Assembly: GCA_003246265.1 (NCBI GenBank)
Contig: QKAU01000034.1
Coordinates: 1-43,748 of the forward strand
Reading direction: 5' to 3'
DNA length: 43,748 bases
Origin: Kiritimatiellales bacterium
GTDB taxonomy: Bacteria > Verrucomicrobiota > Kiritimatiellia > Kiritimatiellales > Pontiellaceae
Position numbers and translations under genes: made by a program. The notes under the pieces are model-generated. The model saw nothing but the letters and a program-made list of their open reading frames with translations. It was not told where the DNA came from and made no database searches. Shown here in pieces: positions 1 to 43,748 of this stretch; positions within the stretch are counted from its first letter, which is position 1; each line of letters begins with the position of its first letter.

Positions 1-127
1 AGGCCTTCCGCCCAGCGACGCAAAGGCACGTAGGAAATCGGTTTTGGAAGGTTGAATCAACCCCAAACTCGGTCCGGCCCCGGAGCGGTGGATCACGGAT
101 CGGCACATCCGGCCCGGCAGGCAAAAG

Positions 128-215
128 TGGCGGAGGGAGAGGGATTCGAACCCCCGGACGCTTGCGCGTCTCCGGTTTTCAAGACCGGCGCCTTAAACCA
201 CTCGACCATCCCTCC
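128..215 (-). tRNA. tRNA-Ser (anticodon UGA)
   Basis: The minus strand reads as an 88-base class II tRNA. The 7-bp acceptor stem starts GGAGGGA and ends TCCCTCC, followed by a G discriminator and an encoded CCA at 130-128. The anticodon loop is CTTGAAA between CCGGT and ACCGG, giving anticodon TGA, which reads UCA and UCG serine codons. A long variable arm (GACGCGCAAGCGTC) and the T-loop GGTTCGAATCC are both present, as expected for tRNA-Ser. It stands alone; bases 1-127 downstream of it hold no gene that I can support. Confidence 0.96.
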
Positions 216-327
216 GGCGGAAAGAGCCCGGAATCTATGCGCTGGCCAAGAAGCAAGGCAAGACCAATCTCGGCGGAATGATATTGGGTTTGAGGGCGCA
301 AGCATCGGCGTGCTAGCGTAGCCGGAG

Positions 328-2526
328 ATGTTGCATCATGCCCCCATCCGATCGCTGCTCCTGCCGGGCCTGCTCCTCCTGGCGGCCGGTTCCCGCGGCC
401 AGTCGGCCGTGCGGTATGTCGACGGCGACTTCCAGGGGGAGAACCCTTCGGGCACATCGTGGCTCAGCGCCTTTGCCGACGTGCAGCAGGCCATCGACGC
501 CGTGGCGGCGGCAGGCGGCGGCGAGGTCTGGGTAAAGGCCGGCATCCACCGCCCGAAGCCCAACGCGGAGCGGACGGGCTTCCTGCTGAAGCCGGGCGTG
601 GCGCTCTACGGCGGCTTCCGGGGCGGGGAAACGGAGCGCGATACACGCAATCCCAAGGCCAACCGGACCGTGCTCAGCGGCGATACGGGCCGGATCGGCA
701 ACGACGACGACAACGCACGGCATGTGCTGGTCGGCGCCTCGCACTGCCGGATCGACGGCTTCACCCTATCCCGCGGCAATGCCGGCGGCATGGAGGCCAC
801 GGCGAACGGCGGCGGACTGCAGCTCCCCGCGGGTTGCACCGACGTCGTGGTGGCCGGCTGCATCTTCGAAAAGTCCATCGCCAAGGTCGGCGGCGGGATC
901 GCCGTCATCGACGCCCAGGTCATGCTGACCAACTGCACCTTCTACGCGAACACCGCCAACTACGGCGGCGCGCTGGCCATGGAGGGCAAGGCGGTGGTGG
1001 ACGTGGTCGACAGCATCTTCACCTCGAACTTCGCCCCGGCCGCCGGCGGCGCCGCGATGGTCAATGCCGGTGCGACCGCCTCCTTCGCCGGCTGCACCTT
1101 CCTCTACAATGCCACCGATGGCGAAGGGGGGGCGATCGCAGCCGAGCGGCTGGGACAGTCCCCCGTGTCGCTGAAGATCGCGGACTGCACCTTCAATGAA
1201 AACCGGGCGCGCACGGCGGGCGGCGCGGTCGCCGTTTCCGGCCCGGTCAGGCCCGTGGTGACCGCCTCCGGCTTCACGGGCAACCTCGCCACCTCGGGGG
1301 CCGGGGCCATCAGCCTGCGTTCCGGCGCCAAGGCCACCCTCGCCGACTGCACCTTCCTGCACAACCGCGGAACCCAGGGGGAGGAAAACGTCGGCGCGGA
1401 TGCCGCATCGCAACTGGTCGACGCCACGGGCAACGCGGAGCTGCTGGCGCAGGCCTTGGCTCCCTCCCCCCAACAGCCGCCGCCCGGGGAGCGGCCGGAA
1501 CCCGCGAAGGAAGCACGGCGGATGCTACCCGACGTCTATGTCCACACGGCCCAGGAGATCAAGGTCAAGCTGCGCAGCGTCGTGGCGGGGAACCCCTTCA
1601 CGGTCGTCGCCCTTGGCGACCTGACCGACCCCGCCTTCATCAAGCACTACCGGACCGTCGAGGCGGCGTCGATCGACTGCCAGGACAAGGTCGGCTTCAT
1701 CTACCTCTACCGCGCGCTCACCCATCCCGGCAACAACGGCTTCGTGCCGCCCTTCACCCAGAAGGAGCGGGCATACCATGCCGTGCTTGCCGCCCGGCTG
1801 CTCCACACCCGGATCCCGTGGTACTGCGACGACCTGGACAACCAGGCCCTCCGGGCCCTCGCGCCGGACGGCAAGGACTCGCTCTTTATCATCGCGAGCG
1901 GCGGCGAAGTGCTCTACGCCGGCCCGGCCGCGAACACCGCCGGTTTCCTCAACGCCCTCGGGAAGGTCGGTGGGAAAAACGTCCGTAAGACCAATCCCAA
2001 TTCGCTGCCCGCCGCCGAAATCGCCCCGACCAGCCTCCGCCAGCCGGTCCATGCGAAACCGCCCCGCACCGGCCCCGGCATCGAGTTCCTCCCACTGCAG
2101 ATTACGCCGCTGGACTCGAAGCTTCCCTACTACGTCAAGCTGCGTGCCGAAGGGGATGCCAGCCTGCTCAAGAACGGGTCGGGCTTCATCCGGCTGATCT
2201 TCAGCATCGACCCCATCTACCGGACGCAGTGGAACAACCTGGGCGAAGGTCTGGGCTATGCCATGAAGCCCTCCACGGGGGCGGTCGCCCCCTCGGTCGG
2301 CAAGGCTCCGCGCATCACGGCGGTGGCCACCGACGACGAGCCGCGCGAATTCCTCCTCGATGCGCGCAAGCTGGACCTCTCCAGGCCGATCCCCCTGCAG
2401 GTCGACTACTCCGTGCATTCGACGGAGGGAAGGCGCAATATCGAGGTGTCGCAGCAGTACCTGGTCTACCTCGAGCACGACCTGTTTGGCGGCACCCTCC
2501 TGGCCAAACCCGCTGCCGGGAAGTAG
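328..2526 (+). CDS. Exported Pmp-like parallel beta-helix protein with deiodinase-like thioredoxin-fold domain
   Basis: This 732-residue protein starts with a signal peptide (LLLPGLLLLAAGS). Residues about 30-360 are a right-handed beta-helix with repeated GGA(I/L/V) and FxxN motifs (CTFYANTAN, CTFLYNA, CTFNENRA, CTFLHNRG), the signature of chlamydial Pmp proteins and related PVC surface proteins. No C-terminal autotransporter barrel follows. Residues about 400-545 instead match the iodothyronine deiodinase/redoxin fold: a GDLTDPAF segment, then VGFIYLYRALTHP, a DDLDN motif and LFIIASGGEVLYAG. The Sec or Cys of the family motif GSCTUPxF is Asp434 here. Residues about 570-730 form a beta-rich domain I do not recognise. 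The start is uncertain: GGAG abuts the ATG at 328, so TTG at 331 is possible. Likely exported and cell-surface or periplasmic; function unknown. Confidence 0.85.
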   Translation: MLHHAPIRSLLLPGLLLLAAGSRGQSAVRYVDGDFQGENPSGTSWLSAFADVQQAIDAVAAAGGGEVWVKAGIHRPKPNAERTGFLLKPGVALYGGFRGGETERDTRNPKANRTVLSGDTGRIGNDDDNARHVLVGASHCRIDGFTLSRGNAGGMEATANGGGLQLPAGCTDVVVAGCIFEKSIAKVGGGIAVIDAQVMLTNCTFYANTANYGGALAMEGKAVVDVVDSIFTSNFAPAAGGAAMVNAGATASFAGCTFLYNATDGEGGAIAAERLGQSPVSLKIADCTFNENRARTAGGAVAVSGPVRPVVTASGFTGNLATSGAGAISLRSGAKATLADCTFLHNRGTQGEENVGADAASQLVDATGNAELLAQALAPSPQQPPPGERPEPAKEARRMLPDVYVHTAQEIKVKLRSVVAGNPFTVVALGDLTDPAFIKHYRTVEAASIDCQDKVGFIYLYRALTHPGNNGFVPPFTQKERAYHAVLAARLLHTRIPWYCDDLDNQALRALAPDGKDSLFIIASGGEVLYAGPAANTAGFLNALGKVGGKNVRKTNPNSLPAAEIAPTSLRQPVHAKPPRTGPGIEFLPLQITPLDSKLPYYVKLRAEGDASLLKNGSGFIRLIFSIDPIYRTQWNNLGEGLGYAMKPSTGAVAPSVGKAPRITAVATDDEPREFLLDARKLDLSRPIPLQVDYSVHSTEGRRNIEVSQQYLVYLEHDLFGGTLLAKPAAGK

Positions 2527-2529
2527 CCC

Positions 2530-3612
2530 CTACTGCGCCCCGTCCACCCGGCGGATCTCCTGCTGGCGGATCGCCTCCTCGTGGATCGACTGCATGAGCT
2601 GCTGCACGAAATCGGCCGACATCGAAAGGGCTTCGCCCCGGCGCACCCGGTCCTGCAGGATCTCCTGCCAGCGGTGCGGCTGGAGCGTCGACACGTTCTG
2701 CTCCGTCTTGATGCGCCCCATCTCGCGGACCACCTCCATGCGGCGGCCCAGCAGTTCCAGCAACTGGCCATCGATCTCGTCGACGCTTTCGCGCAACGCG
2801 CCTAGCTGCTTCGCAAAGTCGACGCTGTCGCTCGATTCGCTGGGCCGAACCAGCCGCGCGACCATCTCGAGGAACCGCGTGGGCGTCAGCTGCTGCGCGG
2901 CGTCGGACAGCGCGCGGGGCGGTTCGGGATGCACCTCTACCATCAGCCCGTCGAAGAGCAGGTCCATCGCCTCCTGCGCGATCGCCGGCACGAGATCGGC
3001 ACGGCCGGCAATGTGGCTGGGGTCGCAGAGGATCGGCAGGTCGGGCATCCGCCGCATCAGTTCGATCGGCATGCGCCAGGCCGGCGCGTTGCGGTAGCGC
3101 ATTTCCAGCGACGAGCCGACGCCGCGGTGGATGGCACCCAGCCGGTCCAGGCCGGCGTTGGCGAGCCGTTCGAGCGCACCGATCCAGAGGCCGATGTCGG
3201 CGCTCATGGGATTCTTGACCAGAACGGGAAGACCGGTGCCGCGCAGGGCTTCGGCCAGGGCTTGTACCGCGAAGGGGCTGGTGGTGGTGCGCGCCCCGAT
3301 CCATACGAGGTCGACGCCCTGCTCCAGGCAGGCCTCGACATGGGCGGGTTCCGCCACCTCGGTGCCGATTTTCAGGCCGGTCGCCTCGCGCGCCTTGGCC
3401 ATCCAGGCCAGGCCCGGCGCGCCGACCCCCTCGAAACCGCCCGGCCGCGTGCGCGGCTTCCAGATGCCGGCCCGGAAAAAACCGATGCCCGAGTCGGCCA
3501 AGGCCCGCGCCGTCTCGAGGACCTGTTCCTCGCTCTCCGCACTGCACGGCCCCGCCGCGAGAAACAGATCGCCTGAGGGCAATCCCCAACCTGAAAACCG
3601 CTTGCCGCCCAT
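2530..3612 (-). CDS. Bifunctional DAHP synthase (type I-beta) / chorismate mutase (AroQ type)
   Basis: The 360-residue product joins two shikimate-pathway enzymes. Residues about 15-260 are a KDO8P-synthase-like DAHP synthase, shown by AAGPCSAES near the N-terminus, the substrate-binding KPRTRP, the conserved KNPMS, the metal-binding CDPSHIAG and the late MVEVHPEP. It condenses phosphoenolpyruvate and erythrose 4-phosphate. Residues about 275-360 are an AroQ-class helical chorismate mutase (LRESVDEIDGQLLELLGRRM, then MGRIKTEQN), converting chorismate to prephenate. This order is known from Bacteroidetes and relatives, where the mutase also serves as an allosteric module; that role is inferred here. 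The start at 3612 is chosen because AAGGAGG lies four bases upstream; an in-frame ATG at 3645 lacks such a site. It is convergent with the preceding gene, only three bases apart. Confidence 0.93.
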   Translation of the reverse strand: MGGKRFSGWGLPSGDLFLAAGPCSAESEEQVLETARALADSGIGFFRAGIWKPRTRPGGFEGVGAPGLAWMAKAREATGLKIGTEVAEPAHVEACLEQGVDLVWIGARTTTSPFAVQALAEALRGTGLPVLVKNPMSADIGLWIGALERLANAGLDRLGAIHRGVGSSLEMRYRNAPAWRMPIELMRRMPDLPILCDPSHIAGRADLVPAIAQEAMDLLFDGLMVEVHPEPPRALSDAAQQLTPTRFLEMVARLVRPSESSDSVDFAKQLGALRESVDEIDGQLLELLGRRMEVVREMGRIKTEQNVSTLQPHRWQEILQDRVRRGEALSMSADFVQQLMQSIHEEAIRQQEIRRVDGAQ

Positions 3613-3698
3613 GCCACCTCCTTGTTGCCAGGGAGATCCTTCCATGTCCGGCCGCTACATGCAACGCCGGGCTGGGAGCGGGTTGCTCCCCGCCGCGG

Positions 3699-6599
3699 TT
3701 ACAGCCACTGTCCGATCTCGAGCAGATTGAGCCATACGCCCCGCCCTTGGCCCGATGCATCGCGGAAGTTCACGACCACCGGGGTCCGGCCATCGCTCTC
3801 GACAACGATCGCCCGGCTGGCAAACGGTTCCCGGTGCATCGCCTCGCCTTCGGTGACGTCGACCGTGCAGATGCCTGACCCCGCCTCGATGGCGATCTGC
3901 CTGGCATAGGGGAGCTTGTAGATTTCGGCGGTCCGCTTCTTTTCCGGATTGGGGTCCATGCTATCGGTGTTGTTCCGCGGCGCGTGGTGGCCCGTGACGA
4001 TCCGGTATCGGCCCGTCGGCAGTCCGGCGAGCTCGAGGACCAGCCCCTTCGGATCCATGCAGAGCACGCCGTCGCCATAGGCAAAGCCGTTCCGCCCCAT
4101 CACGTTCATCTCGCCGAGCCACCGCAGCAGGTCGTCGTTCTCCGCGCACCGCAGGGTGGCCGTGAAACCGCCGAGTTCCGCGAAGGTGCGCGTCGAAGCC
4201 GCGTTGTCGTCCGCGCTCCACGGGATCCAGCCGAACTGGAGCAGCTGGGTGTTGCCGCCGATATCGATGCGCATCCGCTCGAGGTCGTGGATCGGCAAGG
4301 CGGCCGCGGCGATGCGGTCGGGCTGGAATGGTACCGTGCCGAACTCCGCCTGCGCCGGCTCCAGCCCCTCCACCGCCGCGTGGAGCACCACCCGGCCCGG
4401 TTCAGTGCCGGCCCGGACCAGCACCGGCGCGGCCCCGTGGCGCACCAGGGCGGGATTGGCGCCGATCCCCGCGCCGTCTCCCACGATCGATGCCGGGCCT
4501 TCAACGGCGAAGGCGACGGCGCAGGACGGATCCGTGATGACCGTGCCCTGGGCATCGACCACCTCGGCATGCGCCACGACGATGTCGGCGCCATCGGCCA
4601 TGACCGGCCGCTCTCCGATGTCGAGATGCAGCCGCACCGCCGTCGGCGCACCGGGGGTCCGGATGGTTGCCGAAGAGACCACCTGCCCATTGACGAGGCC
4701 ATTGGCCGTGAGGGTGCCGGGCCGGAAATCGTCGATCGCGAAGCGGAAGGGCGGGTGCTTCAGATGTTCGAACCCCGCCTCCCGGCAGGGACCGCCGCGC
4801 TTGTAGGGCCGGCCGTCGAGCAGCAGCTCGACTTCGTCGGCGTTGCTGTAGACCTCGACCGTTTCGACGCCTTCCCGCCATTCCGAATCGATGTGGGTGA
4901 AGGGTTCGGGGAGCCGTTCGGACGGATACCAGGCGGTGCCCGGCTTGGGCCAGCGGAAGAGGGTCGTCATCCCACCGCGGGAGCGGTCGAGCGGATCCTT
5001 GGAGGGGTGGAAGGTGTAGTAGGCATGGGCCGTCCAGGAGATGAGCCCGAGCTTCATCGGGTGGTCGAGCACCTCGTTGACGGCTTCGGGTCCGCGCCCG
5101 CCCTCCATGGCCAGCACGGGTTCCTCCTCCGACCAGTAGTAGGGGCCGTAGACCATCTGCGCGTAGATGTCGGTGATGCCCGAGGTTTGCCAGCCGGTCC
5201 AGCGGCTGCCCTGCGAGGCGGTGAAGCGGGTCGGGTCTTCCTGCTTGCAGGCGTTGTGGATCCGCGCCACCGGTCCCCGGTGGTTGATCCCCGCCCCCCA
5301 GACGATGATGGAGGGATGGTTGCGGTGGTTGCGGACCATGATGCGCGCGGCCTGTTCGAGGTGGTCGAACCAGACGGAGTTGGTGCTGATCGTGATCCAG
5401 GTGGGCGCCTCCTCGTAAACCAGCAGGCCGAGCTCGTCGCACGCGTCGATCAGCGCATCGTCCTGCGGATAGTGCGCGGTACGCAGCACGTTCATGCCGA
5501 GCCGCTTCAGCTGCAGGACATCCTTGAAGTGGAGCGCGTTGGGCAGGGCATCGCCGATGTAGCCGTAGTGCTGGTGGCGGTTCATGCCGACCAGCTTGAC
5601 CGGCTCGCCGTTGAGCAGGAGGCCGTCGCGGTTCGTGATCTCCACCTTGCGGAACCCGATCCGGTTCTCCACGCAGTCGACCGGCCTGCCGGCCACGGCC
5701 ACGAGCGAATTGACGCGGTAGAGGTAGGGGTCGTCGAGCGTCCAGAGGCGGAGGTCCTCCTCGATGCTTCCGATTTGGTCGAAGGTGGCCTCCCGCCCCG
5801 GATCGACGGTTTGGGCATCCACCAGCCTGAGCACCACGACGCCTTCGCGGTCGACCACGCGGGTCGTGAGCGTGGCCTCGCACGGCTCGTCGTATTCGTT
5901 GCGCACCGTGGTCCGCACGCGCACCACGCCGTTGAGGTTGACCGGATCGACCGTCGGCGTGGTGGCGTGGACGCCGGCATCGGGCGCCTCCCAGGGGAAC
6001 GTGACGTGGAGCGGGTCGGTCTCCACCAGGTAGACGTCGCGGTAGAGGCCGCCGAACTTGATGTAGTCGAACGGACCGGGATCCGGAGGAATCACCTCGC
6101 TCTTGCGGTTGTCCACACGCAGCGTCAGCTGGTTCGCCGCCCCGCGGACCACGAAGGCGGTGATGTCGAAATGAAACGGCGAATAGCCGCCGACGTCGAA
6201 GCGGCCGACATGCCGACCATTCACCCACGCATCGGTCGCCTGGTGCGCCCCCTCGAACTCGAGGAAAACCTTCTTTCCGGGCTCCGCGGAAACCCGCAGG
6301 TTCCGGCGATACCAGCCGACTTCGCGCATGAACGTCTCCTGGAACTTGTCGTCTTCGCATCCGTCGAGTCCCAGCGAGGTCAAATGGAGCGTATGCGGCA
6401 GGTGGACGGTCTCCCACGCCGCGTCGTCGAAGTCCTGGGCGAAGAACTCCGCATCCGGGTCGCCGAGATGGAACTTCCAGCCCATGTTGATCGATTCCCG
6501 CGTCCGCGGCGTTGCGGGATACCCCTCCGGCAGCGCTTCCGCGCCCGCCGCGCCGGCCAACGCCATTCCCACCAGCAGCACACGCTTCCATCCATCCAT
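3699..6599 (-). CDS. Exported glycoside hydrolase family 2 protein with atypical acid/base residue
   Basis: This is a 966-residue GH2-type protein (beta-galactosidase/beta-glucuronidase clan). A signal peptide (VLLVGMALAGAAGAEA) is followed by the sugar-binding jelly-roll (VGWYRRNL, GAHQATDAWVNGRHVG, GGLYRDVYL), an immunoglobulin-like domain and a TIM barrel (LVGMNRHQHYG, LRTAHYPQDDALIDACDELGLL), then beta-rich C-terminal domains including a malectin/galactose-binding-like end. In the barrel strand that normally reads WGxxINE or WSLGNE, this protein has WGAGINHRG, so the catalytic acid/base Glu is His440. A candidate nucleophile Glu lies in VLAMEGG. Activity and substrate are therefore uncertain. 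I chose ATG 6599 over 6647 because it places the signal peptide at the N-terminus. No partner polysaccharide gene adjoins it. Confidence 0.88.
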   Translation of the reverse strand: MDGWKRVLLVGMALAGAAGAEALPEGYPATPRTRESINMGWKFHLGDPDAEFFAQDFDDAAWETVHLPHTLHLTSLGLDGCEDDKFQETFMREVGWYRRNLRVSAEPGKKVFLEFEGAHQATDAWVNGRHVGRFDVGGYSPFHFDITAFVVRGAANQLTLRVDNRKSEVIPPDPGPFDYIKFGGLYRDVYLVETDPLHVTFPWEAPDAGVHATTPTVDPVNLNGVVRVRTTVRNEYDEPCEATLTTRVVDREGVVVLRLVDAQTVDPGREATFDQIGSIEEDLRLWTLDDPYLYRVNSLVAVAGRPVDCVENRIGFRKVEITNRDGLLLNGEPVKLVGMNRHQHYGYIGDALPNALHFKDVLQLKRLGMNVLRTAHYPQDDALIDACDELGLLVYEEAPTWITISTNSVWFDHLEQAARIMVRNHRNHPSIIVWGAGINHRGPVARIHNACKQEDPTRFTASQGSRWTGWQTSGITDIYAQMVYGPYYWSEEEPVLAMEGGRGPEAVNEVLDHPMKLGLISWTAHAYYTFHPSKDPLDRSRGGMTTLFRWPKPGTAWYPSERLPEPFTHIDSEWREGVETVEVYSNADEVELLLDGRPYKRGGPCREAGFEHLKHPPFRFAIDDFRPGTLTANGLVNGQVVSSATIRTPGAPTAVRLHLDIGERPVMADGADIVVAHAEVVDAQGTVITDPSCAVAFAVEGPASIVGDGAGIGANPALVRHGAAPVLVRAGTEPGRVVLHAAVEGLEPAQAEFGTVPFQPDRIAAAALPIHDLERMRIDIGGNTQLLQFGWIPWSADDNAASTRTFAELGGFTATLRCAENDDLLRWLGEMNVMGRNGFAYGDGVLCMDPKGLVLELAGLPTGRYRIVTGHHAPRNNTDSMDPNPEKKRTAEIYKLPYARQIAIEAGSGICTVDVTEGEAMHREPFASRAIVVESDGRTPVVVNFRDASGQGRGVWLNLLEIGQWL

Positions 6600-6760
6600 G
6601 GCGCCCCCCGTCCTTCCCTTTGAACCGAAAACCGATAGATACGGCATGCGCCCTGCGATATGAAGAGAAAACGACCCCGCCTTTCGGCCAGTCTACGGCG
6701 GTGCTTGCCGAATCCGGAAGCGGGCTGTAAGGTTTCGCGCATCCAACCGAAAGGATGCCG

Positions 6761-7519
6761 ATGAAGGACATCGATACCGCCAAGAAGATCGCCGTGCTGA
6801 TCGACGCCGAGAACACGCAGCACAGCCTGATGGCCGCCGTGCTCAACGAACTCTCGAAGCACGGACACATCGTCGTGAAGAAGGCCTATGGCGACTGGAG
6901 CAGCAACCACCTGAAGAACTGGAAGAAGCCGCTCAACGAGCTGGCCATCACCCCCGTGCAGCAGTTCTCCTACACCCAGGGCAAGAATTCGTCCGACGCG
7001 GCGATGATCATCGACGCCATGGACCTCCTCTACTCCGGCAAGTTCGACGCCTTCGCGCTGGTGACGAGCGACAGCGACTTCACGAAGCTGGCCTCGCGGC
7101 TGAAGGAGTCGCAGATCTTCGTCTTCGGCGTGGGCGAGGAGAAGACACCCATCGCCTTCCGCAACGCCTGCGACGACTTCGTCCTGACCGGCCTGCTGCG
7201 CACGGCCGAGGAGGAGGTCGAGGACGATGCCAAGGCGGAAAGGCCGGCGGATGCGCGCAAAAACAGGCAGCAGCTGCGCCGCGACGCCAAGCTGGTGAAG
7301 GTCCTGCGCGACGCGGTGGAAGAGTATGCGGACGAGGACGGGTGGGCCCCGCTGCACGCCTGCGGCAGCTTGGTGAAGCGGCAGTACCCCGACTTCGACC
7401 CCCGCAGCTACGGCTACCGCACCTTCACCCAGCTCTTCGAGGCCACCGAACTGTTCGAAACGGACCGGCGCAAGGAGGGCAGCCAGCACCTCGTCTTTGC
7501 GCGCGACAAGAAGCGCTAG
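6761..7519 (+). CDS. NYN-domain (PIN-like) protein with C-terminal LOTUS/OST-HTH domain
   Basis: The 252-residue product has an N-terminal NYN domain (about residues 8-145), a PIN-like fold often acting as a ribonuclease. Acidic residues expected at the active site are visible in VLIDAEN, SDAAMIIDAMDLL and LVTSDSDF. Residues about 170-250 are an OST-HTH/LOTUS winged helix (VKVLRDAVEEYADEDGW, then YGYRTFTQLFE), which binds RNA in related proteins. The combination is that of the LabA/MARF1-like family, suggesting RNA turnover or RNA-linked regulation; the target is unknown. The ATG at 6761 is preferred over 6755 because AAAGG then sits seven bases upstream. It is divergent from the GH2 gene, and two bases separate it from the next gene. 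Confidence 0.9.
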   Translation: MKDIDTAKKIAVLIDAENTQHSLMAAVLNELSKHGHIVVKKAYGDWSSNHLKNWKKPLNELAITPVQQFSYTQGKNSSDAAMIIDAMDLLYSGKFDAFALVTSDSDFTKLASRLKESQIFVFGVGEEKTPIAFRNACDDFVLTGLLRTAEEEVEDDAKAERPADARKNRQQLRRDAKLVKVLRDAVEEYADEDGWAPLHACGSLVKRQYPDFDPRSYGYRTFTQLFEATELFETDRRKEGSQHLVFARDKKR

Positions 7520-7521
7520 GA

Positions 7522-8013
7522 ATGCATACGCTGCGGAAAAGGACATACGTGGCCACCACGCCGGAACGGGCGTGGGCGTTCCTCTCGAACCCCGCCAACC
7601 TCGACGCCATCACACCGGACGACATGGCGTTCGAGATCGTCTCCGCGCTGCCGGAGCGGATGTTCGAAGGGCAGCTGGTCGAATACCGCGTCCGGATTCC
7701 GCTCCTGGGCCGGCGCACCTGGGTCAGCGAGCTGAAGCACCTCCGGCCGAACGAGTCGTTCGTCGACGAGCAGAAGATCGGCCCCTACCGCTTCTGGTAC
7801 CACTACCACGGCATCGAACCCGCCGAAGGCGGAGTGTGGCTGGTGGACGAGGTTTCCTACGCGGCGCCGTTCGGTCCCCTGGGGAAGCTGGCGAACATCC
7901 TTTTCATCCGGCGGACGCTCGAGCGCATCTTCGCCTACCGCGAGGCGGCCTTCGCCCGCCTGCTCACTCCCCAGCCCGACGGGAGCAGGCCCTCCGCCGG
8001 GGGCATGGCGTAG
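7522..8013 (+). CDS. SRPBCC (START-like) family protein
   Basis: A 163-residue protein whose first 145 residues show the pattern of ligand-binding SRPBCC/polyketide-cyclase-like proteins: an N-terminal strand (LRKRTYVATTPERAWAFLSNPANLDAITP), an internal WVSELKHLRPNESFVDEQ block and a closing helix (LERIFAYREAAFARLL). It resembles the ligand-binding proteins often annotated as cell-division inhibitor-like SRPBCC proteins. It has no signal peptide, so it is probably cytoplasmic and binds a small hydrophobic molecule, which cannot be named. It follows the NYN-LOTUS gene by two bases and is probably co-transcribed with it. The start is the first ATG after that stop codon, with AGGA overlapping the junction. 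Confidence 0.85.
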   Translation: MHTLRKRTYVATTPERAWAFLSNPANLDAITPDDMAFEIVSALPERMFEGQLVEYRVRIPLLGRRTWVSELKHLRPNESFVDEQKIGPYRFWYHYHGIEPAEGGVWLVDEVSYAAPFGPLGKLANILFIRRTLERIFAYREAAFARLLTPQPDGSRPSAGGMA

Positions 8014-8018
8014 CCTCG

Positions 8019-8035
8019 AAAAGATATCATCTTTT
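8019..8035. promoter_or_regulatory. AT-rich perfect inverted repeat
   Basis: AAAAGAT, a three-base ATC centre and ATCTTTT form a perfect 7-bp inverted repeat, starting six bases after the SRPBCC stop codon and about 107 bases before the zinc-ribbon/TPR gene. Its base composition stands out in GC-rich DNA. It could be an operator for the downstream gene or a weak terminator; nothing in the sequence decides between them. Confidence 0.35.
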
Positions 8036-8075
8036 GCCAAACCCCGGAAACAGGCCATCAACCTGCCCATAATGT

Positions 8076-8104
8076 TTGATTCGATGCGAAAGAATCCCTA
8101 TCGT
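8076..8104 (+). promoter_or_regulatory. Candidate sigma70-type promoter of the zinc-ribbon/TPR gene
   Basis: TTGATT at 8076-8081 and TATCGT at 8099-8104 are separated by exactly 17 bases and lie about 40 bases upstream of the GTG start at 8143. This is a pattern match only. Confidence 0.35.
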
Positions 8105-8142
8105 TCGTCCCGCAACCAGGCTAATCCAGCGGCGGGGTAAGG

Positions 8143-10422
8143 GTGAAAAGAGGATTTGCAACGGAGTTCATCGGGAAGCGGTCGATCGACGGGCATGTGG
8201 ACCGTTGCCCCGGCTGCGGCAAGCTGACGCTCCTGGGTTCCTACACCACGACGCGGTGCGCCAAATGGCTTGGCCTCCCCCTGCTCCCGCTCGGGCGCGT
8301 ACGCGTGCTCGACGAGTGCCCCCACTGCGGACGGCGCGGGTGCACCTCCCATCGCAGGCTCGCCAAGGTGCGCAAGCAGGACCTGAAGGCGATGATGGAG
8401 GGGTTCACCCGAAAACCGGACGATCCCGGAACCTGCGCGCACGGACTGCATACCCTGATGGTCTACGACGAGAAGGCGTGGTTCCTCGACGTCATGAAGA
8501 CCTACGGGCTGCGCTTCGAGAAGGAGGCCCGCATCCAGGCCCTCATCGCGCAGGGGCTGTGCCGCTTCGGCCAGTACGACGAGGCGGCCGCCTATTGCCG
8601 CAAGGCCCTGGTGCTCGGCGGCGGGAAACCGATCGAGGAACTGCTGGAAAAATGCGAAGCTCTTCGCGACCACCAGGACGACGGCACGATGTTCGATGCC
8701 TTGCGCCCGCAGCCCGAGGGGGCCTGGGCGGCCTACGTCCCGGCCATCGCGGCGGCCGCCGCCACCGCCCTGTTCCTGCTCTCCATGGGGATATCGAGCA
8801 CGCGCAACTACCGCGCCTGGCTCGTCAACGGTTCCCTGCGCAAATACCACTTCCAGATCGACGATACCGACTACAGCCTTGCGCCGGGCGGACGGATGCC
8901 CGTCAAGCTCCGCCTGGGCAGTCACGTCCTGCACTACGACTCGATGCCCGACCGGACCATCGAGTACGACATCTCCCTGCTCAAGCAGCTGCTGGGACAG
9001 CACCTGCTGGTCATCAATCCCGATGCCATGGCCCTGCTGGAGGTCGAAACGGCGGGATCGGGAAACCCGCAGCATGCCATCGGCGGGCAGGTCCACCTCT
9101 TCCCCGGTGTCCGGCTCCCCTGGTTCGGGCTGCGCCAGCGCGACAACGCGCTGGAACACGAGAAGGACATGCTTTCCCTCCACCGCCCTCCTACCCATGC
9201 CGAAATGGTCGCCCAGCTGCACGCGCTCGGCATGGACGCCCAGGCGGCGGCCTATGCCCGCCAGGCCCTCCGGATGGAACCCGCCACCCCGGAGGCCGAA
9301 GCCCTGCTGCGGATCGCCCTTGACGGCGCGGACCCCGAGGCCGCCGAGGCCTTCCTGCGCCACGGCACATCGATCCTCCCGCCACTGCTTCCGTGGCACC
9401 TTCGCTACCAGGACTACGCGATGCTCTCCTCCCCCGGTCGCGACCTGGTCGGCGAATACACCGCGCGGTGCAAGGAACATCCCGACGAACCGGCCTTCTT
9501 CTACCTGCTCGGCCGCATCGCGCCCGACCGCGCCGATGCGCGCAAGCTGTTTGTCCATGCGGAACGGGGCGGTGGCATGGGCGGGCTGGGCTACTTCGCC
9601 ATCGCGCACGACCATTTCAACCATGCCGAATTCGCCGAGGCCCGGCCCTATTCCCAACAGGCCATGGAGCGGGCGCCCCGGCGCGCCGACTTCCTGCGCT
9701 TCCACGAAAGCATCCTGCTGGCGCTGCGCGACTACGACGCCCTCCTTGCCCTGCTGGAGCGCCACGAAACCGACGATCCGGAGCTGCCGGGGGAAGAGGT
9801 CTACTACCTGACCTGCGCCGGCTACCATCGCGAGGCCGAAGCAGCCGCACTCAGGCACCACGAGTCGCGCGGAACCCCCCTCCCGAAACTCACCGCCGTC
9901 CGCTACCACGCCGTCGGCAACATCGAATCCTACCTCGACTGCCTCGCCGAATCCGCCGATCCGCACGCCGCGATCGAGCGGCACCTCCATCGCGGAGAGG
10001 TTGCACAGGCCGATGCACTGGTTTCGGCCACGGAGGAACATGCCTACTGGGAGCATCTGGTGCTCTACTGCGCCGCCATGGCCTCCAGCCAAGCGGAGAT
10101 CGCGGAGCGCCACTGGAGCAGGGCGCTCGACGAGATCGATGCCGTGGACCCTGCCGCCGCCCGCGAACGGCTCCTGCTCTCGGCGCCGACGGCGCCGACG
10201 GAGGATGCTGTTGAACGACTGGACCTGCCGGCCCGCGAGAAGGCGCTCGTACTCGCGGCACTGGCCTTCCGCTTCCCCGAACAGCGCGAGGCCTTCAACA
10301 GCCTGTCCGGCAAGTTCAACTTCGAGCCCGGCTATCCCCGGCTGCTGCTGAAGGCGTGGACGGCGCCGCGCAGGCTCCCGTCCGGCACCGCATCGCCGGA
10401 AGCCCTGCAACCCGCCGCCTGA
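8143..10422 (+). CDS. Large zinc-ribbon, single-membrane-span, TPR-repeat protein of unknown function
   Basis: I do not recognise a named family. The 759-residue product opens with a zinc-ribbon-like block: CPGC at about residue 24 and CPHC about 35 residues later. A region with TPR character follows (LIAQGLCRFGQYDEAAAYCRKAL), then one hydrophobic helix at about residues 198-218 (AAYVPAIAAAAATALFLLSM). The next part is beta-rich and resembles a PEGA-like carboxypeptidase-regulatory fold (GSLRKYHFQIDDTDYSLAPG). From about residue 350 to the end it is mostly alpha-helical TPR/Sel1-like repeats. The likely arrangement is a cytoplasmic zinc ribbon and an exported helical scaffold, but topology is inferred. 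The start is GTG, with GGGGTAAGG just upstream. It converges on the PHP gene with six bases between the stops. Confidence 0.8.
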   Translation: MKRGFATEFIGKRSIDGHVDRCPGCGKLTLLGSYTTTRCAKWLGLPLLPLGRVRVLDECPHCGRRGCTSHRRLAKVRKQDLKAMMEGFTRKPDDPGTCAHGLHTLMVYDEKAWFLDVMKTYGLRFEKEARIQALIAQGLCRFGQYDEAAAYCRKALVLGGGKPIEELLEKCEALRDHQDDGTMFDALRPQPEGAWAAYVPAIAAAAATALFLLSMGISSTRNYRAWLVNGSLRKYHFQIDDTDYSLAPGGRMPVKLRLGSHVLHYDSMPDRTIEYDISLLKQLLGQHLLVINPDAMALLEVETAGSGNPQHAIGGQVHLFPGVRLPWFGLRQRDNALEHEKDMLSLHRPPTHAEMVAQLHALGMDAQAAAYARQALRMEPATPEAEALLRIALDGADPEAAEAFLRHGTSILPPLLPWHLRYQDYAMLSSPGRDLVGEYTARCKEHPDEPAFFYLLGRIAPDRADARKLFVHAERGGGMGGLGYFAIAHDHFNHAEFAEARPYSQQAMERAPRRADFLRFHESILLALRDYDALLALLERHETDDPELPGEEVYYLTCAGYHREAEAAALRHHESRGTPLPKLTAVRYHAVGNIESYLDCLAESADPHAAIERHLHRGEVAQADALVSATEEHAYWEHLVLYCAAMASSQAEIAERHWSRALDEIDAVDPAAARERLLLSAPTAPTEDAVERLDLPAREKALVLAALAFRFPEQREAFNSLSGKFNFEPGYPRLLLKAWTAPRRLPSGTASPEALQPAA

Positions 10423-10428
10423 ACCGCG

Positions 10429-11118
10429 CTAGCGCGCCCACAGGCTTTCGCGCACGGCGCGAATCGAAAGTTGCTCCATCTCCAGCAGCGTGCAGGCCTT
10501 GCCCATATCGGCGAGCTGGTGCGCATCGGAGCTGCGGACCACGGGGTAGTGGCGCGCAAGGGCCGGGTCGCCCCGGGCGGTCAGCTCGACCGCATCGAAA
10601 TCCTCGTCGGGCAGGAAGCCCAGCTGGGAGACGATCCCGAAGACCGCGCGGTCGATGTGCGCCGGGATGAGCAATCCTCCCCGTTCATGCACCATCGCCG
10701 GCAGATCGCCCACGCCATAGCCGGAGGCGCTGATGAGGAATTTTTCCGCGAAGCCCAGGATGTTGCCCTGCCCGTCCACGATCGGCTGGTCGCCGAAACG
10801 GTCGGGCTGGTTGGGGATGGACGGGAGACTGTCGTAGATCCGCCCGCCCAGTTCGACGGCCGTACCGAGGTCGTCGAAGAGGCAGAGCATGTGGACCTCC
10901 TCGCGCGTGGTGACCTCCATCCCGAAGAGGCATTCCAGCCCCTCGCCGGCGCACGCCGAGGCAAAGGCCGGGAGGTTGAAGGCGCAGTTGTGGTCGGCTA
11001 GGGCGATCGCATCCAGTCCCGCCTTGCGCGCCTGCCGGGCGATGGCTTCCGGCGCCATCTCCAGGGAGGCGCACGGCGACAGGCAGCTGTGGATGTGGAA
11101 GTCGGCCCGGTAGCGCAT
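10429..11118 (-). CDS. PHP-domain phosphoesterase, hydrogenase-neighbourhood type
   Basis: A 229-residue PHP (polymerase and histidinol phosphatase) protein. Metal-binding signatures are FHIHSCLSP at residues 6-14, LADHNC at about 37-42, a Glu in GMEVTT, HIDRAVFG with its His, and RSSDAHQL near the C-terminus, so the trinuclear metal site looks complete. Related proteins hydrolyse phosphate esters such as 3',5'-nucleoside bisphosphate; the substrate here is unknown. It is the last gene of the DRTGG-CBS/HATPase-DRTGG-PHP operon, 13 bases behind the preceding stop. The start ATG at 11118 follows GAAGGG and coincides with the beginning of family similarity. Such PHP genes recur beside [FeFe] hydrogenase genes in Clostridia and Thermotogae. 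Confidence 0.9.
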   Translation of the reverse strand: MRYRADFHIHSCLSPCASLEMAPEAIARQARKAGLDAIALADHNCAFNLPAFASACAGEGLECLFGMEVTTREEVHMLCLFDDLGTAVELGGRIYDSLPSIPNQPDRFGDQPIVDGQGNILGFAEKFLISASGYGVGDLPAMVHERGGLLIPAHIDRAVFGIVSQLGFLPDEDFDAVELTARGDPALARHYPVVRSSDAHQLADMGKACTLLEMEQLSIRAVRESLWAR

Positions 11119-11131
11119 GGTGCCGCCCTTC

Positions 11132-11476
11132 TCAGCGCGCGGGGCAGCCGGCCAGGTGCTGGGAAAGCATCGCCGAGGTCCTGAACTGGTTGTCGGCGGT
11201 GGTGAAGACGGCGATGCCTTCGCGGGCGGCCGCCTCGAGCATGTCGTCGGGCACCGGCCGGCGGTTGCAGACAACGATGGCACCCACCCCGGCCAGCGAG
11301 CAGACCGCCACGGTGTTCTTGTGGGCCTGGATGGTGACCAGGACGGCGCCCTCTTCGGCATTGGCCATGACATCGCTGAGCAGGTCGGAGGTATAGCCGG
11401 CCGCAATGTCGGCGTCTTCGAATTCGTCCTGCAGGCAGTCGAGGGACTCGATGAGCTTGAGGTCGCTAATCTTCAT
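11132..11476 (-). CDS. DRTGG-domain protein (first copy)
   Basis: The 114-residue protein is a stand-alone DRTGG domain, seen in the pattern AGYTSDLLSDVMANAEEGAVLVTIQAHKNT, followed by an internal Val-Gly-rich strand (VGAIVVCNRR) and a C-terminal FTTADNQFRTS. DRTGG domains fold like the regulatory part of HPr kinase and often accompany CBS domains; a nucleotide-ligand sensing role is inferred, not shown. Its start codon lies inside the 3' end of the CBS-HATPase gene (11-base overlap), which suggests translational coupling. It is a diverged paralogue of the protein encoded at 12395-12733. Confidence 0.88.
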   Translation of the reverse strand: MKISDLKLIESLDCLQDEFEDADIAAGYTSDLLSDVMANAEEGAVLVTIQAHKNTVAVCSLAGVGAIVVCNRRPVPDDMLEAAAREGIAVFTTADNQFRTSAMLSQHLAGCPAR

Positions 11477-12395
11477 GCGTGTTCTCCGGTTGAAGCTTGA
11501 TGACGGCCTGGACCATGGTGCCCATGCCGACGGCCGACTTGATGGCGAACTCATCGGCCACGCGCTTGACGTTGGGCAGGCCCATGCCGGCGCCGAACCC
11601 CTGGGCGCGGATCCATTCGCTGGCCGTCGAGAACCCTTCGGCCATCGCCTGTTCGACGTCCGGGATGCCGGGCCCGCGGTCGTGGGCAGAGATCTTGACG
11701 CGCTCCTCGTTGATGTCGAAGGCGAGCATGCCGCCGATCGAGTGGGCCACGAGGTTGATCTCCAGTTCGTAGCTGGCCACCGCGACCCGGCGCACGATCT
11801 TGGCGGGGATGCCGCGCATCTTCAGGAACTGCTTGATCTCGCTGGAGGCCTTGCCGCCGTTTTCGAAGTCGTAGCGGTGGATCTGGTAGACTTTGCCGAG
11901 CACCAGCGAGTGCGGTTCCGGCGGGTTCTCCTGCTGGTGCTCCATGGCCCGCAGCTGGCGCGAGAGTTCGCGGATGAGCGCCAGGTTGATGTTGCGGAAG
12001 GTGATGATGCCGACCAGCTCGTTCTTCTTGTTCACCACCGGGAAGCGGCGGTAGGGGAACTTGTTGAAGGCGGAGATCGCGAACGACAGCGGCATGTCCT
12101 CGGCGAGCGTCTTGACCTCCCCGGCCATCCACTTGGCCACGCCATCGTCCATGCCGCCCTTCTCGAGGGCGTTCATGAGGTCGTTCATGCTGACGATGCC
12201 CACGACGCGCTTGTGGTCGACCACCGGCAGCCCCGTGATGGAGTTCTTCTTCATGATGGTCTGGACGTCGCGCATCGTGCAGTTGCGCGAAACGGCGAAG
12301 ACCTTGCTGGTCATCACCTCGCCGATGCGCAGGCCGTAGATCAGCTCCTGCACGCGGAGCGAGGACTGGAGCGGTTCCTTGGGGCCGCCGTTCAT
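11466..12395 (-). CDS. CBS-pair protein with C-terminal GHKL (anti-sigma-factor-like) ATPase domain
   Basis: The 309-residue product combines two CBS domains at residues about 20-150 (GEVMTSKVFAVSRNCTM, LPVVDHKRVVGIVSMNDL, FPVVNKKNELVGIITF) with a GHKL ATPase domain at about 170-305. ATP-binding motifs are intact: N-box ASYELEINLVAHS, G1 HDRGPGIPD and G2 GFGAGMGL. CBS pairs usually bind adenylates, so the layout suggests an energy- or nucleotide-sensing RsbW-like kinase that targets a partner protein; this is inference. The start ATG at 12395 overlaps the previous stop as ATGA, with TGGAGG upstream. The gene is flanked on both sides by DRTGG-domain genes. Confidence 0.9.
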   Translation of the reverse strand: MNGGPKEPLQSSLRVQELIYGLRIGEVMTSKVFAVSRNCTMRDVQTIMKKNSITGLPVVDHKRVVGIVSMNDLMNALEKGGMDDGVAKWMAGEVKTLAEDMPLSFAISAFNKFPYRRFPVVNKKNELVGIITFRNINLALIRELSRQLRAMEHQQENPPEPHSLVLGKVYQIHRYDFENGGKASSEIKQFLKMRGIPAKIVRRVAVASYELEINLVAHSIGGMLAFDINEERVKISAHDRGPGIPDVEQAMAEGFSTASEWIRAQGFGAGMGLPNVKRVADEFAIKSAVGMGTMVQAVIKLQPENTHED

Positions 12396-12733
12396 CACGC
12401 CTCCAGGATGCGCCCGAGCCGCACGCAGGTCTCGTACTTGGGAAAGCGCGTGCAGAAGAGCGCAATGCCCTGCTCGCGCGCCAGGTCCACCATGCCTTCG
12501 GTGACCGTCTTGTTGTTGGCGATGACCACCGCCTCCACCCCCACGATCCCGGCCGAGCGGATGGACTGCTCGGTGGAGAGCGAAGTGACCAGGAGCATCT
12601 CCTCCCGGTCGCTCATGAGCACGTCGCTCATCAGGTCGGAGGCGAACGCCGTTTCGATGTTGATCCTCTCCCATCCAGCCGGCCCGTAGACCAGCTGGGC
12701 GTCGATCGTGTCCGCCACGCGTATCAAATCCAT
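12395..12733 (-). CDS. DRTGG-domain protein (second copy), first gene of the module
   Basis: A 112-residue single-domain DRTGG protein: FASDLMSDVLMSDREEMLLVT is followed by a Val/Ala-rich strand (GVEAVVIANNK) and FCTRFPKYETC at the C-terminus. It is related to the protein at 11132-11476 but has a longer N-terminal strand (LIRVADTIDAQLVYG). It heads the minus-strand operon; AGGGG lies eight bases upstream of the ATG at 12733. The two DRTGG proteins bracketing a CBS-HATPase suggest a small signalling complex. I cannot name the ligand. The 150-base gap to the divergent yceH-like gene must hold both promoters, but I see no convincing match. Confidence 0.86.
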   Translation of the reverse strand: MDLIRVADTIDAQLVYGPAGWERINIETAFASDLMSDVLMSDREEMLLVTSLSTEQSIRSAGIVGVEAVVIANNKTVTEGMVDLAREQGIALFCTRFPKYETCVRLGRILEA

Positions 12734-12884
12734 GGTGTATCCCCTGCGTAGAAATGTGTGAACGGGGTCATAGAAGTGGTTTTCCGGAACGGGTTCAACC
12801 GAATTTGCGCCCCGATGCCGATTATTCGTGAAGGTACGCGGACGTTGCGCTAGCGTGGCGGCGTTTGAATCCGTGGAGGACCGA

Positions 12885-13532
12885 ATGGAAATGGAACTGA
12901 CGCCGGTCGAAGTACGCATCCTGGGCTGCCTGATCGAGAAGGAGATGGCCACCCCCGAGTACTATCCGCTCACGCTCAACGCGCTGGTGAACGCCTGCAA
13001 CCAGAAATCGAACCGCCAGCCGGCGATGGCGCTGGGCGAAGCGGCCGTCGAAAACGCGCTCTACGCCCTGCGCACCGGGCACAGGCTGGCCGTGGAGGTG
13101 ACCTCGACGGCCTCGCGCGTCGCCAAGTACCGCCACAACTTCGCGGCCCACTGGAACTTTTCGCCTGCCAAGATGGCGATCCTCTGCGAACTGCTGGTGC
13201 GCGGCCCGCAGACGCCCGGAGACCTCCGCGCCCACGCCTCCCGCCTCCACCCGCTGGCCGACACGCACGAGGTCGAGGAGATCCTGCGCGGATTGGAGAC
13301 GCATGCGGACGGGCCCTTCGTGACGCACCTGCCCCGCGAGCCCGGCCAGCGCGAGCGGCGGTGGGCGCACCTCTTCGCCGGAGAGCCGCAGCTGCCCGTG
13401 ACGGAGGAGCAACCGCAGGCAACGGGCCGGATCGACCGGATGGAGGCCCTCGAGCAGGAGGTGGCCGCGCTGCGCGGGGAACTCGACGGGCTCAAGGCCG
13501 CCTTTGAAGCGTTCCGGCGCGATTTCGAGTAG
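12885..13532 (+). CDS. YceH/DUF480 family winged-helix protein
   Basis: The 215-residue protein is a clear DUF480 (YceH) member: LTPVEVRILGCLIEKEMATPEYYPLTLNAL, with the family's NQKSNR and the second winged helix around AILCELLVRGPQTPGDLR. It ends in a short coiled coil (EALEQEVAALRGELDGLKAAFE). Two tandem winged helices suggest nucleic-acid binding, but the family's role is not established. The ATG at 12885 has GGAGGA four bases upstream. It is convergent with purF, the stops being three bases apart. Confidence 0.93.
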   Translation: MEMELTPVEVRILGCLIEKEMATPEYYPLTLNALVNACNQKSNRQPAMALGEAAVENALYALRTGHRLAVEVTSTASRVAKYRHNFAAHWNFSPAKMAILCELLVRGPQTPGDLRAHASRLHPLADTHEVEEILRGLETHADGPFVTHLPREPGQRERRWAHLFAGEPQLPVTEEQPQATGRIDRMEALEQEVAALRGELDGLKAAFEAFRRDFE

Positions 13533-13535
13533 CGG

Positions 13536-15431
13536 CTAGTAGGCGCGGGCGTCGCGCTTCTCCACGAAGTTGATGAAGGAGCGGTTGGCGACGCGGTGGC
13601 CGCCAGGCGTCGGGTATGCGCCGGTGAAGTACCAGTCGCCCCGGTGGTTCGGGCAGGCGGCGTGGAGCCCCTCGATGCTCTGGTAGATGATCTGCACCTC
13701 CGCCTTCATGCCGACAGGCGTGAGGATCTGCGCGATCTTCTTGGAGATCTGCTCCGGGGTAAAGAGGTCGAAGAGGCGCGTCACCTGGTTGCGCGCCTCG
13801 CCGCGCGGCTTCTGCTCGTCGGCCTTGCAGGCGGCATATATCTCCTGGAGAAGCGAATCGCGGCCCGTATCGTGCAGCAGGGCCACGGCGGCCTCGAAGG
13901 CGATGAAGTCCTTCATCTTGGACATGTCGATGCCGTAGCAGTCCGGGTAGCGGATCTGCGGGGCGGAGGAGACCACCACGACCTTCTTCATGCCGAGCCG
14001 GTCGAGGATCCGCAGGATACTGGTGCGCAGCGTCGTCCCGCGCACGATCGAATCGTCGAGCACCACCAGCGTATCGCCGGGCCGGATGACGCCGTAGGTG
14101 GTGTCGTAGACCTGGGCCACGAGGTCCTCGCGGTCGGTATCGGCCGTGATGAAGGTGCGCAGCTTGGCATCCTTGGTCATGATCTTTTCGATGCGCGGCT
14201 GGAAGGAGAGCAGCTCGTCGATCCGATCGGCCGTGAGGCGCTTCTCCTTGAGCAGGTGGAACTTCATCCGCTCGCCGACCACCTCCTTGACCCCTTCCAC
14301 CAGGCCCAGGAACGCAGTCTCCGCGGTGTTGGGGATGTAGGAGAAGACGGTGTGGTCGAGATCGTAGTCGATCGCCTCGAGCACGGGCTGCACCAGGGAG
14401 CGGCCGAGGTTCTTGCGCTCCTGGTAGATGTCGCGGTCGGTGCCGCGCGAGAAGTAGATGCGCTCGAAGGAGCAGGGCGTCTTTTCGCCGGGCTCGTTCA
14501 CCGGTTCCAGCTGCACTTCGCCGGTGTGCTTCACCACGAGGGCGTGGCCCGGCTCGATTTCCTGGACCGCTTCGATCGGCACGTTGAGGGCGGTCTGGAT
14601 CTGCGGCCGCTCCGAAGCGACCGCCACGATCTCGTCGTCGCGGTAGTAGAAGGCCGGGCGGATGCCGTTGGGGTCGCGCAGCACGAAGAGGTCGCCATGC
14701 CCGATCATGCCGGCCATGACGTAGCCGCCGTCGAAGGTGCGGGTGGACTTGCGCAGGATGCGGAAGATGTCGAGCTCCTGGACGATCCGTTCCGTGATCT
14801 CGATGCGGCCGAGGTTCTCCTTGCGGTACTTGCGGAAGAGGAAGTCGTTGGCCTCGTCGAGGAAGTGGCCGATCTTCTCGAGCACCATGACCGTGTCGGT
14901 CTTGTTGCGCGGATGCTGGCCTAGCTCGACGAGCATGTCGAACAGCTCGTCGTTGTTGGTCAGGTTGAAGTTGCCGGCCAGCACCAGGTTGCGCGTCATC
15001 CAGTTGTTCTGGCGCAGGAAGGGGTGGCAGAAGGACTCGCCGGAGGCGCCGTGGGTCCCGTAGCGCAGGTGCCCCAGCAGCAGCTCGCCGGCAAAGAGGA
15101 CGTTGCGCTTGACCCACTCGCCCTTCTGGTACTCGGCGGGGTGCTTCTCGCGGGCCTGGGCGAACGACTGGACGATGCGGTTGCGCACCTCCATGATCGG
15201 GTTCTTGTCGGCCGAGCGGGCGCGGAAGATGTAGGGCTCGCCCGGCGGCATATTGAGCTTGATCGACGCCACGCCCGCGCCGTCCTGGCCGCGGTTGTGC
15301 TGTTTTTCCATCAGCAGGGTGAGCTTGTTGACGCCATGCATCGGGGTGCCGTACTTCTCGACGTAGTAGTCCAACGGCTTCAGCAGACGTATGGCCGCAA
15401 TCCCGCACTCGTGGCCGATCCAATCGCTCAT
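13536..15431 (-). CDS. purF: Amidophosphoribosyltransferase, long (Bacteroidetes/PVC) type
   Basis: This 631-residue enzyme transfers ammonia from glutamine to PRPP in the first committed step of purine synthesis. The N-terminal Ntn glutaminase begins MSDWIGHECGI, with its catalytic Cys at residue 9 rather than 2, as in the long PurF variants of Bacteroidetes; EKQHNRGQDGAG and GHLRYGTHG are further glutaminase landmarks. The PRPP-binding loop VVLDDSIVRGTT lies at about residue 475. The protein is roughly 130 residues longer than E. coli PurF, with the extra length inside the glutaminase and at the C-terminus. Exposure of Cys9 would need removal of eight residues or an altered mechanism. SD GAGG lies upstream of the ATG, which sits in a potential hairpin. 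Confidence 0.94.
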   Translation of the reverse strand: MSDWIGHECGIAAIRLLKPLDYYVEKYGTPMHGVNKLTLLMEKQHNRGQDGAGVASIKLNMPPGEPYIFRARSADKNPIMEVRNRIVQSFAQAREKHPAEYQKGEWVKRNVLFAGELLLGHLRYGTHGASGESFCHPFLRQNNWMTRNLVLAGNFNLTNNDELFDMLVELGQHPRNKTDTVMVLEKIGHFLDEANDFLFRKYRKENLGRIEITERIVQELDIFRILRKSTRTFDGGYVMAGMIGHGDLFVLRDPNGIRPAFYYRDDEIVAVASERPQIQTALNVPIEAVQEIEPGHALVVKHTGEVQLEPVNEPGEKTPCSFERIYFSRGTDRDIYQERKNLGRSLVQPVLEAIDYDLDHTVFSYIPNTAETAFLGLVEGVKEVVGERMKFHLLKEKRLTADRIDELLSFQPRIEKIMTKDAKLRTFITADTDREDLVAQVYDTTYGVIRPGDTLVVLDDSIVRGTTLRTSILRILDRLGMKKVVVVSSAPQIRYPDCYGIDMSKMKDFIAFEAAVALLHDTGRDSLLQEIYAACKADEQKPRGEARNQVTRLFDLFTPEQISKKIAQILTPVGMKAEVQIIYQSIEGLHAACPNHRGDWYFTGAYPTPGGHRVANRSFINFVEKRDARAY

Positions 15432-15453
15432 AACATACCGTCCTCGGGTTATG
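15429..15453 (-). promoter_or_regulatory. Hairpin enclosing the purF ribosome-binding site
   Basis: On the minus strand, CATAAC and GTTATG can pair as a 6-bp stem, with GAGGACGG in the 13-base loop and the purF AUG within the 3' arm. A two-codon reading frame, ATG TTA TGA, overlaps the purF start. It could modulate initiation, but the stem is short and AU-containing, so its stability is doubtful. Confidence 0.25.
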
Positions 15454-15541
15454 TTCGGGTCTCGTTAGGAGAGCGCACCGTGCCCTAGAAAGCCCTCCCC
15501 GTCAAGCTTCCCCATGCGGTTTTCCGGCCCTTCGAAATACG

Positions 15542-15570
15542 TTGCCCCGCCGGCCGGGAACCCCCATATT
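15542..15570 (+). promoter_or_regulatory. Candidate promoter of the YugP-type protease gene
   Basis: TTGCCC and CATATT are separated by 17 bases, about 70 bases upstream of the start codon. The downstream sequence ATATTCACGCC resembles that following the candidate hydrogenase promoter (ATATTCGCCC), which adds slight support. Confidence 0.35.
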
Positions 15571-15638
15571 CACGCCGTTTTTTGAACATTCCGCGGCAAG
15601 GGAAGTCTCTTGCGGAAAATCGACCCCGGAGGACAACG

Positions 15639-16337
15639 ATGTTCTTTTTCTACGACCCGCTTTTCCTGATCGTCATGCTGCCGGCCATGATCCTGGCCGG
15701 CATCGCCACCGCCAAGACGCAAGGTACCTTCAACCGCTATGCCCGCGTCGCCGCCAGTTCGCGCCTGACCGGCGCCCAGGCGGCGCGCAGGATGCTGGAC
15801 CTCAATGGCTTGCAGGAGGTGGAGATCCGCCGGGCGCGCGGATTCCTCTCCGACCACTACAACCCCGCCAACCGGACCCTGAACCTGTCGCCGGATGTCT
15901 ACGACGCGCAGTCGCTCTCCGCCATCGGTGTCGCCTGCCACGAGGCGGGCCACGCCCTGCAGCACGCCCACGGATACGTCCCCCTGCAGATCCGCAGCGC
16001 CCTTGTGCCCATCACCCAGTTCAGCTCCTACGGCGCCTACCTCGTCATCCTGCTGGCGGTCCTGATGGGCAACCTGGTGATGGCGAAGTTCGGCGTGGTG
16101 CTGTTCGGCATCGGCTTCCTCTTCGCCCTGGTGACCCTGCCGGTCGAATGGGACGCCTCGGCGCGCGCCAAGCGGCAGATGGTGGCCGACGGAATCGTGC
16201 TGCCTTCGGAGGCGCAGGACGCGGGCAAGGTGCTCGACGCAGCGTTCCTGACCTATGTCGCGGCCGCGGTTTCGGCCCTGCTCACCCTGCTCTACTACCT
16301 GATGCGCCTCGGCCTGCTCGGCGGCAACCGCGACTGA
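15639..16337 (+). CDS. YugP-type zinc metallopeptidase, membrane-bound
   Basis: The 232-residue protein belongs to the neutral zinc metallopeptidase family typified by B. subtilis YugP. An N-terminal membrane helix (PLFLIVMLPAMILAGIATA) precedes a cytoplasmic or periplasmic catalytic part with HEAGH at residues 101-105; a further Glu in LPVEWDASARAK is the usual third ligand region. Two more hydrophobic stretches (AYLVILLAVLMGNLVM, VVLFGIGFLFALVTL) and a C-terminal helix (YVAAAVSALLTLLYYL) anchor it. Substrates in this family are unknown. The ATG at 15639 has GGAGG six bases upstream. It is convergent with the SUI1-like gene, the stops being seven bases apart. Confidence 0.93.
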   Translation: MFFFYDPLFLIVMLPAMILAGIATAKTQGTFNRYARVAASSRLTGAQAARRMLDLNGLQEVEIRRARGFLSDHYNPANRTLNLSPDVYDAQSLSAIGVACHEAGHALQHAHGYVPLQIRSALVPITQFSSYGAYLVILLAVLMGNLVMAKFGVVLFGIGFLFALVTLPVEWDASARAKRQMVADGIVLPSEAQDAGKVLDAAFLTYVAAAVSALLTLLYYLMRLGLLGGNRD

Positions 16338-16344
16338 GCCCCGC

Positions 16345-16677
16345 TCAGCCCCCGGCGCGTTTCACCGTGTAGCCCCGCTGCGCCAGCTCGGCGACCACCG
16401 TGTCGCGGTGATCGCCTTGGATTTCGATGGTACGGCCCTTGAGCGTTCCGCCCGACCCGCAAAGCTGCTTGAGGCTTTTCGCGAGCTCCTTGAGCCCTTC
16501 GGGATGCAGCGGAACGCCGGTCACGATGGTGACGCCGGCCCCTTTCCGCCCCTTGGTTTCCCGACCGACCCGGACAATACCGTCGCCCTTTGGCGCGGGG
16601 TTTTCCTTCTTCTTGTCCGGGCGGATGCGCCCTTGATCGGTCGAAAAAACGATATCCAAACCATCGAACCCCTTCAT
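16345..16677 (-). CDS. SUI1/YciH-like translation factor homologue
   Basis: The 110-residue protein has an N-terminal basic linker (IRPDKKKENPAPKG) and a C-terminal SUI1 domain: VTIVTGVPLHPEGLKELAKS, CGSGGTLKGRTIEIQGDH, then AELAQRGYTVKRAGG. Bacterial YciH proteins resemble eIF1 and are thought to influence start-codon fidelity. Its ATG overlaps the preceding stop as ATGA, so translation is coupled to the S1 protein, and AGGGGG sits upstream. The company of a DEAD-box helicase and an RNA-binding S1 protein fits a translation or RNA-handling operon. Confidence 0.92.
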   Translation of the reverse strand: MKGFDGLDIVFSTDQGRIRPDKKKENPAPKGDGIVRVGRETKGRKGAGVTIVTGVPLHPEGLKELAKSLKQLCGSGGTLKGRTIEIQGDHRDTVVAELAQRGYTVKRAGG

Positions 16678-17534
16678 CCCCGCCCCCTTCCCGGCTGCCG
16701 GACTGCGGGACGCTCCTGCGGGCGAACCAGCCGTACGCCGTTCTCCCCGACCACGATCCGTCGCTTCTTGTAGAGGGCGCCAACCGCCTTCTTGTAGGTC
16801 TTCTTGCTGACGCCGAACAGGGCGTGGATCTCCTCCGGAGCGGTCTTGTCGGTCAGCGGCAGGAAGCCGCCGTTCTCCCGGAGGCGGTCGAGGATGGTTG
16901 AGGTCAGGTCGGTGACCTTTGCATAGCCCGGCTTCATGAGGCACAGATCGATGTAGCCGTCGGGGCGCACCTGCTTGATGAAGCCCTCCAGCTGCTGTCC
17001 CCGCTCGAGCGGCCGGAACACCTCGTTGTGGAACAGCATCCCCTCGCGTTCGTTTTCGATGATGCACTTGTAGCCCAGGTCGGTGCGTTGCCAAACCACC
17101 AGGCCGACGGCCTCGCCCTCCTTGAAGAAGCGTCGCGAGGCACGAAGGAACTTGTCAAGCTTGGACGAGGCAACGATCCGTCCGCTGACGCGGTCGAGGT
17201 AGAGGTGGACCAGGTAGGACTGCCCCTCGACCATGGGAATGCGCTGCTCGCGGAACGGCACCAGCAGATCCTTCGGCAATCCCCAGTCGAGAAAGGCACC
17301 CATGCGGCCCGTTTCCCGGACCCGCAGCAGTGCAAAATCGCCGACCATGGCGCGGGGCCGGAGGGTCGTGGCGACGGGGCGGTCCTCCGAGTCGCGATAG
17401 AGGAACACCTCGATCCATCCGCCGGGCGTCCACGTCTCCGGCACATACCGCTTCGGCAGCAGGATCTCGCCCATCGCCCCGCCATCGAGCAGCAACCCGA
17501 AATCGCAATGGCGCACAACGGCCAGGCGGTTCAT
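16674..17534 (-). CDS. CvfB-like S1 RNA-binding protein
   Basis: A 286-residue protein with the layout of CvfB/YitL: several S1-type OB folds at about residues 1-215 (VGDFALLRVRETGRMGAFLDWGLPKDLLVPF is the clearest) and a C-terminal winged helix at about 225-275 (FGVSKKTYKKAVGALYKKRRI). Such proteins bind RNA and affect gene expression post-transcriptionally. The start is ambiguous: ATG 17534 has only AGG immediately upstream, while GTG at 17552 would add six residues and overlap the helicase stop. It sits between the DEAD-box helicase and the SUI1-like gene in a tight operon. Confidence 0.88.
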   Translation of the reverse strand: MNRLAVVRHCDFGLLLDGGAMGEILLPKRYVPETWTPGGWIEVFLYRDSEDRPVATTLRPRAMVGDFALLRVRETGRMGAFLDWGLPKDLLVPFREQRIPMVEGQSYLVHLYLDRVSGRIVASSKLDKFLRASRRFFKEGEAVGLVVWQRTDLGYKCIIENEREGMLFHNEVFRPLERGQQLEGFIKQVRPDGYIDLCLMKPGYAKVTDLTSTILDRLRENGGFLPLTDKTAPEEIHALFGVSKKTYKKAVGALYKKRRIVVGENGVRLVRPQERPAVRQPGRGRG

Positions 17535-17544
17535 CCTGCCGAGT

Positions 17545-18858
17545 TCAGCCACGGCGTGCCGCCTTGTCCCTGCGGCTGCGGATGCGCGCCGGGCGCTGGC
17601 CACCGCTATGCCTTGCCCGTCCATCCGCCCCCACGGTGGTCCGTCCCCGGTTTGGCCGGACCTTCGGCCCGGGCCGGGCATCGGCGCCCGAGGCGTTCAT
17701 CGACCGCTCGCAATGCCATGCGTGGCTGCTGTCGACCGGGATATCCAGGCGGATCAGTCTTTCGATGGCTCGCAGGTAGTCGCGCTCGTGGGCGCTACAG
17801 AACGAAATGGCATCGCCGTCGGCTCCGGCGCGGGCCGTCCGGCCGATGCGGTGGACGTAGGTTTCCGGCTCGACGGGCATATCGTAGTTGATGACATGCG
17901 AAATGCCGTCGACGTCGATGCCGCGCGCGGCGATATCGGTAGCGACGAGCGCACGCACCCGACCGCGCTTGAAATCGTCCAGTGCCCGGGTCCGGGCCGT
18001 CTGGCTCTTGTTGCCGTGGATGGCGGCCGCCGCGATGCCGGACGACTCGAGCTTCCGCGCCACCTTGTTGGCCACATGCTTCATCTGCGTAAAGATGATC
18101 ACCCGTTCCAGCTTGCGACTGTCCATGAGCTTCGCCATCAGTTCATCCTTGTCGCCCTTGTCGACGAAGAGGACCTTCTGCACGATGCGTTCGACGGCCG
18201 GCTTTTCGGGCTCGATCGCCACCTGCACCGGATTGCGCACCAGCGATTCGGCGAGCTCGCGCACCTTCGGCTCCATGGTGGCGGAGAAGAAGAGCGACTG
18301 CCGCCGGGAGGGCAGCCGGGCGATCACCTTGCGGATGTCGTGGATGAAGCCCATGTCGAGCATGCGGTCGGCCTCGTCCAGGACGAAGATCTCCACGCCG
18401 GCCAGATCGACGAAGCCCTGGTTCATCAGGTCCAGCAGGCGGCCCGGCGTAGCGATCAGGAGATCGACGCCCCGGCGCACGGCCTTGACCTGGGGGCCCT
18501 GCCCCACCCCGCCGAAGACGACCGTATGCGCCACCTGCGTGTGCCGGCCGTACTTGGCGATGCTCTCGCCGATCTGGGCCGCCAGCTCGCGGGTTGGCGC
18601 CAGGACCAGGACCCGGGGCCGTCCGGGCGCGGGCTTTTTGCGGTTCCTGGCCAGATGCTGGAGGATCGGCAGGCTGAAGGCGGCCGTCTTCCCCGTTCCC
18701 GTCTGGGCGCAACCGATCATGTCGCGCCCTTCAAGCAGTGCGGGGATGGCTTGTTCCTGGATGGGCGATGGCGTGTGGTAGCCCGCATCGGATACGGCGC
18801 GGCCAATATCCGGCAAAAGACGTCCGAAGACGCCCTGGAGGTCGTTCTCTTTGTTCAT
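17545..18858 (-). CDS. DEAD-box ATP-dependent RNA helicase, RhlE-like
   Basis: The 437-residue helicase carries all standard motifs: Q motif (GYHTPSPIQ), Walker A AQTGTGKT, PTRELAAQI, TPGRLLD, DEAD in VLDEADRMLD, SAT, and the second-domain RGIDV and HRIGRTARAG. The tail after about residue 385 is basic and disordered (RPNRGRTTVGADGRARH), typical of RhlE-type RNA remodellers. It probably acts in ribosome assembly or RNA decay. AGGAAAG precedes the ATG. The 146-base region upstream, between this gene and recJ, holds GC-rich repeats (GGCG...CGCC around 18917-18935) that could end recJ transcription; no promoter is convincing. Confidence 0.94.
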   Translation of the reverse strand: MNKENDLQGVFGRLLPDIGRAVSDAGYHTPSPIQEQAIPALLEGRDMIGCAQTGTGKTAAFSLPILQHLARNRKKPAPGRPRVLVLAPTRELAAQIGESIAKYGRHTQVAHTVVFGGVGQGPQVKAVRRGVDLLIATPGRLLDLMNQGFVDLAGVEIFVLDEADRMLDMGFIHDIRKVIARLPSRRQSLFFSATMEPKVRELAESLVRNPVQVAIEPEKPAVERIVQKVLFVDKGDKDELMAKLMDSRKLERVIIFTQMKHVANKVARKLESSGIAAAAIHGNKSQTARTRALDDFKRGRVRALVATDIAARGIDVDGISHVINYDMPVEPETYVHRIGRTARAGADGDAISFCSAHERDYLRAIERLIRLDIPVDSSHAWHCERSMNASGADARPGPKVRPNRGRTTVGADGRARHSGGQRPARIRSRRDKAARRG

Positions 18859-19004
18859 GTTCTTTCCTGTCCGGCGATAGTAAACGTTTTTCTGCTCGCC
18901 GCCGGTGGAGGGAAGAAAAAGGCGGAAAACGCCGAAGGCGGTTCTCCGTGGATAGGCGCGCTGTTCTATAGGCCGGCCCCGTGCCTGTCAAGGATGGCGG
19001 CCAG

Positions 19005-20714
19005 CTATTTTGCCGGCCGGACATCCTGCAGCACGAGCTGGAGGGAGGTCTGCCCGTTCCACCGGTTCTCCTTGAGCAGGAAGGCGATGTCGACCGTCCC
19101 GGCGGGCAGGGACGCGAGCGGGTAGTTGAACGCGATCGCCTCGAAGGTCCGGCCTCCCGCGGCTACGGACAGCTTGAGGTGGTTCCCTCCGACCACGCGC
19201 GGTACGCCGGCCACGCGGGCTCCGCGCAACGCCCATACCGGCTCCGGATGCTCCTGCCCGAACGGCGCAAGCTTCTTCAGGGCCGCCATGAAATCCCGAT
19301 CCAGATCGCCCGCCTCCACCGGGGCGTCGATCCATTGGACCGGCGCAAGGTCGACGGTGGAAAGCGCGGTGCCCGCCGCGGCATTGAACGCCTCCCTGAA
19401 GGCCTCCAGCGCGCCGGGGCGGACCGCCAGGCCGGCGGCCATCCGGTGCCCCCCGAAGCGGGAGAGGTGCCCGGCGCAGGCATTGAGCCCATCGAGCATA
19501 TCGAACTCGTCGATGCTGCGGCAGGAGCCGCGGGCACTGCCGTCGGGTTCGATGCCCATCACGATGGCAGGCCGGTTGTAGTGGCGCGCCACGCGCGCAG
19601 CCACGATTCCAACGACCCCGGGGTGCCATCCCTCGTGCGCCACCACCAGCCCGTAATCCCGTGCCGGATCGAAGGCGGCATCGATTTCGGCGAAGGCCTG
19701 CTGCGCCATTGCGCCTTCGATTCGGCGCCGTTCGGCATTGGTTTCGTCCAGCAGACGGGCGATGCGCCATGCCTCGACGGTATCGTCGGTGGTGAGCAGG
19801 CGCAACGCCTGCATGGGCTGCCCGATCCGGCCGGCAGCGTTGATGCGCGGCCCCAGCTGGAACCCGCAATGGTAGGTGTCGGTCTCCCCCTTCACCCCGG
19901 CCACCTGCCGCAGGGCCTCCATCCCGACCCATTTCGAGGCGTCGATCCTCGGCAGGCCGTGTCGGACGAGAATGCGGTTTTCGCCGGTCAGCGGAACGAT
20001 GTCGGCCACGATGCCGAGCGCGGCGATGTCGAGATAGTCGCGCAGATCCACCGCGTCAGCCGACGCCTTTCCTCTTTCCTTGCCGGTTTTGACGAGGGCA
20101 TGCGCCAGCTTGAATGCCACGCCGGCACCGGAGAGGTTTTCAAGGGCGGGCACGGTGCCCAACTTGGGGTTGATGAGCGCGTGGGCCGGCGCCACCTGGC
20201 TGGAAGGTTCGTGGTGGTCGGTCACCACCACATCGATCCCCCGCGCCTGCGCGGCGGCGACGGAGTCGGCGGAATTGGTGCCGCAATCGACGGAGACCAC
20301 CACCTGCGGACCGCACTCGGCCAGGCAGCGGTCGAGGGCTTCGGACGAAAGGCCATAGCCCTCGTCGAGACGGTCGGGGATGAAGGGCCGCACCTGCCCG
20401 CCCAGCGCGGCCAACACGCGGACCAGCAGGGCGGCGGCGGTGACGCCGTCCACGTCGTAGTCCCCGAACACCGCGATGGTCTCGCCGCCGTCGATGGCCT
20501 GCCATAGCCGCTTGACGGCCGTCCGCATGCCCGGCAGGAGAAAGGGATCGGCGAGGTCGGCCAGGCGGGGATCGAGGAAGGCGCCGATCCCCTCCGCCGC
20601 GACATGCCCGCGTCCCGCGACTACGCAGGCGATCGGCGGCGGCAGGCCCGCAACTTCGGCCACGCGCTGCGCGGCGGCCAGGTCGGTCGGCTTGGTTTTC
20701 CATTGCTTCGGCAT
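19005..20714 (-). CDS. recJ: Single-stranded-DNA-specific exonuclease RecJ
   Basis: The 569-residue protein is RecJ, a 5'-3' exonuclease for single-stranded DNA in recombination and mismatch repair. The DHH phosphoesterase domain shows GDYDVDGVTAAALL, DCGTNSAD and VVTDHHEP; the DHHA1 domain shows GGHRMAAGLAV near residue 420, followed by the C-terminal OB-fold region. Length is typical. It follows the nucleotidyltransferase-like gene by 21 bases, so it may be the last member of that minus-strand operon. A GGGGAGAG stretch lies about ten bases upstream of the ATG. Confidence 0.95.
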   Translation of the reverse strand: MPKQWKTKPTDLAAAQRVAEVAGLPPPIACVVAGRGHVAAEGIGAFLDPRLADLADPFLLPGMRTAVKRLWQAIDGGETIAVFGDYDVDGVTAAALLVRVLAALGGQVRPFIPDRLDEGYGLSSEALDRCLAECGPQVVVSVDCGTNSADSVAAAQARGIDVVVTDHHEPSSQVAPAHALINPKLGTVPALENLSGAGVAFKLAHALVKTGKERGKASADAVDLRDYLDIAALGIVADIVPLTGENRILVRHGLPRIDASKWVGMEALRQVAGVKGETDTYHCGFQLGPRINAAGRIGQPMQALRLLTTDDTVEAWRIARLLDETNAERRRIEGAMAQQAFAEIDAAFDPARDYGLVVAHEGWHPGVVGIVAARVARHYNRPAIVMGIEPDGSARGSCRSIDEFDMLDGLNACAGHLSRFGGHRMAAGLAVRPGALEAFREAFNAAAGTALSTVDLAPVQWIDAPVEAGDLDRDFMAALKKLAPFGQEHPEPVWALRGARVAGVPRVVGGNHLKLSVAAGGRTFEAIAFNYPLASLPAGTVDIAFLLKENRWNGQTSLQLVLQDVRPAK

Positions 20715-20735
20715 GGGCTCGCATCTCTCCCCAGG

Positions 20736-22136
20736 TTAACGGCCCGCCCGCAGGAAACGCGAAACCAAGGCTTTGACGAGGATCTTGAGGTCTTCGTAGA
20801 GGGACCGGATATGCGCATACCAGAGGGAGTCGACCAGCCGGTCCGAATCCTTGTTGTAGTCCTGGTAGCAGAAGGCGCCGGGATAGTAGTGCGGCAGCTG
20901 CTTGATCAGCCCGTCGTCCTCCGGATGCCGCATCGGCGGCTGCCCGCAGAGGAAGAGCCGTCCCTGGAGCACGAACAGCAGCCAGGGGAAGCGGTCGAGG
21001 GAAAGCGCCTTGAAGGTGCTGAAGACGATCGACTTGCGGTTCCTAAGCTTGCGGAGCCCGGGAAGATTGATGTAGCCGGTATGCGGATCGTGGAAGAGCT
21101 GCCGTTCAAGGATGCCGATGCGCCGCAGGCGGACCAGCGGATAGATGACGAGGAACGGCACCACCTGCAACGCCGCGAGGAGCAGCGCCACGAACCAGAG
21201 AATGACGTAGCGCGCAAAATCCTCCGAGCGCATCTCCGGCCGGTTCTTGGCCACGAGCCAGGCGTCGTCGATCTCCACCACCGTGCCGTCCAGGGGATCG
21301 ACCACGCGCTTCCCCGCCACGATCTTGTGGCGGATCTCCAGGTTCCTGCCGATGTAGGTATCCTGCAGGATCAGGCAGTGGGCCAGCTCGGTGTGGGCAT
21401 CCACGATCACATGGTTGCTGATCACCGCGCTGGGTCCGATGGTGGTCATGGCGCCGAAACGGCAGTCGTCGCCGACGAGGATGGGGGCCTGGAGGTGGCT
21501 GGAGGGCGGGGTCCGGACATTGTAGCCGATCGAGCTGCGGTCCCCGGAAGAGAAGCCGGCGGTCACGTAGCGGGAGAATTCGCCGCCCACCATCTTCATG
21601 TTGAGCGTGTAGTAGGCCTTGATGGAGGCGATGGGAAAGGGATTGATATGGATGGCCTCGAGCCCCCGGCCCGCCACCGCGCCGCCGGCCAGGAGGGCCC
21701 GCACCTCGTCGGCGTTGCGGCCGAACAGGAAGAGGGGCGCATCCCCGGCATCGATGCGGCTGGGCTCCATGTTCTCGAAGCTGGCTGGCCGGTAGGCCTG
21801 GCGGCGGCGCATGAAGAACGGTCCGCCCAGGTAGAGCAGCGCCCCTTCCATGCCCCGGGAGGCGGCGATGCGCAGGTAGTCGAGCGGTGTTTCGCCGGGC
21901 CGTCCAAAGGTGTAGTGGATGCGCACCTTCCAGCGTGCGCCGTCCTCGGCGAAATCCTCGATCTGCTTGGCATGTTCGCCGAGCACGACCTGCACCTCAG
22001 CCACCCCCTGCTCGCCGCAGGTCTCCAGCCAGTAGTCCAGCAGGGGGCGGTTGGCCACCGGCAGCAGCGGCCACGGCCTGTCGCCGAGCCGCTCGGCCCA
22101 GGCGCAGGGCACCGCCGTATGGAAGATGGCTTGCAT
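20736..22136 (-). CDS. Degenerate nucleotidyltransferase / beta-helix protein fused to a degenerate sugar-transferase domain
   Basis: A 466-residue composite. Residues 1-150 resemble sugar-1-phosphate nucleotidyltransferases, but the usual G-x-G-x-R...PK signature is replaced (MQAIFHTAVPCAWAERLGDR, then PLLPVANRPLLDYWLE). Residues about 195-285 look like left-handed beta-helix hexapeptide repeats (SIGYNV, PILVGDDCRFGAMTTIG, YIGRNLEI). A hydrophobic segment at about 310-335 is followed by a tail (336-466) that aligns in order with the sugar transferase encoded two genes upstream: LDRFPWLLFVLQGRLFLCGQPP corresponds to its LDEIPQFVNVLLGDLSIVGPRP, and SLYEDLKILVKAL to its FWRDLVIVLKTI. Catalytic residues look lost in both parts, so a scaffold or regulatory role in polysaccharide synthesis is inferred. 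It lies 15 bases after the STAS gene. Confidence 0.72.
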   Translation of the reverse strand: MQAIFHTAVPCAWAERLGDRPWPLLPVANRPLLDYWLETCGEQGVAEVQVVLGEHAKQIEDFAEDGARWKVRIHYTFGRPGETPLDYLRIAASRGMEGALLYLGGPFFMRRRQAYRPASFENMEPSRIDAGDAPLFLFGRNADEVRALLAGGAVAGRGLEAIHINPFPIASIKAYYTLNMKMVGGEFSRYVTAGFSSGDRSSIGYNVRTPPSSHLQAPILVGDDCRFGAMTTIGPSAVISNHVIVDAHTELAHCLILQDTYIGRNLEIRHKIVAGKRVVDPLDGTVVEIDDAWLVAKNRPEMRSEDFARYVILWFVALLLAALQVVPFLVIYPLVRLRRIGILERQLFHDPHTGYINLPGLRKLRNRKSIVFSTFKALSLDRFPWLLFVLQGRLFLCGQPPMRHPEDDGLIKQLPHYYPGAFCYQDYNKDSDRLVDSLWYAHIRSLYEDLKILVKALVSRFLRAGR

Positions 22137-22151
22137 CGCGTGGCGGCCGGG

Positions 22152-22493
22152 CTAGCGGTAGGCGCGCAGTGCGCTCTCCACCGAGTCGTAGATTTCGAAC
22201 ACCTTGTAGGCTCGGGTGATCTCGAAGACCATGCGGGGCTTCTTCTGCAGGCAGGCGATCTTCATGTCGCCGCCGCGCTCCGACACGCGCTTGAGCACGG
22301 CGATGAGCGAACCGAGCCCGGCCGAATCCATGAAATCCACCTTCTCCATGTCGACCACGAAGTTCTTCACCTCGTTCTCCGCCGACTGCCAGCTGCCCAG
22401 CTGGTCGCGGAACGAATCGACCGTGGCTGCCGTCAGCGACCGGTCGATCTGTATGATGCCAATGCCGTCCTGCTTTGTGCAATTCACCAACAT
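22152..22493 (-). CDS. STAS-domain anti-sigma-factor antagonist
   Basis: The 113-residue protein is a single STAS domain: GIGIIQIDRSLTAATVDSF, then FVVDMEKVDFMDSAGLGSLI, where the Ser of DSAGLG is the residue phosphorylated in SpoIIAA/RsbV proteins. It would be released or bound by an anti-sigma-type kinase depending on phosphorylation. The neighbouring response regulator-PP2C-HATPase protein supplies both a phosphatase and an ATPase of the right kind, so the two are probably partners (inference). GGAGGAG lies upstream of the ATG at 22493. The gene lies between the sugar transferase and the nucleotidyltransferase-like fusion. Confidence 0.93.
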   Translation of the reverse strand: MLVNCTKQDGIGIIQIDRSLTAATVDSFRDQLGSWQSAENEVKNFVVDMEKVDFMDSAGLGSLIAVLKRVSERGGDMKIACLQKKPRMVFEITRAYKVFEIYDSVESALRAYR

Positions 22494-22504
22494 CGGTCTC
22501 CTCC

Positions 22505-23236
22505 CTAGTAGGCCCCGCGGCCGAAGAGCACGGCGGGGATGGTTTTCAATACAATGACGAGATCGCGCCAGAATCCCTGGCTCTGGATGTATTCCATGTC
22601 CAATCCGACCTGCTGCTCGAACGGGAGTTCGGAGCGCCCGCGGATCTGCCACAGGCAGGTCAGCCCCGGCTTGACGTGCAGGCGCTTGCGGTCGGAGAGC
22701 GAGTAGGCCCGTACCTCCTCGGGCAGCGGCGGGCGCGGCCCCACGATGGAGAGGTCGCCCAAAAGCACGTTGACGAACTGCGGGATCTCGTCGAGGCTGA
22801 ACCGCCGGATGAAGCGCCCGATGCGCAGTACGCGCGGATCGTTCCTCATCTTGAAGGTGATCCCACCGGTTTCGTTCTGCCCCATCAACGCGGGCTTCAT
22901 GCCGTCCGCCCCCTTGCACATCGAGCGGAACTTGAAGAAGAGGAACTCGCGCCCGTGGAGCCCCACGCGCCGCTGGGTAAAGATGACGGGAAACCCGTCC
23001 TCGGCAATGATCAGGACCGCTATGAGCAGGGCCAGCGGGGCGAGCAGTACCAGCGCGACGGCGCTGAGGACCAGGTCGATCGCCCGCTTCACCACGAGCA
23101 GGCTGCGCAGCATCCACTCCCAGAAGACGAGGCGGGAGCGCTGCTTCCACTTGAGGACGCGCAGGTCGGCCTTCGTGACCGGGATCTCCATCCTGGCGAA
23201 GAGTTCGCGGCGCGCCCTGTCGACCGGATCCATCAT
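22505..23236 (-). CDS. Polyprenyl-phosphate sugar-1-phosphate transferase (exopolysaccharide priming)
   Basis: The 243-residue enzyme belongs to the bacterial sugar transferase family (WcaJ/WbaP C-terminal domain type), which moves a sugar phosphate from UDP-sugar to undecaprenyl phosphate. A membrane-entry helix at about residues 45-70 (VKRAIDLVLSAVALVLLAP) is followed by EFLFFKFRSM, NDPRVLRIGRFIRRFSLDEIPQ and GDLSIVGPRPPL, all typical. It lacks the multi-span N-terminal domain of WbaP/WcaJ, so it is the short form. ATG 23236 overlaps the upstream stop by four bases, with GGAGG seven bases away. Co-transcription with a phosphatase/ATPase regulator suggests that polysaccharide synthesis is under that signalling system. 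Confidence 0.93.
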   Translation of the reverse strand: MMDPVDRARRELFARMEIPVTKADLRVLKWKQRSRLVFWEWMLRSLLVVKRAIDLVLSAVALVLLAPLALLIAVLIIAEDGFPVIFTQRRVGLHGREFLFFKFRSMCKGADGMKPALMGQNETGGITFKMRNDPRVLRIGRFIRRFSLDEIPQFVNVLLGDLSIVGPRPPLPEEVRAYSLSDRKRLHVKPGLTCLWQIRGRSELPFEQQVGLDMEYIQSQGFWRDLVIVLKTIPAVLFGRGAY

Positions 23237-24876
23237 GGTGCGGCCTCCCCGTCGACGATCGTGCAATAGGTGAGGTTCTGCGAGAGGATGCGGTAGCGTT
23301 CGATGCGGTCGGCGATCGCGTTGGTGATGGCCAGTCCGCGTCCCCGGATGCCCATGTAGGATTCGTCCAGCTTGCGATTGAGCGCCTCGTCGAGGTCCCA
23401 TTCCGTCCCCTCGTCGCGCAGCACCAGCTGGCAGACCTTGCCGTCGACGCGGATCTGGAGCCAGAAGGAGTCGCCTTCGCCGAGGCCGCCATGTTCGACC
23501 AGGTTTGCGCCCAGCTCCATCACCAGCAGGCGGAGCATGCCGGCCGTGTCGTGGGAGATGCCGCGGGCCACCACGGCCGTCTCGGCCTGCTTGGCCACGT
23601 CAGAAACCAGGTAGATGTTGCGCGGCACCGTCTGTTCGAGGACGATCTTGAGCGGATCGAGCATCTGTATCGAAATGGCCGTGCAATCGTCCGAGGCGAG
23701 GTCGTATCCCTCCGTTTCCAGGCGGACGAGCAGCTGGCCCGCCTTGTCCGGCAGCGCCGGATGGCCGACCACCTCCTCGTAGAGGTAGGGCAGCCGCGCG
23801 GCGCACTCCTGCCCGGTCCTCCGATGGCGCGCCTCGAGCAGGCCGTCGGTGTAGAGCAGCAGGAAGCAGTTGCCCTCGTCCTTGAAGACCACTTCGTCGC
23901 GCGCGGCATAGGGCTTCTCCGGACCGAACGGGAAGCCGATCGGCGCCCCGCCCCCGCGCCCGAACAGGCCGTCGACCACCGGCTGGCCGCCGCGCACGAT
24001 GATCGGCGCGGGATGGCCGCAGTTCATGCAGCGCCACTCCAGCGTGGCCGGATCGTAGATGGCCATGAAGAGGGTGGCGAAATAGGAAGGGTTGTCGATG
24101 CGCCGCCGGATCATGGCGTTGAGCGCGTTGCAGACCGCGGCTGGTCCCTGGTCGGCATACCGGTAGACCATCTCGTTGGCCGTCGCCTTGAGCAGCGAGG
24201 AGATCATCGCCGGAGCCACGCCGTGGCCCGACACGTCGGCGACGTAGATGCAGTAGCCGCCGTTGGGGAGCGAGATGATGTCGAAGGCGTCGCCTCCCAC
24301 GTCGAGGCAGGTGCGGTAGGCGATGCGCACTTCGAAGCGGCGGGTGAAATGGGGGGTTTCGGAAAAGAGCGAGCGCTGGATGGCGCCGGCCAGTTCCAGG
24401 TCGCGCGCCACGCGCTTGTTCCAGATCTGAAGGGCATCGTTGCTCTTCTTCAGCGCCAGGGCGTTGCCGACGCGCAACACCAGTTCGCGCGGATTGAACG
24501 GCTTTCGGATATAGTCGATCGCCCCCAGCTCGAAGCCGGTCTCGATGTCCTCGATCCGCGACTTGGCGGTTACCATGATAACGGGAATGCCCGTGGTGCG
24601 CGGCTCGTCGCGGAGCCGCCCGCACAGCTCGAACCCGTCCATGAGCGGCATCATGACATCGACGAGGATGAGGTCCGGCACCTTCTTGAAGGCGATCTCC
24701 ATGGCGGCCAACCCGCTTTCGGCATCGAACACCTCGCAGCCGCGGGCTTCGAGGAGCTTGCGCAGGTAGAGGCGGTTGGGCAGTTCGTCGTCCACCACCA
24801 GTACGCGGCCCTCAAGGCTTTGCAGCAGGCGCGAGGAGGTCTGTTCGTGCGGGATTCCTTGTTCCGGGACGGACAT
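23233..24876 (-). CDS. Response regulator with PP2C (SpoIIE/RsbU) phosphatase and C-terminal HATPase
   Basis: A 547-residue three-domain regulator. Residues 22-145 are a receiver with the acidic pair in VVDDE, phospho-acceptor Asp73 in LVDVMM and Lys in KPF. A short coiled linker leads to a PP2C phosphatase at about 190-400 (DVGGDAFD, YVADVSGHG, TDGLLEA, DDCTAISI). Residues about 415-545 form a GHKL ATPase (MELGANLVEHGG, DEGTEWD, IRGRGLAI). Having both a PP2C and an anti-sigma-type ATPase in one chain implies opposing activities on a STAS partner, probably the one encoded at 22152-22493. It lies eight bases after the HPt gene, which could feed the receiver. Confidence 0.93.
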   Translation of the reverse strand: MSVPEQGIPHEQTSSRLLQSLEGRVLVVDDELPNRLYLRKLLEARGCEVFDAESGLAAMEIAFKKVPDLILVDVMMPLMDGFELCGRLRDEPRTTGIPVIMVTAKSRIEDIETGFELGAIDYIRKPFNPRELVLRVGNALALKKSNDALQIWNKRVARDLELAGAIQRSLFSETPHFTRRFEVRIAYRTCLDVGGDAFDIISLPNGGYCIYVADVSGHGVAPAMISSLLKATANEMVYRYADQGPAAVCNALNAMIRRRIDNPSYFATLFMAIYDPATLEWRCMNCGHPAPIIVRGGQPVVDGLFGRGGGAPIGFPFGPEKPYAARDEVVFKDEGNCFLLLYTDGLLEARHRRTGQECAARLPYLYEEVVGHPALPDKAGQLLVRLETEGYDLASDDCTAISIQMLDPLKIVLEQTVPRNIYLVSDVAKQAETAVVARGISHDTAGMLRLLVMELGANLVEHGGLGEGDSFWLQIRVDGKVCQLVLRDEGTEWDLDEALNRKLDESYMGIRGRGLAITNAIADRIERYRILSQNLTYCTIVDGEAAP

Positions 24877-24884
24877 GGGGGCTC

Positions 24885-25232
24885 CTAGCCAAGGGATGCC
24901 ATCCAGCGGGCCAGGGCATCCACCAGCGGCTGGGCCTCGGAAAGGCGCCCGCCCTTCGCCAGGTTTTCGACCTCCAGGCCAAGCACGGAAATCTCGGGAA
25001 GCCCGACCGTGCCGCCCATGCCCTTGATCGAATGGGAGGCCATGCGCACCGCTTCGCAGTCGCTGCCGGCCAGGCCGGCCTGCAGTTCACCGGTCAGCCG
25101 GCGGATCTCATCGATGAACACTTCGACCAGTTCGTCATCGACCTCGTCGGTATCGACCCGGAACGGCTCGGTCCGGGCCTCCAGGCCGGGGATCAGATCC
25201 GCCACCCACTCCACGTTTCCGGGCATTATCAT
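24885..25232 (-). CDS. Histidine phosphotransfer (HPt) protein
   Basis: The 115-residue protein is a stand-alone HPt domain: a four-helix pattern with the phospho-accepting His67 in ASHSIKGMGGTVGL. It probably passes phosphate to or from the receiver encoded immediately downstream; no sensor kinase is in the window. GGAGG lies eight bases upstream of the ATG at 25232; an in-frame TTG at 25247 is less likely because it would overlap this site. It is the first gene of the minus-strand operon that continues through the phosphatase, sugar transferase, STAS and fusion genes. Confidence 0.9.
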   Translation of the reverse strand: MIMPGNVEWVADLIPGLEARTEPFRVDTDEVDDELVEVFIDEIRRLTGELQAGLAGSDCEAVRMASHSIKGMGGTVGLPEISVLGLEVENLAKGGRLSEAQPLVDALARWMASLG

Positions 25233-25316
25233 CGGTATTTCCTCCAACTGGCAACCGTCGGTTCGACGACTTCCGGATCATACCAGCAAACCCCGGGCTG
25301 GCAAATCCCCAGTCCA

Positions 25317-26570
25317 TCATTTTCCCGCGGCGGGAACAGGGAAGTGCCGGCGGTCCATGGGTGCGCTTTCGACGACCGCCTCGATGCCGATCTCGGCCTG
25401 TCCCACCCGCCCGGCAAACCTCCGGCCCAGGGTGTCGACGCAGCGGGCATAGATGGCGTCGTAGTCGCCGCGGACCGTGCCCATGCCGGTGACGAGGTCG
25501 AACGAAACCCGGTAGGGGGCGCCGTCCCCCTCCGCACGGAGGTCGTGCAGATCCACCAGACCCGGTTCCGCCCCAATGAAGGCGTGGAGGACCGTGTTGA
25601 GCTCCTCGAACAGCGGATGCGTGCGGTCGACCGGATCGATGTGCGCCACGGCGCGCCACTCCAGCCTGCGCTCCACCGCCTCTTCCGCCAGCTCGGAGAT
25701 GGCATGGGCTTCCGGCAGGCTGAGGCGTGCATCCACCTCGATGTGGAAAGAGACCATCTTCACGTCGCCATACTGGTGGACCATGATCTCGTGCGCCCCC
25801 ATGACGCCCTCGACCTGCAGCAGCGTCCGGAAGATTTCTCGCACGTTTTCGGGATCGGGCCGCTGGCCCAGCAGGATGTCGATCGCATCGCGAGCATAGC
25901 CGATCCCGGTATAGAGGATGAAGAGCGCGACGGCAACGGCGGTGGCGCCATCCACCGCGCCCCACCCCATCCGGGACCCCACCAGCGCCAGCACCACCAT
26001 CAGCGTGCAGACCACGTCGAAGGTGTGGTTCCACGCGTCGGCTTCAAGCACCTGCGAACGGGTCAGCTTCGCCAGCCGGCGGGCAAACACCGCCATCCAC
26101 CCCTTGACCGCCACGGTGGCGCCGACGGCGGCCAGCAGCCAGCCCGGCGCTTCGAGGGGGCGGGGATGGATGAGCCGCAGGATGCCTGAACGGGCCACCT
26201 CCACCCCGACCAGGATCAGGGCGATGGCCAGCACCAGCGTGGCCACCGCCTCGATCCGTCCGTGGCCAAAGGGGTGGTCTTCGTCGCGCGGTTTGCGCGA
26301 CCACTGGAATCCGAGGGCGATGACCAGGCTGCTGCCCAGGTCGGTGAGGTTGTTGGTGGCGTCGGCGAGCATCGATACGCTGCCGGAGACGAGTCCCAGC
26401 CAGCCCTTGGCCGAGGCGAGCAGGAGGCTGAGCGCCGCGCTGGTCCAACCGGCCAGCATGCCCAGGCGCGTGCGGTTCTCGTGGCTGTCCGTCGGCAGGC
26501 TGGCATCCACCACCCGCCGCAGGAGCAGGCCCATGATCGGGCACGGCATCTTGATCTTCGATTGCTCCAT
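25317..26570 (-). CDS. Cation diffusion facilitator (CDF) metal transporter
   Basis: The 417-residue protein is a CDF antiporter of divalent metals. Six hydrophobic segments occur at about residues 35-225. The TM2 metal site is in LADATNNLTDLGSS, with Asn instead of His in the usual HxxxD, and the TM5 counterpart is DAWNHTFDVV. The cytosolic GHGRIEAVATL loop is conserved. The C-terminal domain is long: the CDF ferredoxin-like fold is followed by about 70 residues (ELNTVLHAFIGAEP onward) unusual for small bacterial members. Metal specificity cannot be read from the sequence. GGAGGG sits about 13 bases before the ATG. The 84-base gap to the HPt gene shows a weak CCAGC/GCTGG hairpin only. Confidence 0.93.
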   Translation of the reverse strand: MEQSKIKMPCPIMGLLLRRVVDASLPTDSHENRTRLGMLAGWTSAALSLLLASAKGWLGLVSGSVSMLADATNNLTDLGSSLVIALGFQWSRKPRDEDHPFGHGRIEAVATLVLAIALILVGVEVARSGILRLIHPRPLEAPGWLLAAVGATVAVKGWMAVFARRLAKLTRSQVLEADAWNHTFDVVCTLMVVLALVGSRMGWGAVDGATAVAVALFILYTGIGYARDAIDILLGQRPDPENVREIFRTLLQVEGVMGAHEIMVHQYGDVKMVSFHIEVDARLSLPEAHAISELAEEAVERRLEWRAVAHIDPVDRTHPLFEELNTVLHAFIGAEPGLVDLHDLRAEGDGAPYRVSFDLVTGMGTVRGDYDAIYARCVDTLGRRFAGRVGQAEIGIEAVVESAPMDRRHFPVPAAGK

Positions 26571-26603
26571 GGTTCGACGCGTCCCTCCTGTCCCGAAACC
26601 AAA

Positions 26604-26633
26604 CCGGGCGCCCCAAGCAGTCGGGGCGCCCGG
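26604..26633 (-). terminator. Rho-independent terminator of the tgt-yajC-secDF operon
   Basis: CCGGGCGCCCC (26604-26614) and GGGGCGCCCGG (26623-26633) form a perfect 11-bp stem around an 8-base loop. Read on the minus strand it is followed by a T-rich stretch (TTTGGTTTC), about 28 bases past the secDF stop codon. Confidence 0.85.
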
Positions 26634-26660
26634 AAAACCAGCCTTCCAACGCGCGGAAGT

Positions 26661-29147
26661 CTACTGGACCTTTTCCTCCTTGTGCCACAGCAGCATGACC
26701 GGGGTGGCGATGTAGATGGTCGAATAGGTTCCGGCCACGATGCCGATGAAGAGCGCCAGCGCGAAGTCCTGGACCGCGCCGCCCCCCAGCACCAGCAGCA
26801 TGACGACCGTCAGCAGGGTGGTGAACGAAGTCAGCACCGTCCGGCTCAGGGTCTGGTTGATGGAGAGGTTGGCAATCTCCTTGTAGCTCTTGCCCTTGAC
26901 CAGCTTGAGGTCTTCGCGGATACGGTCGAAGATGACAATCGTGTCGTTGACCGAGTAGCCGACGATGGTCAGCAGGGCCGCGATGATCGGCATGCTCAGC
27001 TCCCGCCCGAAGGCGCAATAGAGGCCGACCGTGACTAGGACGTCGTGGGCCAGGGCGATGATGGCCCCCATCGCGAAGGCGAACTCGAAGCGGATGGAGA
27101 TGTAGACGATGATTCCGACCAGGGACCAGAGGATGGCCATGATCCCCTTGCGCTTCAGTTCGGAACCGATCTGCGACCCGACGCTGTCGGCCTGCACCTC
27201 CTGGTATCCGCCCGGCAGCTGCTTGATGGCGGTCATCGCCGGCTCGACCTCCTCGCCGGAAACCCCGACCTTCACCTCGAGGATCTCCTGCCCGTGCATG
27301 TCCTTCTGGTAGGCGATGCTGGCCGAACCGAAGCCGGCCGAATCCAGGGCGGAGCGTACCTCGTCGATGCCGGCTTTCTGCTGGAACTCGAAGGTGATGA
27401 CCGAGCCCCCCGTGAAATCGACCCCGAAGTTGCCGTCCCCCTTCATGGCGAACAGCACCATGGATGCGAGGATGACCGCAATCGAGAAACCGCCCGCCAC
27501 CTTGCGCCATTTGATGAAGTCGACATTGGCGTTCGCGAAGAACGGCAACGACAACATCCTCACCGACTTGAGCAGGTTGGCATCCGCCAGCGAATTGAAG
27601 AAGAGGCGGGTGATGACCAGCACGATGAACATGCTCACCAGGATGCCGGCGGTGAGGGTGACCGCAAAGCCGCGGATCGGGCCGGAGCCCTGCCAGAAGA
27701 GGATGACGGCAGTCAGCAGCGTCGTGACGTTGGCGTCGAGGATGGTGCTGAAGGCCTTGTTGTAGCCGGCGTTGATGGCGCCGGAGATGGACTTGCCCAC
27801 CTTCCACTCCTCGCGCATGCGCTCGAAGGTGAGCACGTTGGCGTCGACCGCCATGCCGATGGTCAGTACGATCCCGGCGATGCCGTAGAGCGTGAGGGTA
27901 GGCAGGCTGACGGCGGACCCTTCCAGCGAGCCGGAAACCACGCCGAGGAAGCCGGCGGAGACCACCATGCCGCACGGCAGCAAGAGCAGGACGAAGACCA
28001 GCGAGAGGTCGGCGATCAGGCCGGGCACCAGGTAGTACAGCGCCATGAAGGCCACGACCAGCACCGCTCCCCAGAGGATCGCGCTCTTGCCGCTGGCGAT
28101 CGAGTCCTGGCCGAGCGTCGGGGCGACGGTGCGCTCCTCGACGATCCTGACGCGACCCGGCAGGGCGCCCGCCTTGAGCACATTGGCCAGCTTGCGCGCC
28201 TCGGGCACGGTAAAGCTGCCCGAAATCGAGGCGTTCCCGTAGATCGCTTCATTGATGTTGGGCGCCGAATAGAGCTTGTCGTCCAGGATCACCCCGAGGC
28301 GCCGGTTGACATTCGCCTCGGTTACCCGCCCGAAGGCCTTCTTGCCTTCGCCGTCGAACTCCAGGCTGATTTCCGGCAGGCCGGTCATCTGGTCGTAGTT
28401 CACGAAGGCATCCTTGACCGTGTCGCCGCCCAGCTGCGAGCGCCGCTCGACGTACTCCGGACGGTAGACCAGCGAACCGTCGCGCATGCGGTCCTCCATG
28501 AGCATGAAGTCGGCGTTCTTCCCGCCGAAGCGCTTCAGCTTCTCATAGAAATCGCGATCGAGCTTGTCGTCCGACATGGCGGCACGGTCGCGGACGTAGT
28601 AGGTCCCCGCGCCATCTTGGCCGCCCATCCGGAAGCCGGGGGGCACCTGGCCCGACGCCACCAGCTCGTCCACCCAGGCGGCGCTTTCGGTGTGGACCAG
28701 CTTGAAGCTCAGCACGGCGTCGCGCGAGAGCTGCGCCTTGGCTTCGGCGCGCGTATTGGCATCGGCACCGGGAATGCGCACTACGATGCGCGAATCCCCT
28801 TCCGGATAGATTTCCGGTTCGGCCGTGCCCAGGACGTCGATGCGGTTGCGGATCACCTCGACGGCGATCTCCTGTACATCCTTGACCTGCGCATTCAGGG
28901 TCGTTTCGCTGATGGCCTCGACCGATTCCGCCTCGCCGCGCTCGACCATCTTCCGGGCGACGTCCTTGGCGTCGACCTCGACCACGAAGCTGGAGCCGCC
29001 CTTGAGGTCGAGGCCCAGCCTGATCTTGCCGCGCTTGACGACATGGCCCTCGGCGTCCTTGACGTCGAGGGGGGGGTAGACGAGCGTGATCGACCAGAGG
29101 ATGAGCACGCCGAGCAGCAACCACTTCCAGAGTTTGTTCTTGTCCAT
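26661..29147 (-). CDS. secDF: Protein translocase SecDF fusion
   Basis: The 828-residue protein joins SecD and SecF, membrane subunits that use the proton gradient to pull preproteins through SecYEG. SecD part: TM1, DLKGGSSFVVEV, a large periplasmic P1 domain, then TM2-6 with GMAVDANVLTFERMREEW. SecF part from about residue 540: GVDFTGGSVITFE, a smaller periplasmic domain, and YSVNDTIVIFDRIRE. Such fusions are known in Bacteroidetes, PVC and some Firmicutes. It follows yajC by 14 bases and is the last gene of a conventional tgt-yajC-secDF order. Twelve transmembrane helices are expected. Confidence 0.96.
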   Translation of the reverse strand: MDKNKLWKWLLLGVLILWSITLVYPPLDVKDAEGHVVKRGKIRLGLDLKGGSSFVVEVDAKDVARKMVERGEAESVEAISETTLNAQVKDVQEIAVEVIRNRIDVLGTAEPEIYPEGDSRIVVRIPGADANTRAEAKAQLSRDAVLSFKLVHTESAAWVDELVASGQVPPGFRMGGQDGAGTYYVRDRAAMSDDKLDRDFYEKLKRFGGKNADFMLMEDRMRDGSLVYRPEYVERRSQLGGDTVKDAFVNYDQMTGLPEISLEFDGEGKKAFGRVTEANVNRRLGVILDDKLYSAPNINEAIYGNASISGSFTVPEARKLANVLKAGALPGRVRIVEERTVAPTLGQDSIASGKSAILWGAVLVVAFMALYYLVPGLIADLSLVFVLLLLPCGMVVSAGFLGVVSGSLEGSAVSLPTLTLYGIAGIVLTIGMAVDANVLTFERMREEWKVGKSISGAINAGYNKAFSTILDANVTTLLTAVILFWQGSGPIRGFAVTLTAGILVSMFIVLVITRLFFNSLADANLLKSVRMLSLPFFANANVDFIKWRKVAGGFSIAVILASMVLFAMKGDGNFGVDFTGGSVITFEFQQKAGIDEVRSALDSAGFGSASIAYQKDMHGQEILEVKVGVSGEEVEPAMTAIKQLPGGYQEVQADSVGSQIGSELKRKGIMAILWSLVGIIVYISIRFEFAFAMGAIIALAHDVLVTVGLYCAFGRELSMPIIAALLTIVGYSVNDTIVIFDRIREDLKLVKGKSYKEIANLSINQTLSRTVLTSFTTLLTVVMLLVLGGGAVQDFALALFIGIVAGTYSTIYIATPVMLLWHKEEKVQ

Positions 29148-29161
29148 TGACGCAAGCCTTT

Positions 29162-29508
29162 CTACTTCGCCGGTTCAATATTCGCGGGCGTTTCGCCCTT
29201 TTCGAGAATCTGGGAGATGGCCGCGCGCACCAGCTCCACCTTGGTGTTTTCGGCGATCTTCACGACCAGGGTGTTCTCCTTCACGGCAACCACCTCGCCG
29301 ATGATGCCGCTGGTGAGGAGCACGCGCGACCCGCTCTTGATGCTGGCGATCATGGCCTTGCGCTCTTTTTCGCGCCGGCGCTGGGGGCGGATCATCATGA
29401 CGTACATGATGGCGAAGAGGATCAGCATCATGACCGGGAACTGGTAGGGCGAACCCGAAGAGGCCGGGGCAGGGGCCGCCTCGGCAAGGGTCAGGGGCAG
29501 TAGGTACA

Positions 29509-29509
<1 letters not shown>
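29162..29509 (-). CDS. yajC: Preprotein translocase subunit YajC
   Basis: The 115-residue protein has one membrane helix at about residues 22-40 (YQFPVMMLILFAIMYVMMI), followed by the family's RPQRRREKE and a cytoplasmic domain (LLTSGIIGEVVAVKENTLVVKI). YajC associates with SecDF. Its ATG shares one base with the tgt stop codon (TGATG), and AAGGAG is properly spaced. A short Ala/Pro-rich N-terminal stretch precedes the helix. Operon position between tgt and secDF is typical. Confidence 0.95.
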
Positions 29510-30688
<1,179 letters not shown>

Positions 30689-30705
<17 letters not shown>

Positions 30706-31411
30706 AGAACTTGGCGAACGAGGTCTGCATGTAGGGGATGAGCCAGAGGTAGCCGATGCCGGCCGTAAAGAGGGTGGCGAGCAGCCACCAGCCGAGGAAG
30801 CGCCAGTGCATGCAGAAGAACTTCCACTTGTTGCCCTTCATCATCTGCTTGCTGCGCTCGAGCGCCTCCAGCGGCCCGCATTCCGGGTCGTCGGCAACGA
30901 TGTAGAACACCATGGCGTAGCGGAAGGCCGCGATGATGCCCGGGACAATGAAGAGGAGCGTCCAGAGGAAGATGAAAAGGTTGGCGAAGAAATAGGCGGC
31001 GAAAGACTTCCAGAAGCGCCGGAATCCGGTGAAGAGCAGTTCCAGCCGGGCCTCCGCATCCTGGGCGATGCCGAGGAAGAAGCTGCAGAAGCCGACCGTG
31101 ATGGCGCCGCTGGCGAGGAATTCGACCGCTTGGACGACGAGCTGCATCGTCTCGAGGGCGGCGGACGGGTCGGCCCCGCTCGCCTTGCCCAGGATGGAGA
31201 CGAAGAAGATGGCCGAGAAGATGAAGGCGAAGAAACTCAGCAGCAGCAGCAGGTAGAGGATATAGCCCAGGATGGCCAGCCCCCAGTTGCCGGAGAGCGC
31301 CAGCCGCGCATCGGCCATCAACTCCCTGTTGCCGGAAACGCCGATCGCGTCGCCCAGCCCCGGAACCTTCAGCTTCCCGCCTTCGCCTGCCAGATCGTTC
31401 AAACCGGCCAT
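30689..31411 (-). CDS. DUF975-like polytopic membrane protein
   Basis: A 240-residue integral membrane protein with about five hydrophobic segments (GLAILGYILYLLLLLSFFAFI, GAITVGFCSFFLGIA, YFFANLFIFLWTLLFIVPGIIAAF, FLGWWLLATLFTAGIGYLWLIP). The order, with RYAMVFYIVADDPECGPLEALERSKQMMKGNK between the last two, is typical of DUF975/glycerophosphoryl-diester-like membrane proteins of unknown role. The N-terminal 30 residues are soluble and Gly-rich. AGGGGG lies six bases before the ATG. Its 3' end overlaps the start of tgt, so it may head the tgt-yajC-secDF operon. Confidence 0.86.
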
Positions 31412-31500
31412 GGAGATCCCCCTGTTGGTTGAAGCGCGCAGTCTGCCGAAACCGGGCGGCGAAACCAAGCGGCAAAGCGCGCATTCCTGAACCCAGCGCC

Positions 31501-32163
31501 CTACTCGACGGCCTCCTCGCGCACCTCCTTCTGCCGCGGGGGATGGGTCTCGGCGAAGTGGATGTTGTAGAAGAGGTTTTCGATCTCCTGCTCGATGTTC
31601 ATGTTGTGGACCAGGAAATCCTCCGAACTTTTGAGCGAGATCGGAGCAAAGTTGATGACCCCCCTGCAGCAGGTCTTCTTCAGCGTGTCGACCATTCCCT
31701 GGGCGGCCGGCTCGGGCACCGTGAGGGCGGCGACGCGGATCTGGTTCTCGTTGATGAACTCCTTGATGTCCTTCACGTGCAGGATGGGGATCGGCGCCTC
31801 GGGATTGAGCACTTCGGGATCGGAATCGAACCCGGCCACGACGCGGATGCCGACGCGCGGAAAGCCGTTGTGGTTCATCAGCGCCTGCCCCAGCTTCCCG
31901 CAACCGATGATCACGATCTTCTGCTTCTGCTCCTTGCCGAGCAATACGTTGAGCTTGGCCACCAGGTCGTCGATGCGGTAGCCGCCGCGCTTGTTCCCCG
32001 ACAAGCTGAACATGGAGAAGTCCTTGCGCACCAGCGAGGGCGAAACCCCGACCGCGTCGGCCAGGTTGTCGGAGAAGACCTTCACCAGCCCCAGGGCCTT
32101 CATCTTGCGCATCATGTTGCGATACTTCGAGAGCCGGCGGATCACTTCCTGGTTTGAGTTCAT
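31501..32163 (-). CDS. rex: Redox-sensing transcriptional repressor Rex
   Basis: The 220-residue protein is Rex, a repressor that leaves DNA when NADH rises relative to NAD+. Residues 1-80 form the winged helix (EVIRRLSKYRNMM, VSPSLVRKDFSMF, GNKRGGYRIDDL). The Rossmann domain begins with IVIIGCGKLGQALMNH and continues with AGFDSDPEVL; a domain-swapped C-terminal helix follows (NIEQEIENLFYNIHF). ATG 32163 with AAGGA upstream is preferred over longer frames, which would run into the promoter region. It is divergent from the hydrogenase operon, which Rex commonly controls in anaerobes. Confidence 0.95.
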   Translation of the reverse strand: MNSNQEVIRRLSKYRNMMRKMKALGLVKVFSDNLADAVGVSPSLVRKDFSMFSLSGNKRGGYRIDDLVAKLNVLLGKEQKQKIVIIGCGKLGQALMNHNGFPRVGIRVVAGFDSDPEVLNPEAPIPILHVKDIKEFINENQIRVAALTVPEPAAQGMVDTLKKTCCRGVINFAPISLKSSEDFLVHNMNIEQEIENLFYNIHFAETHPPRQKEVREEAVE

Positions 32164-32198
32164 GACATAAATATCCTTTTTATTGACACGTCTGTAAC

Positions 32199-32226
32199 TT
32201 AATACTGATTTTCCTCGCCAAAACAA
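32199..32226 (-). promoter_or_regulatory. Candidate promoter of rex
   Basis: Read on the minus strand, TTGTTT (32226-32221) and TATTAA (32204-32199) are 16 bases apart, about 36 bases upstream of the rex start codon. Pattern match only. Confidence 0.3.
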
Positions 32227-32252
32227 GTCACTAATATTACCGGAATCGCGTA

Positions 32253-32283
32253 TAAACAAAGCGTTCGGGCTTTTTTTTGTTTA
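32253..32283. promoter_or_regulatory. TAAACAAA/TTTGTTTA inverted repeat between rex and the hydrogenase operon
   Basis: TAAACAAA at 32253-32260 and TTTGTTTA at 32276-32283 are perfect inverted copies 15 bases apart, with an inner AAAGC/GCTTT pair. The right arm overlaps the candidate -35 region of the hydrogenase promoter. Each arm resembles a Rex half-site (TTGTTAA) with one change, but orientation and spacing differ from the usual operator, so it may be an unusual operator or a hairpin followed by a T run. Confidence 0.4.
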
Positions 32284-32307
32284 CCCCCTTTTCGAGGTCC
32301 CTATATT
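32280..32307 (+). promoter_or_regulatory. Candidate promoter of the hydrogenase operon
   Basis: TTTACC (32280-32285) and TATATT (32302-32307) are 16 bases apart. TATATT matches the -10 consensus at five of six positions. The start codon at 32452 would leave a leader of about 135 bases containing no recognised riboswitch. Confidence 0.4.
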
Positions 32308-32451
32308 CGCCCGACATTTTTGGGGAACCGAGGGCTGGAAGAAGCCGCCAAAAGGCTTCCGGACAGGCGCACGATGGTGTAGACGGAAGCAAGCGACGGC
32401 GACTCCAGCCCGGACAACGACGGCCGCAGGGCCGAACCAGAGGAAGAAGCT

Positions 32452-32937
32452 ATGACCGCAACTGCTGCAAAGGAAAAGATGCTCACGCCGGAAATCGAAG
32501 CCTTCATTGAACAATGGCGCGACAAGCCCGGCAACCTGATCATGGTGCTGCACCGCGTGCAGGGGGAGTTCGGCTACATCCCGCGCGAAGCGGCCTTCGA
32601 AGTGGCCCATGCCCTCGACATCCCGGTCGCCAAAATCTACGGGGTCATCACCTTCTACCACTTCTTCAAGCTCTCCAAGCCGGGCCGCAACCAGATCGCG
32701 GTCTGCATGGGCACCGCCTGCTACCTCAAGGGCGGGCAGGATCTGATCGACGAGTGCGAACGCGCCCTCGGCGTGGGCCTCAACACCGTCACCGAAGACG
32801 GCGAGTTCTCGGTCGAGGCCGTCCGCTGCATCGGATGCTGCGGCCTGGCGCCGGTCGTCACCGTCAACGGCGAGGTGTTCGGCAGCGTGACCACCAAGGG
32901 CATGGCCAAGATCATCGACCAGTTTGAAGGGAAATAG
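32452..32937 (+). CDS. hydC: NuoE-like [2Fe-2S] subunit of trimeric [FeFe] hydrogenase (HydC)
   Basis: The 161-residue protein is a NuoE/HydC homologue with a thioredoxin-like fold binding one [2Fe-2S] cluster through Cys85, Cys90, Cys126 and Cys130 (CMGTACYLKGG and CIGCCGLAP). The N-terminal helical part (GNLIMVLHRVQGEFGYIP, KIYGVITFYHFF) is typical. In HydABC hydrogenases this subunit passes electrons near the flavin subunit. It is first in the operon, with GAGGAAG properly spaced before the ATG. About 65 bases with a hairpin separate it from the next gene. Confidence 0.93.
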   Translation: MTATAAKEKMLTPEIEAFIEQWRDKPGNLIMVLHRVQGEFGYIPREAAFEVAHALDIPVAKIYGVITFYHFFKLSKPGRNQIAVCMGTACYLKGGQDLIDECERALGVGLNTVTEDGEFSVEAVRCIGCCGLAPVVTVNGEVFGSVTTKGMAKIIDQFEGK

Positions 32938-32971
32938 GGAGCATCGCGTGATCCGCGCGGTGCGATGCCCC
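32937..32971 (+). other. Intra-operon hairpin after hydC
   Basis: GCATCGC (32941-32947) and GCGATGC (32962-32968) form a 7-bp stem around 14 bases, extendable by GGG/CCC with one bulged A. It lies directly behind the hydC stop and lacks a T tract, so it may be an RNA-processing or stability element rather than a terminator. Confidence 0.4.
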
Positions 32972-33002
32972 GAGCCGTCACGCTTCACGCATCAGGCAAA
33001 CC

Positions 33003-33545
33003 ATGCATGCCACGATTTGCGATCTGATCACGGACCTGGTCCAGAACTCGATCGAGGCAGGCGCAACGGAAACCACCCTCACGGTGGAGGAGCGCGGAAC
33101 GGAACTGGCGATCGTGATCGCCGACAATGGAAAGGGCATGAGCGCGGAAACGCTGGAAAGAGCCAAGGATCCGTTCTGGTCGGACGGACTGAAGCACAAG
33201 CACCGCAGGGTGGGCCTCGGCCTCCCCTTCCTCTTCCAGACGGCGGAGGCCACCGGCGGCACCGCGCGGATCGAGTCGGAGGAAGGCGTCGGGACCACGG
33301 TGGAGATCCGCCTCGACACGGCCAACGTGGATCTCCCCGCGTTCGGGAACTTCGCGACCGCGGCGACGACGCTGATGGCCTACGGGTTCGAGGGGAACCT
33401 GGAGATTGAACGGAGCGCGGGAGCGAAGCGCTACAAGGTGGGAAAGAGGGGGCTCGAGGAGGTCCTGGGCGATCTGGAGGACGCGGGGAACCTGTCGCTG
33501 CTCAAACGGTTTTTCGAGGAGAACGAACAGGAACTGGCCAGATAG
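33003..33545 (+). CDS. GHKL-type ATPase of hydrogenase operon
   Basis: The 180-residue protein is a histidine-kinase-like ATPase domain without a dimerisation or sensor domain. The N-box (LITDLVQNSIEAGA), G1 (ADNGKGM) and G2 (RVGLGLPFL) motifs are intact, and KDPFWSD resembles the F-box. After about residue 115 comes a C-terminal part (ANVDLPAFGNFATA onward) specific to hydrogenase-operon relatives. Homologues stand within hyd operons of Thermotoga and Clostridia, for example beside TM1420-TM1426, but their target is not known. Its AGG-containing ribosome site is weak, so expression may be lower than that of the subunits around it. Confidence 0.9.
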   Translation: MHATICDLITDLVQNSIEAGATETTLTVEERGTELAIVIADNGKGMSAETLERAKDPFWSDGLKHKHRRVGLGLPFLFQTAEATGGTARIESEEGVGTTVEIRLDTANVDLPAFGNFATAATTLMAYGFEGNLEIERSAGAKRYKVGKRGLEEVLGDLEDAGNLSLLKRFFEENEQELAR

Positions 33546-33584
33546 GCCGAACGGCCGATGCACTTTAAAGGAAAGGTGGGACAG

Positions 33585-33974
33585 ATGGGAAAAATGACAC
33601 TTGAAGAGCTGCGCAAACTGCGCGAACAGAAGAAGGGCGAGATGGTCCAGCGCGACAGCGCAGGCAAGTCCGCCCAGATCATCATCGGCATGGGCACCTG
33701 CGGGATCGCGGCCGGCGCCAAGGAGGCGTTCGACGCGTTCCTCGACGAGCTGGACAGCCACGGGATCACCGATACGCGCATCACGCAGACCGGTTGCATG
33801 GGGCTCTGCTTCTCCGAACCGACCGTGGAGGTCGCCGTGCCCGGCATGCCGCGCGTGGTCTACGGCAACGTCGACGGCACCATCGCCCGCCGCATCGTGC
33901 GCGAGCACATCATCGGCAAGGCGCTGGTCAGCGACCACATCTTCGACAAACCCGCGGCAGACATCATCAACTAG
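33585..33974 (+). CDS. Ferredoxin-like (thioredoxin-fold) protein of hydrogenase operon
   Basis: A 129-residue protein. A Lys/Glu-rich helix (LEELRKLREQKKGEM) leads to a thioredoxin-like ferredoxin fold with IIIGMGTCGIAAGAKEAF and TQTGCMGLCFSEP. Related [2Fe-2S] proteins have four cysteines; this one shows one in the first motif and two in the second, a pattern I recall from its hydrogenase-operon family, so cluster binding is uncertain. The end (VRIVREHIIGKALVSDHIF region) matches the N-terminal extension of the following NuoF-like subunit. Of three in-frame ATGs (33558, 33585, 33594), 33585 fits best with AAAGGTGG upstream. Confidence 0.85.
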   Translation: MGKMTLEELRKLREQKKGEMVQRDSAGKSAQIIIGMGTCGIAAGAKEAFDAFLDELDSHGITDTRITQTGCMGLCFSEPTVEVAVPGMPRVVYGNVDGTIARRIVREHIIGKALVSDHIFDKPAADIIN

Positions 33975-33986
33975 GCAGGCAGAACC

Positions 33987-35768
33987 ATGGCATACAAAAA
34001 CTATCTCCTCGTGTGCGCCGGAACCGCATGCGAATCGAACAAGGGCAAGGCCCTGTACGAGGAACTCCAGAAGGAGCTCCAGGCGCAGGGCGCCGACGCG
34101 GAGGCGCAGCTCGTCAAGACCGGCTGCTTCGGCTTTTGCGAACAGGGCCCCATCGTCAAGGTCCTCCCGGACGAATCCTTCTACGTGAAGGTCGGCCCCG
34201 AGCACGCCCAGAAGATCGTCGCCGAACACATCGTCAAGGGCCGCCCGGTTGCGGAGCTGCTCTACGACAAGAAGCAATCCAGCAAGTCGGCCGACGACAT
34301 CGCCTTCTACCAGAAGCAAAAGCGCATCGTGCTGCGCAACTGCGGCGTGATCAACCCCGAGTCGATCGACGAATACATTGCCCGCGACGGCTACGCCGCG
34401 CTGGAAAAGGTCATCTTCGAGATGACCCCCGACCAGGTGATCGAGGAGCTGACCAACGCCGGCCTGCGCGGCCGCGGTGGCGCCGGCTTCCCGACCGGAC
34501 TGAAGTGGAAGTTCACCAAGAACGTCGCGAGCGACCAGAAGTATATCGTCTGCAACGCCGACGAAGGCGATCCGGGCGCCTACATGGACCGCTCCACCTG
34601 CGAGGGCGACCCCCACTCCGTGCTCGAGGCCATGGCCATCGCCGGGCGGACGGTCGGCGCCAACCGCGGCTTCATCTATATCCGCGCGGAATACCCGCTC
34701 GCTATCGAGCGTCTGGAGAACGCCATCGGCCAGGCGCGCGAATACGGCCTGCTCGGCGAGGGCATCCTCGGCTCCGACTTCAGCTTCGACATCGAGATCC
34801 GTCTCGGCGCCGGCGCCTTCGTCTGCGGCGAAGAGACCGCCCTGCTCGCCTCCATCGAAGGCAAGCGCGGCATGCCAATCCCCCGCCCGCCCTTCCCCGC
34901 CGTCAAGGGGCTCTGGGGCAAGCCGACGGTGATCAACAACGTCGAAACCTGGGCCAACATCCCGATGATCATCCTCAAGGGCAGCGCCTGGTTCGCCGCC
35001 ATCGGCACCGAGAAGTCGAAGGGCACCAAGGTCTTCGCGCTGACCGGGAAGATCAACAACTCCGGCCTGATCGAAGTGCCCATGGGTACCACGCTGCGCG
35101 AAATCATCTACGACATCGGCGGCGGCATCCGCAACGGCAAGAAGTTCAAGGCGGCGCAGACCGGCGGCCCCTCCGGCGGCGTCATCACCGAGGAGTACCT
35201 CGACATCCCGATCGACTACGAAAACCTCCAGGCCATCGGCTCGATGATGGGTTCCGGCGGCATGATCGTGATGGACGAGGACGACTGCATGATCGACGTG
35301 ACCAAGTTCTACCTCGAGTTCACGGTCGACGAATCGTGCGGCAAGTGCGCCCCCTGCCGGATCGGTGGACGCACCAACTACAACATCCTCGACAAGATCT
35401 CCAAGGGCCAGGGCACCATGGAGGACCTCGAGAAGCTCAAGGAGCTCGCGCAGGCCATGCGCAAGGCCTCGCTCTGCGGCCTCGGCCAGACGGCACCCAA
35501 CCCGATCATGTCCACGATGAAGTACTTCGAGGACGAGTACCGGGCGCATATCGTCGACAAGAAGTGCCCGGCGGGCAAGTGCAAGCACCTGCTCTCCTAC
35601 ACGATCGTCGCCGACAAGTGCGTCGGCTGCACCGCCTGTGCGCGCGTCTGCCCGGTCCATTGCATCGGCGGCGAGGTGAAGAAGGTCCACACGATCGACC
35701 AGGCCCAGTGCATCAAGTGCGGCCAGTGCTTCGAGAAATGCAAATTTGACGCCATCCTGAAGGGATAA
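33987..35768 (+). CDS. hydB: NuoF-like flavin subunit of [FeFe] hydrogenase (HydB)
   Basis: This 593-residue subunit carries the FMN and NAD(H) site. Residues 1-90 are a thioredoxin-like [2Fe-2S] domain (Cys10, Cys15, Cys47, Cys51). Residues about 115-430 are NuoF-like: GLRGRGGAGFPTGLKWKF, NADEGDPGAYMDR and an SLBB segment. A [4Fe-4S] site follows (ESCGKCAPCRIGG), and a C-terminal 2x[4Fe-4S] ferredoxin domain (CVGCTACARVCP, CIKCGQCFEKC) replaces what NuoF lacks. The order matches HydB of electron-bifurcating HydABC hydrogenases. It lies 12 bases after the ferredoxin-like gene and 11 before hydA. Confidence 0.96.
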   Translation: MAYKNYLLVCAGTACESNKGKALYEELQKELQAQGADAEAQLVKTGCFGFCEQGPIVKVLPDESFYVKVGPEHAQKIVAEHIVKGRPVAELLYDKKQSSKSADDIAFYQKQKRIVLRNCGVINPESIDEYIARDGYAALEKVIFEMTPDQVIEELTNAGLRGRGGAGFPTGLKWKFTKNVASDQKYIVCNADEGDPGAYMDRSTCEGDPHSVLEAMAIAGRTVGANRGFIYIRAEYPLAIERLENAIGQAREYGLLGEGILGSDFSFDIEIRLGAGAFVCGEETALLASIEGKRGMPIPRPPFPAVKGLWGKPTVINNVETWANIPMIILKGSAWFAAIGTEKSKGTKVFALTGKINNSGLIEVPMGTTLREIIYDIGGGIRNGKKFKAAQTGGPSGGVITEEYLDIPIDYENLQAIGSMMGSGGMIVMDEDDCMIDVTKFYLEFTVDESCGKCAPCRIGGRTNYNILDKISKGQGTMEDLEKLKELAQAMRKASLCGLGQTAPNPIMSTMKYFEDEYRAHIVDKKCPAGKCKHLLSYTIVADKCVGCTACARVCPVHCIGGEVKKVHTIDQAQCIKCGQCFEKCKFDAILKG

Positions 35769-35779
35769 GGAGAAGAACA

Positions 35780-37528
35780 ATGTCCATGGTTGAACTCGAA
35801 ATCAACGGATTGCCCGTATCGGTGCCGGCCGGCACCACCATCCTGGATGCCGCCAAGGAAGTGGGCATCCAGATCCCCAAGCTCTGCTACCACCACGACC
35901 TCGACGCCTGGGCCGCCTGCGGCATCTGCGTCGTGAAGGTGGAAGGCTCGCCCAAGATGCTCCGCGCCTGCGCGACGGCCGTCGGCCCGGGCATGAAGGT
36001 GATCACCCACGACCCCGAAGTGGTTGAGGTGCGCCGCACGGTGCTGGAGCTGATCCTCTCGACGCATCCGAACGACTGCCTCCAGTGCGGACGCAGCGGC
36101 AACTGCGAACTGCAGGACCTTTCGGCGGACTTCGGCATCCGCGACATCTCCTTCGAGAAGCGCGTCACCGAAATTCCGCGCGACGAATCGACCCCGTCGA
36201 TCGTCCTCAATCCCGAGAAGTGCGTGAAGTGCGGGCGTTGCGTGCTCGTCTGCCAGAACATGCAGGGCGTCTACGCGCTGGAATTCATCGGCCGCGGCGA
36301 GAATACCCGGCTGGCCCCGGCGGCAGACGTCAACCTCGAAGAGAGCCCCTGCATCAAGTGCGGCCAGTGCTCCGCGCACTGCCCCGTCGGCGCAATCTAC
36401 GAGAAGGACGACACCAAGGCGGTCTGGAACGCGCTGAAGAAGAACAACAAGCATGTCGTCGTGCAGATCGCCCCGGCGGTCCGCGTGGCCCTCGGCGAAG
36501 CCTTCGGCATGGAGCCCGGCGCGCTGGTGACCGGCAAGATCTACACCGCGCTACGCCGCCTCGGTTTCGACGGCGTCTTCGACACCAACTGGGCGGCCGA
36601 CCTGACCATCCTCGAGGAAGGGACCGAGTTCGTCAAGCGCTTCACTGGCGGCGGACCGCTGCCGCTGATCACCAGTTGCTGCCCCTCGTGGACCGACTAC
36701 ATGGAGAAGTTCGCGCCGGACTTCGTCGACAACTTCTCCTCCGCCAAGTCGCCGCAGGAGATGCTCGGCGTCATGTCCAAGACCTACTATGCCGAAAAGA
36801 TGGGCATCGATCCCTCGACGATCGTCATGGTCTCCGTCATGCCCTGCACCTCCAAGAAGTACGAAATCACCCGTTCCGACGAGATGTTCGCCTCGGGCTT
36901 CCAGGATATCGACTTCTCCATCACCACCCGTGAACTGTCGCGCATGATCAAGCAGGCCGGCATCGACTTCGCCAACCTGCCCGATTCGGACTGCGACAGC
37001 ATCCTCGGCAAGTACACCGGCGCGGGCACGATCTTCGGCGTGACCGGCGGCGTGATGGAGGCGGCGCTGCGTTCGGCCTACTACCTGATCACCAAGGAGG
37101 ACCTCGAGCAGGTGGAGTTCCAGGCCGTCCGCGGCATGGAAGGGGTCAAAGCCGCGGAAATCGACGTCAAGGGCACCAAGGTGCGCATCGCCGTGGCCCA
37201 CCAGATGGGCAACGTCCAGGCAGTCATCGACCAGTTGCGCGACGCGCAGGCCAAGGGCGAGGAACTGCCCTACCACTTCATCGAGGTGATGGCCTGCCGC
37301 GGCGGCTGCATTGGCGGTGGCGGACAGCCCCACGGGGCGACCGACGAGATCCGGGCGCAGCGGACGCGCGGCATCTATTCGGACGACGAGAAGAGCGTCC
37401 TGCGTTGCTCGCATCACAACCCGGAAATCAAGCGGGTCTACGACGAGTACCTGGGGGCTCCGCTCAGCCACAAGGCCCACGACCTGCTGCACACAACCTA
37501 CAAGAAGCGTCCGCTCTACCAGCGGTAG
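35780..37528 (+). CDS. hydA: [FeFe] hydrogenase catalytic subunit (HydA)
   Basis: The 582-residue subunit reduces protons to H2 or oxidises H2. Cofactor ligands in order: [2Fe-2S] Cys36, 47, 50, 64; His96/Cys100/103/109 for the His-ligated [4Fe-4S]; two [4Fe-4S] sites at Cys148-158 and Cys191-201; then the H-cluster motifs L1 TSCCPSW (Cys300-301), L2 MPCTSKKYE (Cys356) and L3 EVMACRGGCIGGGGQP (Cys506, Cys510). All residues expected for a catalytic group A enzyme are present, including the proton-transfer Cys of L1. AGGAGAAGA precedes the ATG. Together with HydB and HydC this suggests NADH/ferredoxin-linked, electron-bifurcating H2 production. The HydEFG maturases are not in the window. Confidence 0.97.
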   Translation: MSMVELEINGLPVSVPAGTTILDAAKEVGIQIPKLCYHHDLDAWAACGICVVKVEGSPKMLRACATAVGPGMKVITHDPEVVEVRRTVLELILSTHPNDCLQCGRSGNCELQDLSADFGIRDISFEKRVTEIPRDESTPSIVLNPEKCVKCGRCVLVCQNMQGVYALEFIGRGENTRLAPAADVNLEESPCIKCGQCSAHCPVGAIYEKDDTKAVWNALKKNNKHVVVQIAPAVRVALGEAFGMEPGALVTGKIYTALRRLGFDGVFDTNWAADLTILEEGTEFVKRFTGGGPLPLITSCCPSWTDYMEKFAPDFVDNFSSAKSPQEMLGVMSKTYYAEKMGIDPSTIVMVSVMPCTSKKYEITRSDEMFASGFQDIDFSITTRELSRMIKQAGIDFANLPDSDCDSILGKYTGAGTIFGVTGGVMEAALRSAYYLITKEDLEQVEFQAVRGMEGVKAAEIDVKGTKVRIAVAHQMGNVQAVIDQLRDAQAKGEELPYHFIEVMACRGGCIGGGGQPHGATDEIRAQRTRGIYSDDEKSVLRCSHHNPEIKRVYDEYLGAPLSHKAHDLLHTTYKKRPLYQR

Positions 37529-37548
37529 GAAACCCCGGCGCTTCGAGG

Positions 37549-37578
37549 AAAACCGCCCCGTTTCGGGGCGGTTTTTTT
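37549..37578 (+). terminator. Rho-independent terminator of the hydrogenase operon
   Basis: AAAACCGCCCCG and CGGGGCGGTTTT form a perfect 12-bp stem with a TTT loop, followed by three more T residues. It lies 20 bases after the hydA stop and is the strongest terminator in the window. Confidence 0.93.
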
Positions 37579-37589
37579 ACGCCCCCGCC

Positions 37590-37617
37590 TTGCTTTCCTG
37601 CGGAAGGCAACTAGACT
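37590..37617 (+). promoter_or_regulatory. Candidate promoter of the secretin gene
   Basis: TTGCTT and TAGACT are 16 bases apart, about 36 bases before the ATG at 37653 and just beyond the hydrogenase terminator, where a new promoter is expected. Confidence 0.35.
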
Positions 37618-37652
37618 GCAATAAATCTACAACCACAGGGTTATACGCGCCT

Positions 37653-40001
37653 ATGAAATTCAAAGATGCCCTCCTCCCGGCCTTGCTGCTTACCCTTTTT
37701 ACTGCCCCGGACACCCGTGCCCAGGGAGGTCCTCCCGGCGCCCCCCCCGCCACCATTCCCGAGGAACCCGATGCGGTGGCAACCCCGATGCCGTCCATGC
37801 CCGTCCCCGCCCCGCAGGCGCCGGCCCCCGCCAGGCCGGTGCGCACCGTCACGCCCGTGCCGACGCCGGCGGGCAACGATGCCCTGGTCTCCTTCAAGTT
37901 CGAAGGAGCCGATCTCGAAACGGTCATGGCCCAGTACTGCGAGTGGACCGGCAAGATCTACCTCAAGACCGATACGGTTACCGCAACGATCACCCTCAAG
38001 GCCGACAAGTTGACGAAGGAAGAGTCGATCGAGGTGGTCGAAGCCATCCTCGCGATGAACAACATTGCCCTGCTCCCCATGGGAGACAAGTTCATCAAGG
38101 TGGTCCAGACCACTGCGCCCGACCTCGTCGGCCAGGGGATGCAGGTCAACCTCGACGCCGGGAAAGGCTATACGGGCAACGAAAAGCTGGCAACGCAGTT
38201 GATCCAGCTCAAGCACGTGCAGATCCCGGAGGTGCAGACCGCGATCCAGCACCTCATGCACGCCTTCGGCAAGATCCAGACCCTGGAGAGCAGCAACAGC
38301 ATGCTGGTCACCGACACCGAGGCCAACATCCTGCGCATCCGCGAACTGGTGGAATTCCTCGACCAGCCTGCCGCCGGTATCGAACCGCTGATCCGAGAGA
38401 TCAAGTATGCCGAGGCGGGCGAGATCGCCGCCAAGCTCGGCGAAATCATCTCCATTGCCCAAGAGACGGACAAGAAGGCCACTGCCGGATCCTCGGCTGG
38501 AGCCCGCACGCCTCCGGGTGTCATCCGCGCCCGCACGCCGCAGCAGCCGGCAGCCGCCACCCCGACGCGTGCCACCATCTCCAGCACGGAGAGCGGTGGC
38601 GCCCCCATCCTCCAGGGTTCGGTCAAGGTGATGGCCGACGAACGCACGAACCTGATCATCATCTTCTCCCAGAAGGAGAACTTCGACTTCTTCGACAAGA
38701 TCATCAAGGTGCTCGACGTCGAGGTCAAACCCGCCATCACCTTCGAGGTGGTGCAGCTCGAATACGCCGACGCCGAGGAGCTGGCGGGCACGCTGAACGA
38801 ACTGGTGGGCGCGGCGCAGGGCGGCACCACCCGCAGCGGCGTTTCGTCCAGCTCGCGTTCGTCGACGCGCAGCACCTCCTCCAGCGCTTCCCGCAGCCGG
38901 ACCACGGGATCCAGCAGTTCCCGCTCGTCCGTTTCCGCGCCCTCTCCCGTGGGTGGCGGCGGGGCGCAGGTCACCCCGAACGCCGAACCGGAAGAGGGGA
39001 CGGCGGCCATCGAAAACCTCAGCAAGCTTTCCGAAAACACCAAGATCCTGGCCGACATCCGTTCCAACTCCATCCTGCTGATGGGCAGGGAGAGCGACAT
39101 CGCCGCCATCAAGAACGTCATCAAGAACCTCGACATCATGCTCGAGCAGGTCCTGATCGAGGCGGCGATCTTCGAAGTCACCCTCGGCGACTCGCTGCGG
39201 CACGGCATCGACTGGCTCTACCGCAGCCAGGGTCTCGACAAGGTCGGGGCATGGGACGGGGTCAACCTGATCGCCAGCAACGCGCTCCAGTCGGTGGCGA
39301 GCGGCGCGCTCACCTACTACCAGAACCTCAAGGGGATCAACACCGAGATCGCCATCAACCTGGCGGCCAGCGACAGCAACGTGCGCCTGCTGGCCACGCC
39401 GGTGGTCATGACCACCGACAACACCGAGGCGCGCCTGAGCGTGGGCGAACAGCGTCCGGTCGTCACTTCGACCGACTCCTACGGCAACAGTTCCGGCACC
39501 CTGCGCTCCTCCTACGAATACAAGGACATCGGCATCCAGCTTACCGTGACGCCCCGTATCAATCCGCAGCGGGTGGTGGTGATGGAGATCCTGCAGCAGG
39601 CCGACCAGGTCGGCGACGAAGTCTCGATCGACAACAACAAGGTGCCCGTCATTCTCAACCGCGAGTTCGAAGCGGCTATTGCCGTGCCCGACCGCGGAAC
39701 GATCGCCCTGGGAGGCCTCATCAACACGGAAACGCGCGACACGGTCAGCAAGATCCCGATCCTGGGCGACATTCCCCTGCTCGGCCGCTACCTCTTCAGC
39801 AGCGTGAACAAGGAGAACCGGCAGACCGAGCTGGTCGTCCTGCTTACGCCCTACGTGCTGACAAACCACGACGAAATGACCAAGGAAACCGAGCGGCTCT
39901 ACGACTCCACCGACATGCAGCCCGGCGACTGGCCGAGCAAGGGCTGGTCGGGCTCCCATCTGCAACATCGTGAAAAACCCATGGACGAAGGCGCAGAGTA
40001 G
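37653..40001 (+). CDS. gspD: Type II secretion-like outer-membrane secretin (GspD family)
   Basis: The 782-residue protein has a signal peptide (LLPALLLTLFTAPDTRA), a Pro-rich linker, and four N-domains. N0 begins at SFKFEGADLETVMAQYCEW; the next repeats include LIQLKHVQIPEVQTAIQHL, IKYAEAGEIAAKLGEII and VQLEYADAEELAGTLNELV. Ser/Thr-rich inserts split the last two N-domains (SSSSRSSTRSTSSS near residue 395). The secretin core follows: VLIEAAIFEVTL, ATPVVMTTDN, VGEQRPVVTS, IGIQLTVTPRI, and the end IPLLGRYLFSS with VVLLTPYVL. It would form the outer-membrane channel of a type II or type IV pilus-like system. No other gsp gene is in the window. The ribosome site is weak. Confidence 0.93.
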   Translation: MKFKDALLPALLLTLFTAPDTRAQGGPPGAPPATIPEEPDAVATPMPSMPVPAPQAPAPARPVRTVTPVPTPAGNDALVSFKFEGADLETVMAQYCEWTGKIYLKTDTVTATITLKADKLTKEESIEVVEAILAMNNIALLPMGDKFIKVVQTTAPDLVGQGMQVNLDAGKGYTGNEKLATQLIQLKHVQIPEVQTAIQHLMHAFGKIQTLESSNSMLVTDTEANILRIRELVEFLDQPAAGIEPLIREIKYAEAGEIAAKLGEIISIAQETDKKATAGSSAGARTPPGVIRARTPQQPAAATPTRATISSTESGGAPILQGSVKVMADERTNLIIIFSQKENFDFFDKIIKVLDVEVKPAITFEVVQLEYADAEELAGTLNELVGAAQGGTTRSGVSSSSRSSTRSTSSSASRSRTTGSSSSRSSVSAPSPVGGGGAQVTPNAEPEEGTAAIENLSKLSENTKILADIRSNSILLMGRESDIAAIKNVIKNLDIMLEQVLIEAAIFEVTLGDSLRHGIDWLYRSQGLDKVGAWDGVNLIASNALQSVASGALTYYQNLKGINTEIAINLAASDSNVRLLATPVVMTTDNTEARLSVGEQRPVVTSTDSYGNSSGTLRSSYEYKDIGIQLTVTPRINPQRVVVMEILQQADQVGDEVSIDNNKVPVILNREFEAAIAVPDRGTIALGGLINTETRDTVSKIPILGDIPLLGRYLFSSVNKENRQTELVVLLTPYVLTNHDEMTKETERLYDSTDMQPGDWPSKGWSGSHLQHREKPMDEGAE

Positions 40002-40015
40002 GCCGGGGCCAGGAA

Positions 40016-41254
40016 ATGCCATCGGTCCACTTCATCGGGGTTGGCGGGGTCGGCATGAACGGCCTCGCCCAGCTGGCCGCCCTGTCCGGCTATTCCGCCA
40101 CCGGCTCCGATCGGACCTGCGCCCCGGGCATCGACCTGTTCAGGTGCCTTGAATCCATTGGCGTCGACCTGCTGCCCCAGGATGGATCGGGCGTTGGGCC
40201 CGGAACGGATCTGGTGGTCTACAGCACCGCCATCGAGGCCGACAATCCCGACATCCGGCGCGCCAGGGAGCTGGGGATTCCCCTGCTCCATCGTGCCGAA
40301 TTCCTGCGTGAACTGGTTGGAGCGTCCCGGCTGGTCGCCGTCGCAGGAACGGCCGGGAAGACCACCACCACGGGCATGCTGGGCTGGATTTTCGAGTCGC
40401 TGGGCCACGACCCCTCGGTCTACAACGGAGCTGCCGTTCTCAACTGGAAAACCGCTTTGATTCCCGGCAATGTGCGCAAGGGAAACTCCGATCTTTGGAT
40501 CATCGAAGCCGACGAATCCGACAAGTCGTTCCTGCGCTTCCACCCCTCGCACGCGATCATTACCAACATCTCCAAGGACCATTACGAACTCGACGAGCTG
40601 CACCGCATGTTCGACCGGTTCGAAGCGCAAACCTCGGGCATCACGGTCCGCGGTCCTTCCACGGCGACAGTGCCCCCGCTCCCCCAACTGCTGGGACGCC
40701 ACAACCGCGAAAACGCCGCCAATGCCCTGGCGCTCTGTACCGCGCTGGGCATGGATGCGGAGGCCGCCGGCGAGGCGCTCACCCGGTTCAGGGGCATCGA
40801 GCGCCGGCTGGAAACCGTGGGCGTGGCGGAAGGCGTGACCGTCATCGACGACTATGCCCACAACCCGGCCAAGATCGCGGCGGCGATCGAAGCGGTGCAC
40901 GATGCCTATGGGCAGGTCCACGCCTTCTGGCGCCCCCACGGCTTCACTCCGCTCCACCAGAACTTGGCGGAGCTGGTCGAGACCTTCGGCCGCGCGCGCA
41001 CCGCATCGCTCCATATCCTGCAGGTCTACTATGCAGGCGGAACGGTGGACCGGAAATGCTCCTCGGCGGATCTCGTGGCCCGGCTCGATGCCGCTGGCGT
41101 TCCGGCAAAGCTTGTGCCAGACTACGACACTTTGCAAAATGCGCTGGAAAGCTCCGCTCGGCCGGGCGATGCCATCCTCGGCATGGGTGCGCGCGATCCG
41201 GAACTGCCGCGGTTTGCCCAACGACTGGTGATGGAATGGAAGAAACGCAGCTAA
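40016..41254 (+). CDS. Compact MurC-like amino acid ligase
   Basis: The 412-residue protein is a Mur ligase closest to MurC (UDP-N-acetylmuramate-alanine ligase): N-terminal Rossmann domain (FIGVGGVGMNGLAQL), ATP loop GTAGKTTTTG, EADESDKSF, GRHNRENAANALAL and DDYAHNPAKI. It is about 50-80 residues shorter than usual MurC. The missing part lies in the central domain: NISKDHYELDELHRMFDRFEAQT runs almost directly into GRHNRENA, where MurC normally has some 60 more residues of strands. It may be the cell-wall MurC in reduced form or a paralogue with another substrate. It lies 14 bases after the secretin gene and overlaps the next gene by 19 bases. Confidence 0.82.
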   Translation: MPSVHFIGVGGVGMNGLAQLAALSGYSATGSDRTCAPGIDLFRCLESIGVDLLPQDGSGVGPGTDLVVYSTAIEADNPDIRRARELGIPLLHRAEFLRELVGASRLVAVAGTAGKTTTTGMLGWIFESLGHDPSVYNGAAVLNWKTALIPGNVRKGNSDLWIIEADESDKSFLRFHPSHAIITNISKDHYELDELHRMFDRFEAQTSGITVRGPSTATVPPLPQLLGRHNRENAANALALCTALGMDAEAAGEALTRFRGIERRLETVGVAEGVTVIDDYAHNPAKIAAAIEAVHDAYGQVHAFWRPHGFTPLHQNLAELVETFGRARTASLHILQVYYAGGTVDRKCSSADLVARLDAAGVPAKLVPDYDTLQNALESSARPGDAILGMGARDPELPRFAQRLVMEWKKRS

Positions 41255-42048
41255 TCGAAAGCCCACAGAACCCGCGCGTCAAGACCGCGGTCAGGCTGCG
41301 CAAGGCGAAGAACCGCCAAGCGGCCGGCACCACGCTGGTTGAAGGCTGCCGGGAGATCCAGCGGGCCGTCCAGAGCGGTTGGCGGTTTACGGAGCTGTAC
41401 TGCTGTCCCGAACTCTACCTCGATCTTCACGCCGGCGAACTGGTGTCCGAAATCGCGCAGGACGGAACGCCGGTCTTCCACTGTTCCGAGGCGGCGTTCC
41501 GGAAGATGTCCTACCGCGACACCCCCGACGGACTGATGGCGCTCTCCCCGCTCGTGGGAAAGACGCTGGACGAACTCGTGCTTCCCGAGAACCCGCTGCT
41601 GCTGGTCGCCGAGGACCTCGAAAAACCCGGCAACCTCGGCACCATACTGCGCACGGCCGACGCCACCGGCGTCGACGCCGTCATCACCTGCGACCACAAG
41701 ACCGACCTCAACAACCCCAACGTCATCCGCGCCAGCATCGGTACAATCTTCTTCCTGCCGGTGGCGGAAGCCTCGACCGAAGAGACCTTGGCCTGGCTGG
41801 CTGCACGCGGCATCCAGTCCGTGGCCGCCGTGCCCGGCGCGGAATGCGAATATACCGAGGCCGACCTGCGCGGAGGAACGGCCATCGTTGTCGGAGCCGA
41901 GGACGAAGGACTCAGCCCGCGCTGGATGGAGGCGGCGGACCTGCGCGTCGGCATTCCCATGCTCGGCAAGAACGATTCGTTGAACGTCTCGACCGCCGCC
42001 GCCATCCTGCTCTATGAAGCGGTACGGCAGCGGCGGGCAACTCCCTAG
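41236..42048 (+). CDS. SpoU/TrmH-family RNA 2'-O-methyltransferase
   Basis: The 270-residue protein is a SPOUT methyltransferase. Residues about 1-95 are the substrate-binding domain (ESPQNPRVKTAVRLRKAKNR, TLVEGCREIQRAV). Residues about 115-270 have the trefoil-knot motifs: AEDLEKPGNLGTILRTADATG (motif 1, with Asn and Arg), IVVGAEDEGLS (motif 2), and IPMLGKNDSLNVSTAAAILLYEA (motif 3, with Ser-Leu-Asn-Val). It transfers methyl from S-adenosylmethionine to a ribose 2'-OH in rRNA or tRNA; the exact nucleotide is unknown. The ATG lies inside the MurC-like gene in another frame, so translation is probably coupled. Confidence 0.92.
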   Translation: MEETQLIESPQNPRVKTAVRLRKAKNRQAAGTTLVEGCREIQRAVQSGWRFTELYCCPELYLDLHAGELVSEIAQDGTPVFHCSEAAFRKMSYRDTPDGLMALSPLVGKTLDELVLPENPLLLVAEDLEKPGNLGTILRTADATGVDAVITCDHKTDLNNPNVIRASIGTIFFLPVAEASTEETLAWLAARGIQSVAAVPGAECEYTEADLRGGTAIVVGAEDEGLSPRWMEAADLRVGIPMLGKNDSLNVSTAAAILLYEAVRQRRATP

Positions 42049-42054
42049 AGCATG

Positions 42055-42123
42055 CAACGGCTGAGTTGCCGTTGATGGGGCGGGGTGTCCCACACCGCCG
42101 TGGACGGCTGGGAACAGCCGTCC
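42055..42123. repeat. Cluster of palindromes between convergent genes (REP-like or bidirectional terminator)
   Basis: Three inverted repeats follow each other. CAACGGC/GCCGTTG encloses six bases at 42055-42074. GGTGT/ACACC with flanking GGCG/CGCC lies at about 42079-42099. GGACGGCTG (42102-42110) and CAGCCGTCC (42115-42123) form a perfect 9-bp stem around a GGAA tetraloop. The cluster fills the 117-base gap between the methyltransferase and URO-D-like genes. Lack of T tracts argues against simple intrinsic termination. Confidence 0.6.
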
Positions 42124-42165
42124 CTGCCAGCGAAATCGGCAGCGGCATCTCATTCGTGAACTGCC

Positions 42166-43458
42166 CTAGCGGGCCACTTCCTCCATGGCGACCCGCGCCC
42201 ACTCCCAGAGCCGTTGCGGCTGGTAGCGGACGGTGGAGATGTCCTTCATGATGAATTCCATCGGCGCGCCCTGCCCGATGTCGAGCACGCGGCGGATCTC
42301 GGCGCGCGCCCGCTCCGGATGCCAAACGTCCTCGGCAAGGATCGCCGGACTCGGCTTGATGCTGTAAACCATCTCCTGCCCGAGTCCTTCGATGATTTTC
42401 CCCACGTCGCACCACGCGCTGGTCGAGACCTTGCGCAGGTTGGGAATCTTTTTGAGCAGCCCCGTCTTGTTGTGGAGCGGCTCGCAACATCCGTAGTAGT
42501 TGAGCCCCCACCGTTGCATCCAGCGCAGCTCGTGCTCGACGGCGAACTCCCAATGCATGTCGGGCGACACCTCCGAAAAGATCTGCGCGTTCGAACAGCC
42601 CCACATGTCCTTCGGCCGGACGGGTTCCGGAGGATTTCCAAGCGAAGGAAGCGCGGTGGTGTAGCCATATCCGCCGGAACCGACGCGCACATTGCTGTTG
42701 TCCAGTTCCAGTACATTCAACGCTTCGAACTGGTCGAGCTCTACCATCCACGCATCGACCAGGCGCTCCACGATGGCATGGTACAGATCGGGATCGTCGC
42801 AGAGTCCGATCATCGCGTTTTCGATGCCGGTCCAGCGGATCAGGAAATCCCACGGCGTGAACCAGATGTGGCTCTGTCCCACCATCTTCACCGGCAGGAT
42901 GCCGCCAAACACCTGGTTGAACACCTCCTCGCGCAGGGCGGTCTGCCCTTCATGATGCGTCACGACGGGCATCTTGATCTTTTCGAGATCGGCCAGGCTT
43001 TCGATCTGGACGTTGAAATGGCGCGACACCACCTCGCTGCTGTCGTCGGTCCGGGTGATGTCGGTGTCCTCCACAATACCGAAGTCGGTGCTGTGTACCG
43101 CCTTGGGGCACTCGATCCACGGGTTGACGACCATGTCGGCGGGCAGGTGTTTCCACTGGTAGAGCTCCTTGCGCAGCAGCACCTCCTGCTCCCGCGCCCA
43201 GGCGCCCTCGCATTGCATCTTGAGTTCGCCGCCGACCTCCATCTCGTTCCAGCAGATTTCGTTGATCCAGACCATCGGACGTTCGGGCCGCAGGTCGTTC
43301 AGCGCGGTCCAGAGGCGGATTTTTTCGCTACGCGCCGGATCGTGTCCGGCGGCGGCCTTCTGCTCGGCGAGGTGGCGCAGGATGTCGCGGTCCGTTCCGG
43401 AAACCTCGATCCGGTCGACGGTCTGCATGGGGGTGTAATGGCTGGGGTCGTGGAGCAT
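42166..43458 (-). CDS. Uroporphyrinogen decarboxylase (URO-D) superfamily-like protein
   Basis: The 430-residue protein resembles URO-D-like proteins common in gut anaerobes and PVC genomes: an N-terminal segment (RPMVWINEICWNEME), a barrel with GQSHIWFTPWDFLIRWTGIE, and the late block NYYGCCEPLHNKTGLLKKIPNLRK, then VYSIKPSPAI. It is not a haem-pathway URO-D, since the usual N-terminal RQAGRY-type motif is absent. Relatives include corrinoid-linked methyltransferases, and a Cys pair (GCCEP) could bind metal; the reaction is unknown. AAGGA lies about ten bases before the ATG, 7 bases after the sugar-porter stop, so the two are probably co-transcribed. Confidence 0.72.
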   Translation of the reverse strand: MLHDPSHYTPMQTVDRIEVSGTDRDILRHLAEQKAAAGHDPARSEKIRLWTALNDLRPERPMVWINEICWNEMEVGGELKMQCEGAWAREQEVLLRKELYQWKHLPADMVVNPWIECPKAVHSTDFGIVEDTDITRTDDSSEVVSRHFNVQIESLADLEKIKMPVVTHHEGQTALREEVFNQVFGGILPVKMVGQSHIWFTPWDFLIRWTGIENAMIGLCDDPDLYHAIVERLVDAWMVELDQFEALNVLELDNSNVRVGSGGYGYTTALPSLGNPPEPVRPKDMWGCSNAQIFSEVSPDMHWEFAVEHELRWMQRWGLNYYGCCEPLHNKTGLLKKIPNLRKVSTSAWCDVGKIIEGLGQEMVYSIKPSPAILAEDVWHPERARAEIRRVLDIGQGAPMEFIMKDISTVRYQPQRLWEWARVAMEEVAR

Positions 43459-43465
43459 ATTCTTT

Positions 43466-43748
43466 TTATCCTTGGTAGGTGTGGTGGAACCAGGAGCGCT
43501 CGATCTCCTCGATCGTGCGTCCCTTGGTTTCGGGCATCAGGTAGCAAATGGTCGGCAGGAGCAGGACCAGTTCCCCGGCGTAGAGGAAGAAGATGGGCGC
43601 GGTTTCCATGCCGACATGCTGGATCAGGTCGAGCGAGCGGCCCAGCGGCGCGCCGTAGAAGCGGGCGAAAATGGTGTAGACCGCCGGAAGCCACGTGTGG
43701 AACACGAAGCAGGAGGCGATGATCAGCCCGTGGCCCAGCAACCAGAAG
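43466..43748 (-). CDS. MFS sugar-porter family transporter (3' end only)
   Basis: Only the last 90 or so residues are in the window; the gene continues beyond the right edge. Two hydrophobic helices ([45 protein letters not shown]) are followed by [15 protein letters not shown], the C-terminal signature of the major facilitator superfamily sugar porters (PETKG and a following Glu). It would import a sugar or related organic substrate across the inner membrane by cation symport. It precedes the URO-D-like gene by seven bases on the same strand. Confidence 0.85.

Follow-up and report, generated by a model that had tools for sequence, protein, structure and literature searches.

The window analysed here, positions 1 to 43,748 of contig QKAU01000034.1 of a Kiritimatiellales bacterium, encodes a 732-residue protein (328 to 2,526, plus strand) in which a deiodinase-type thioredoxin domain and the domain behind it have lost all of their redox residues. 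The most probable reading, to which we give a probability of roughly 0.7 on the basis of sequence comparison and structural models, is that the protein is an exported pseudo-redoxin whose altered domains have been retained as a binding or structural module. Sequence and orthologues give the order of its parts as a signal sequence, a right-handed beta-helix with repeats of the type found in chlamydial Pmp proteins, a deiodinase-like thioredoxin domain, and a DsbD_N-like domain. The last 320 residues or so derive from a family widespread in PVC bacteria and Acidobacteriota, in which a thioredoxin domain of the deiodinase/peroxiredoxin type with a CxxU or CxxC site precedes a DsbD_N-like domain with a cysteine pair of its own. 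Since the four residues of these two centres (two per domain) are replaced in the window protein, the unit would be incapable of thiol or selenol chemistry.

Domain layout and fold of the window protein

The N-terminal signal sequence (residues 1–26, 328 to 405) was recognised by eye; it has no Cys lipobox, and residues 1–25 are unfolded and of low pLDDT in the model. The protein would be exported by means of this signal, and the cell surface, the periplasm, and the medium are equally possible as its destination, neither an autotransporter barrel nor an anchor having been found in it. Residues 27–365 (406 to 1,422) form the beta-helix, which is present in the full-length model and is matched by the Pfam families Beta_helix (5.6e-9) and Chlam_PMP (4.2e-5). 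Both matches lie above the Pfam cut-offs (23.8 versus 20.6 bits for Chlam_PMP), in agreement with the Pmp-like beta-helix of the first-pass annotation, and weak fold matches of the helix were with tailspike and pectate-lyase-type proteins. The helix and its repeats are thus shared with the chlamydial Pmp proteins (PF02415), from which the window protein differs in its C-terminal thioredoxin and DsbD_N-like domains and in that neither an autotransporter barrel nor a Pmp middle domain was among its Pfam matches at E ≤ 1. With a pLDDT of 78.1 and a pTM of 0.52, the full-length model is too weak for the placement of the domains relative to one another.

The first-pass annotation had proposed a deiodinase-like thioredoxin fold for residues 399–546 (1,522 to 1,965) from the segments GDLTDPAF, VGFIYLYRALTHP, DDLDN, and LFIIASGGEVLYAG, all of which occur in the reading frame as it had written them, and the structure prediction that it suggested has now been made. 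An AlphaFold model of the domain, based on an alignment of 51 sequences, has a mean pLDDT of 94.9 and a pTM of 0.90. When it was aligned by VIA-align to 999 solved chains, mouse Dio2 (Z 18.3) and mouse Dio3 (Z 18.2) ranked first, with an rmsd of 2.2–2.3 over 152–154 residues, followed by ResA (14.9) and further proteins of the TlpA-like kind with Z no higher than 14.9; in Foldseek, the top matches were the C-terminal domains of DipZ together with Dio3. At the level of sequence, the profile NF038285 (“deiodinase family protein”) matches the domain in part (positions 183–322 of 347; E 3.2e-5), with 23.5 bits against a far higher curated cut-off of 250 bits, and among 22 close relatives it has 21 matches (best 1.4e-14). 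Pfam T4_deiodinase (PF00837) has no match at E ≤ 1 in the window protein itself; it matches 35 of the 66 wider relatives (best 7e-8), one of which (L042) exceeds the cut-off (29.8 versus 27 bits). A PDB sequence search with the domain gave Dio3 as a weak match (E 0.35). The profile matches in the domain and its relatives and the first rank of Dio2 and Dio3 take the assignment beyond chance, and segment 399–546 is confirmed, in its predicted structure, as a deiodinase-type thioredoxin fold.

The iodothyronine deiodinases (Dio2, 9h48; Dio3, 4tr3) therefore offer the nearest solved fold, and of the pocket and proton-relay residues described for them (PMC11592359), a Thr, a Tyr, a His, a Ser, and a Glu were compared. 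The G-x-x-T-x-P-x-F motif is shared, as are the invariant Thr433 (1,624 to 1,626), which matches the active-site Thr of the deiodinases, the pocket Tyr461, and the near-invariant His466 (1,723 to 1,725), which corresponds to His202 of Dio3 and His162 of Dio2. The window protein differs in having Asp at the selenocysteine position, Asp431 in place of the relay Ser at −3, and Leu464 in place of the relay Glu (Glu160 in Dio), and in being a bacterial fusion protein that is predicted to be secreted.

The C-terminal beta-sandwich (residues 586–720, 2,083 to 2,487) was “unrecognised” in the first-pass annotation, a description that no longer holds because the domain can be recognised in the relatives as DsbD_N-like: Pfam DsbD_N (PF11412) matches 7 of the 66 (best 3e-6) and has no match in the window protein. 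In hhalign, the C-terminal domain of the clade to which the window protein belongs (see below) matches that of the Cys-bearing relatives with an E-value of 1.4e-51, and a comparison with the N-terminal domains of DsbD from Pontiellaceae gave a suggestive probability of 36.9% (E 3.6e-4). A profile of the C-terminal domain by itself retrieved no nDsbD structure from the PDB, and the DsbD_N-like assignment, made on profiles, is a remote one. The likeness to DsbD includes the Y..C-x(n)-C motif of the relatives, in which both cysteines are invariant wherever they can be scored (alignment columns C591 and C598), whereas the window protein has His697 (2,416 to 2,418) and Asn704 (2,437 to 2,439) in these columns and no DsbD membrane domain. 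Both cysteines are missing in all 15 clade members that reach this far. Genuine DsbD proteins keep their cysteine pair in 11 of 11 genomes of the same lineage, so the loss is specific to the domain of this clade rather than general. A thioredoxin domain followed by a beta-sandwich is also found in the C-terminal region of M. tuberculosis DipZ (5cyy, 2hyx), a top or near-top match in Foldseek across both domains, although an overall rmsd of about 13 Å means that the placement of the domains or the sandwich itself differs. DipZ is a membrane-anchored protein and has cysteines. Many orthologues of the window protein end in EF-hand-like repeats, a C-terminal pair that is missing from the window copy (2,450 to 2,526).

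Loss of the redox residues within a selenoprotein family

A scan of the genomes of 84,980 species, seeded by two peptide patterns and hence liable to miss unusual members, recovered 86 relatives, which belong to Kiritimatiellota, Planctomycetota, Verrucomicrobiota, Acidobacteriota, and several minor groups, and homology across both domains was found by tblastn at 80 loci. Of 117 genomes searched from this genus and family, 17 had matches, and most of these contain an orthologue of the same architecture, at 39–50% identity, plus redox-competent paralogues; a second copy of the family was not found in the window genome.

The first-pass annotation placed Asp434 (codon GAC, 1,627 to 1,629) at the selenocysteine site, and the selenocysteine or cysteine of the homologues indeed lies exactly in this column. 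Wherever relatives have an in-frame stop there, it is TGA (39 of 39), directly after GCLT and before P-P-F or a close variant (GCLT-U-PPF), and a further 28 relatives have Cys (GCLTCP). The first Cys of the relatives aligns with Asp431 (1,618 to 1,620), so that they are CxxU or CxxC proteins, whereas the window protein and its clade have DxxD (D431-L-T-D434). The 66 relatives that lie outside the clade have invariant Cys or Sec at both thioredoxin positions and two invariant DsbD_N-like cysteines; in the clade, all four are absent, with the sole exception of Cys431 in L035. These alignments strengthen the earlier proposal that the domain is redox-dead, for the resolving Cys has gone too, as has the cysteine pair of the C-terminal domain.

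The reading of TGA as selenocysteine in the relatives is taken as real. In three selenoprotein-bearing genomes tested, selA (499–558 bits) and tRNA-Sec (65–71 bits) scored above their cut-offs, and neither did so in any of 11 Pontiellaceae genomes. The hairpin expected of a SECIS element after the TGA codons had a mean z of −0.34 versus +0.16 in the Cys homologues (p 0.005); this direct evidence is weak, and the reading consequently depends on the identity of the codon and the presence of selA and tRNA-Sec. A candidate tRNA-Sec beside the gene (131 to 216) was rejected: its score of 45.2 bits is below the gathering score of 47 bits, and ARAGORN reads it as tRNA-Ser with the anticodon TGA (128 to 215, minus strand). 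The same tRNA-Ser adjoins the orthologues in L009, L010, L028, L029, and L031, and such a near-threshold tRNA could mislead annotation.

The three-part architecture described in the first-pass annotation was found in 16 related genomes and nowhere else among the relatives. These 16 proteins with a Pmp-type beta-helix, all from Pontiellaceae/Kiritimatiellales, have intact frames and are 39–53% identical, and all 16 have lost both redox centres. In a tree from which the motif columns were left out, a branch supported at 100/99 separates them from all the others. Beta-helix and Pmp matches are lacking in all 66 relatives outside this clade, whose N-termini consist of EF-hands (45 of the 66 have EF-hands), Lcl_C, or a short leader alone. 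Since the redox losses all fall within one clade, they represent one event or a few rather than 16. The deepest member (L035, 6,714 to 9,098) has GCLTEP, that is, Cys431 and Glu434, and lacks the DsbD_N-like cysteines. The change to Asp at position 431 thus probably followed the loss of position 434 and of the second cysteine pair, an order that depends on this one intermediate and on the root of the tree.

Within the clade, 15 of 16 members have Asp at position 431, encoded by GAT in some and by GAC in others, and it is from this retention across codons that the site is judged to be constrained. Position 434 is less conserved (Asp in 13 of 16, with His, Ala, and Glu in the others), so that there is no strict requirement for DxxD as a whole.

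Bacterial deiodinase-like proteins with Sec or Cys have been known since Zhang et al. (2005, PMC1088965), and a redox function was proposed for them. They belong to the same thioredoxin family (NF038285), and the window protein differs from them in having neither Sec nor Cys and in its fusion to a beta-helix; no description of a Pmp-type fusion or of a DxxD form was found in the open-licence literature. A 2026 review of prokaryotic selenoproteins lists the deiodinase-like family as UxxC (PMC13188914), whereas the relatives here are CxxU, and the review has no entry as such for the CxxU form joined to a DsbD_N-like domain. The present analysis uncovers a widespread planctomycete family of deiodinase-like plus DsbD_N-like proteins that is absent in that form from the catalogue. 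Its CxxU members (GCLT-TGA-PPF) occupy 39 loci among L041–L106 (e.g., L042, L050, and L090) in planctomycetes and acidobacteria, frequently with EF-hands. CxxU, CxxC, and DxxD form a natural series in one alignable family, and with the intermediate C-L-T-E of L035 it allows the loss of selenocysteine, the loss of redox function, and the gain of a new role to be studied stepwise.

Possible roles of the altered domains

In the working members of the family, the thioredoxin site is probably coupled with the DsbD_N-like cysteine pair, as DsbD would suggest by analogy, and electrons would probably move from one domain to the other or be handed to a partner, for example DsbD. In one Pontiellaceae lineage, the pair was fused behind a Pmp-type beta-helix, CxxU or CxxC gave way to DxxD, and the DsbD_N-like cysteine pair disappeared, while both folds and the remainder of the deiodinase pocket (Thr433, Tyr461, and His466) were kept, as sequence and model show, and Asp431 was held through synonymous changes. 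The product would most likely be a rigid binding or structural module with an acidic pocket, carried by the beta-helix. On this reading, the clade is one more lineage where a selenoprotein-family domain was repurposed instead of being deleted. A further and more tentative step, which we consider possible but doubtful, is that, in one Kiritimatiellota lineage, a two-centre selenol/thiol relay (the CxxU or CxxC site and the DsbD_N-like cysteine pair) was converted as a unit into a non-redox module on a Pmp-type beta-helix, with DxxD selected as a metal-binding or recognition site within the former active-site pocket.

Somewhat less likely than this conversion is that DxxD constitutes a new site for a divalent cation such as Ca2+ at the N-terminus of the first thioredoxin helix, by which the module would act as a metal-dependent switch. 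The frequency of Asp at both positions, with synonymous codon variation, would fit such a site, as would the Ca2+-binding EF-hands of many orthologues and wider relatives; however, two members have His or Ala at position 434 and a third has Glu, and the window copy lacks EF-hands.

An improbable explanation is that the domains are a decaying relic, with the redox use lost and the fold persisting just because it lies within a secreted beta-helix protein. The clade does average 0.9 Cys in the region as against 4.7 in the relatives, and the window genome has no other copy of the family, but 16 intact frames at this level of divergence, 38 invariant columns, and the constancy of Asp431 point to strong purifying selection. 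Slightly less probable still is a non-thiol chemistry, for example, acid–base or hydrolytic, with Asp431, Asp434, and His466 possibly acting on sugars that the beta-helix might present. In its favour, the pocket residues are kept and the helix weakly resembles folds of the tailspike and pectate-lyase type, yet two clade members have Arg or Tyr in place of His466, and we know of no hydrolase that uses such a site. The binding or structural module thus remains the preferred reading.

Genomic surroundings

Conserved neighbours gave no functional clue, neither a binding partner nor an operon partner of the window protein was found, and no plasmid record had the domain pair. Downstream of the gene, open reading frames resembling DAHP synthase/chorismate mutase (2,530 to 3,645, minus strand) and glycoside hydrolase family 2 (3,699 to 6,647, minus strand) were recognised by eye. 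All 11 loci with redox-competent paralogues of the GCLTCPEY type (L051, L054, L055, L061, L063, L066, L071, L072, L073, L076, and L081) have a Cys-type sulfatase signature within 8 kb, as do 1 of 12 loci of the Pmp-fused clade and 5 of 39 Sec loci. In L055, the sulfatase and the paralogue are within the same 1368-residue open reading frame.
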